Assembly (NCBI GenBank): GCA_017417055.1
Contig: JAFPZX010000190.1
Location: 1-38,388, forward strand
Direction: 5' to 3'
DNA length: 38,388 bases
Source of the DNA: Anaerolineaceae bacterium
GTDB taxonomy: Bacteria; Chloroflexota; Anaerolineae; Anaerolineales; Anaerolineaceae
The notes beneath the pieces are model-generated. The model saw only the letters and a list, made by a program, of their open reading frames with translations. It did no database searches and had not been told where the DNA came from. Both the position numbers and the translations under genes were made by a program. Below are positions 1 to 38,388 of the stretch, piece after piece. The stretch's first letter is position 1. Each line of letters begins with the position of its first letter.

Positions 1-1126
1 CCTGACAGGTCCAGCTACGCATATCAAGCTCACCGGACTGACAAATGGAAAACTCTACTATGCTTATGCCCGTCCGTATAAGATCTACAGCAATCAGTAC
101 GTCCTGGGACCGAAATCAAAGCTGGTTTATTTTGCGCCTGTCGCGATGCCAAGCGGTGTTAGTGTGCAATTCTCTGATGCGACGACAGCAGTGATTTCCA
201 CGACTGCGAATTCCACCGCGAGAGGAGTGCGTGTACTGTATCGTGAACTTGGCGGCAGCCTGAAGAACGGTTGTGTACAGGCTGGAAATCAATGTTCCAT
301 CGCGAACCTTTCCCAGAAAAAGAATTATGAATTTTATGTGATGCATTACAACATCATCAATAGCGTCAGACATTACGGTTCCGGCGTGTCGATTCAGTAT
401 ACGGCGCCGACGGTTTCCGACATGGCAAGACCAAGCAATGCAAAGATCTATGCCGGAAATCCGACCTGGACGTTCTCGGTAACAAAATCATCCGATGCAG
501 CCGGTATTTCCGTACTGTACCGCATTAACGAAGGGAACTACCAGTTGTGCTGTGAAAAGGCAGGTACGAGCTGCACAAAGGATCTTTCAAAGGACCAGCA
601 GTACACCTTCTACATCATGCAGTATAAGACTGTAAACGGAAAGAAAGTTTATTCCCCGGGTATCACGGTGAAGAACCTTTACGGGACGAAATCACTGGAT
701 GGTTATGACCTCTCAACGGAATTCGTTCAGGCAGACCAAACGGTTAATCCGGAAGAGATCTATGATATTCTGGAAGATTACATGACGGAAGAGGACCTGA
801 CCGGGCTGGAAGCCCTTGAAATGATCGAGGCGGAACAGGCGGCTGAAAATCCGGAACAGTTTGACTTCGGCTTTGATGAAATGGATATCGAGGAAGAGCT
901 TGAGGAAGAAGTTCCGGCGGGATTCATGGCCTCTTATGAAGAAGCCGATGCCTATGAACCCACAGAGGAAGAATTTATCGACGTCCCGATGGAAGAGTCC
1001 GGTGAAGCCACAGCGCCGAAAGGGCTCAGAAGCGAATCGGGTGATGAATCCGAACTAAACTTCTACGGCATTGATGACGGCAGCAATTCTTCTGAACCAT
1101 ATGCTCCGTCTTTCAAAAATAAGTAG
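1..1126 (+). CDS. Fn3-like repeat protein with acidic C-terminus (5' end outside window)
   Basis: The reading frame is open from the left edge, so the N-terminus is missing and about 374 residues are visible. There are three consecutive beta-rich repeats of about 85 to 95 residues that resemble fibronectin type III modules; the first is cut by the edge. The two complete repeats share a V-L-Y-R strand, a C-x2-A-G-x2-C loop that could form a disulfide, and a Y-x-F-Y-x-M-x-Y strand. From about residue 235 onward the chain is low-complexity and strongly acidic (Glu/Asp runs) and ends in a Ser/Asn-rich tail. Paired cysteines and Fn3-like folds suggest a surface or secreted protein, but no signal peptide can be seen because the start is absent. 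It is followed by a large hairpin. The function is not recognised. Confidence 0.75.
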   Translation, partial: LTGPATHIKLTGLTNGKLYYAYARPYKIYSNQYVLGPKSKLVYFAPVAMPSGVSVQFSDATTAVISTTANSTARGVRVLYRELGGSLKNGCVQAGNQCSIANLSQKKNYEFYVMHYNIINSVRHYGSGVSIQYTAPTVSDMARPSNAKIYAGNPTWTFSVTKSSDAAGISVLYRINEGNYQLCCEKAGTSCTKDLSKDQQYTFYIMQYKTVNGKKVYSPGITVKNLYGTKSLDGYDLSTEFVQADQTVNPEEIYDILEDYMTEEDLTGLEALEMIEAEQAAENPEQFDFGFDEMDIEEELEEEVPAGFMASYEEADAYEPTEEEFIDVPMEESGEATAPKGLRSESGDESELNFYGIDDGSNSSEPYAPSFKNK

Positions 1127-1146
1127 CAACACTTATTATCTTAAAG

Positions 1147-1206
1147 CAGTAATGCGGACGGTTCTCCCGAGGTGCTTGCGCCGAGGGGGAGCTGTCCGCA
1201 TTACTG
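1147..1206. repeat. Long inverted repeat, family A-like, possible terminator
   Basis: The arms CAGTAATGCGGAC (1147-1159) and GTCCGCATTACTG (1194-1206) pair perfectly over 13 bp. They continue imperfectly through GTTCTCCC and GGGGGAGC around the centre. There is no T-tract, so a plain intrinsic terminator is uncertain. The core GCGGACnGTTCTCCC resembles the family A palindromes elsewhere in the window. Confidence 0.6.
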
Positions 1207-1252
1207 GAAAAGCGCTCATCTTTATACTTTAAAATTCCCGAACTTTTATTAT

Positions 1253-1280
1253 TTGGCACATTTATTGCACATTTTATATT
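1253..1280 (+). promoter_or_regulatory. Possible sigma-70 type promoter
   Basis: TTGGCA (1253-1258), a 16-bp spacer and TATATT (1275-1280) lie just upstream of the gene at 1304. The implied leader is only about 17 nt but leaves room for the GGGAG ribosome-binding site. Confidence 0.4.
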
Positions 1281-1303
1281 ATTGGTTAGAAGGTTTGGGA
1301 GAG

Positions 1304-2671
1304 ATGGAAGCGTACGGGTTTTCAGCAAACAGAAAATCAAAAAAATTAGGTTTTCACTATTACAAGGACGCGGGACACTTTGATGACCCGAGTCTGGATT
1401 ATTGGCTGCCGAAGCTACAGGCTGCCGGGACTTCCTGGCTGGTGATTTACGCGCCGGACAATGGGGAGATTCCGGAGAATTTTATTACACGGCTGCGTGA
1501 GGTTCGTATTGAGCCGATCGTTGTTCTGAATTATGCCATCTCCGAACCGCCTTCAACTCAAATCTTTCAGCAGCGAATGGCTTATTTCCACAGTGTTGGG
1601 ATCCATATGGTGCAGTTCTTCAACCGCCCCAATATGCGTTCTTCCTGGAACGCTGAAGATTGGGTCAAACCCGGACTTGTCACCCGCTTTATCCGCAGGT
1701 TTGCTGATTATGCGACGATCTGCGTGCGGGAAAAAGTCATTCCTTTGTTCCCACTGCTCGAACCGGGCGGGGATTACTGGGATCTGGCTTTTCTGCGCTC
1801 TTCTGTCAAGCTGATCAAAAAAGAGTTCAGTGAAAGTCTTTTATCCAACCTCGTTTTTTCCGCCTCAGGGTGCTTGAATAAAAATCCGCTGAGCTGGAAT
1901 GAAGCCGGCCCCGCGGGGTATCCGCCGGCGGCACCTTATGCTGAAGGCGTTGTGGACCATCGCGGCTTTTATCTGTTCCAATGGTATGAAGAAATATTGA
2001 GAAAGGAAATCGGTAAAAATGTGCCGCTGCTGCTGATGGACGCAGGACTGTGGGACGCCTCCGCAGGTATTTTTGATGTCGTGACCAGAGAATCGAAGCA
2101 GCAGTATCTAAACATTTTGAACCTGCTGCAGGACGTGACCCTTCGTACGGATGGAAAGATCCCTTCCTATGTTCTTTCCTGCTGTGTTTACAAGCTGCCT
2201 ACTACAGAATCGCTGAGCGCGGCAGCTCCGGCACCTTCGGGCAGCACGGAAAATATATTCACACTCAATGCAAAAAACCTGACAGAGGAACTTTCCTTTG
2301 CGGAAAAAACAAAACGTGCCTTGCGGAAATTGAATCCAGTAAATCTGATTGGATCAATTAAGAAAGTTGGCACGAATATTGCAACTAATATACAATATGC
2401 AGGACGATATGTCTTTCAAGGGGGGAGCCTTAAAGAATATTTCCTGCTTCCCGAAGTGAGCAGCCTGTTCACAGAGGATCAAATGAACACGATCCGGCAG
2501 TACATCAAAATTCATAAGTGTGCATCCGGAAACGATCTGAACGAAGCGTTAGCGTCAAAAAATGTCATCATGATTGACGATCAAGCCTTATACCCGGCAT
2601 ATATGCTTCGTCAGCTGCAGGACAGAGGCTGTGCTGTTCACACGGTATCACTGCAAAATCAGGGAGATTGA
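1304..2671 (+). CDS. Predicted TIM-barrel (glycoside-hydrolase-like) protein upstream of ftsZ
   Basis: This is a 455-residue cytosolic-looking protein without a signal peptide. The frame is open further upstream to 1172, but that start lies inside the 1147-1206 hairpin. The ATG at 1304 has GGGAG immediately upstream and a promoter-like sequence before it, so I prefer it. Residues 1-300 alternate beta and alpha with motifs typical of barrel enzymes, such as W-L-V-I-Y-A-P-D, I-V-V-L-N-Y, V-I-P-L-F-P-L-L-E-P-G-G-D-Y-W and P-L-L-L-M-D-A-G-L-W-D. Acidic residues at strand ends (LEPGGDYW, MDAGLWD) could be catalytic in a retaining glycosidase-like site. A separate C-terminal region follows residue 330. 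Its stop lies 11 nt before the ftsZ ATG, so the two are probably co-transcribed. The substrate is unknown. Confidence 0.7.
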   Translation: MEAYGFSANRKSKKLGFHYYKDAGHFDDPSLDYWLPKLQAAGTSWLVIYAPDNGEIPENFITRLREVRIEPIVVLNYAISEPPSTQIFQQRMAYFHSVGIHMVQFFNRPNMRSSWNAEDWVKPGLVTRFIRRFADYATICVREKVIPLFPLLEPGGDYWDLAFLRSSVKLIKKEFSESLLSNLVFSASGCLNKNPLSWNEAGPAGYPPAAPYAEGVVDHRGFYLFQWYEEILRKEIGKNVPLLLMDAGLWDASAGIFDVVTRESKQQYLNILNLLQDVTLRTDGKIPSYVLSCCVYKLPTTESLSAAAPAPSGSTENIFTLNAKNLTEELSFAEKTKRALRKLNPVNLIGSIKKVGTNIATNIQYAGRYVFQGGSLKEYFLLPEVSSLFTEDQMNTIRQYIKIHKCASGNDLNEALASKNVIMIDDQALYPAYMLRQLQDRGCAVHTVSLQNQGD

Positions 2672-2682
2672 GAGAGGACCCT

Positions 2683-4023
2683 ATGGAAAACAATTACAAT
2701 CAACAGGAAATCGTTTATAACAAACCGGTTATGAAAGTGATCGGTCTTGGCGGCGGCGGCTGCAATGCTATTGACCGCATGCTGACAATGGGCTATGGTA
2801 CGGATGATGTAGAATTCATCGCCGCAAATACTGACCTGCAGGCGCTGCAGCGCTGCCAGGCGAATACCAAGATCCTGATGGGACCACAGGTCACCAACGG
2901 TCAGGGATGCGGCGGACGTCCGGAAATCGGCGAAAAAGCTGCACGTGAATCGGAAGATACGCTTCGTAAAGCACTTTCCGGTGCGGATATCGTCTTTTTG
3001 ACCGCCGGTATGGGCGGTGGGACCGGTTCCGGCTCCATCAGTGTTGCGGCAGAAATTGCCCGTTCCTTAGGCGCTATTACGATTGCTGTTGTCAGCACTC
3101 CGTTTTCTTTTGAAGCAGGTAAACGCATCACCAACGCGCGCACCCGTCTTTCCAAACTTGCTACACATTGCGATACATTGATCACCATCCCGAACGACCA
3201 ACTGTTGAAAGTTTCTCCGTCCAATATCACATTGCGCGAAGCTTTCGCTTATGCTGATGACGTGCTGCGCCAGGGCATTACGGGCATTGCCCAGCTGCTT
3301 TCCGGTACCGGCGATATCAATGTAGATTTCTCTCACATCCGCCATATGATGGCGAACGGCGGCGGTTCACTGCTTTCCATCGGTTATGGTAAGGGTGAGG
3401 ATAAAGTGGAAACAGCCCTTTATCAGGCACTCAATCATCCGCTGCTTGATCACCTTCCGATTGAAAATGCCACCGGCATTATCGCGAATTTCACCGGCGG
3501 CGAGGATCTTTCCTTCGGTGAAATGATGGCCGGACTTTCCCAGCTGCAGCAATTCGCCGGGAACAGTGCTGAGATCATCCCCGGACAGATCGTTGATCCG
3601 AACATGAAGGATGAAGTTCAGATTATCCTGATCATCACCGGCATTGCCTCTACGCCGCTGAACGCGGAAAATGCCGCCTCCCGTACACCTGCCACGAATG
3701 AGACCATCTCTTCAGCTCCGCGTGTTTATGCAGAGGAACCGATCACATATGCTGAGGAAGAAGAACAGGCTCCGGAAGTTGAAATGGCTTATTCCATGGC
3801 GGAACCGGCCGCACAAAGCGCTTCGGATCGTCTGATCCCCAGCGTTCCCGCTGAAGCACCTGCTTACACACCGTCTGAAGCGGCTAACGCTCAGTATGAA
3901 ATGATCATGGAACCCTTCGGCCTCAGCGGAATGAGTTCTTCCTCCCGCAAGGTTGCCGAAAAACGCAGCGGAATGGAAACGGTCGATCTGGATACGCCGA
4001 CCTTCCTGCGCCGCCGCTTGTAA
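2683..4023 (+). CDS. ftsZ: FtsZ-family tubulin with altered T7 loop
   Basis: A 446-residue FtsZ, the GTP-dependent tubulin that forms the division ring. The N-terminal nucleotide-binding loop G-L-G-G-G-G-C-N-A is at residues 21-29. The tubulin signature G-G-G-T-G-S-G is at 111-117, where Ser replaces the usual Thr of GGGTGTG. The T7 (synergy) loop reads N213-V-D215-F-S-H218. FtsZ normally has N-x-D-x-x-D, with both aspartates (E. coli D209 and D212) needed for GTP hydrolysis at the subunit interface; here the second is His. A Pro/Glu/Ala-rich linker of about 110 residues leads to a canonical-looking C-terminal peptide L-D-T-P-T-F-L-R-R-R-L that would bind FtsA, ZipA or SepF. The ATG at 2683 follows AGAGAGGA; a TTG at 2668 is also in frame. 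There is no ftsA or other dcw gene nearby, so this may be a paralogue rather than the main FtsZ. Confidence 0.95.
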   Translation: MENNYNQQEIVYNKPVMKVIGLGGGGCNAIDRMLTMGYGTDDVEFIAANTDLQALQRCQANTKILMGPQVTNGQGCGGRPEIGEKAARESEDTLRKALSGADIVFLTAGMGGGTGSGSISVAAEIARSLGAITIAVVSTPFSFEAGKRITNARTRLSKLATHCDTLITIPNDQLLKVSPSNITLREAFAYADDVLRQGITGIAQLLSGTGDINVDFSHIRHMMANGGGSLLSIGYGKGEDKVETALYQALNHPLLDHLPIENATGIIANFTGGEDLSFGEMMAGLSQLQQFAGNSAEIIPGQIVDPNMKDEVQIILIITGIASTPLNAENAASRTPATNETISSAPRVYAEEPITYAEEEEQAPEVEMAYSMAEPAAQSASDRLIPSVPAEAPAYTPSEAANAQYEMIMEPFGLSGMSSSSRKVAEKRSGMETVDLDTPTFLRRRL

Positions 4024-4079
4024 TTTGAATTTATCATGAGTGAGCATGAATTTCCGAAAGGGAATGAATTGGTTGTCTT

Positions 4080-4110
4080 ATGGACTCGTATCAAGTGAAT
4101 ATGAGTCCAT
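4080..4110. terminator. 12-bp hairpin after ftsZ
   Basis: ATGGACTCGTAT (4080-4091) pairs with ATATGAGTCCAT (4099-4110) with one G-T pair and a 7-nt loop. No T-tract follows, so it could be an RNA-stabilising or attenuating hairpin instead of a terminator. Confidence 0.4.
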
Positions 4111-4165
4111 GGGTGACCATTCAGAAAACATGCAGAACTGAACAGAAAACTGAATTGGTAAAAAA

Positions 4166-4378
4166 ATGGGCAGCGTTATTGAAAAAATCAATCATGAAGT
4201 CTATCGGGATTATCCCTTTTATAAGGGTGTAAAGCCGAAGGTGTCCGAACAGAACGGCGGACTGCTGCTCGTTTATGAAAAAAGTGAAAAAACCGCTGAC
4301 GGCTTGAGCCTGCCCATGTCGCTCCGCGTAAAAGCGGATGATACGGGGAAAATCAAATCCGTTTCCGGTTCAAGATAA
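4166..4378 (+). CDS. Small protein of unknown function (70 aa)
   Basis: A 70-residue frame between ftsZ and a strong hairpin. The product mixes charged residues with a probable beta-rich core (G-G-L-L-L-V-Y-E-K; M-S-L-R-V-K) and has no signal peptide, membrane segment or cysteine. Codon choice looks like that of its neighbours, and the frame ends directly before a 13-bp terminator-like stem. The ribosome-binding site is weak (GGTAAAAAA before ATG), which lowers confidence. I do not recognise the family. Confidence 0.55.
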   Translation: MGSVIEKINHEVYRDYPFYKGVKPKVSEQNGGLLLVYEKSEKTADGLSLPMSLRVKADDTGKIKSVSGSR

Positions 4379-4402
4379 TTGTTTCATTATGACTCCTTTA
4401 CT

Positions 4403-4431
4403 CACATCGGAAGAGCTCCTCTTCCGATGTG
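4403..4431. terminator. Strong hairpin terminator
   Basis: CACATCGGAAGAG (4403-4415) and CTCTTCCGATGTG (4419-4431) form a perfect 13-bp stem with a 3-nt loop, then CTGTTTAAG. The T-tract is short. It closes the ftsZ-region unit. Confidence 0.65.
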
Positions 4432-4487
4432 CTGTTTAAGGCAGTCGTGTGTGATGAGGGTACTGACCTCGGCGCCTCAATGATTTT

Positions 4488-4516
4488 TTGCATTTCTATA
4501 TCCAATGCTTTATAAT
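4488..4516 (+). promoter_or_regulatory. Sigma-70 type promoter of the dipeptidase gene
   Basis: TTGCAT (4488-4493), a 17-bp spacer and a perfect TATAAT (4511-4516). The start codon is 33 nt further, preceded by GGAG. Confidence 0.7.
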
Positions 4517-4548
4517 TGTTGAAAAACTGGTTTTGATCGGAGCAGATT

Positions 4549-5199
4549 ATGAATCATTATGACCCTGAAAAAGATTCTTCCGGATTTGTCCTGCTGTCGG
4601 ATTTTATTCCGTCCATCGTGCAGGAGATCCGCTATTTTTCAACCTACAACTTTATCGGAGACAGAATCGATGGATACGAAGAGCCGATTTCTCTGCTGAC
4701 AAAAGAAGCTGCCCGGGCTTTGAAAACCGTGGCAAATGAAATGAACGTGAAGGGATACCGGCTCAAGATCTTTGATACTTATCGTCCGACGACTGCGGTA
4801 AAGCATTTTATCCTGTGGGGAATTGAAGACCAGGACGTCCGCATGAAACCCTATTTTTATCCGAATGTGGTGAAGCAGGATCTGTTTTCAGAAGGGTATA
4901 TTGCTAAACGATCCAGCCACAGCCGGGGCAGCACGGTCGACCTGACGCTGCTGGATATGTCTACAGGCAAGGAGGTGGACATGGGCAGCTCGTTTGACTG
5001 GTTCGGAATTGAATCCCATCCGGACTACCGCGGGATCACAGAGGAGCAGTATGAGAACCGTATGTTTCTGCGGAATGCGATGATGCGGAATGGATTTCTG
5101 CCGATCGACTGCGAATGGTGGCACTTTACGCTTGCTGATGAGCCGTATCCGGATATGTATTTCAGTTTTCCGGTTTCTGCGGAGTCTCTGAAGCGATAA
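4549..5199 (+). CDS. vanX: D-alanyl-D-alanine dipeptidase (VanX/DdpX family, M15D)
   Basis: A 216-residue zinc dipeptidase that hydrolyses D-Ala-D-Ala. Family members serve vancomycin resistance (VanX) or peptidoglycan-derived dipeptide use (DdpX, PcgL). The zinc-binding S-x-H-x(6)-D motif is visible as S-S-H124-S-R-G-S-T-V-D131. The catalytic and third-ligand motif E-x-x-H is E189-W-W-H192. The substrate-side F-D-T-Y-R-P motif (Arg of the S-Y-R-P type) is also present. The length is close to the usual 200 or so residues, and there is no signal peptide, as expected for the cytosolic enzyme. It has its own promoter and a GGAG site. No vanH, vanA or vanRS genes flank it, so a scavenging or recycling role is more likely than glycopeptide resistance. 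Confidence 0.9.
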   Translation: MNHYDPEKDSSGFVLLSDFIPSIVQEIRYFSTYNFIGDRIDGYEEPISLLTKEAARALKTVANEMNVKGYRLKIFDTYRPTTAVKHFILWGIEDQDVRMKPYFYPNVVKQDLFSEGYIAKRSSHSRGSTVDLTLLDMSTGKEVDMGSSFDWFGIESHPDYRGITEEQYENRMFLRNAMMRNGFLPIDCEWWHFTLADEPYPDMYFSFPVSAESLKR

Positions 5200-5215
5200 G
5201 GGGGACTTTCACGAT

Positions 5216-5283
5216 GGAGCACGTGGGAACTGGCATCTTATGTCGTAAGACCGAGACAAATGTGCCTGTCCTCATGTGCTCCG
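5216..5283. repeat. Family B palindromic element, copy 1
   Basis: GGAGCACGTGGGAAC at the left end is the near-complement of GTCCTCATGTGCTCC at the right end. The interior GGCATCTTATGTCG/CGAGACA part is itself partly self-complementary. The same plan (GCACATGGGGAC ... TTGTGTCG ... GACA ... GTCCCCATGTGC) recurs at 32083-32143 and, degenerated, at 22633-22725 and 29395-29445. Confidence 0.7.
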
Positions 5284-5326
5284 TCCTGGACCTGAATCGT
5301 TATTTATTACTGAACAGGAGTATACC

Positions 5327-5593
5327 ATGGAACATGAATGTATGATTTATTCCAATAATCCGGAGCCGGATCACCTGGCGCTTTACTTTGACCGGGATGG
5401 TGAACAGGTCTTCCGTGAAGAATTCCATGTGAATGACAAAAACAAGGATTTTGAGATGAAATATTTCAAAGTCAGTACCAAAATTCAGGAAATTTGTCCG
5501 GAGTTGTGGGATAAGCTGGACAGCAACCGCAATTTCCGCCGGCGTCTGCGCACCTGCCAGTGGATCGAGACCTGGAAGCTGCCATGCAATTAG
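5327..5593 (+). CDS. Small protein of unknown function (88 aa)
   Basis: An 88-residue product starting at the ATG 6 nt after CAGGAG. The frame is open upstream, but that part lies in the palindromic repeat. The protein has no signal peptide. It looks like a compact alpha/beta cytosolic protein with a charged centre (D-R-D-G-E-Q-V-F-R-E-E-F; N-D-K-N-K-D-F-E-M-K-Y-F-K-V) and an Arg/Trp-rich C-terminus (F-R-R-R-L-R; W-I-E-T-W-K-L). The strong Shine-Dalgarno site and ordinary codon use support translation. I do not recognise the family. Confidence 0.6.
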   Translation: MEHECMIYSNNPEPDHLALYFDRDGEQVFREEFHVNDKNKDFEMKYFKVSTKIQEICPELWDKLDSNRNFRRRLRTCQWIETWKLPCN

Positions 5594-5646
5594 CGAAATC
5601 AGAAAATGTATTTCAAAGATTTTTGCATTAATAGAGGAAAAACGCT

Positions 5647-6753
5647 GTGATGAAGGAATCAGTTTATATGAATGAAAAAAACACGGAATTATTGGATTAC
5701 TCATTTACAGATGATTTGTTATCAGATGCAAAGTCAATCATTGAAACCGCGAAAAAAAAGGCTTATCATGCTGTAGACAGCATTCTTGTTTTGAGAAATT
5801 GGTTGTTAGGATACCGCATCGCAATAGAAGAATTGAAAAGTGAAAACAGAGCGGAATATGGATCTGAGATTATAAAGATGTTATCCAAAAAACTTACGTC
5901 TGAATATGGCAAAGGTTTTGATCGAAGTAATCTTTATCACTTTTTGATGTTCTATCGTGATTTTCCAGAAATTGTCGACGCAGCGAGTCGACAATTAAAC
6001 GCAAAACTGTCTTGGACACATTATCGAATCCTGATGCAGGAAAAAAACAGGGAAGCCAGAAATTGGTATGAAAAAGAGGCTTACACACAAACCTGGTCTG
6101 TTAGGACTCTCCAAAGAAATATATATTCTCAATATTATTTTCGTTTGCTCATGTCACAGAACAAGAATTTCGTTGAAGATGAGATGAAGCAATTGACTGC
6201 CGGTTTTCAGCAGGATAAACTTGAATATATCAAAAATCCGGTAATAGCTGAGTTTTTAGGTTTTACAACTACTGCTGATGTTTCTGAAACAAAGCTTGAG
6301 AGTGCTATTCTCACCAATCTTCAGAAATTTTTAATGGAAATGGGTAAAGGATATGCTTTTGTAGCCCGGCAGCAACATATCCATACAGAAAAAGAAGATT
6401 ATTATATTGACCTGGTTTTTTATAATTATATGCTGAAATGTTTTGTACTGATTGATTTAAAGACAACGAAGATAACGCATCAGGATGTAGGTCAGATGGA
6501 TATGTATATCCGTATGTATGACGAGTTAAAAAAAGAACCTAATGACAATCCGACTCTTGGCATTGTGCTTTGCTCAGAAACAGATGAAGATATCGCAAAG
6601 TACTCCGTGCTGCATGGAAATGAACAGTTATTTGCATCCAAATACAAACTGTTTTTGCCATCCGAAGCAGAATTGCGTCAGGAAATTGAAACACAAAAAC
6701 TCTTTTTCCAATTGAAACAGAATGAAGATCAAAAGGACTTTGACAGTCTTTAA
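5647..6753 (+). CDS. DUF1016 / YhcG-type PD-(D/E)xK nuclease-domain protein
   Basis: A 368-residue protein with the architecture of the E. coli YhcG family. It has an N-terminal helical DUF1016 domain (about residues 20-190, with the family's L-S-W-T-H-Y-R-I-L-M segment) and a C-terminal PD-(D/E)xK nuclease fold. The nuclease core is visible as Y-Y-I-D-L-V-F-Y-N followed by F-V-L-I-D-L-K-T, then a conserved Q-D-V-G-Q-M-D-M-Y helix. The lysine motif is D-L-K rather than E-x-K. Family members are often near restriction-modification or other defence genes, but the biochemical role is not settled. The gene is clearly more AT-rich than its neighbours, which suggests transfer. AGAGG at 5633-5637 fits the GTG at 5647 best; the ATG at 5650 is the alternative. 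Confidence 0.85.
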   Translation: MMKESVYMNEKNTELLDYSFTDDLLSDAKSIIETAKKKAYHAVDSILVLRNWLLGYRIAIEELKSENRAEYGSEIIKMLSKKLTSEYGKGFDRSNLYHFLMFYRDFPEIVDAASRQLNAKLSWTHYRILMQEKNREARNWYEKEAYTQTWSVRTLQRNIYSQYYFRLLMSQNKNFVEDEMKQLTAGFQQDKLEYIKNPVIAEFLGFTTTADVSETKLESAILTNLQKFLMEMGKGYAFVARQQHIHTEKEDYYIDLVFYNYMLKCFVLIDLKTTKITHQDVGQMDMYIRMYDELKKEPNDNPTLGIVLCSETDEDIAKYSVLHGNEQLFASKYKLFLPSEAELRQEIETQKLFFQLKQNEDQKDFDSL

Positions 6754-6798
6754 ATTTGTATCTGTTCAGAATTCTACGTGGTATAGGTTTTTGCAATC

Positions 6799-8085
6799 AT
6801 GAAAATCGGAATTGATTTAGGAACAACGAATACAAAAGCGATCGCCCTTAGCAAAGATGGTGAAGTGCTGTGTGAACTGTCGAATGCGACAGTGGTGAAT
6901 ACCGTTCCCACCGGAGGCGAGATGGATCCTGCCAGTTTGGCTCAGGGGTTCCTGTCTTTGCTTTCGGATGTGATCACAAAGGCCGGCAATCTTACTGATG
7001 AAAGGCTGGAAGCGATCGGACTTGCAGGTATGGCGGAAGCGGGCTGTCTCGTCAATTCACGCTATGAGCCGCAAACACCGGTTCTGCTGTGGTATGACCG
7101 GCGCGGTGCGGAGGAAGCGGAAGAATTGCGCACAGAGTACGAAGACGTGTTAACTTCTGTTTCAGGGATTCGGATGAGCAATGTGGCGACGATCTATAAG
7201 CTCGCTTACCTCAAAAAACATTTTCCTCATCTTTTCACATCCGGTTACCGCTGGATCGGCGTGCCGGAATGGGCAGCATGGATCCTGACCGCGGAACATT
7301 ATACCGACAAAACGTTGGCTGTACGTACCGGAGCATATTCGCTGAAAACGAACAACTGGAGCTCTGATATACTGAAAATTACAGGGTTGGATGAAAGCCT
7401 GTTCCCGCAGATCATATCCGCAAAGCAGCAAAATGTTCTCATTTCTCCGGAAATTGCGGCGTATCTGGAAATTCCCGAAACCGTTCGCGTTACGGTTTCC
7501 GGTCATGATGACCTGGCTGCCGCGTATGGCGCCGGACTGGCCCCGGGTGTATGGGTGGATTCTACCGGGACCGCGGAAGGTTTGGTGGCGTTGACCTCTC
7601 CGCTGCCGGATGCGCGGCAAACGGTGAAAAATCGCATGAGCATCGCTCCCTGGTATGAAGATGGTCAGTGGGCGCTGATCGCAGGCGTCGGTACCAGCGG
7701 CAGTCTGCTCGCGGAGCTGCACAGTCAAACCGGTCTTCCTTTTTCTGAAATCGATGAACTTGCGAAAAACAAAGTATCTTATCCGGAAAATGCACTTTCT
7801 GCTGAGCTGACGCCGGCACGGATCGCCAGGATAAACTTCCTTTCCGGACTGTCAGATGCGCAAAAAGTCTCCGCGGTTTATGACCTGATCCTTTCCAATT
7901 TTACAAGGCGTGCTGAACAGATTACGAAATTTGCAGCATCACCCGAAAAACTGGTGATCACCGGCGGACAAGCGCTGCTTCCTGAACTCTGCCGCCGCAA
8001 ATCCGAAGCCCTTGGGGGCATCCCGGCCGAATCTCGTCCCAAGCCCGAAGCCGCCGCATATGGCGCGGCGCTGCTGGCGATTTAG
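6799..8085 (+). CDS. FGGY-family carbohydrate kinase
   Basis: A 428-residue ATP-dependent sugar kinase of the xylulokinase/gluconokinase/glycerol kinase fold. The N-terminal phosphate-1 motif is G-I-D-L-G-T-T-N-T-K. The catalytic base region V-S-G-H-D-D-L-A-A-A-Y-G-A-G contains the FGGY aspartate. The C-terminal ATP domain carries D-S-T-G-T-A-E-G and V-I-T-G-G-Q-A-L-L-P-E-L. It is shorter than the typical 490 to 520 residues, with losses mainly in the C-terminal half. The substrate cannot be named: no isomerase, epimerase or sugar transporter is adjacent. The ribosome-binding site is poor (ATAGGTTT). The preceding sequence GTTCAGAATTC resembles the outer ends of family B repeats. Confidence 0.85.
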   Translation: MKIGIDLGTTNTKAIALSKDGEVLCELSNATVVNTVPTGGEMDPASLAQGFLSLLSDVITKAGNLTDERLEAIGLAGMAEAGCLVNSRYEPQTPVLLWYDRRGAEEAEELRTEYEDVLTSVSGIRMSNVATIYKLAYLKKHFPHLFTSGYRWIGVPEWAAWILTAEHYTDKTLAVRTGAYSLKTNNWSSDILKITGLDESLFPQIISAKQQNVLISPEIAAYLEIPETVRVTVSGHDDLAAAYGAGLAPGVWVDSTGTAEGLVALTSPLPDARQTVKNRMSIAPWYEDGQWALIAGVGTSGSLLAELHSQTGLPFSEIDELAKNKVSYPENALSAELTPARIARINFLSGLSDAQKVSAVYDLILSNFTRRAEQITKFAASPEKLVITGGQALLPELCRRKSEALGGIPAESRPKPEAAAYGAALLAI

Positions 8086-8178
8086 GGGAGCACTGATTAA
8101 TTAAGGTTCGGGGAAGGTTCTCTCGAGGAACGAGGGGAACTGTCCTCCTGCCTTCACCGGAATGAATCAGCGTTTCCC
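8086..8178. repeat. Composite palindromic element directly after a stop codon
   Basis: GGGAGCACTGATTAATT (8086-8102) is nearly complementary to AATGAATCAGCGTTTCCC (8161-8178). Inside lies a family A-like stem, GGTTCTC ... GGGGAACTGTCC. The outer CAGTGTTTCC end also occurs next to family C copies at 10267-10285 and 32665-32682. Confidence 0.55.
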
Positions 8179-8260
8179 TAAATTTTCCTGTTATGGAAAA
8201 AGAGTGTGAGCTAAATAATCAAAAATTATAAATTATTCGAAGCAAAAGCATTGTTTTTCA

Positions 8261-8269
8261 TGTTATACT
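8261..8269 (+). promoter_or_regulatory. Extended -10 promoter element for glnS
   Basis: TGTTATACT matches the extended TGnTATAAT form. There is no convincing -35 hexamer at the usual distance. It lies 37 nt before the glnS start codon. Confidence 0.45.
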
Positions 8270-8305
8270 AAGGTGTCTTGAAAGTTTTATCAAAAGGAGA
8301 CGCAG

Positions 8306-10045
8306 ATGAGCGAGAACGAGAAGATCATCAATGAAGAATCCGCGGAAAATGCGGAAAACCGTAACTTTATTTACAATTTTATTGAAGAAGACATTGCACC
8401 CGGCGGACAGTTTGAAGGTCTGACGGTTCACACGCGTTTCCCACCGGAGCCGAACGGCTATCTGCACATTGGGCACTGCAAAGCGCTCTGCATTGATTTC
8501 GGCATGGCGGAAAAATTCAACGGCCTGTGCAACCTGCGTATGGATGACACCAATCCTGCCAAGGAAGATACCGAATATGTGGAAGCCATTCAGGAAGATA
8601 TTCACTGGCTGGGCTTTGACTGGGGCGACCGGTTCTTTTATGGGTCCGATTATTTTGAAAAAGATTATGAATATGCCATTGAGCTGATCAAAAAGGGACT
8701 GGCATATGTTGACGAACAGTCTCCGGAAGAATTCAAAGCCAACCGCGGCGATACCAATACCCCGGCAACCTGTCCGTACCGCGACCGACCCATCGAGGAG
8801 AGTCTGGATTTATTCGAACGCATGAAAAACGGCGAATTCCCGGAAGGCTCCATGACGCTGCGTGCGAAGATCGATCCAGCGTCCGGCAACTTCAATATGC
8901 GCGACCCGGTGTTCTACCGCATCCGCTATATTGACCATCACCGCCAGGGGACGAAGTGGTGCATCTTCCCGATGTATGACTTCGCTCATCCGATCCAGGA
9001 TGCACTGGAAGGGATCACCCATTCCCTCTGTTCCCTCGAATATGAAGACCATCGCCCGCTTTATGACTGGGTTGTGAACAACGTCTCCATCCCCTATCAC
9101 AAACCGCGTCAGATCGAATTTGCCCGCCTTGGGATCGATCACACGGTCATGTCCAAGCGCAAGCTGCGCAAATTAGTGGAAGAGGGTTATGTTTCCGGAT
9201 GGGACGATCCGCGAATGCCAACGCTCTGCGGTCTGCGCCGACGCGGTTATACTGCCGCATCCATCCGCAATTTTTGCGATTTCATCGGCGTTGGCAAACG
9301 GACCAACACCATCGAGTTCGCCGATCTGGAACGCTGCCTGCGGGATGACCTGAACGCCACCGCGGAGCGAACCATGGCCGTCCTGCACCCGGTGAAGCTG
9401 ACTATCACCAATTATCCGGATGGTCAGTCGGAAACCTTCACCGTCGAAAACAATCCGATGAACCCGGACCAGGGCACCCGGGAGATCACCTTCAGCAAGC
9501 ATCTCTGGCTGGAAGAAGACGATTTTATGGAAAATCCGATTCCGAAGTACAAGCGCATGTTCCCCGGCAATGAAGTCCGGCTGAAGGGCGCTTATCTGGT
9601 GAAGTGCACCGGATGCGTGAAGGATGATGACGGCAAAGTGATCGAAGTGTTATGCGAATATGATCCGGAGTCCCGTGGCGGTGATCCTGCTGACGGCCGC
9701 AAGGTCAAGGGCGGTACGCTGCACTGGGTCGATTCCGAAAACTGCGTGGACGCGGAAGTCCGTCTGTATGACAATCTGTTCTCTGATCCGCAGCCGGACA
9801 GCGCGGAAAACTTCCTGGACTGCCTGAACCCGGACAGTCTGACCATTCTGAATGGATGCAAAGTGGAAAAGGGCCTTGTGGATGTGGCGAAGGAATTCGA
9901 ATCCCGTGAAAACAAACATGGCACGAATGCCCCGACTTTCCAATTTATGCGGGTAGGCTTCTTTGCGATGGATAACCGCGACAGTACGCCTGATCACATG
10001 GTTTTCAACCGTTCCGTCTCACTCAAGGATGGGTTCAAGAAGTAA
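8306..10045 (+). CDS. glnS: Glutaminyl-tRNA synthetase
   Basis: A 579-residue class Ic synthetase that charges tRNA-Gln directly. The Rossmann-fold signature H-I-G-H is at residues 54-57 inside P-P-E-P-N-G-Y-L-H-I-G-H. The second signature, the KMSKS equivalent, is V281-M-S-K-R-K. The GlnRS-typical L-E-Y-E-D-H-R-P and R-Q-I-E-F-A-R-L segments lie between them, and a C-terminal beta-barrel anticodon domain follows from about residue 340. The length matches the E. coli enzyme (about 550), so no YqeY extension is fused. An AAAGGAGA site precedes the ATG, a hairpin terminator follows, and the gene appears to be a single unit. GlnRS presence implies the amidotransferase route for tRNA-Gln is not the only one. 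Confidence 0.97.
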   Translation: MSENEKIINEESAENAENRNFIYNFIEEDIAPGGQFEGLTVHTRFPPEPNGYLHIGHCKALCIDFGMAEKFNGLCNLRMDDTNPAKEDTEYVEAIQEDIHWLGFDWGDRFFYGSDYFEKDYEYAIELIKKGLAYVDEQSPEEFKANRGDTNTPATCPYRDRPIEESLDLFERMKNGEFPEGSMTLRAKIDPASGNFNMRDPVFYRIRYIDHHRQGTKWCIFPMYDFAHPIQDALEGITHSLCSLEYEDHRPLYDWVVNNVSIPYHKPRQIEFARLGIDHTVMSKRKLRKLVEEGYVSGWDDPRMPTLCGLRRRGYTAASIRNFCDFIGVGKRTNTIEFADLERCLRDDLNATAERTMAVLHPVKLTITNYPDGQSETFTVENNPMNPDQGTREITFSKHLWLEEDDFMENPIPKYKRMFPGNEVRLKGAYLVKCTGCVKDDDGKVIEVLCEYDPESRGGDPADGRKVKGGTLHWVDSENCVDAEVRLYDNLFSDPQPDSAENFLDCLNPDSLTILNGCKVEKGLVDVAKEFESRENKHGTNAPTFQFMRVGFFAMDNRDSTPDHMVFNRSVSLKDGFKK

Positions 10046-10072
10046 CAGTTCGATTTTTTTGAAAGAATAATA

Positions 10073-10129
10073 AACGCCGGGGTTGTATTGATACTGCGTA
10101 ATCCGCATAAAATACCAATTCCCGGCGTT
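10073..10129. terminator. Hairpin terminator after glnS
   Basis: AACGCCGGG (10073-10081) pairs with CCCGGCGTT (10121-10129), followed by ATTTATTGTCT. The loop is about 39 nt with weaker pairing inside. Confidence 0.6.
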
Positions 10130-10183
10130 ATTTATTGTCTGCTCGTTGTTATCTGAGTTAGGATGGCACTGAATAATTCGCCT

Positions 10184-10248
10184 GAGTCAAAAGAGACCTG
10201 TTTTCTTTGACTCAGACTTGAGTAAACAAAAACAGGCTGCATTGACTC
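10184..10248. repeat. Family C palindromic element, copy 1
   Basis: Nested dyad: outer GAGTCAA/TTGACTC, then ACCTGTTTT/AAAACAGG, then TTTGACTCA/TTGAGTAAA around the centre. It is about 65 nt and closely similar to 32596-32657 and 35366-35428. The rest of this 464-nt gene-free stretch (10046-10509) holds the glnS terminator, this element with its flanks, and the promoter of the next gene; I see nothing else. Confidence 0.75.
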
Positions 10249-10445
10249 TTTTCACGCAAAATGGCCATTAATCAACGTTTTCTTAGCTATAGGATGAATC
10301 GCTTATAATCTGATTTGAGTGGAACAAAAGCGCTGACAACCACGTATCCGGCTTCATGATAAACCTTGAAAAGACCTGCTCTTTGCGCTTATCCTTTACT
10401 GAAATGTGAAAATGTCATATTAATTTGAAAACTATTCCCAAATTC

Positions 10446-10474
10446 TTGACAGCATGTATAAAAAGGGATAAAAT
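10446..10474 (+). promoter_or_regulatory. Consensus promoter of the zinc regulator/transporter operon
   Basis: A perfect TTGACA (10446-10451), 17-bp spacer and TAAAAT (10469-10474), with GAGGTGAGAGGG before the ATG at 10510. A Zur/Fur operator would be expected to overlap it, but I cannot recognise a known box. Confidence 0.75.
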
Positions 10475-10509
10475 CGGGAACTGTTCTCATTTTGAGGTGA
10501 GAGGGTGAT

Positions 10510-10929
10510 ATGCTTACGAAGTCAAAATATAAGACGAAACAGCGTGAGATTTTATTGAATTATCTGAAAGGTGTGCCGGGGCAGCATTTCACTGCCGCGG
10601 ATATCTGTGATTATTTCCGTTCACAGGGTGCTTCTATCGGACAGTCGACGGTCTATCGTCAGCTGGAAGAACTGGTTGACGAGGGCGTGATCAATAAATA
10701 TGTGCTTGACCCGACCGGTCCGGCCTGTTTTGAATATGTTGGGTCTGATGACCATTGTGAGGGCGAGGTTTGTTTTCACTGTAAGTGTGAAAAATGCGGA
10801 AAGCTGATCCATATGCATTGCGATGAGCTGATGGATATTCAGCAGCATCTTTCTGCGGAGCATCAGTTCAAACTGGATCCGCTGCGGACGGTGTTTTATG
10901 GGCTGTGCGAGGAATGCTCTGAGAAATAA
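10510..10929 (+). CDS. Fur-family regulator, probably zinc-responsive (Zur-like)
   Basis: A 139-residue Fur-family repressor. The N-terminal winged helix (residues 8-70) includes the T-A-A-D-I-C-D-Y-F-R and S-I-G-Q-S-T-V-Y-R-Q-L-E recognition segment. The C-terminal dimerisation domain carries the structural zinc site as two C-x-x-C pairs (C93/C96 and C133/C136), with additional His and Cys (H90, H101, H103, C104) between them. Known relatives bind operator DNA when loaded with metal and repress uptake genes. It heads an apparent operon with a zinc-type ABC importer and no terminator in between, which argues for zinc over iron or peroxide sensing. That assignment is from context. Confidence 0.85.
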   Translation: MLTKSKYKTKQREILLNYLKGVPGQHFTAADICDYFRSQGASIGQSTVYRQLEELVDEGVINKYVLDPTGPACFEYVGSDDHCEGEVCFHCKCEKCGKLIHMHCDELMDIQQHLSAEHQFKLDPLRTVFYGLCEECSEK

Positions 10930-11041
10930 GAAATTAGAAATAAGAAATCGGAAATACGGACGAGAAATGATTTAAGACTTAATACGTATGATGTATTCCT
11001 GTGCTGAAAAAGTTTGTGCGGTGTTGAGATAGGATGTGACG

Positions 11042-12112
11042 ATGGATTGGATGAAAAGAAGGTTTAAAACAATGCAGATTGATTCCCATCATGGCGGGAG
11101 GGTAAGTCTGTGCTTTGCACAAAACCGTGCCGGAAACACAATTAATCTGCGTTTCCTTAATATTTTGATCGCAATCGTGCTGGTGGTGATCCTAACCGGA
11201 TGCGGGAAAAAGGAAACCCGGCCGGTTGATGAAGAGAAAAAACTGCGGGTTGTGGCGGCGATCTTCCCTGCCTGGGACTGGACCCGGAATGTACTGGGAA
11301 ACAATCCCGCGGAGGTGAATCTTTCCCTTTTGGTGGACAACGGCGTGGATTTGCACTCATTTCAGCCTTCTGTAGACGATATCCTGACCATCTCCAACGC
11401 GGATCTGTTTATCTATGTCGGCGGCGAATCGGACCAATGGGTCACGGATGCACTGAAACAGGCTAAAAATCCGGACATCCGGATCCTCAAAATGCTGGAC
11501 ACCATCGGTGATGCGGCCAAAACGGAAGAAACCGTCGAGGGCATGCAGTCAGAGGAAGAAGAGGGAGACGCATTGGATGAGCATGTCTGGCTGTCGCTGC
11601 GCAGCGCATCCATGATCACGGATGCGATTGCCGGTGAACTCTCTGCTTTGGATCCCGAAAATGCCAAATTTTATAGTGAAAATGCGGCTGCCTACAAAGA
11701 AAAACTTTCGGCTCTGGATGCGCAGTATCAGCAGACCGTAACGCATGCCGAAAAGAAAACGCTGCTTTTCGGGGATCGCTTCCCGTTCCGCTATCTGGTG
11801 GATGATTACGGCCTGAGCTATTATGCGGCATTCTCCGGTTGTTCTGCAGAAACCGAGGCCAGTTTTGAAACGATCTCTTTCCTTGCTCAAAAATGCAATG
11901 AACTCGCTCTTCCGGTTGTGCTGAAGATTGATGGTAGCGACGGAAAAATTGCCGAAACGATTGTGAAAAATACTGACGCCAAAGATCAAACCATCCTGAC
12001 ATTGGACTCCATGCAATCCGTTACAGCCAAAAACATAGAGGATGGAACTGACTACCTTTCCGTGATGGAAAAGAACCTGGACGTGCTTAAACAGGCGTTG
12101 GGAGAGGAGTAA
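11042..12112 (+). CDS. znuA: Zinc-type ABC transporter substrate-binding lipoprotein (ZnuA-like)
   Basis: A cluster A-I metal-binding lipoprotein of about 356 residues. A long N-terminal region precedes a hydrophobic segment and the lipobox L-T-G-C, with lipidated Cys54 if the ATG at 11042 is used. GTG 11036 and ATG 11072 (after AGAAGG) are alternatives. Metal-ligand histidines are visible in G-V-D-L-H105 and D-E-H181-V-W. The third canonical histidine (H-D-A-F) is absent: the aligned segment reads F-G-D-R-F-P-F-R-Y. The domain ends with the C-x-A-E-x-E-A-S motif that I associate with a clostridial subgroup. The loop usually rich in His is instead acidic (Glu run near residue 170). It is followed after 5 nt by the ATPase gene. 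Confidence 0.9.
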   Translation: MDWMKRRFKTMQIDSHHGGRVSLCFAQNRAGNTINLRFLNILIAIVLVVILTGCGKKETRPVDEEKKLRVVAAIFPAWDWTRNVLGNNPAEVNLSLLVDNGVDLHSFQPSVDDILTISNADLFIYVGGESDQWVTDALKQAKNPDIRILKMLDTIGDAAKTEETVEGMQSEEEEGDALDEHVWLSLRSASMITDAIAGELSALDPENAKFYSENAAAYKEKLSALDAQYQQTVTHAEKKTLLFGDRFPFRYLVDDYGLSYYAAFSGCSAETEASFETISFLAQKCNELALPVVLKIDGSDGKIAETIVKNTDAKDQTILTLDSMQSVTAKNIEDGTDYLSVMEKNLDVLKQALGEE

Positions 12113-12117
12113 AACTG

Positions 12118-12810
12118 ATGGCGCTGCTGACGATAAAAAATCTTTCCGTCGGATATGACGGACAACCGGTTGTTTCCGATCTGAATTTCAGTGTCAATGC
12201 GGGGGATTATCTGTGCATTGTCGGGGAAAACGGGTCCGGGAAAACCACATTAATGAAAACGCTGCTGGGACTGCGGGAACCGCTGAGCGGGCAGATCATC
12301 TACGGTGACGGGCTGAAGCGCAATGAGATTGGCTATCTGCCGCAGCAGACCATCGTACAGAAGGATTTTCCCGCTTCTGTCCGCGAAATCGTTCTTTCCG
12401 GATTTCAGGGACAGATCGGTTTGCGGCCGTTTTATAAAAAAACTGAAAAACAGCTGGCGGAAGAAAACATGCGCCGGATGGGCATAGCCGCTTACGCGGA
12501 GCATTGTTACCGTGAACTCTCCGGCGGTCAGCAGCAGCGTGTACTCCTTGCCCGGGCGCTCTGCGCTACAAGAAAAATTCTCCTTTTGGATGAGCCGGTC
12601 TCCGGTTTGGATCCCAAAGTTACCGAGGAAATGTACAGCCTGATCCAATCCCTGAACAATGATGGCATTACCATCATCATGATTTCGCATGATATGGGTG
12701 CCGCGGCAAAATACGCTTCGCATATATTGCATATCGGAAGTGATGTGTTTTTCGGTATGAAGGAAGAGTGGCTCGCCCCCAACCCCCAGTCCCCAATCCC
12801 AAACCACTGA
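12118..12810 (+). CDS. znuC: Metal ABC transporter ATPase (ZnuC-like)
   Basis: A 230-residue ATP-binding subunit energising zinc or manganese import. Walker A is G-E-N-G-S-G-K-T-T (about residue 40). The Q-loop region is Y-L-P-Q-Q. The signature L-S-G-G-Q-Q-Q-R is at about 140, Walker B with catalytic Glu is L-L-L-D-E-P at about 160, and the H-loop is M-I-S-H-D. The ribosome-binding site lies in the end of the binding-protein gene, so translation is likely coupled. The C-terminal tail N-P-Q-S-P-I-P-N-H is encoded by a C-rich short-repeat sequence (CCCCAACCCCCAGTCCCC) that looks like an STRR-type insertion extending the protein. Confidence 0.93.
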   Translation: MALLTIKNLSVGYDGQPVVSDLNFSVNAGDYLCIVGENGSGKTTLMKTLLGLREPLSGQIIYGDGLKRNEIGYLPQQTIVQKDFPASVREIVLSGFQGQIGLRPFYKKTEKQLAEENMRRMGIAAYAEHCYRELSGGQQQRVLLARALCATRKILLLDEPVSGLDPKVTEEMYSLIQSLNNDGITIIMISHDMGAAAKYASHILHIGSDVFFGMKEEWLAPNPQSPIPNH

Positions 12811-12817
12811 GGTGTTT

Positions 12818-13663
12818 ATGCTTGATAAACTTACACTCTATCTACAATATCCCTTTGTCCGTTACGCATTGATCGTTGGAATCCTGATCGCTTTGTGCTC
12901 CTCTCTGTTGGGTGTTACATTAGTGCTGAAGCGATTCTCCTTTATCGGCGACGGCCTTTCCCATGTGGCATTCGGCGCCATGGCAATTGCCGCGGTGTTC
13001 AATTTATCCAATGAGATGCTGATTGTGCTGCCGGTTACTGTACTGAGCGCCGTTCTGCTGCTGCGGACCGGGCAGAACACCCGTATCAAAGGGGACTCTG
13101 CCATCGCGATGATATCCGTCGGCGCAATGGCATTGGGTTACCTGATTATGAACGTTTTCTCCACATCGTCGAATCTTTCCGGTGATGTGTGCAGCACCCT
13201 TTTCGGTTCGACATCCATCCTGACACTCACCCAACGGGAAGTGATCCTCTGTGCGGTGCTTTCCGCTCTGGTTGTGCTGATTTTTATCCTGTTTTACAAC
13301 AAGATCTTTGCCGTCACTTTTGACGAAGCCTTTGCCAAAGCAACCGGGACACCGGCTGATAAATATAACCTGCTGATTGCTGTCATCACAGCTGTGATAA
13401 TTGTGCTCGCGATGAACCTGGTGGGGTCGCTGCTGATCTCCGCGCTGGTGATTTTCCCCGCGCTTTCTGCCATGCGGCTTTTCGGCAGTTTCAAGGGCGT
13501 GACGATCTGCTCTGCGGTTATCTCTGTGATCTGTGCGGCAGCCGGCATCATTATCTCTATCCTCGCCGGCACTCCGGTCGGTTCCACCATCGTTGCGGTG
13601 GATATCGCCGCATTCGCGCTATGTTTTATCATCGGCAAAGTCACCGGTGCCACCAGAGAATGA
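12818..13663 (+). CDS. znuB: Metal ABC transporter permease (ZnuB-like, ABC-3 family)
   Basis: A 281-residue integral membrane subunit of the ABC-3 family with about eight hydrophobic segments, first near residues 15-38. The conserved early motif L-K-R-F-S-F-I-G-D-G-L-S-H-V-A-F-G-A is typical of ZnuB/MntB permeases, where the G-D-x-x-S-H-x region lines the path. The cytoplasmic coupling segment F-D-E-A-F-A-K-A-T-G that contacts the ATPase is at about residues 170-180. The ATG lies 8 nt after the ATPase stop, with GAGG overlapping that stop. It is the last gene of the zinc operon. Confidence 0.92.
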   Translation: MLDKLTLYLQYPFVRYALIVGILIALCSSLLGVTLVLKRFSFIGDGLSHVAFGAMAIAAVFNLSNEMLIVLPVTVLSAVLLLRTGQNTRIKGDSAIAMISVGAMALGYLIMNVFSTSSNLSGDVCSTLFGSTSILTLTQREVILCAVLSALVVLIFILFYNKIFAVTFDEAFAKATGTPADKYNLLIAVITAVIIVLAMNLVGSLLISALVIFPALSAMRLFGSFKGVTICSAVISVICAAAGIIISILAGTPVGSTIVAVDIAAFALCFIIGKVTGATRE

Positions 13664-13691
13664 GATAAATTACGGCTGATTTTTAAAATTT

Positions 13692-13744
13692 AAAGTGTCC
13701 GGAAACATGAAATCAGACTTCATTTTAGTGTTTCCAGACACTTT
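13692..13744. repeat. Palindrome at the 3' side of the AAA ATPase gene
   Basis: AAAGTGTCCGGAAACATGAAAT (two parts, 13692-13713) is complementary with few mismatches to the stretch at 13722-13744, which ends in GTTTCCAGACACTTT. It can serve as a two-way terminator between the convergent genes. The core TGTTTCCAnACACT also appears at the ATPase promoter, 15034-15055. Confidence 0.65.
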
Positions 13745-13800
13745 TGTTTATAACAGTTCAAATCATGATTCGCAGGAAGATTTGGACAGTTATGAATTAT

Positions 13801-15012
13801 TTAGTATAAAAGGCCGAACATCCATAATGGAATTTTATTTCCTCTGCCGATTTCTTCATCATCAATGGCAAGATAGCTGTCAGGAATATCCTTGATTTGA
13901 GTAAAACTTTTCCCTTTCCCGCCTACTTCAAACAGATATCTTTGATTAACGGAAAAATCTCCTTGATCCGGATATGTAACGGTGTATCCTGCCGATCTTA
14001 ATTGATTCAGGAAAAAGGTTTCTCTTTTCGTTCCGATGTCGACCTTTTCCGTAAGTGAAAACATAATATTTGTATTGTCGCAATAAATCTTTTCCGGCCT
14101 GGTCATGTTTTTCAAGGATGCCTTTTCTGAAGCAAGCAAATTCAATAAATTAGCTTTATCAAGAATATACAGCATTTTCAAGCCTTGACTCCGATCTGTT
14201 TCCAACTGGCGATAAAGCTCTGCCATGTTTGGCGTTTGCGGACAGGATTGTGCGAGAATATAGAGCATTTTCCTGATTTTTTGCACTGATGTGTAATTGA
14301 TCGGCTCTATTGCCGGATAATCGCTTTCGAGAATCTGGTTTGTTATTTGATTTAGTCTGATATCATATCCGGTGAAGACTTCTTTATAAAAGGGATAATA
14401 ACCATGAACCAGATAATCGGAAAAAAATTTGAATATTTTCGTTTTTGCGGTAATATCAGAAGCATAACTGACATGTTTTTGCAGTAATTCATCCAGGGAT
14501 ATTGGTTCAATGTTTATGATTTTTTCAAAATATAAATATTCACGGAATGATAATCCCGGAAGTTTATAAACGATTTGCCGCCTGGAAAGGTCTCCGCTTT
14601 CATAATCAATTTTCAGTAATGATGAACCTGTGTATACAATATGCATATCTGGGTATTCATCATAAATATTTTTTATAATTTTCTGCCAGTTTTTGAGATA
14701 ATGAATTTCATCGATAAATACGTGAGTTCCTCCGTTTTTGTAATGGAACTCAACTAAATCAGTCAATGTATGTGATTCAAACCAAAGATTATCCATTGAC
14801 ACGTAAAGAGCTGCATCTGATTCGATGGGAAAATTCTCTTTGATATGTTGAAGAATCAGCGTAGTTTTCCCTGTACCTCGTGAACCGGTAATGGATATCA
14901 GACGATCCCTCCAGTCTATTTTGTCCAAAAGAAATCTTTTTGTATCGATTCGGGAGTTGTTAATTCGCCTTCGGGATAGATCAAGCATATTATAGTATTC
15001 ATCAATTTCCAT
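13801..15012 (-). CDS. AAA-family ATPase with DUF4143 domain
   Basis: A 403-residue member of the AAA_14/DUF4143 group, a widespread and often multicopy family of undefined cellular role. Walker A is G-S-R-G-T-G-K-T-T (about residues 41-49). Walker B is H-V-F-I-D-E-I-H (about 95). A sensor-like V-Y-T-G-S-S follows. The C-terminal restriction-endonuclease-like part ends in F-E-V-G-G-K-G-K, which resembles a PD-(D/E)xK core. Translation most likely starts at 15012, 7 nt after GGAG; the frame is open for 13 more codons, but these overlap the promoter palindrome. The gene is AT-rich compared with both neighbours and points against them, which suggests acquisition as a single-gene cassette. Confidence 0.85.
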   Translation of the reverse strand: MEIDEYYNMLDLSRRRINNSRIDTKRFLLDKIDWRDRLISITGSRGTGKTTLILQHIKENFPIESDAALYVSMDNLWFESHTLTDLVEFHYKNGGTHVFIDEIHYLKNWQKIIKNIYDEYPDMHIVYTGSSLLKIDYESGDLSRRQIVYKLPGLSFREYLYFEKIINIEPISLDELLQKHVSYASDITAKTKIFKFFSDYLVHGYYPFYKEVFTGYDIRLNQITNQILESDYPAIEPINYTSVQKIRKMLYILAQSCPQTPNMAELYRQLETDRSQGLKMLYILDKANLLNLLASEKASLKNMTRPEKIYCDNTNIMFSLTEKVDIGTKRETFFLNQLRSAGYTVTYPDQGDFSVNQRYLFEVGGKGKSFTQIKDIPDSYLAIDDEEIGRGNKIPLWMFGLLY

Positions 15013-15033
15013 ATTGTTGCTCCGGTTTTCAAA

Positions 15034-15055
15034 AATAGTGTTTCCAAACACTATT
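15034..15055. promoter_or_regulatory. Perfect palindrome overlapping the -10 of the AAA ATPase gene
   Basis: AATAGTGTTT-CC-AAACACTATT is a 10-bp perfect dyad. On the reverse strand TATAAT (15058-15053) overlaps its edge. A binding protein here would block transcription, so it is a candidate operator. Confidence 0.55.
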
Positions 15056-15064
15056 ATACTGTAA

Positions 15065-15123
15065 AAAAAGATGTTTTAAAACACTAAATATATGTCAATT
15101 AAAGTGTTTGAAAACATCTTTTT
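15065..15123. repeat. Inverted repeat upstream of the AAA ATPase gene
   Basis: AAAAAGATGTTTT-n-AAACACT (15065-15085) matches the complement of AGTGTTT-n-AAAACATCTTTTT (15103-15123), with an AT-rich spacer. It shares the AGTGTTT/AAACACT half-site with the palindrome next to it. Confidence 0.65.
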
Positions 15124-15195
15124 GATAACAAATAATTGAATTGTAATTCTGCTGCAGATTCCTTTGCTGTGTGTAATATGAACCGAATCTGAACA

Positions 15196-15204
15196 TGATA
15201 TAAT
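15196..15204 (+). promoter_or_regulatory. Extended -10 promoter element
   Basis: TGATATAAT matches the extended -10 consensus exactly. No good -35 is visible. It is 45 nt before the flavoprotein ATG, which follows TTGAGGAGAG. Confidence 0.55.
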
Positions 15205-15248
15205 TGGAGCGGAAAAACAACTTGAGCACGCGTATTTGAGGAGAGAAG

Positions 15249-16631
15249 ATGACGCAAAAATATGATGTTATTATTATCGGAGCCGGTCCCGGAGGGATCT
15301 TCTCCGCTTACGAATTATGCCGGCTGCAGCCAAATCTGAAAATCGTCATGCTGGAGTCCGGCGCTCCGCTGGAAAAGCGGAAATGCCCGATCGACGGCGA
15401 GAAAATCAAAAACTGCATCAACTGCAAACACTGTTCCATTATGAACGGATTCGGCGGAGCCGGTGCGTTTTCCGATGGAAAATACAACATCACCAATGAT
15501 TTCGGCGGAACGCTGCATGAGTATATCGGGAAAAAGACAGCCCTTGACCTGATGCATTATGTGGATGAGATCAACATGGCACATGGCGGAGCCGGTACCA
15601 AGCTTTATACCACAGCCAATTCCGAGTTCAAAAAGATCTGCATTCAAAACGGGCTGCATCTTCTGGATGCGTCCGTGCGGCATCTGGGGACGGATAAAAA
15701 CTATGTTGTCCTGGAAAACATGTACGCACTGCTGAAGGATAAAGTCGATATCCGCTTTTATACCGCGGCAGAAAAGGTGATCGTCGAAGAAGACCGATAT
15801 ATCATCCATGCCGGCGAGGAGACCTTTGAGGCGCCGCTCTGTATTATCTCGGGCGGACGCAGCGGGTCCAAATGGATGGAGCAGGTCTGCAAAGATCTGA
15901 AAATTCCGACCAAATCCAACCGTGTGGATATCGGTGTGCGGGTGGAGCTGCCTGCGGAAGTCTTTTCCCATATCACCGATTCGCTGTATGAAAGCAAAAT
16001 TTTATATCGCACAGAAAAGACCGGCGACCTGGTGCGCACATTCTGCATGAATCCCCATGGCGCGGTGGTGAATGAAAATACAAACGGCATTGTCACTGTA
16101 AATGGTCACAGCTTTGAAGATCCTGCCAAATGGACACAGAACACGAACTTCGCGCTGCTGGTGACAAAACATTTCTCTGAACCGTTTAAGGACAGTAACG
16201 ATTACGGTGAAAGCATCGCGCGCCTTTCCAACATGCTGGGCGGCGGTGTGCTGGTGCAGCGCTTTGGCGACCTGATCCGCGGACGCCGCAGTACACCCAG
16301 CCGGATGCGGGAATGTTTCACCGTACCGACGCTTGCCGCCACACCGGGCGACCTGAGCCTGGTCATCCCGAAACGTATCCTGGACGGGATCATCGATATG
16401 ATCTATGCGCTTGACAAAATAGCACCGGGAACAGCGAATATTGACACCCTCCTTTATGGCGTTGAGGTCAAATTCTATAATATGGAAGTCGCCCTCAACG
16501 AGCATCTCGAAACACCCTACAAAGGTCTTTTCGTGATCGGTGACTGCAGCGGCATCACCCATTCGCTTTCCCATGCATCGGTCAGCGGCGTGTATGTTGC
16601 CCGTTACATTTCGGAAAATTTTGGAAAATAG
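15249..16631 (+). CDS. FAD-dependent dehydrogenase-like protein (COG2509 family)
   Basis: A 460-residue flavoprotein. The N-terminal dinucleotide-binding motif is I-I-G-A-G-P-G-G-I-F-S-A (about residues 9-20). A family-specific cysteine-rich segment follows (C-P-I-D-G ... C-I-N-C-K-H-C at about 50-70) and then G-F-G-G-A-G-A-F-S-D-G-K, the hallmark of the uncharacterised COG2509 oxidoreductases. A C-terminal G-D-C-S-G-I-T-H-S flavin motif closes the FAD site. The substrate is not established for the family, and the cysteines may carry redox or metal chemistry. The gene appears monocistronic, with a strong AGGAGAG site. Confidence 0.88.
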   Translation: MTQKYDVIIIGAGPGGIFSAYELCRLQPNLKIVMLESGAPLEKRKCPIDGEKIKNCINCKHCSIMNGFGGAGAFSDGKYNITNDFGGTLHEYIGKKTALDLMHYVDEINMAHGGAGTKLYTTANSEFKKICIQNGLHLLDASVRHLGTDKNYVVLENMYALLKDKVDIRFYTAAEKVIVEEDRYIIHAGEETFEAPLCIISGGRSGSKWMEQVCKDLKIPTKSNRVDIGVRVELPAEVFSHITDSLYESKILYRTEKTGDLVRTFCMNPHGAVVNENTNGIVTVNGHSFEDPAKWTQNTNFALLVTKHFSEPFKDSNDYGESIARLSNMLGGGVLVQRFGDLIRGRRSTPSRMRECFTVPTLAATPGDLSLVIPKRILDGIIDMIYALDKIAPGTANIDTLLYGVEVKFYNMEVALNEHLETPYKGLFVIGDCSGITHSLSHASVSGVYVARYISENFGK

Positions 16632-16653
16632 GGATATCGGGGATGGTTCAAAT

Positions 16654-16688
16654 GTGTCCCGACCGGGGACACTGAGAACTGTCCCCGG
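16654..16688. repeat. Family A palindrome
   Basis: GTGTCCC-GACCG-GGGACAC (16654-16672) forms one hairpin. The alternative pairing CCGGGGACA (16663-16671) with TGTCCCCGG (16680-16688) is mutually exclusive with it. It lies in the 107-nt gap before the ABC exporter genes. Confidence 0.65.
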
Positions 16689-16738
16689 TATGTCTCGCTG
16701 AGCATATTCTGAACAATTACGGAAAATAATCAATATCT

Positions 16739-18484
16739 ATGAAGACGGTTCTGTCTTACCTGAAACATTACCGTAAAGAAGCAATCCTCGGGCCGTTGTT
16801 CAAGCTGCTCGAGGCTTCTTTTGAATTGCTGATCCCGCTGGTGGTGGCCAACATCATTGATGTCGGCATTGCCCGCGGTGATGAGTCTGTCATCATCCGG
16901 GATGCGATCCTGATGGCTGTATTGGGGCTGGTCGGGATGCTTTTTTCCATCACTGCCCAATATTTTTCTGCCAAAGCTGCTGTCGGATTGGCTGCCACAC
17001 TGCGGCATGAACTTTTTGATCACATCCAATCACTTTCCTACAGCAAAGCGCAGTCGATTGGGACTTCCACGCTGCTCACCCGCATTACCAGCGATATCAA
17101 CCAGGTTCAGACGGGTTTGAACTTGGCACTGCGTCTGCTGCTCCGCTCCCCGTTTATTGTTTTCGGCGCCATGATCATGGCATTTACCGTGAATGTGCGT
17201 GCGGCAATGATCTTTGTTGTCACCATTCCGCTGCTTGCGCTGGTGATTTTCGGAATCATGAAAATTACCACGCCGCTGTATAAAAAAGTGCAGTCCCGGC
17301 TGGATGGGCTGCTCGGAATGACCCGGCAGAACCTGACTGGCGTGCGTGTGATCCGTGCCTTCAACAATGAGGGAAAAGAACTTGCTGATTTTGAATCCGG
17401 GAACGAGGCACTCACGAAAATGCAGCAGCACGTGGGACGCATCTCTGCTCTGATGAACCCGCTGACCTATGTCATCATCAACGGGGCGACTGCAGTGCTG
17501 ATCTATTACGGAGCGCTGCGGGTGAATGTCGGTGAACTGACGCAGGGACAGGTGGTGGCTCTGGTCAATTATATGTCCCAAATTTTGGTGGAGCTGATCA
17601 AATTCGCTAACCTGATCGTCACCATTTCCAAATCCATGGCCTCTGCTGAGCGCATTCAGGATGTGCTGCAAATTGAAGCCGGGATGCATATAACAGACGA
17701 CAAAGGAAAGACGGGAAACAACTGTATTGAATTTGAGCATGTGTCTCTGACATATCCGAATGCTGGGGCGGAGTCACTCACGGATATTCATTTCCGAGTG
17801 GGGCATGGGCAGACATTAGGCATTATTGGCGGGACCGGTTCCGGAAAAAGCTCTGTTGTGAACCTGATTCCCCGCTTTTTTGACGCGACTAAAGGAACAG
17901 TTCGCGTAGATGGGCGTGACGTCCAAAGTTACGATCCGGAGGATTTGCGCGGAAAGATCGGACTGGTTCCGCAAAAAGCAGTTCTTTTCAAGGGTACGAT
18001 CCGGTCAAATTTGCGGATGTCCGATCCGGATGCCTCTGATGAGGGAATGTGGGAAGCGCTCCGCATTGCCCAGGCGGAAGACTTTGTCCGCGGGAAAAAG
18101 GGTGAGCTGGACGCGGAAGTTGCCCAGGAAGGACGCAATTTTTCCGGCGGGCAGCGCCAGCGGCTGACGATCGCCCGTGCTTTGGTCCGCAGACCTGAAA
18201 TCCTGATCCTGGATGACAGTGCCAGCGCGCTGGATTATATGACCGATGCCAATCTTCGCCGGACGATCCGTCAGGCTGATCCGGAGATGACGGTTGTTAT
18301 CGTCTCCCAGCGGACCTCATCTGTGCGTTTTTGCGACCAGATCCTTGTACTGGATGACGGACATGCGGTCGGTCTTGGGAAACATGATGATTTGCTGGTA
18401 AGCTGCCCGGTTTACAGGGAGATCTATGAGTCTCAGTTCAGGAAGGAATCCGACGGAAAGGAGGCCGGCAGCAATGAAGAATAA
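16739..18484 (+). CDS. Heterodimeric ABC exporter subunit, degenerate ATP site (TM287-like)
   Basis: A 581-residue half-transporter: six transmembrane helices (about residues 15-310) followed by a nucleotide-binding domain. Walker A is G-G-T-G-S-G-K-S-S and the signature F-S-G-G-Q-R-Q-R is canonical. Walker B continues L-D-D-S-A-S-A-L-D, so the catalytic Glu is Asp, and the switch His is Gln in V-I-V-S-Q-R. This combination is the known degenerate site of heterodimeric exporters such as TM287/288 and BmrCD, where hydrolysis occurs at the partner's site. It overlaps the partner gene by 11 nt. The substrate is unknown; drugs or lipids are common for the family. The start has only a weak GGAAAA site. 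Confidence 0.92.
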   Translation: MKTVLSYLKHYRKEAILGPLFKLLEASFELLIPLVVANIIDVGIARGDESVIIRDAILMAVLGLVGMLFSITAQYFSAKAAVGLAATLRHELFDHIQSLSYSKAQSIGTSTLLTRITSDINQVQTGLNLALRLLLRSPFIVFGAMIMAFTVNVRAAMIFVVTIPLLALVIFGIMKITTPLYKKVQSRLDGLLGMTRQNLTGVRVIRAFNNEGKELADFESGNEALTKMQQHVGRISALMNPLTYVIINGATAVLIYYGALRVNVGELTQGQVVALVNYMSQILVELIKFANLIVTISKSMASAERIQDVLQIEAGMHITDDKGKTGNNCIEFEHVSLTYPNAGAESLTDIHFRVGHGQTLGIIGGTGSGKSSVVNLIPRFFDATKGTVRVDGRDVQSYDPEDLRGKIGLVPQKAVLFKGTIRSNLRMSDPDASDEGMWEALRIAQAEDFVRGKKGELDAEVAQEGRNFSGGQRQRLTIARALVRRPEILILDDSASALDYMTDANLRRTIRQADPEMTVVIVSQRTSSVRFCDQILVLDDGHAVGLGKHDDLLVSCPVYREIYESQFRKESDGKEAGSNEE

Positions 18485-20219
18485 AGCCAATCCCGGTACT
18501 TTTCGGAAGGTGTTGAAACGGGTACGGAGTCACTGGCTGCTGCTGTTGATTTCCATTCTCTGCGCCGCTGCGAATGTTTTCCTGACGCTTTACATTCCCG
18601 TGGTCAACGGTCGCGCGATTGACCGGATCATTGGGGAAGGGCAGGTAGATCTGACGGCTGTTTGGGAGACGCTGAAAATCGTCTGCGTCAGCGCGGGACT
18701 TGCGGCTGCTGCGCAATGGGTGATGAACATCTGCAGCAACCGTATGACCTTCGAGATCGTCCGCGATGTACGGAATGACGCCATGCGGAAAATCGAGATC
18801 CTGCCGCTCAGTTATCTGGATTCCCATCCGCATGGGGATATTGTCAGCCGGGTGATCGCGGATGTCGACCAGTTTGCTGACGGGCTGCTGATGGGGTTCA
18901 CCCAGCTTTTCAGCGGGATCCTGACGATTCTTGGCACGTTGGGCGTGATGTTTTCTGTAAACTGGAAAATCGCCCTGCTGGTGGTTGGCATTACACCGCT
19001 TTCGCTGTTTGTGGCGTCATTTATCGCCAAACATACCTTTGATATGTTCAAAAACCAGTCCGAAACCCGCGGGGAGCAGACTGCTTTTATGGAAGAGATG
19101 ATTGGGAACAGTGAGGTTGTCCGGGCTTTTTCCTGTGAAAAGCGGTCACTGGAGCAATTCGATGAGATCAATGAGCGGGTGAAAAAATATTCACTGCGGG
19201 CGACTTTTTATTCTTCTCTCACCAATCCCGGCACGCGTTTTGTCAACAACCTGGTGTACGCGGCTGTGGCTTTGGCGGGGGCAATTTCAGCTTTGCGCGG
19301 ACGGCTGAGCGTTGGTCAGCTGACGGCGTTTTTGAGTTATGCCAATCAGTACACAAAGCCGTTCAATGAAATTTCCGGTGTGATCACTGAGTTTCAGAAT
19401 GCGCTTGCCTGTGCCGGGCGCATCTTTGAACTCATCGAAGCAGAGCCGCAGACACCGGAGCCGGAAAACGCGGTTGATCTGGGCGTTGTGAACGGGGCTG
19501 TTGCGGTTGATCATGTCCGCTTTTCCTATGTGCCCGATCAGAAGCTGATCGAGAATTTTTCCATTGATGTTAAGCCCGGACAGCGGATCGCGATTGTCGG
19601 ACCCACCGGCTGCGGAAAGACGACCATCATCAATTTACTCATGCGTTTTTATGATGTGAACGCGGGTTCGATTCGTGTGATGGGACATGACATCCGAGAA
19701 GTCACCCGATATAGTCTGCGGGAAAATTACGGGATGGTGCTGCAGGAGACCTGGCTGAAGAACGGCACGATTCGGGAAAATCTCTGCATGGGTGAACCGG
19801 ATGCGAGTGAAGAGGATATGATCAACGCAGCCAAAGCTGCGCATGCGCATAGTTTTATCAGACGGCTGCCGCAAGGATATGATACGCTCATCACGGAAAG
19901 CGGCGGCGGACTTTCCCAGGGACAAAAACAGCTGCTGTGTATCGCCCGGGTGATGCTCTGCCTGCCGCCAATGCTGATTCTGGACGAGGCGACGTCTTCT
20001 ATTGATACCCGTACCGAGATCCTGATTCAGAATGCTTTTGCCCGCATGATGGAAGGAAGAACTTCTTTTATCGTCGCGCACCGGCTTTCTACGATCCGCT
20101 CCGCGGACGTTATTCTGGTGATGCGGGACGGTCATATCGTGGAGCAGGGCAGCCATGAGGAGCTGCTGGCGAAAAACGGTTTTTACGCGGAAATTTATAA
20201 CGCGCAGTTTACAGAATAG
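18474..20219 (+). CDS. Heterodimeric ABC exporter subunit, catalytic ATP site (TM288-like)
   Basis: A 581-residue partner of the preceding subunit, with six transmembrane helices and one nucleotide-binding domain. Walker A is G-P-T-G-C-G-K-T-T. The signature is altered to L-S-Q-G-Q-K-Q. Walker B has the catalytic Glu in L-I-L-D-E-A-T-S-S-I-D, and the switch histidine is present in I-V-A-H-R-L-S. Thus the competent site combines this protein's Walker motifs with the canonical signature of the partner, as in TM287/288. I chose ATG 18474 because AAAGGAGG lies 9 nt upstream; an in-frame ATG at 18426 lies deep in the upstream gene. The 11-nt overlap indicates translational coupling and equal expression. 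Confidence 0.93.
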   Translation: MKNKANPGTFRKVLKRVRSHWLLLLISILCAAANVFLTLYIPVVNGRAIDRIIGEGQVDLTAVWETLKIVCVSAGLAAAAQWVMNICSNRMTFEIVRDVRNDAMRKIEILPLSYLDSHPHGDIVSRVIADVDQFADGLLMGFTQLFSGILTILGTLGVMFSVNWKIALLVVGITPLSLFVASFIAKHTFDMFKNQSETRGEQTAFMEEMIGNSEVVRAFSCEKRSLEQFDEINERVKKYSLRATFYSSLTNPGTRFVNNLVYAAVALAGAISALRGRLSVGQLTAFLSYANQYTKPFNEISGVITEFQNALACAGRIFELIEAEPQTPEPENAVDLGVVNGAVAVDHVRFSYVPDQKLIENFSIDVKPGQRIAIVGPTGCGKTTIINLLMRFYDVNAGSIRVMGHDIREVTRYSLRENYGMVLQETWLKNGTIRENLCMGEPDASEEDMINAAKAAHAHSFIRRLPQGYDTLITESGGGLSQGQKQLLCIARVMLCLPPMLILDEATSSIDTRTEILIQNAFARMMEGRTSFIVAHRLSTIRSADVILVMRDGHIVEQGSHEELLAKNGFYAEIYNAQFTE

Positions 20220-20233
20220 AAAGTGTATTGTAA

Positions 20234-20268
20234 CCGGAAACTGCCCCTTTATGGAACAGTTCCCGGTA
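20234..20268. repeat. Family A-like hairpin after the ABC exporter
   Basis: ACCGGAAACTG (20234-20244) and CAGTTCCCGGT (20258-20268) pair with one mismatch. It may end the exporter transcript, but there is no T-tract. Confidence 0.5.
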
Positions 20269-20334
20269 ATTCGGTCAAGGTGTGAACTGCTACTTCCAAT
20301 ATCTGTTGGCTGCTAAGCTAAGTTAATAAAGAAC

Positions 20335-20363
20335 TTGATTTTTGCCATTAAATCGGTTATACT
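20335..20363 (+). promoter_or_regulatory. Sigma-70 type promoter upstream of the Abi_2 fragment
   Basis: TTGATT (20335-20340), 17-bp spacer and TATACT (20358-20363). Transcription would run through the hairpin at 20378-20418. Confidence 0.55.
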
Positions 20364-20377
20364 ATTACGTAACAGGA

Positions 20378-20418
20378 CTCCCCACACCTCTCACGTAAGT
20401 GATGTGTCCCATGGGGAG
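20378..20418. repeat. Leader hairpin related to family B
   Basis: CTCCCCA (20378-20384) pairs with TGGGGAG (20412-20418). The interior CACACC...CAC/GTG...GTGTG also pairs. It lies in the 5' leader between the promoter at 20335 and the start codon at 20443. Confidence 0.5.
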
Positions 20419-20442
20419 ACATTATTTTTCAAGAGAGAATCC

Positions 20443-20697
20443 ATGACTACCAAGCCATTTACAACACCCGCGCAGCAAGTTGCTTTAATCAAAGAAAAAG
20501 GTTTTGTTGTTGATGATGCTCAAAAGTGTGAAAAATTTTTTGAAAGAAATAACTATTACCGAGTTTCAGCATTTCTTCTCCCCTTTCGAAGAAGTAACGG
20601 AACTTATATAGCCAACTCTTCATTTCAAAAAGTTCTGAGCATTGATACTTTCGACAGTAAAATCCGCAATTTGCTCACAAGAGCAATTGAACAATAA
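20443..20697 (+). pseudogene. Truncated Abi_2 (AbiD/AbiF-type) abortive infection protein
   Basis: An 84-residue product matching only the N-terminus of Abi_2 proteins: the K-P-F-T-T-P-A-Q-Q-V-A-L-I opening, the F-F-E-R-N-N-Y-Y-R-V-S-A-F segment, and F-D-S-K-I-R-N-L-L-T-R-A-I-E. Full-length family members are about 300 residues and continue directly after this I-E with further conserved helices. Here the frame stops and the metF leader region begins within 10 nt, so the rest is lost. Family members act in phage exclusion in lactococci. The remnant keeps a promoter and a start codon with AGAGAGA upstream but is unlikely to work. The earlier in-frame start at 20335 lies in the promoter. Confidence 0.75.
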
Positions 20698-20728
20698 GAA
20701 CACAGCAGAGAAAACAAGGATGTGCCCA

Positions 20729-20806
20729 ATGAAAATCAGTGGGAAGGGGACTGTCCCTTTATGGGACTGTCCCCATGAGCTTCGCAGAAAGCAAGGATGT
20801 GACTAA
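20729..20806 (+). CDS. 25-codon leader ORF upstream of metF, created by the duplication
   Basis: The duplicated start codon (20729) with its own AAGGA site opens a frame that begins M-K-I-S, like MetF itself. It then crosses the palindrome (G-T-V-P-L-W-D-C-P-H) and ends at a TAA whose last A is the first base of the metF ATG (TAATG, 20804-20808). This arrangement is that of a translationally coupled leader peptide. Whether it is translated is unknown, but the start signals are as good as those of metF. Confidence 0.5.
   Translation: MKISGKGTVPLWDCPHELRRKQGCD
20746..20774. repeat. Family A palindrome inside the metF leader
   Basis: GGGGACTGTCCC (20746-20757) and GGGACTGTCCCC (20763-20774) form two tandem GGGAC-n-GTCCC units. 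They pair with each other over 12 bp except for the central T-T pair. Confidence 0.75.
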
Positions 20807-21669
20807 TGAAGATCAGTGAAATTTTAAAACATGGGAAACCGACCATCTCTTTTGAAGTTTATCCGCCGAAAACGGAGGAATTATTCCCAAAACATCGGGA
20901 AGCGACGATGAAGATTTCGAGCCTGAAGCCCGATTTTATGTCTGTCACTTATGGAGCCAATGGCGGTACGCGGAAGTTCACCTTCCATATGGCTTCTGAT
21001 ATACAAAATAATTACGGTGTAACCGCAATGCCTCACATCACCTGTGTGACGACCGACCGGGAGGGTATCCATGAACGGCTGGATGATTTGAAAGCCAGAG
21101 GTATCGAAAATGTGATGGCACTGCGCGGGGATATCCCGGAAGGCTATGATTTTCCGCTTAAAAACGGCTATCATCACGCGAATGAGCTGATGGAGGATAT
21201 CCGGTCATACGGCGATTTTTGTGTCGGCGGGGCCTGCTATCCGGAAGGCCATCCGGAATCCCCTTCTAAACAGGCGGATATGGAAAATCTCAAGCGCAAG
21301 CAGGACGCTGGCTGTGCGTTTTTGACGACACAGATGTTTTTTGACAACAGCATCCTGTATAGTTTTCTCTACCGCATCCGGGAAATCGGTATCACGATCC
21401 CGGTGCTGGCGGGGATCATGCCTATCACGCAGAAAAAACAAATCGAAACAGCTGTCAAGCTTTCCGGTACGGTCTTCCCGGCACGTTTTCTTTCCATTGC
21501 GGACAAGTTCGGCGACAATCCGAAAGCGATGAAGCAGGCCGGAATCGCTTACGCGACGGAACAGATCATTGATCTGGTGGCGAACGGCGTGAAGGGGATC
21601 CATGTGTATTCCATGAACAAGCCGGACGTGGCCGCGAAGATTATGGAAAACCTTTCGGAAATACTTTGA
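20806..21669 (+). CDS. metF: 5,10-Methylenetetrahydrofolate reductase
   Basis: A 287-residue FAD-dependent TIM-barrel enzyme that reduces methylene-THF to methyl-THF, the methyl donor for methionine synthase. The family's opening F-E-V-Y-P-P-K-T-E (catalytic Glu region) is at about residue 17. V-T-Y-G-A-N-G-G-T-R, H-I-T-C-V, M-A-L-R-G-D-I-P and the A-C-Y-P-E-G-H-P segment follow. The C-terminal Q-M-F-F-D and P-V-L-A-G-I-M-P motifs are intact. The size is that of bacterial MetF without a regulatory domain. The next gene encodes the methionine synthase activation protein, 4 nt downstream, so both serve methionine synthesis or one-carbon flow. Initiation may be coupled to the leader ORF that ends on its ATG. 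Confidence 0.96.
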   Translation: MKISEILKHGKPTISFEVYPPKTEELFPKHREATMKISSLKPDFMSVTYGANGGTRKFTFHMASDIQNNYGVTAMPHITCVTTDREGIHERLDDLKARGIENVMALRGDIPEGYDFPLKNGYHHANELMEDIRSYGDFCVGGACYPEGHPESPSKQADMENLKRKQDAGCAFLTTQMFFDNSILYSFLYRIREIGITIPVLAGIMPITQKKQIETAVKLSGTVFPARFLSIADKFGDNPKAMKQAGIAYATEQIIDLVANGVKGIHVYSMNKPDVAAKIMENLSEIL

Positions 21670-21673
21670 TATA

Positions 21674-22330
21674 GTGTGCAGTGTGAAGAGTGAAGATAAT
21701 ATTCGGGAAGCGGCACGTTATCTTGGATATCACGGAACACAGCCGGACGAGACCGTTGCGGCAATGATTGATGAATGCATCGCAGAAGTGGAAGCTGCCG
21801 CGGTGCCGAAGTCGATTCATGAACGTTTCCCGCTTTTTTTCATCGGGAATGATGGGTTTCAGGTTGCCTCACTGCACCTCAAGAGCCGGTCTTTGCAGCG
21901 GAACCTGGCGGGCTGTGAGGAGGTGTTTCTTTTTGCCGCCACGCTCGGGATCGCGGTGGACACGCTCATCAGACGGACCGCACTGATGGACAGCGCCAAA
22001 GGTGCTGTGATGCAGGCAGCCGCTGCCGCTGTGATTGAGGCCTTTTGTGACGGGGAAAATGAGCAGCTGCGGAGGGATGCAGCGGCGGAAGGGCTCTTCT
22101 TGCGTCCGCGTTTCAGTCCGGGCTATGGGGATCTTTCGCTGGACTGCCAGCGGGATTTCCTTAATCTGCTCAAGGCACAGAAAAATATCGGACTCACGGT
22201 TACGGATTCCGGGCTGATGGTGCCGATCAAATCCGTCACCGCCATTATCGGCATCAGCCGAGAAAACAGCGCTTGTCATCTTCAGGGCTGCGAAATTTGT
22301 CCGAAAACGGATTGCTCGTTTCGGCGATAA
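21674..22330 (+). CDS. Stand-alone methionine synthase activation-domain protein
   Basis: A 218-residue protein equivalent to the C-terminal reactivation domain of MetH, which binds S-adenosylmethionine and a reductase to remethylate inactive cob(II)alamin. The signature R-F-S-P-G-Y-G-D (the R-x-x-P-G-Y loop binding SAM) lies in the middle. P-I-K-S-V-T-A-I-I-G near the C-terminus is the second family motif. The C-terminus carries a C-x-x-C-x(4)-C pattern (C-E-I-C-P-K-T-D-C). The methionine synthase in this window lacks this domain, so the two would act together. The start is uncertain: GTG 21674 has no clear Shine-Dalgarno site and lies in a GTGAAGAGTGAAG short-repeat sequence. Translation may be coupled to metF. 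Confidence 0.88.
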   Translation: MCSVKSEDNIREAARYLGYHGTQPDETVAAMIDECIAEVEAAAVPKSIHERFPLFFIGNDGFQVASLHLKSRSLQRNLAGCEEVFLFAATLGIAVDTLIRRTALMDSAKGAVMQAAAAAVIEAFCDGENEQLRRDAAAEGLFLRPRFSPGYGDLSLDCQRDFLNLLKAQKNIGLTVTDSGLMVPIKSVTAIIGISRENSACHLQGCEICPKTDCSFRR

Positions 22331-22382
22331 TTGAAAAATGCCGATATGAGGAGTTAAATAAAAATTCCAATAAATTCCGTGG

Positions 22383-22558
22383 GCTGTATATCGCTGTCGT
22401 TACTATTCACGCGTCAGTCAGCGGGGGCGGACCTTCAGGTCCGTCCCCATCATCTTGCCGATGGACGATCCTGTTGTTTTGCTCATCCCAGCACAAGACG
22501 ACGGGGACGAACCTAAAGGTTCGACCCCTTATCCCGTGAACAGTAACTCGCTGTCAGC
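22383..22558. repeat. Large composite inverted repeat (about 175 nt)
   Basis: Outer arms with GTTACTATTCACG on the left and CGTGAACAGTAAC on the right enclose two family A-like hairpins: GGGGCGGACCT/AGGTCCGTCCCC (22424-22448) and GGGGACGAACCT/AGGTTCGACCCC (22503-22528). The 482-nt gene-free stretch 22331-22812 consists mainly of this element, the family B copy and a promoter-like site. Confidence 0.6.
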
Positions 22559-22585
22559 TTAAATAATAAATATTTGACATAAATC

Positions 22586-22615
22586 TTAAACTAATTTTGG
22601 CTTTTCCTTTATAAT
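22586..22615 (+). promoter_or_regulatory. Possible promoter of the acyltransferase operon
   Basis: A perfect TATAAT (22610-22615) with TTAAAC 18 bp upstream. A TTGACA (22574-22579) is also present but is 30 bp away, too far for the same promoter. Confidence 0.4.
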
Positions 22616-22632
22616 TATTCATAATTTGTAAC

Positions 22633-22725
22633 TGTTCAGAACCCGATAGCACAACACAGAGGACTATCACCGGTGTCGGTTTCGCGGCAGCAGGTTAATT
22701 GTCCCCGTGTGCTTCGTTTTGAACA
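22633..22725. repeat. Family B palindromic element, degenerate copy with outer arms
   Basis: Outer TGTTCAGAAC/GTTTTGAACA arms enclose AGCACA ... GTCCCCGTGTGCT with a GGTGTCGGTTTCGCGGC centre. A partial second right end (GTTCCCATGTGCTTCGTACTGAAC) follows just before the acyltransferase gene. Confidence 0.6.
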
Positions 22726-22812
22726 GATACCATAATTTTTGAAAAACATGAGCGATGCAATTAAATTGTTCCCATGTGCTTCGTACTGAACAATTACAAT
22801 TTGGATACTTAT

Positions 22813-24366
22813 ATGAATTTTACGAGTTTTGAATTTCTGTTTTTATTTTTTCCTGTGACAATTGTCATTAATTATTTGCTTCCACCGGTTGTCAGAAATT
22901 ATTGGATTCTGGCGGCAAGCTTATTCTTTTATTCGTGGGGTGCTCCTGAATATTTACTGCTTTTTATTTTATCTATTGTAATCAATTTCAGTTTTGGCCT
23001 GCTCATTGAAAAAGTAAATGAGGCTGCAGAAAAAAACAACTATCTGCCGGGAGAGCAATTTTTCGAAAATACCCGCACTTCGAAATTACCTTTTCTCAAA
23101 GGTGTAATCGCATGGCTGAAAAATAAATTTATTGGACTATGTAAAAATTATTTTTTGATCCGCAAAATTATCTTTGTCATTGCGATTTTCTGTAACGTCA
23201 TTCCTCTTTTTCTTACGAAATATTTGAACGTAATAACAGAGTTAGCTGTTAAATGTTTTCCGGAATGGCAATTCGCAAGTCAACAAGCAAATATTATTGC
23301 ACCGCTTGCGATTTCATTTATCACTTTTCAGACAATTGCTTATTTGACAGATATTTATCGTGGTGAAAATGCGGAAAAAAACATCTGTAATTTTGCTCTG
23401 TTTATCACCTTTTTCCCACAGCTTATACAGGGGCCGATTTTACGATACAGAGATTTTCGAACTCAGCTTACAAACAGAATCACGTCATCCGACCAATTTG
23501 TCAAAGGAATCCTTCGATTTTTGACAGGATTTAACAAAAAAATGCTTGTAGCTGACGTTCTTTCTGAGTTGACCGCAACAACTTTTCAGGCGGAATCATT
23601 AAGCGTTGGTATGGCCTGGATCGGTATTATTGCTTATGTGCTGCAGATTTATTTTGACTTTTCCGGATATTCTGACATGGCCGTGGGGTTGGGAAGAATG
23701 TTTGGCTTTGAATTTGTCGAAAATTTCGACTATCCCTATTGTTCAGAGACTGTCTCTGAGTTTTGGCGACGCTGGCACATTACGCTTGGAACCTGGTTTC
23801 GGGACTATGTTTATTTTCCTTTAGGCGGTTCAAGAGTAAAAAAGCTGCGGGTTATATTCAATTTGATGGTTGTCTGGCTGCTGACAGGCGTTTGGCATGG
23901 GCCCACCATTAATTTTATTTTATGGGGCTTGTGGAACGGAATCTTGATTGTTATTGAAAAACTTGCGGATATACCAAAGCGTCTTCACGAAAAACCGGTT
24001 TTGCAGCGGCTGTATCGGATTTTGACGGTAATTTTTATCATCTTTGGTTTTGTATTTTTCCGCTTACCGGATCTTGCTCAAATCACCAATTATTTTCGAA
24101 ATTTATTTGGTTTGAACGGGAATCTGTTTATCGACAATGCAGTGATATTCAATTCAAGAGAATATATCGTACCGCTCATTGTCGGAATTATCGGTTTATT
24201 TCCAATTATCAGAAAACTGGAAAAAATTATCTCTTGCCGTTGCGGTAAAATTTCAGCATCTATGATCAGATTGGTATGGTTTTTGATCCTGCTGGTACTT
24301 GCAATTTTTTCAGTTTCTTCTATGGCGATGAGTTCCAATAATCCGTTCATGTATATGGTTTTTTAA
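22813..24366 (+). CDS. MBOAT O-acyltransferase (AlgI/DltB-like)
   Basis: A 517-residue multi-pass membrane O-acyltransferase, probably moving acetyl groups across the membrane to an extracellular polysaccharide acetylating partner. The AlgI-type N-terminus (M-N-F-T-S-F-E-F-L-F-L-F-F-P) fixes the start at 22813; upstream codons are in the repeat region. The F-W-R-R-W-H-I-T-L-G-T-W-F-R-D-Y-V-Y-F-P-L-G-G segment and the catalytic histidine H362 in G-V-W-H-G-P-T are typical. The C-terminal hydrophobic segments are intact. It is followed after 13 nt by a DHHW/SGNH acetyltransferase, as in alginate (AlgI with AlgJ/AlgX) and other O-acetylation systems. It is AT-rich, unlike the flanking metF region, so it may have been acquired. 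Confidence 0.92.
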   Translation: MNFTSFEFLFLFFPVTIVINYLLPPVVRNYWILAASLFFYSWGAPEYLLLFILSIVINFSFGLLIEKVNEAAEKNNYLPGEQFFENTRTSKLPFLKGVIAWLKNKFIGLCKNYFLIRKIIFVIAIFCNVIPLFLTKYLNVITELAVKCFPEWQFASQQANIIAPLAISFITFQTIAYLTDIYRGENAEKNICNFALFITFFPQLIQGPILRYRDFRTQLTNRITSSDQFVKGILRFLTGFNKKMLVADVLSELTATTFQAESLSVGMAWIGIIAYVLQIYFDFSGYSDMAVGLGRMFGFEFVENFDYPYCSETVSEFWRRWHITLGTWFRDYVYFPLGGSRVKKLRVIFNLMVVWLLTGVWHGPTINFILWGLWNGILIVIEKLADIPKRLHEKPVLQRLYRILTVIFIIFGFVFFRLPDLAQITNYFRNLFGLNGNLFIDNAVIFNSREYIVPLIVGIIGLFPIIRKLEKIISCRCGKISASMIRLVWFLILLVLAIFSVSSMAMSSNNPFMYMVF

Positions 24367-24379
24367 AAAAGGATATTTT

Positions 24380-25951
24380 ATGTGGGTAAAAAGATTTTTG
24401 TCATGGGTAATTATCGTCGTTTTTATCGCTGCAATCGGATGGTATACAGTTAATAATTTCTCATTGGTTTCTGACAGCGTTCAAAAATATACACTCAACG
24501 AGCTGACGGTTCGGGATTTAAAGACTGATGTAACGGAGAAGTTTCAATCGGATGATCTTTATGCAAAAGATACGCTCATTAATCTAAATGGGTTATACGG
24601 CAGAGTCAGTTTAAGACGGTTTTATAATCAAACGCTGCTGTTGAAAAATAACTCTCTTTTGATAAAGACCGGAAGAATTCAGAATATTTCAAAAAAAACT
24701 CAGAGCATTAAAAATCTTGATAACCTGGTAAGCTCCAATAAAGGAAAATTTCTGTTTGCGCTTTATCCTATGAGCGTCGATATAAATGGAGTATTACTTC
24801 CTGAAGGAAAAACTGTTGAAATACTTGATGATGCAAAAGAACTGCTTGCTCAGTTAGCGCAGTCCGGAATTGCAACTCTTGATTTGCAGCCCGAATTAGC
24901 TTCCACACCGGAACAGGTTTCAGAAAATTTCTATCGCACAGATCATCACTGGAAACCAACAGCCGCATATTCTGCCTTTTTGTCTCTTACAGAATGGATA
25001 CAAAAACAATATCCGGGGCAGGATATTGATTCCCCCGCCTTTGATTCTCAATTATGGACTGTGCATGAGATACCGAATCAGTTTCTCGGATATCTTGGGA
25101 AAAGAGTGGGACAATATTTCGCCGGTTTGGATGACCTCCAATGGATGACACCGAATTTTGAGACTGAGTTGTCTGTTTATCAACCCAAATTCCGTACATT
25201 TAGAAAGGGCTCTTATGAAAATATTTTTTTGGATGAGCAATATATGAAACCGGGAGGAGATAAGCTTCATACGGATCATTATAATATTTTTATACCGACA
25301 AGCAATATGATTATTCGTAATCCCCATGCTCCTTCTGAATTAAAGGTTTTGATCATAGGAGACAGTTTTTCCAGACCATTGGCAACATTTTTCAGCACAG
25401 TCTTTCAGCAGGTTGAATTTATTGACCCCAGAAATTATGAGAAAACTTCAATTCTCGAATATGTCGACAGATCATGCTCAGATATCGTTATCTATGGCGT
25501 TTCAGTCAGCACCCTCGCGGATGGTAAGTATTTTTCTTTTTCTGATTCGAGTGATTTGCTGAAAACCGACGAAAAAAAGTTTGTGAGAAATAATACCTCG
25601 TTTACTAACGACGCGAAAGACAGTAATTATAATCATTATCCGTTCTATAAATCCTTTTCGGATAATCTGCTTTTTACTCTCAGAATTCCAAAAATAATCG
25701 ATAATGTGGGGAATGCGGACGCTTTTACAGTTACATTGTATGATACGGTCAATAAAAAAATGATCGATGAGTTCATTTTTGACATCGATTTATGTAATAG
25801 AAGCGGTAATTGTCAATGGACATTTGAAACTCCATCTGAAGGCAGTCAAAACCTGCGGCTGCTTGTTTATTCCGGTCTCAGCGGACAAACAAAAGGGAAC
25901 TCTTTATCTTTCTCTGATGTAAGCCTGGTTCAGTATGATGTAAAAAAATAA
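24380..25951 (+). CDS. AlgJ/AlgX-like DHHW (SGNH-fold) O-acetyltransferase
   Basis: A 523-residue protein anchored by one N-terminal transmembrane helix (about residues 4-25), with the rest outside the membrane. The family motif T-D188-H-H-W191 holds the catalytic Asp/His pair, and the SGNH nucleophile is Ser329 in I-I-G-D-S-F. The chain extends about 120 residues beyond the SGNH domain into a probable beta-sandwich, perhaps a carbohydrate-binding module. It likely takes acetyl from the MBOAT partner encoded 13 nt upstream and places it on a cell-surface glycan. Alginate itself is unlikely because no alginate genes are present. An AAGGAT site precedes the ATG. It is AT-rich like its partner. 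Confidence 0.9.
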   Translation: MWVKRFLSWVIIVVFIAAIGWYTVNNFSLVSDSVQKYTLNELTVRDLKTDVTEKFQSDDLYAKDTLINLNGLYGRVSLRRFYNQTLLLKNNSLLIKTGRIQNISKKTQSIKNLDNLVSSNKGKFLFALYPMSVDINGVLLPEGKTVEILDDAKELLAQLAQSGIATLDLQPELASTPEQVSENFYRTDHHWKPTAAYSAFLSLTEWIQKQYPGQDIDSPAFDSQLWTVHEIPNQFLGYLGKRVGQYFAGLDDLQWMTPNFETELSVYQPKFRTFRKGSYENIFLDEQYMKPGGDKLHTDHYNIFIPTSNMIIRNPHAPSELKVLIIGDSFSRPLATFFSTVFQQVEFIDPRNYEKTSILEYVDRSCSDIVIYGVSVSTLADGKYFSFSDSSDLLKTDEKKFVRNNTSFTNDAKDSNYNHYPFYKSFSDNLLFTLRIPKIIDNVGNADAFTVTLYDTVNKKMIDEFIFDIDLCNRSGNCQWTFETPSEGSQNLRLLVYSGLSGQTKGNSLSFSDVSLVQYDVKK

Positions 25952-25968
25952 TGATTACTGTTTTTTAG

Positions 25969-26084
25969 CACGCGAAGGCAGTGCTGCTGTGCCTCGGGAA
26001 TGTCAGGGACGGACAGCCCGGATCCCGTCAGAATCAGCGTCAGGGTTTCACAGCACTCATGGCACAGCCAGCGCCGCCTGCGTG
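25969..26084. repeat. Long GC-rich inverted repeat
   Basis: CACGCGAAGGCAGTGCTGC... (25969-25993) is largely complementary to GGCACAGCCAGCGCCGCC... (26061-26084). The enclosed 67 nt is also GC-rich, in contrast to the AT-rich gene before it. It has no coding potential that I can see. Confidence 0.5.
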
Positions 26085-26127
26085 TGAACCTTGTTCTATA
26101 TCCCTACCACATTTTTAGAAAAAAGTC

Positions 26128-26157
26128 AACGGGCAACATTGCCCGTTTTCTTTTTTA
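26128..26157 (+). terminator. Intrinsic terminator
   Basis: AACGGGC (26128-26134) pairs with GCCCGTT (26141-26147), followed by TTCTTTTTT. This is a textbook form and ends the acyltransferase operon. Confidence 0.85.
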
Positions 26158-26222
26158 AAGTTTGGGTGTAAACTCTGAGTATCAGTTGGAAGATAGCTAA
26201 TAAAAGGAAAGGAGGCACGGTG

Positions 26223-27182
26223 ATGAACGAAGAATTGAAGAAATCCATCGAAGAGATCGAAACAACCGAAGAGATTTTCGAACCGGATATCTTTGGTTTG
26301 GAACACATCACCGATTTCGACTCCTACGAAGAACGTCTGAAGGACGCTCAGGCGGATTATGACGCTGTTTGTGCGGCATTCAAAGCATCGGACCCCAACA
26401 AGCGTTCCATCATGAAAGCTGCTGAACGGGCAGAAAAGATCGCGAAAACACTGGTCGCCCGTGTGGCGGTGATTTTCCATATGAGCACCACGCCTTTAGA
26501 AAAGCGCATGAAAGGCCGGGAAATCATCGACAGAATCTGTAAGGATGCCAACAGCCGGGAACAAACCTGCAGCCAGTTCTATCGTGCGGTTGCGGAAAAA
26601 TATCCGGAACAGACCGACTATCTGGACGGTCTGCTGGATGACAAACTGGATCGGATGAATTTCCTGAACCGCTGCATGGCGACACAGGTCCATTATCAGA
26701 ATGATGGCATCAAGAAAAACGATTACGCACAGGCAATACATAATCGTAAAGTCGAAGCCGCGGAAAAAGCGGAAAAGATCCGCTCCCGTGTACCGGCCGG
26801 ACATATGTTCCTGCCGCCGCGCATCTTCCCGCATGATCCGGTGCCTGAAGGACTGCCGGTTCCGGAACGACCCGAACCTTACGCGCGGGTGGCGAGCCTG
26901 GACGTTGATTACAAAGAGTATGACATCGAGCATGACAACTTTGTGGTCAAGAAGGGATACGTCAGCGAAGATGGTTTGATCGATGACCAGTCCGTCGTCT
27001 GGGACTACGAAAACAACAAGGTGATCTGTAAGTTCCGCGGAGGGGAACCCATCGTCTGGGACTTCTGGAAACCAAAGGATACGGCAGATGTCCTGGGACC
27101 GGAGCACTGGTGCTACCAATATATCCGAAGGTTATACTGGCAGCTCATGGACAAACAGGAACCGGGGTTATTTAGGAGATAG
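26223..27182 (+). CDS. Unknown charged protein upstream of the terminase-like gene
   Basis: A 319-residue cytosolic protein with a very strong AAAGGAGG site. The N-terminal 40 residues are acidic. Residues 45-200 are predicted long helices rich in Lys, Glu and Ala, probably coiled or helical-bundle (K-A-A-E-R-A-E-K-I-A-K; R-K-V-E-A-A-E-K-A-E-K-I-R). A Pro-rich linker (L-P-P-R-I-F-P-H-D-P-V-P-E-G-L-P-V-P) follows, then a beta-rich C-terminal domain of about 90 residues with several Trp-Asp pairs (V-V-W-D-Y; I-V-W-D-F-W). It is probably paired with the terminase-like gene about 330 nt downstream. A small-terminase or adaptor role is imaginable but unsupported by any motif I know. Confidence 0.75.
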   Translation: MNEELKKSIEEIETTEEIFEPDIFGLEHITDFDSYEERLKDAQADYDAVCAAFKASDPNKRSIMKAAERAEKIAKTLVARVAVIFHMSTTPLEKRMKGREIIDRICKDANSREQTCSQFYRAVAEKYPEQTDYLDGLLDDKLDRMNFLNRCMATQVHYQNDGIKKNDYAQAIHNRKVEAAEKAEKIRSRVPAGHMFLPPRIFPHDPVPEGLPVPERPEPYARVASLDVDYKEYDIEHDNFVVKKGYVSEDGLIDDQSVVWDYENNKVICKFRGGEPIVWDFWKPKDTADVLGPEHWCYQYIRRLYWQLMDKQEPGLFRR

Positions 27183-27369
27183 GAAATAGGTTTTAGGGGG
27201 TAGACAGCCGGGGTCGGTGACGATTTCGGCTGCCTGTTGTTAAGAAAGCTTTCCCGGGGACTGGACCCGGAGGGGCCTGTACACGTCTCACGAACATAGC
27301 GGATGGATAAGCGGGAAAGCGGAAATTACGGCACTGAGCCGCAGGAAGAAAGTTGTAACAGGTTCATAG

Positions 27370-27468
27370 GATGTTTGGCCGTGGTGCTGACGGTCCTCCC
27401 GGGTTACAGGCCCGCAAGCGGTCCAGTCCCCCGACAACGATGTTTGGTCGTGGTGCGGACGGTCCTCC
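27370..27468 (+). repeat. 30-nt direct repeats flanking a family A-like unit
   Basis: 27370-27399 and 27439-27468 (both beginning GATGTTTGG and ending ACGGTCCTCC) differ at only 2 of 30 positions. Between them is GGTCCAGTCCCC (27420-27431), the exact complement of GGGGACTGGACC at 27256-27267. The 327-nt gap 27183-27509 holds this and a TAGGTTTTAGGGGGTAG short-repeat stretch just after the preceding stop; I see no gene in it. Confidence 0.65.
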
Positions 27469-27509
27469 TGTTGGCCAAGGTACGAATACGAAAAGAAAAG
27501 GAGATAAAA

Positions 27510-29249
27510 ATGTCAGATGAATCTGTAAATATAGAAATAGAAAACCAATGTGATCCGATACCGGGATCATGGGTAACGAGCGGATGTTCACTGCGTTCAT
27601 ACCAGGCAGATGCGATGCGGAATATTTTTGACGCAGTCGTTCAGGGGAAGGGCGGTCGGTTCGCGGTGACGTTTCCACGGCAGTCGGGAAAAAATGAGAT
27701 GCAGGCGCAGCTGGAGGCGGCGGTGATGGCGGCGAACCAGCACCGCGGTGGGAACATCATCAAGATCATCCCGACCGAAAAGAATCAGGGAAAGGTTTCG
27801 ACGGAACGTCTTGCCGGCGTGCTGCGTGCCGCGCGCTCCGGGGACAGTCCCTTCACGGGACTGTCCCCATCAGGAGCAGGTGAAAGTGGTGACAGTATCG
27901 TAAAGGGACAGTCCCTGATAAAAGGACAGACCCCGATGAATGTTGGTTTTCGTGGGGACAGTCCCATGAAGGGACAGTCCCCGTTCAAGGCTATGAAGGA
28001 TGAAATCGTCTATGGAAACACCCGAATGCGGTGTCTTTCGGCCTCTCCGAACGCGGCAATCGTGGGAGCGACGGCAGACCTGCTGCTGGAAGTTGACGAA
28101 GCGCAGATGGTAGCGCCGGAGAAGTTCGACCGGGAAGCCGCGCCGATGGCTGCCTCGACGAACGCGGTGCAGGTCTTTTACGGCACCGCATGGGATGATC
28201 AGACCTTACTTTCCCGGGAAATGAAACTGGCGCAAAAGGAAGCTGACAAAGACGGGTTGAAGCATGTCTTCGTGACCACCGCTGCAGAGGTCGGGAAGGA
28301 AGTCCCACAGTATGAGACCTTTGTCCGTTCTCAGATTGACCTACTGGGACGGGAACATCCGGCTGTACGGACGCAGTTCTTCTGCGAAGAGATCACCGAC
28401 CTGACCTCCATGTTCACGCCGGACCGTATCAATAAGATGAAGTGCGCTCACGAGCCGCTTTACGCTCCGCAGAACGGGCAGTGCTATGTGTTCCTGATCG
28501 ACGTGGCCGGGTCAGACGAGATCACACCGGCGAGCAAAAAAGCAAACGGATTCTCCGACCGCCGTGACGCCACCGTGGTGACCATCTGCGACGTCTCGCT
28601 CCCGGAAGGGAAAGCTTATGATCCGAAGAACTTCGTCTGGAAGGTGGTCGGACGGCGGCTGTACCGCAACCTGCGGGCGGAAATGCTGGAACAGCGCATC
28701 TGTCAGGATATTGAGCAGTGGGGACCAAAGCATATCATCATTGACCACTCCGGTCTGGGCGCTATGCTGAGCGATGTTTTGGTAACGAAGTACAAGAGCC
28801 GCGTAACGCCGATCGATATCACCGCGGCGAACAAAACAAAGATGGCCTGGGACTTTTTGGCGATGGTCGATACCGGCCGCTGGCAGGAGCACAAGGGCGA
28901 CGAGATCAACGTCCTGAAATCCAGTTTCAAACCGGGCAAGGAACCCTATGAGATCCTGAAAGAACCGGAGCTGCTGCAGCAGATGTTTTATCGCGAACTG
29001 CGCGGGTGCCGCATCGAACCCACCGGGAACCAGTCCAACGTCCGCTGGGGCGTGAAGGACGGGACCCGCGACCATGCCACTGGTCGCATCCTGCATGATG
29101 ATCTGGTGATGTCCGCCGCGCTGGCGGTGTTTGAGACGAGCACGCTGCCGATCCGCAATCATATCGAAGACCTGACCGAACATTATGAGAATCTGCAGAA
29201 AATTTACGAACGCAGAATGCGCCGGGAAATGGGGCCGTATTGGAGGTAG
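27510..29249 (+). CDS. Terminase large-subunit-like ATPase/nuclease with palindrome-encoded insertion
   Basis: A 579-residue protein with the two-domain plan of phage large terminases. The N-terminal ATPase has a Walker A-like P-R-Q-S-G-K-N-E (about residue 55), Walker B L-L-L-E-V-D-E-A-Q (about 195) and a coupling motif Y-G-T-A-W-D. The C-terminal RNase H-like nuclease has acidic motifs in F-L-I-D-V-A-G, I-I-I-D-H-S-G and H-D-D-L-V-M-S-A-A-L-A. About 50 residues between the Walker motifs (27837-27990) are encoded by family A palindromes, with repeated G-D-S-P-x-x-G-x-S-P peptides. No portal, capsid or integrase gene is adjacent, so this is an orphan or domesticated gene. The start at 27510 follows AAAGGAGA; the frame is open upstream through repeats. 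Confidence 0.82.
   Translation: MSDESVNIEIENQCDPIPGSWVTSGCSLRSYQADAMRNIFDAVVQGKGGRFAVTFPRQSGKNEMQAQLEAAVMAANQHRGGNIIKIIPTEKNQGKVSTERLAGVLRAARSGDSPFTGLSPSGAGESGDSIVKGQSLIKGQTPMNVGFRGDSPMKGQSPFKAMKDEIVYGNTRMRCLSASPNAAIVGATADLLLEVDEAQMVAPEKFDREAAPMAASTNAVQVFYGTAWDDQTLLSREMKLAQKEADKDGLKHVFVTTAAEVGKEVPQYETFVRSQIDLLGREHPAVRTQFFCEEITDLTSMFTPDRINKMKCAHEPLYAPQNGQCYVFLIDVAGSDEITPASKKANGFSDRRDATVVTICDVSLPEGKAYDPKNFVWKVVGRRLYRNLRAEMLEQRICQDIEQWGPKHIIIDHSGLGAMLSDVLVTKYKSRVTPIDITAANKTKMAWDFLAMVDTGRWQEHKGDEINVLKSSFKPGKEPYEILKEPELLQQMFYRELRGCRIEPTGNQSNVRWGVKDGTRDHATGRILHDDLVMSAALAVFETSTLPIRNHIEDLTEHYENLQKIYERRMRREMGPYWR
27840..27982. repeat. Family A palindromes inside the terminase-like gene
   Basis: GGGGACAGTCCC-TTCAC-GGGACTGTCCCC (27840-27868) is a perfect 12-bp-arm palindrome. 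GGGACAGTCCC recurs at 27905-27915, and a pair of units at 27954-27965 and 27971-27982. All units keep the same reading frame, giving G-D-S-P or G-Q-S-P peptides. Confidence 0.9.
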
Positions 29250-29295
29250 AATGATTTAGGAGTGAGGAATTAGGAGTGAGGAGTGAGGAGTGAGT
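29250..29295 (+). repeat. Short degenerate tandem repeat (STRR-like)
   Basis: Units of TTAGGAGTGAGGAA / GGAGTGAGGAGTGAG begin right at the stop codon of the terminase-like gene. Similar low-complexity strings follow the stops at 10929 (AAATTAGAAATAAG), 27182 and 31902. Confidence 0.65.
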
Positions 29296-29319
29296 TTGTC
29301 CTGAATGGGAAAGAATTAT

Positions 29320-29347
29320 TTGTGAGGGAGCATTTTTCTCTTATAAT
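29320..29347 (+). promoter_or_regulatory. Probable promoter of metH
   Basis: TTGTGA (29320-29325), 16-bp spacer and TATAAT (29342-29347). The metH ATG lies about 130 nt further, after a degenerate family B sequence. Confidence 0.5.
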
Positions 29348-29394
29348 TAGTTTGTCGGTAACTATACAGAAGGGAAACGATTCAGAATGAGCCA

Positions 29395-29445
29395 ATGCAG
29401 CCTGTATTCGGTGTCAGTCCCGCATGTGCTCCGTCCCGGTTCGAT
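29395..29445. repeat. Partial family B element in the metH leader
   Basis: Contains TTCGGTGTC and the right-end motif GTCCCGCATGTGCTCCGTCC. The left end is degenerate. Confidence 0.45.
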
Positions 29446-29478
29446 ATGTTACATTATTTTTGAATATTGGAGGATGTC

Positions 29479-30822
29479 ATGGATATTCGTGAATTGATCG
29501 GAAAAAAGATGCTTTATTTTGACGGCGGGTTGGGTTCGCTGCTGCAGGCGCAGGGTTTGCAGCCGGGAGAAGAACCGGAACGCTGGAACCTTGAACATCC
29601 GGATATCATTGAGAATGTCCATTTCTCCTATTATCAGGTTGGCTGCCATATTGTCACAACGGATTCACTGGGCTGTAATGAGCTGAACTTCCCGGATGAG
29701 GGGGCGTACAGTGTGGAATCCATCGCCAAAGCGGCTGTAGACAATGCCAGACGGGCACGCGCTCGAGCGGATGAACTGGATGGCGGGGCGGAACCGCGGT
29801 TCATCGCTTTTTCCATCGGGTCTTTAGGCCGCCTGCTGAAGCCGCTGGGTACTATGCCATTTGAAGAGGCTTACAATGTATTTGCCCGTACAGTGCGCGC
29901 TGCAACAGCTGCCGGGGCGGATATTCTGCTATTTGAAACCATCAACGATCTTTATGAAGTGAAGGCTGCGGTGCTGGCTGCCAAAGAAAATAGTGAGCTG
30001 CCGGTGTTTGTCACGATGACTTATGACGCGGGTGGGAGACTCATGACCGGCGGCGATGTGCCGGGAGAAGCCGCACTGTTGGAAGGACTTGGCGTGGATG
30101 CATTCGGACTGAACTGCGGTCTCGGTCCTGCCCAGATGAAGCCGATCGCCCTGAATATGCTGGAATATGCATCCAAACCTGTGATCGTCAATCCCAATGC
30201 CGGACTTCCCACTACGGTGAATGGACGGACTGTCTATTCGGTTGGACCGGAAGAATTTGCGGAAGTGATGGAAGAAATGGTAAAAGCAGGCGTTTGGATC
30301 GCGGGCGGCTGCTGTGGAACGACACCGGCCCATATGGCTGCCATGATCGAACGCTGCAAAAATATAAGTCATGTGCCGCTCACCAAAAAGAACCGTTCGC
30401 TGGTGTGCGGAACTTCCAAAACCGTGGAAATCGGGCCCGAACCGGTCATCATCGGGGAACGCATCAACCCGACCGGGAAAAAGAAATTCAAGGAAGCGCT
30501 GCGCAATCACGATATCGAATATATTGTCCGGGAAGGGATCAAACAACAGGATTCCGGAGCTCATGTGCTGGATGTGAACGTCGGGCTGCCGGAAATCGAC
30601 GAAACGCAGATGATGGCGGATGTGGTCTATGAACTGCAAAGCGTCATTGGGCTGCCGCTGCAAATCGACACGACCAACCCGAAAACGATGGAAAAAGCGC
30701 TGCGGCTGTATAACGGCAAGGCGCTGATCAACTCCGTCAATGGAAAACAGTCTGTCATGGCTCAGATCTTCCCGCTGGTGAAAAAATATGGCGGTGTGGT
30801 TCTGGCATTGTGCCTGGATTAG
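29479..30822 (+). CDS. metH: Cobalamin-dependent methionine synthase, N-terminal part ending at an in-frame amber codon
   Basis: The first 447 codons of MetH, which transfers methyl from methyl-THF through cobalamin to homocysteine. The homocysteine domain spans about residues 1-290, with zinc ligands Cys213 (G-L-N-C-G) and Cys278/Cys279 (G-G-C-C-G-T). The pterin-binding barrel starts at I-I-G-E-R-I-N-P-T-G (about 330) and is cut in its middle by TAG at 30820-30822. The frame continues after the TAG with the normal MetH sequence, and the amber replaces the Glu usual in the L-D-E-D-G-I-P segment. The start has a GGAGG site. As read, this half would make an incomplete barrel. See the second half at 30835. 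Confidence 0.9.
   Translation: MDIRELIGKKMLYFDGGLGSLLQAQGLQPGEEPERWNLEHPDIIENVHFSYYQVGCHIVTTDSLGCNELNFPDEGAYSVESIAKAAVDNARRARARADELDGGAEPRFIAFSIGSLGRLLKPLGTMPFEEAYNVFARTVRAATAAGADILLFETINDLYEVKAAVLAAKENSELPVFVTMTYDAGGRLMTGGDVPGEAALLEGLGVDAFGLNCGLGPAQMKPIALNMLEYASKPVIVNPNAGLPTTVNGRTVYSVGPEEFAEVMEEMVKAGVWIAGGCCGTTPAHMAAMIERCKNISHVPLTKKNRSLVCGTSKTVEIGPEPVIIGERINPTGKKKFKEALRNHDIEYIVREGIKQQDSGAHVLDVNVGLPEIDETQMMADVVYELQSVIGLPLQIDTTNPKTMEKALRLYNGKALINSVNGKQSVMAQIFPLVKKYGGVVLALCLD
30820..30822 (+). other. In-frame amber (TAG) codon inside metH
   Basis: Codon 448 of the full-length frame. The reading continues GAC GGG ATC CCG ATG without a shift, so one G-to-T change from GAG explains it. TAG ends several other genes here (1126, 8085, 16631, 20219, 27182), so it is an ordinary stop in this genome. 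Confidence 0.9.
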
Positions 30823-30834
30823 GACGGGATCCCG

Positions 30835-31902
30835 ATGACCGCGGATGGACGTCTTGCCATCGCTGACAAGATCTACAAAACTGCTGAAAGTTATGGAATC
30901 GAAAAGAAAGATATTTTGATCGATGCCCTTGCCATGACGATCAGCTCCGAACCAGAAGCCGGCAGGGCCGCACTCGGAACGCTGGATGGGATCCGTGAAC
31001 GCTATGACGGACATACAGTTCTTGGGGTTTCCAATATCTCTTTTGGACTGCCGCAGCGTGAGATCATCAACGCCGCATTTTATACCATGGCTCTTTCCCA
31101 TGGGTTGAATGCCGCCATTATCAACCCGAATTCCGAACCGATGATGCGGGCGTATTACGCATACCGCGCATTGGCCGGGCTGGATGCCAACTGCCAGGAG
31201 TTCATCGAAAAGGCTCCTTCCATGGCTGCTGCCGCGGCGCCTGCAGCTGCTGCTTCATCCGCTCCTGCGGCCGCCTCGCTCGGTTCCGCGGATTCGCTTA
31301 GCGCCTGTGTGGAACGCGGGCTCAAAGATGGTGCGGCTGCTTTTGCCGCTCAGATGCTCAAAGAGCATTCCGCGCTGGATATCATCAACAGTGAATTGAT
31401 CCCCGGACTGAATAAGGTCGGCAAGGATTTCGAAACAGGGAAGGCTTTCCTGCCGCAGCTGCTGATGAGCGCTGAAGCTGCCAAATCCGCTTTTGAAGTG
31501 CTGAAAAGTCATATGGCCGGCGCCGGTGAAGTGCGCGAAAAGAAGGGAACGATCGTTTTGGCGACGGTCAAGGGCGATATTCACGATATCGGAAAGAACA
31601 TCGTGAAGGTGCTGTTGGAAAATTATGATTATGAGGTCATCGATCTTGGCAAGGATGTTGATCCTTCTGTTATTGTAAGTGCTGTTGTGGAGAAACATGC
31701 TGAATACTGCGGCCTTTCCGCGCTGATGACCACGACCGTTCCCGCAATGGAGGAGACCATCAAACAGCTGCGCGAGGCTGCTCCCTGGTGCAAAGTGATG
31801 GTGGGCGGCGCGGTGATGACCCAGGCTTACGCCGATATGATCGGGGCGGATGCTTACTGCAAAGATGCCATGGCGGGTGTCAATTACGCGGAGAGAAATT
31901 AG
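30835..31902 (+). CDS. metH: Methionine synthase, C-terminal part (pterin barrel end and B12-binding domains)
   Basis: 355 residues in the same frame as the first half. It holds the second half of the pterin barrel (to about residue 120), an Ala/Pro-rich linker (A-A-A-P-A-A-A-A-S-S), the helical cap, and the cobalamin domain with D-I-H-D-I-G-K-N, whose His is the axial B12 ligand. The later S-A-L and V-G-G-A-V-M segments complete the corrin site. The activation domain is absent and is supplied by the separate gene at 21674. Translation could restart at the ATG 12 nt after the amber, with GGACGGG upstream, but splitting a TIM barrel here makes independent function doubtful. Readthrough or suppression would restore an 807-residue protein, counting the residue inserted at the amber. 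Confidence 0.88.
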   Translation: MTADGRLAIADKIYKTAESYGIEKKDILIDALAMTISSEPEAGRAALGTLDGIRERYDGHTVLGVSNISFGLPQREIINAAFYTMALSHGLNAAIINPNSEPMMRAYYAYRALAGLDANCQEFIEKAPSMAAAAAPAAAASSAPAAASLGSADSLSACVERGLKDGAAAFAAQMLKEHSALDIINSELIPGLNKVGKDFETGKAFLPQLLMSAEAAKSAFEVLKSHMAGAGEVREKKGTIVLATVKGDIHDIGKNIVKVLLENYDYEVIDLGKDVDPSVIVSAVVEKHAEYCGLSALMTTTVPAMEETIKQLREAAPWCKVMVGGAVMTQAYADMIGADAYCKDAMAGVNYAERN

Positions 31903-31946
31903 GTTTTAGGTGTCAGGTTTCAGGTTTTGGGTGATAGGATATGGGG
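31903..31946 (+). repeat. Short degenerate tandem repeat (STRR-like)
   Basis: TTTTAGGTGTCAGGTTTCAGG and related units start directly after the metH stop and run up to the next gene's start. Confidence 0.6.
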
Positions 31947-31951
31947 TGCTG

Positions 31952-32620
31952 ATGAAAGTTATTGTTTGTGAGAATGGGGTGGATTTGGAACAGGTTGTTT
32001 GCCGTGAGTTTCTGTTTCCTGACGGGAACCCGGATGAGTGGCGAGGTGTGACGGTTTTCGGTGAGAATCTGTCTGGAACGAAGCACATGGGGACCGGCAC
32101 CTTGTGTCGTGAAACCGACACGAGCGTGTCTGTCCCCATGTGCGGCAATCAGGATCAGAATTGCTGCTCCGATGGTTGTTCTCTTAATCCGCTGACACTG
32201 GGTTTGTTGTCAGAAGCGAGAAAGAAGGCTGATGAGACCGGTGACAAGGCGCAGATTCTCCTGATCGGTGAGGGCCTTGTGGAAACGGCACGGGAATATT
32301 TCTGCTTTGTTGACAGGGTTTTTGTCTATGATGATCCGAAACTCGCGGCGTTCGATCCCGAACATTTCGCAGCTGTTTTTTGGCATTTTATCGAAAATTA
32401 CAAGCCTGCGGCTTTTTTTATCCGGAACAGTGAATCAATGCGTCCCGTTATTGATGCCGTTCTTGCCAAAACCGGGGATTATTTGAACTGTACAGCGGAA
32501 GTTTCTGAATTTCATCTGTCCTGTTCGGATCCGGTCTGCAATCCGAACCATCGCGGTGAGCTGGTTATCTGCGAAATTCCGGATTCAGTTTTAGTGAGTC
32601 AAGTGACCTGTTTTTGTTGA
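31952..32620 (+). CDS. Degenerate EtfA (electron transfer flavoprotein alpha) N-terminal fragment
   Basis: A 222-residue product that resembles only the N-terminal domain of EtfA. The N-P-L-T-L-G-L-L-S-E-A-R segment, the V-D-R-V-F-V-Y-D-D-P-K-L-A strand and the Y-K-P-A-A-F-F-I-R ... M-R-P-V-I-D-A-V-L-A region match the family pattern. The C-terminal FAD-binding domain, which holds the cofactor in intact EtfA, is missing. A family B palindrome encodes about 20 in-frame residues (G-T-K-H-M-G-T-G-T-L-C-R) near residue 45. The last codons and the stop lie in a family C element. No etfB partner is adjacent. It may be a decaying gene or a divergent stand-alone domain. Confidence 0.6.
   Translation: MKVIVCENGVDLEQVVCREFLFPDGNPDEWRGVTVFGENLSGTKHMGTGTLCRETDTSVSVPMCGNQDQNCCSDGCSLNPLTLGLLSEARKKADETGDKAQILLIGEGLVETAREYFCFVDRVFVYDDPKLAAFDPEHFAAVFWHFIENYKPAAFFIRNSESMRPVIDAVLAKTGDYLNCTAEVSEFHLSCSDPVCNPNHRGELVICEIPDSVLVSQVTCFC
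32083..32143. repeat. Family B palindromic element inside a reading frame
   Basis: The perfect 12-bp arms GCACATGGGGAC (32083-32094) and GTCCCCATGTGC (32132-32143) enclose TTGTGTCG/CGACACGA pairing in the centre. It is read through in frame in the EtfA-like gene. Confidence 0.85.
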
Positions 32621-32657
32621 CTCAGGCTTGAGTCAACAGAACAGGCTGCATTGACTC
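32596..32657. repeat. Family C palindromic element, copy 2
   Basis: GAGTCAA ... ACCTGTTTTTGTTGACTCA ... TGAGTCAACAGAACAGG ... TTGACTC, a nested dyad. Its first half supplies the stop codon of the EtfA-like gene. It is followed by AATCAATCAGTGTTTCC, the same flank type as at 8161-8178. Confidence 0.85.
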
Positions 32658-32701
32658 TGAACAATCAATCAGTGTTTCCTTAGAAATGAGGAAAGGAAAA
32701 T

Positions 32702-33481
32702 ATGAATGCACAAATGATTATTGGACTTTTACTGCCGTTTGTCGGCACTTCGCTGGGTGCGGCGATGGTGTTTTTCCTGAAGGATTCGATCTCGAAGGGA
32801 CTGCAGCGGATCCTGACCGGATTTGCCGCCGGCGTGATGGTAGCCGCTTCTTTTTGGAGCCTGCTCCAGCCGGCCTTGGAGGGATCCGAACATATGGGAA
32901 AGCTTTCCTTTATCCCGGCTGCAGTCGGGTTTCTCGTCGGTATGGGGTTCCTTCTGTTGCTGGACGAGGTGACGCCGCATATGCATATGGACAATGCCGA
33001 AGAGGGGCCTCAGAGCACACTGAAGCGTACGACCAAGCTGATTTTGGCAGTCACGCTGCATAATATCCCGGAAGGGATGGCTGTGGGCGTCGTTTATGCA
33101 GATATTCTCGCGGGAAGGGGGCTGGTGAGTGCCGCTGGTGCGTTGGCGCTGGCCATTGGTATTGCCATCCAGAACTTCCCGGAAGGCGCGATCGTTTCCA
33201 TGCCGCTGCGGGCGGAGGGAATGCCAAAGAACAAGACCTTCCTGTATGGGGTTCTTTCCGGTATCGTTGAACCCATCGCGGCCGTTATCACGATCCTGGC
33301 CTCCAGTTTTATCACCTCCCTGCTGCCCTATCTGCTGGCTTTTGCGGCAGGCGCCATGTTTTATGTGGTCGTAGAGGAATTGATCCCGGAAATGTCCGAA
33401 GGGGAACATTCCAACTGGGGCACGATCGCCTTCAGTTTTGGTTTTGTCCTGATGATGATTTTGGATGTGGCTCTGGGATAG
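32702..33481 (+). CDS. ZIP-family metal (zinc) transporter
   Basis: A 259-residue integral membrane permease with about eight transmembrane helices. The metal-site motifs are H-N-I-P-E-G-M-A-V-G (helix 4) and I-Q-N-F-P-E-G-A-I-V-S (helix 5), characteristic of ZupT/GufA-type ZIP proteins that import zinc and related divalent cations. The loop before helix 4 carries H-M-H-M-D, a small histidine cluster typical of the family. It has a GAGGAAAGGA site and appears monocistronic, starting just after a family C element. With the zinc ABC system about 20 kb upstream, it gives the cell a second, low-energy uptake route. Regulation by the Zur-like protein is plausible but not visible. Confidence 0.92.
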   Translation: MNAQMIIGLLLPFVGTSLGAAMVFFLKDSISKGLQRILTGFAAGVMVAASFWSLLQPALEGSEHMGKLSFIPAAVGFLVGMGFLLLLDEVTPHMHMDNAEEGPQSTLKRTTKLILAVTLHNIPEGMAVGVVYADILAGRGLVSAAGALALAIGIAIQNFPEGAIVSMPLRAEGMPKNKTFLYGVLSGIVEPIAAVITILASSFITSLLPYLLAFAAGAMFYVVVEELIPEMSEGEHSNWGTIAFSFGFVLMMILDVALG

Positions 33482-33495
33482 GTGAGATAAAAAAA

Positions 33496-33522
33496 GGGAC
33501 TGTCCCTTCGTGAGACAGTCCC
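33496..33522. repeat. Family A palindrome between convergent genes
   Basis: GGGACTGTC (33496-33504) and GACAGTCCC (33514-33522) form a perfect 9-bp stem preceded by an A-run. On the reverse strand the stem is followed by TTTTTTTATC, so it can end the leftward transcript of the gene at 33539. Confidence 0.7.
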
Positions 33523-33538
33523 CGGTTTGGCGCTGATT

Positions 33539-34753
33539 TTATTGATGATCTTCGCCGGTGATGTAGCGGTAGAAGGCCGGGTTGACAGTGATCGTGCGGG
33601 GTGTTACCGTCAGATTTGGGTCGATGCTCTTCACTGCTTCGGCAACGGCTGCACTGTTTTCTTCAAGACTGAAGGAGTGAATGGAGTAACTGTCACCTTC
33701 ATATGCAATCACGTTATCCACCAGCTTCTTGAATTCCGGATTTTCCATTCCGGTGGTGGAGTGATAGAGCGGCTGCCACCAGGAAGAAGCCAGCAGCGGT
33801 TTGGTCGGAACGCCATTTTCATCAACGATGTTGTCGTACTTCTTGGCATAGGTTTCGACCAGATCATGGAAAGCTTCCTTGTCCGCGGCGGTATCGAATT
33901 CCAACGCCATATCGAATTCAATGGCGAAGGCAAAATAGCGTCCATCGATCTCACGAACCGCATAAGTCGGGGTCGGTTCGCTCGGTTCACCCCAGTCAAG
34001 CATGTATTCATAAACGGAGACTTTCGGCTCGATTTGAACATAGGCATCCATTCCCGCGGCTTTCATGAGGGCCACCAGCTGCATTACGTGGGTCGGATTG
34101 TCATGTCCATAGCGGAGCGTATTTTCTTCCAGAAAACGGGCATCATAACCGGCATATTTCATGGAGTAACCGGTGGTCGCTCCTTGAACGAGGATCTCGA
34201 TTCCCGCATTGCTGAGGGTGTCATCATCAAAGATCGTCGCGGCGCTCAATGTGGTCTGCAGCTCAGAAAGGATCTCGTCGTCATCAATACGGCCGATGTA
34301 ATGGCGGCCTTTTCCGCTGATTTCCGCTGCGCGGTAAAGCATCTTCGCTGCTCTCTGTGCGGAAAGGGCACCGCTGAAATTATCATCGTCATCCACGAGG
34401 TCCTGGTCCAGAGCAATCGCGACATAAGGGGCGTAGGCTTTATCTACTTTTACTTCCTCGTCTTTGAGGATTCTGTCGGCATTTCCGGCGTAAGCCAGCG
34501 CCAGCTCTTCCAGGTTTGCCAGGCGGACCGCACCGATGACAGCATCAGCGAGGGTCAGCGTCTGAGCATCCACAGGGTCGGCACCCAAAGCAGCCAGTGC
34601 GGCATTGAACTCTTCCGCACTGACGGTATCACCCGTGAAGGAGATGCCGTAATATTCATTCAGGTAGGCCGCGGCATTCTCGTTGGCAAACGCTGCGGTT
34701 TGGAGCAGTACCGCGCACAAAAGCGCAGTCAATACAATCAATATTTTCTTCAT
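33539..34753 (-). CDS. Secreted protein with SLH-like and transglutaminase-like segments
   Basis: A 404-residue exported protein. The N-terminus M-K-K-I-L-I-V-L-T-A-L-L-C-A-V-L-L-Q-T is a clear signal peptide with cleavage after A-F-A. GGAG precedes the ATG at 34753; 13 upstream in-frame codons are unlikely to be used. Residues 30-160 contain two stretches reminiscent of S-layer homology modules (A-P-Y-V-A-I-A-L-D ... A-K-M-L-Y-R-A), although S-layer anchoring is not certain. The region Y-G-H-D-N-P-T-H-V-M-Q-L-V-A-L-M-K-A-A-G-M-D-A resembles the helix-strand junction of transglutaminase-like folds, but no catalytic Cys is visible. The function is not known. Confidence 0.75.
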   Translation of the reverse strand: MKKILIVLTALLCAVLLQTAAFANENAAAYLNEYYGISFTGDTVSAEEFNAALAALGADPVDAQTLTLADAVIGAVRLANLEELALAYAGNADRILKDEEVKVDKAYAPYVAIALDQDLVDDDDNFSGALSAQRAAKMLYRAAEISGKGRHYIGRIDDDEILSELQTTLSAATIFDDDTLSNAGIEILVQGATTGYSMKYAGYDARFLEENTLRYGHDNPTHVMQLVALMKAAGMDAYVQIEPKVSVYEYMLDWGEPSEPTPTYAVREIDGRYFAFAIEFDMALEFDTAADKEAFHDLVETYAKKYDNIVDENGVPTKPLLASSWWQPLYHSTTGMENPEFKKLVDNVIAYEGDSYSIHSFSLEENSAAVAEAVKSIDPNLTVTPRTITVNPAFYRYITGEDHQ

Positions 34754-34822
34754 AATATTCTCCTTATCATCATTGTCGATCCTAACCGGCATGATCTGCC
34801 GGGGATTTGCCTTACCGGTGAT

Positions 34823-35281
34823 TTATGCGTGGCCGGAGAGCCGGACGGCGTCTGGAAAGTATTCCCTGAGGATGTCCAGGATGATGCCTGTTTGGTCAAA
34901 GACTTCTTCTGCTGTCTCTTCGGGATCCGCGTCTTTGGGCTGCAGGAAGGTGTATTTGTGATAAAACTGGCGTTCCTGACGGTAAATGCCGAACGCTCCG
35001 AGCGGGCAGGTGAGGTTCCAGTCCAGTATCATTTCTTTCATTGCCTCATAGCCGGGGCCGATTTTCATGATCATGGTGCTGTAAATCTGGATCAGATCAG
35101 CGTCGTCTGTATAGGAGGCGGCCATGAATTCTGTCATGACCATGTCTCCGGTTTCGGTGACCGGCAGCAGAGTCCGAAGAATATTGCCTGCCAGCGGATC
35201 TCCGCTGTCCGTTATGTAGGTTTCAAGATTCTTTTCCTTCAGCATCTTTTCGAGATTCGTTAGAAATTGATTCGTGTTCAT
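34823..35281 (-). CDS. Small protein, possibly YbjN/secretion-chaperone-like fold
   Basis: A 152-residue acidic protein starting at the ATG 5 nt after AAGGAAAA. The order of segments (N-terminal amphipathic helix F-L-T-N-L-E-K-M-L, beta strands, M-K-E-M-I-L-D-W-N-L linker, strands with G-A-F-G-I-Y, C-terminal helix D-Q-T-G-I-I-L-D-I-L-R-E-Y) is like YbjN or type III chaperone folds. That is an impression only. It lies between the secreted protein and the DUF4157 protein, all on the reverse strand, with a small CCGGCA/TGCCGG hairpin (34786-34802) separating it from the former. Confidence 0.65.
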   Translation of the reverse strand: MNTNQFLTNLEKMLKEKNLETYITDSGDPLAGNILRTLLPVTETGDMVMTEFMAASYTDDADLIQIYSTMIMKIGPGYEAMKEMILDWNLTCPLGAFGIYRQERQFYHKYTFLQPKDADPEETAEEVFDQTGIILDILREYFPDAVRLSGHA

Positions 35282-35365
35282 CGTTTTTCCTTTGTTTATC
35301 AAGTCAGCTGGAGTTTTTCAGCTGTCTGCATTTTCCTCGTTTTGATCCGTAACTGTTACCGTAAT

Positions 35366-35428
35366 GAGTCAAAGCGACCTGTTTTCGTTGACTCAGAATT
35401 GAGTCAACAGAACAGGTTGACATGACTC
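35366..35428. repeat. Family C palindromic element, copy 3
   Basis: GAGTCAA, ACCTGTTTTCGTTGACTCA, TGAGTCAACAGAACAGG and ATGACTC make the same nested dyad as the other two copies. It lies between two reverse-strand genes and could end transcription of the DUF4157 gene. Confidence 0.8.
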
Positions 35429-35445
35429 AGTCTGAATCGTTGCAA

Positions 35446-38169
35446 TCATCCTAATTTTTCAGCCAGGAGTTTGGCAGCTCCGTTGGCGTAGTAATTGCCG
35501 TTTCTGGGGTGCACACCCATGGCAGCGATAAAGTTTCTGGCCATCTGAGCTTCCGGACCACTCCCTTCAGCTTTGTGGATCAAAAGTTTTGCGCGCTTCA
35601 GGCTGATTGATTTTAACGCCGCTGTACGGGTGCCTTCTTTGAATCCTTTGCCTTTGAGAATGATTGCGCGTACTTCCTTATCGCTCAATTCCTGATTCGG
35701 GAACATCTGACGGACCTTTTTCATTTCTTCTTCCCAGTTGATGTTCATATCTTCCGCTGTCACTTTTTTACGCATCTGCCATTTTTTATATTTCTCATAG
35801 AAAAATTTGACAGCAGATGCGCCCAAACTTGCCAGACCAAGACCCAGTCCTATTGCGGGGCCGAGCGGACCGGCTGCCAGTGTCGCGATACCGCTTCCGG
35901 TCGTCAGTGCACCGGAAAGAGCCTTCCATGCTCCGCTTGTGCGGTTCATCTCCGATTTATACCTTCCCTGATTGAAAGTATTCATCATTGTCTCTTGATC
36001 TTTCGTAAGGTGTCCGTTCCCGTCACGAAGGTTATTAAGGGCTTCTACCTGCTTATCGATCTTGTTGATGCTTTTTTGACCGCGTCCCCACTGCATTATT
36101 CCTGCTGCGGCTGTTCCCGCACCCGTGGCAATGTTGAGACCGGGAACAAGATTCTCACCGCCTAATCCGGCAACGCTTCTAAGCGGTTTCGTAAGAGATT
36201 CTATTTTGGCTAAATTATTGATTGCGCTGAGTCCGCCGGAAACAAATGATGTGGCTGATGTTAAAGTATCCAGACCGGAACCGATAATTTCTTTCTTTTC
36301 GCCGCCGGCACCCACATTTTGAATGTCTCTTTTCATGGAATTAATGCCGGCAGCTACACCCAGCGCGCCGCTCACCAGGCCAAGTCCGCTTGCTCCTGAA
36401 TTGATTGAATTTCCGACAGTGGAACTGTGAGCAAGCAGCGAAGTCTGCGCGGATATATTTGCCATCTCCTTGTACAGACCCAGGTGATTTTTTGCTTCTT
36501 TCACATTTCCGATGTGTTTATTCCCGGGACTGAATTTTGCTGCAAGTCTTTCATCAATCGGGGCGTTTGATCGTATAATGTCGTTTGCTCCCGGTATCCC
36601 GAGAATATTTTCTTTATCTTCACCAGGCAGATCATTTTTGATATTGATCTGGTCTTTTTCATTGAAGGATTTATTTAAAAGATCATCGCCAAAACCGGAA
36701 TCATCTTTCTCTTTCATTCCGTATCCGTATGAGTTGGTTCTGATGATGTTATCTTCAGAATCATCTCCTATGATCAGGTTATTGTTCTTCTTTCCGAACA
36801 CGGTAGAGTTGGTTCTGATGATGTTATTTTCAGAATCATCATCAAAGATCAGGTTGTTTTTCTTCGAAGCGGGAAGATTGTTATTATGAGGATTTGCATT
36901 TTCTTCCCTTTGTTTTTCAAGCTCCTTCCTCAACCGATACATTTCAGCTAACTTGTCAATTGCTGTCTTTTTCTTTGGACCGGCTTTCCCTTTGTAAACC
37001 TTTTTATAATAAGAATCTGCTTCAGAGCCGGCTTTCTTCATGCTTTTGATTCCTTCCTCTGTGGTAAGAAAGGAATTTTTGGAAGCTTCTGTCCCAAGTT
37101 CATAAATATCTGCTGCACCCAATATCTTTTCGGTACGATCCTTGTCATTCCTAACTGTTTGGCTCCGGTCTTGCTTCCATACCTCCAGGGTTCCCTGATT
37201 TATATAATCCGGAAGACGGTTGATAATAGATCTAAAGATATTGTAATTTCTTCCTTGTGGAGAATTGGCTGCTTTAAAATCGAGTTCACCGGGCTGATTA
37301 TTCTCGACTAAGTCCTGGCGATAATCGTATAATTCAACGGCTGCATCTTCAAAACGATTCATGATCTCACAATAATCATCATAGGATAAATTACTTAGTT
37401 TATTTCTGTATTCACTCTTCTGATCGCTGGAGAGGTGGCTGGCATTGCGTGCGTCTGCAGCTTCTTTTACGCTATTCACAACCATGCTTGCTTTTCTGTC
37501 GTCTAAATTTAATTTTTTCGCTTCTGCATACGCAACATTTTTATCTGCTTCAGATGCTCCCCTGTTGGCGACATAGCCGGCTTCCATTTTAACAAGATAA
37601 TCCACATTATCATATGTAGACGTATCTACTTCTGCGCGTTTTTTCTTAAATGGCCACCACATCTGAACCGAACCTGCTGGAGCACGTTGGGAGACGTTTC
37701 CCTTCACCGCTCCCTGTTGGACGGTGTGGACCAGCTCGTGGGCAGCAATACGTGGTTCAAAACCACCTTTGCCAAAGTAAACATCGCGGCCAGTCGTCCA
37801 GGCACGGGCGCCCATCATTGCCGCTCGTCTTACACTGTTGATATCTGAATGGAATTGAACATCGGAAAAATCAGCACCCAGCCTGTCGCCCATCTCCCGA
37901 CGGACTTCATCGGGTTTTGAGCCGTGGATACCGACGGAAAGCCGGTCAGCCTCATCTTCTGCTGAAGGAATCTGGTGGTAATGTGGAAACATTTGGCGAT
38001 ATACGGATGAGCCGGGTTTGTTGTTTCCGTCATCAGCTCCGCCTATCATCTGTGCCATTACGCTGTTGGGAATAACAAAATCCGGGCGCTCATTCCCTGA
38101 ACGTGCGTCCTTTTTTGATGGATCCTGCTGCGTATCGAGCTGTTTGTTGTTTTGTTCCGTATATGCCAT
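35446..38169 (-). CDS. DUF4157 protein with long variable, pore-like C-terminal region
   Basis: A 907-residue protein without a signal peptide. Residues about 70-155 are a DUF4157 domain: M-G-D-R-L-G-A-D-F-S-D-V, R-A-W-T-T-G-R-D-V-Y-F, and the zinc-protease motif H144-E-L-V-H148. DUF4157 is common in cargo of extracellular contractile injection systems and in polymorphic toxins. Helical, charged residues (180-430) follow, then two to three 25-residue repeats (D-D-S-E-x-N-I-I-R-T-N-S), then Gly/Ala-rich hydrophobic segments (about 590-790) that could insert in membranes. A Lys-rich helix and a compact C-terminal domain end the chain. No eCIS structural gene is in view. An extended -10 lies 35 nt upstream; the Shine-Dalgarno site is weak (GGAC). 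Confidence 0.85.
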   Translation of the reverse strand: MAYTEQNNKQLDTQQDPSKKDARSGNERPDFVIPNSVMAQMIGGADDGNNKPGSSVYRQMFPHYHQIPSAEDEADRLSVGIHGSKPDEVRREMGDRLGADFSDVQFHSDINSVRRAAMMGARAWTTGRDVYFGKGGFEPRIAAHELVHTVQQGAVKGNVSQRAPAGSVQMWWPFKKKRAEVDTSTYDNVDYLVKMEAGYVANRGASEADKNVAYAEAKKLNLDDRKASMVVNSVKEAADARNASHLSSDQKSEYRNKLSNLSYDDYCEIMNRFEDAAVELYDYRQDLVENNQPGELDFKAANSPQGRNYNIFRSIINRLPDYINQGTLEVWKQDRSQTVRNDKDRTEKILGAADIYELGTEASKNSFLTTEEGIKSMKKAGSEADSYYKKVYKGKAGPKKKTAIDKLAEMYRLRKELEKQREENANPHNNNLPASKKNNLIFDDDSENNIIRTNSTVFGKKNNNLIIGDDSEDNIIRTNSYGYGMKEKDDSGFGDDLLNKSFNEKDQINIKNDLPGEDKENILGIPGANDIIRSNAPIDERLAAKFSPGNKHIGNVKEAKNHLGLYKEMANISAQTSLLAHSSTVGNSINSGASGLGLVSGALGVAAGINSMKRDIQNVGAGGEKKEIIGSGLDTLTSATSFVSGGLSAINNLAKIESLTKPLRSVAGLGGENLVPGLNIATGAGTAAAGIMQWGRGQKSINKIDKQVEALNNLRDGNGHLTKDQETMMNTFNQGRYKSEMNRTSGAWKALSGALTTGSGIATLAAGPLGPAIGLGLGLASLGASAVKFFYEKYKKWQMRKKVTAEDMNINWEEEMKKVRQMFPNQELSDKEVRAIILKGKGFKEGTRTAALKSISLKRAKLLIHKAEGSGPEAQMARNFIAAMGVHPRNGNYYANGAAKLLAEKLG
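36731..36865 (-). repeat. Internal 75-nt tandem repeat in the DUF4157 gene
   Basis: Two units with a period of 75 nt, both opening GAGTTGGTTCTGATGATGTT on the plus strand, encode the 25-residue D-D-S-E-x-N-I-I-R-T-N-S repeats. A shorter third trace (D-I-I-R-S-N) lies further along the protein. Confidence 0.8.
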
Positions 38170-38203
38170 GTTCTTTTTGTCCGTGAACGGTCCTGCAACA
38201 TTT

Positions 38204-38212
38204 ATTATAACA
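38204..38212 (-). promoter_or_regulatory. Extended -10 promoter element of the DUF4157 gene
   Basis: Reverse-strand TGTTATAAT matches TGnTATAAT. It lies 35 nt before the start codon, in an AT-rich stretch. Confidence 0.5.
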
Positions 38213-38289
38213 TTTATTTTTTTTTTTAAAATAAATAATGGAAATCAGGTCTGCGTATCAAATTTCCATAGAAAAGAAAAACTGGCAAA

Positions 38290-38343
38290 TTTGAATATAT
38301 GATACTTGAGCCTCTGGAGCGGCTCAAGTATCATATATTCAAA
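38290..38343. repeat. Perfect 23-bp hairpin at the right edge
   Basis: Arms 38290-38312 and 38321-38343 are exact complements (core ATGATACTTGAGCC / GGCTCAAGTATCAT) with an 8-nt loop TCTGGAGC. Direct repeats of AACTGG lie on both sides. It is unlike families A to C. The rest of 38170-38388 is AT-rich and shows no gene. Confidence 0.8.
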
Positions 38344-38388
38344 GAAACTGGTGAAAAAAAAATAGGAAGTTCCTAAAATTATATTTGC

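Follow-up and report, generated by a model that had tools for sequence, protein, structure and literature searches.

Inverted doublets of REP sequences that form hairpins (REPINs) are described as flanking the gene of a Y1/HUH transposase, RAYT or TnpA_REP (PMC6006769). Akin to these, RAYT-like genes of the TIRYT kind are flanked by TIRs, some carrying the motif GGGGWSAS; the same account places REPs inside genes of several species, some of them wholly within open reading frames, with clusters that code for 43-82 residues, and reports recB genes of two Xanthomonas species with REPs at roughly one position (Di Nocera et al., 2013; PMC3733652). The Rickettsia palindromic elements (RPEs), of about 150 bp, are reported in frame in unrelated open reading frames, each with a conserved peptide (PMC10969869). 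In-frame intragenic REPs are already known, and what is new in the present work is one protein loop filled by several unrelated families. A search of open-licence papers recognised no report of REPs in a terminase loop, nor did it find a description of one protein loop with several unrelated palindrome families.

The locus lies in a stretch of 38,388 nucleotides (the window) from a gut Chloroflexota which, judging by its relatives, would belong to Flexilinea. These relatives include metagenome-assembled genomes (MAGs), namely uncultured Chloroflexi RUG13159, RUG13631 and RUG11948, and Flexilinea sp. RGIG2505 from goat jejunum. We call G000 the genome of the window, and Flexilinea clade the five genomes that carry its terminase large subunit-like (TerL-like) gene: G000, G005, G006, G012 and G013. 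As in the TIR/TIRYT system as published, palindromes stand here on both sides of a RAYT-like gene and form dimers and clusters; the GGGGWSAS motif is fitted by GGGGACAG in the arms of the window, not by the arm GGGGACGG of G006. Set against that account, the present case concerns one loop of one gene family and at least three palindrome families plus simple repeats, and the carrier is a TerL-like gene of Chloroflexota with several dispersed copies. Hairpin doublets and a Y1/HUH gene flanked by palindromes recall the REPIN/RAYT pair as described, but the location is coding, the RAYT-like proteins fall under the NCBIfam cut-off, and there is no foot of the GTAG-type REPs, the outer ends of the insert adjoining GCTCC and GTTCA. 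The initial annotation had likened the insert to RPEs, which is fair as an analogy: palindromic DNA is in frame inside an open reading frame. Compared by description, RPEs differ in that a single gene body is concerned here (in a sample of 781 kb), read in two phases, and in that the element is a common intergenic repeat of a RAYT-type system. With this case, REPs inserted in frame are met in Chloroflexota too, and in a gene derived from viruses.

A palindromic insert in a terminase-like ATPase

The TerL-like frame begins at an ATG preceded by GGAG and stays open throughout, down to its stop codon at 29247-29249 (Table 1). An AlphaFold model of the protein, with 46 aligned proteins and a mean pLDDT of 69.7, has T4 gp17 (E 6e-9) and the HK97 large terminase (E 1.5e-7) among its first three PDB fold matches by E-value; full-length TM-scores are low (0.20-0.40, and 0.28-0.40 for these two), and nuclease-domain matches reach up to 0.78 of the target. 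A terminase match in PHROGs is weak (E 3.9e-4), and neither Pfam nor NCBIfam gave a match at E 0.001. Identity with viral loci is 33-39% (best 80 of 117), while among isolated phages the protein matched two records of one Bacillus phage, at 24.6% identity. On the model, then, the protein has the Walker A/B ATPase and the RNase H-like nuclease fold of a terminase large subunit, and it shares Walker motifs with phage TerL. It differs from phage TerL in the extra residues that separate Walker A from DEAQ in most of the clade, and in its surroundings. Metabolic or housekeeping genes, or genes without a family match, surround the three copies checked, and no phage or prophage packaging module was recognised around any of them: the neighbours are AlgX-like, MBOAT and methionine-type genes in the window, 5'-nucleotidase and DUF5662 genes on contig C9 of G006, and FtsJ/S4 and FtsH-like genes on contig C34 of G006. 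Downstream of the window's copy, a Pterin_bind region of the methionine-synthase-like type seems split between two open reading frames, 29467-30822 (profile positions 1-120) and 30835-31902 (positions 155-244), and 29467-31902 may be a split or broken gene. Short direct repeats (GGAGTGAG-, GTAGAAGG- and GTGATCGGTGG-type) that differ by genome follow the stop codon of many TerL-like copies; in the window they come just after 29249.

Table 1. Features of the window discussed in the text.
Feature	Position	Strand	Basis
TerL-like (terminase large subunit-like ATPase/nuclease) gene, multi-copy, dispersed	27510..29249	+	Open frame, fold match
Predicted disordered loop, residues 112-154	27843..27971	+	pLDDT < 50 (AlphaFold), between helix 93-110 and strand 159-162
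Composite in-frame palindromic insert (REP/TIR pair, degenerate middle copy)	27839..27983	+	Inverted arms, five exact GGGACNGTCCC
Left hairpin of the insert	27839..27869	.	Inverted repeats
Middle palindrome units of the insert, degenerate	27888..27934	.	Repeat families D1 + D2
Right hairpin of the insert	27953..27983	.	Inverted repeat
Intergenic copy of the same palindrome pair	20747..20773	.	GGGACNGTCCC pattern search
Intergenic copy of the same palindrome pair	33496..33522	.	One unit with one mismatch
Upstream gene, without known family, accompanying several TerL-like copies	26220..27182	+	Multi-copy, same five genomes
Second palindrome family, long inverted repeat in the spacer that precedes the TerL-like gene	27256..27431	.	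12-nt perfect arms, 152 nt apart

Allowing one mismatch, GGGACNGTCCC occurs at nine sites of the window, against a mean of 0.78 in shuffled sequences (none of 100 shuffles reached nine). Five exact occurrences, at 27841, 27857, 27905, 27955 and 27971, fall inside the TerL-like frame between Walker A (PRQSGK) and Walker B (LLLEVDEAQ), and the earlier observation of palindromic DNA carried in frame by a terminase-like ATPase stands. So does the statement that the same units lie between genes of the window, where two pairs were found (Table 1). The ends of the insert are 31-nt inverted arms, 94% complementary, and folded as single-stranded DNA the whole exceeds shuffled sequences in stability by 6.1 standard deviations (z = -6.1; none of 200 as stable); Rfam recognised no structured RNA between 26000 and 29700, up to E 0.1. 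The translation contains GDSPFTGLSP and GDSPMKGQSP with a degenerate copy in between: the repeated peptide G-D-S-P-x-x-G-x-S-P announced for the insert is indeed seen, and the palindromes are read in two phases. Along the insert these phases run 1, 2, 2, 1, 2, and there is therefore no single conserved peptide per palindrome. The loop of Table 1 is predicted to be disordered. Residues 178-227, outside the insert, also have a pLDDT below 50, and the model is therefore weak there too.

An ordinary repeat of the genome

The GGGACNGTCCC palindrome is the ordinary, mainly intergenic repeat of G000. It is found there at 257 exact sites, with four for the reversed pattern used as a control, and the insert as a whole has at least 98 matches in its own genome (40 of 139 candidates scored). 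Location relative to genes was established in 781 kb of G000 (18%, window included, 84.5% coding by our own gene caller), half of which had been picked for holding palindromes, a choice with no bias toward intergenic over coding sites. As many as 117 of the 130 exact sites in this sample lie outside called genes (binomial P < 1e-78, though the sites are paired and not independent). Of the 13 that lie inside, the insert accounts for five; another five sit close to the ends of genes (one at C39:1053, two each in C41 and C142), and C53, C33 and C103 have one unpaired 11-mer each, which leaves the insert as the only gene body of the sample with paired exact palindromes away from gene ends. The five genomes of the TerL clade hold 257, 76, 45, 27 and 25 palindromes (reversed controls 4, 9, 3, 9 and 6), and nine other genomes of the same genus hold 0-2. 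What stands out is the loop that received the palindrome, rather than the palindrome itself. The idea of a separate class of peptide-encoding palindromes, put forward for the insert, is rejected on account of this mainly intergenic location and of the variable reading phase. The palindrome also flanks a gene for a RAYT-like tyrosine transposase, and therefore appears to be a REP/TIR element of the RAYT/TIRYT kind.

One loop, several fillings

The insert is absent from relatives. We compared 99 of them: 16 loci, L228, L229 and L230, and the best 80 of 117 viral loci; L230 is the short copy of G012 and belongs to the clade of the window itself. The distance from Walker A to DEAQ is 94-99 residues in 98 of the 99, and exactly 96 in 81 of these. 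The script used for this count chose the candidate distance nearest to 93; a recheck without that choice, on the best-matching open reading frame, parsed 95 of the 99, all at 94-99 residues and 79 at exactly 96. Within the Flexilinea clade the distance jumps to 99-231 residues, with 139 in the window and up to 231 in G006 (for these two, the wider landmark distance less 15), that is, 18-135 residues above 96, and three above it in G012. By the wider landmark distance, 15 of 16 proviral relatives stand at 111 and L024 at 113; the values of the clade are 114 (G012), 141 (G005), 154 (two copies in G000), 129-141 (three in G013) and 206-246 (five in G006). The flanks of the insert, expected to join naturally, do not do so directly: in relatives that lack it they are linked by a short segment of different sequence.

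What fills the loop differs from species to species, and so does the resulting peptide. Pairs of GGGACAGTCCC are present in the G000 loop, which is common to two contigs at 96% identity over 166 bases. In G005 the loop is occupied by another long palindrome, for which that genome has at least 66 matches and each of 11 others 0-4. Yet another palindrome is found in G006, 26 times there and never in 11 other genomes; a TerL-like match is absent from 15 of these 26 loci, and an alignment of the five G006 copies shows that the number of repeat units varies among them. Three G013 loops carry simple TTCACACTTCAC-type repeats that are present also in G000, G012, G005 and G006, and the loops of G012 and of the G013 copy on contig C8 have no obvious palindrome. 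Across related species, the loop of the TerL-like gene holds palindromes or repeats of different families. In three of the five genomes the filling is the genome's own dispersed palindrome, and in two of these three it matches palindromes around a transposase gene of the same genome. This provides a natural series, in which the same protein loop holds different mobile palindromes and empty relatives serve for comparison; the old question whether small palindromes that move supply proteins with usable peptide, or are just tolerated, can thus be tested within one protein.

The link to Y1 transposases

G000 has seven Y1_Tnp matches. One of the genes, RAYT-like (L004, C42:9557-9886), has GGGACNGTCCC palindromes on both sides, and the exact palindrome is absent at the other six loci. 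The protein of this gene and that of L179, the RAYT-like gene of G006, match PF01797 (Y1_Tnp) above its cut-off; against NF047646, the REP-associated tyrosine transposase, they reach E 4.5e-11 and 1.4e-21, at 42.8 and 76.9 bits, both under the curated cut-off of 80. HVH and Tyr motifs, which we take to be marks of Y1/HUH transposases, are visible in the RAYT-like proteins. The window's insert matches the palindromes at C42 (E 2e-9), those at the Y1 locus L182 of G005 (E 6e-11, better than C42) and those at the Y1 locus L180 of G012 (E 1e-6); its palindrome family is therefore common to at least three genomes. All five G006 loops match the palindromes around L179, each with a best E between 1e-11 and 6e-9, and a second palindrome inside two of them (C23 and C9) matches this locus too, with E values of 9e-7 and 7e-8. 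When three loops were base-shuffled 200 times each, none of the 600 sequences matched any of 22 Y1 loci at E 1e-4. The three Y1 genes checked in G005 do not adjoin the palindrome of its own loop, and the G013 loops match a Y1 locus weakly (E 1.5e-5), so that a loop palindrome shared with the genome's own RAYT-like gene is seen in two of the four genomes with long loops. The matches tie the loop DNA to the genome's own transposase in G000 and G006, and weakly in G013. Each of the five TerL-clade genomes has 2-7 Y1 genes; in a search from which G002, G003 and G007 were left out, five other genomes had none and G011 had a weak one. That palindromes, Y1 genes and the TerL clade go together in five genomes may reflect shared descent.

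Frame, selection and the origin of the insert

The initial annotation had proposed an alignment of homologues and a count of coding sites. Beyond the absence of the insert from relatives and the 13 coding sites described above, this showed that the frame is kept: all 13 loops with both flanks (105-501 nt, short flanks included) are a multiple of three and free of stops. Left out of this count are the G000 copy on C44, which stops short at the loop, and those truncated by contig ends. The alternative forward frames of the same loops contain stops in 25 of 26 cases, the exception being one G005 frame. The copy of G000 on C11 has its loop in frame and a frameshift further on. Outside the loop the TerL-like gene is under purifying selection, with dN/dS of 0.03-0.18 in 49 of 55 pairs; the six pairs with saturated dS were dropped, and many of the remaining ones have dS above 1. 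In a tree, copies group by genome, with the G013 copy on C8 apart.

We consider it quite probable that host palindromes mobilised by a RAYT repeatedly entered one permissive loop of the TerL-like protein, in-frame outcomes alone surviving. The source would be the genome's own mobile intergenic palindromes, of the REP/TIR and RAYT/TIRYT kind, and a HUH/tyrosine transposase of the REP-associated type, acting on single strands, would spread them genome-wide. Some would enter the loop between the two Walker motifs, a permissive and disordered part of the protein surface, where only frame-keeping products would persist because the TerL-like protein is under selection. Related species would thereby come to have the loop filled by different families, one of them with a second palindrome placed within the first. 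The transposase would have made the insertions, in several independent events rather than in a single one later overwritten by recombination among repeats. The loop itself would be functionally neutral.

The insert might instead have been selected for itself, as hairpin DNA or RNA or for the peptide that it adds, for example as a protein-interaction loop or a DNA site. Divergence along the gene lends this some substance. Comparison of the five copies in G006 gives differences of 0.03-0.10 in the 30-nt bins over the hairpin arms, of 0.18-0.32 in mid-loop and of 0.30-0.41 at silent sites elsewhere in the gene; between the window and C11, two of three loop bins differ by only 2-3% and the other bins mostly by 5-13%. 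These values are suggestive of a constraint on the arms at the DNA level, inseparable from gene conversion: a low divergence of the arms fits recent spread or gene conversion as well as it fits hairpin constraint. Moreover, many G006 bins outside the loop are as low (mostly 0.03-0.18, all sites), five non-loop bins of the comparison with C11 are also at 2-3%, the peptide varies by species and the G012 copy does without it. Selection of the insert for a function of its own is therefore unlikely, and the repeated entry of host palindromes into a tolerant loop remains our preferred reading.

A dispersed two-gene unit

The finding also draws attention to a TerL-like unit that is dispersed and for which our searches gave no family name. 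The gene upstream of the TerL-like gene (Table 1) was found at 9 of the 22 TerL-like loci that we compared; contig ends truncate many of these loci. Counting pieces, it has 26 matches in G013, 13 in G000, 12 in G006, six in G012 and two in G005; a search of six further genomes gave none. In viral DNA it gave one weak match (E 2e-4 over 55 residues), on a contig with no significant TerL match, and among the 99 TerL loci (best 80 of 117 viral loci included) it matched only at L230, of Flexilinea G012. The two genes (26220-27182 and 27510-29249) thus form a unit with many copies in the five Flexilinea-clade genomes, the checked copies being outside recognised phage modules. The spacer between them holds the second palindrome family of Table 1 and matches DNA adjoining another Y1-transposase locus of G000, L003 (E 5e-15). 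A motif, AGCCGG..TCCGGAGGATTTCGGCTGCCTG, recurs between the two genes in several copies; in the window (about 27206-27238) it is present as a variant that the search pattern does not match, and Rfam has no match for it.

With these elements one may ask whether the unit itself is mobile, tied to the RAYT/REP system and with the palindromes of spacer and loop as its working parts. The unit, Y1 genes and palindromes do occur in the same five genomes, and the three checked copies sit among ordinary genes; but the five genomes are possibly just one clade, neither defined ends nor target duplications were found, and the palindromes vary by species, with none obvious in the loops of G012 and of G013 on C8. 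We hold this to be distinctly unlikely. A bolder picture makes of the TerL-like gene and its partner a new genetic element, dispersed in Flexilinea and living alongside RAYT-type transposases, whose TerL-like loop would be a standing dock for palindromes, receiving them in frame again and again, becoming specific to each species and possibly helping copies to recombine or spread via the palindromes of the chromosome; we offer it as a long shot.

Repeated entry of palindromes from elsewhere in the genome is easier to reconcile with the data than their birth in the gene by local duplication, followed by spread to intergenic sites. The varying number of repeat units among the G006 copies would suit such a birth, but the RAYT-flanking and intergenic copies far outnumber the genic ones and the loops of relatives have no room for a precursor, which makes it very improbable. 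A chimeric gene assembled from contigs collapsed on repeats is likewise hardly credible, even though the titled relatives are MAGs, many copies are at contig ends and one G000 copy ends at the loop, since the same loop is found on two G000 contigs, five G006 contigs have in-frame loops and no loop with both flanks departs from the frame. In that truncated copy (L039, on C44), which ends inside the loop, a TTCACACTTCACTCTTCACA repeat follows the palindrome, which suggests recombination between repeats.
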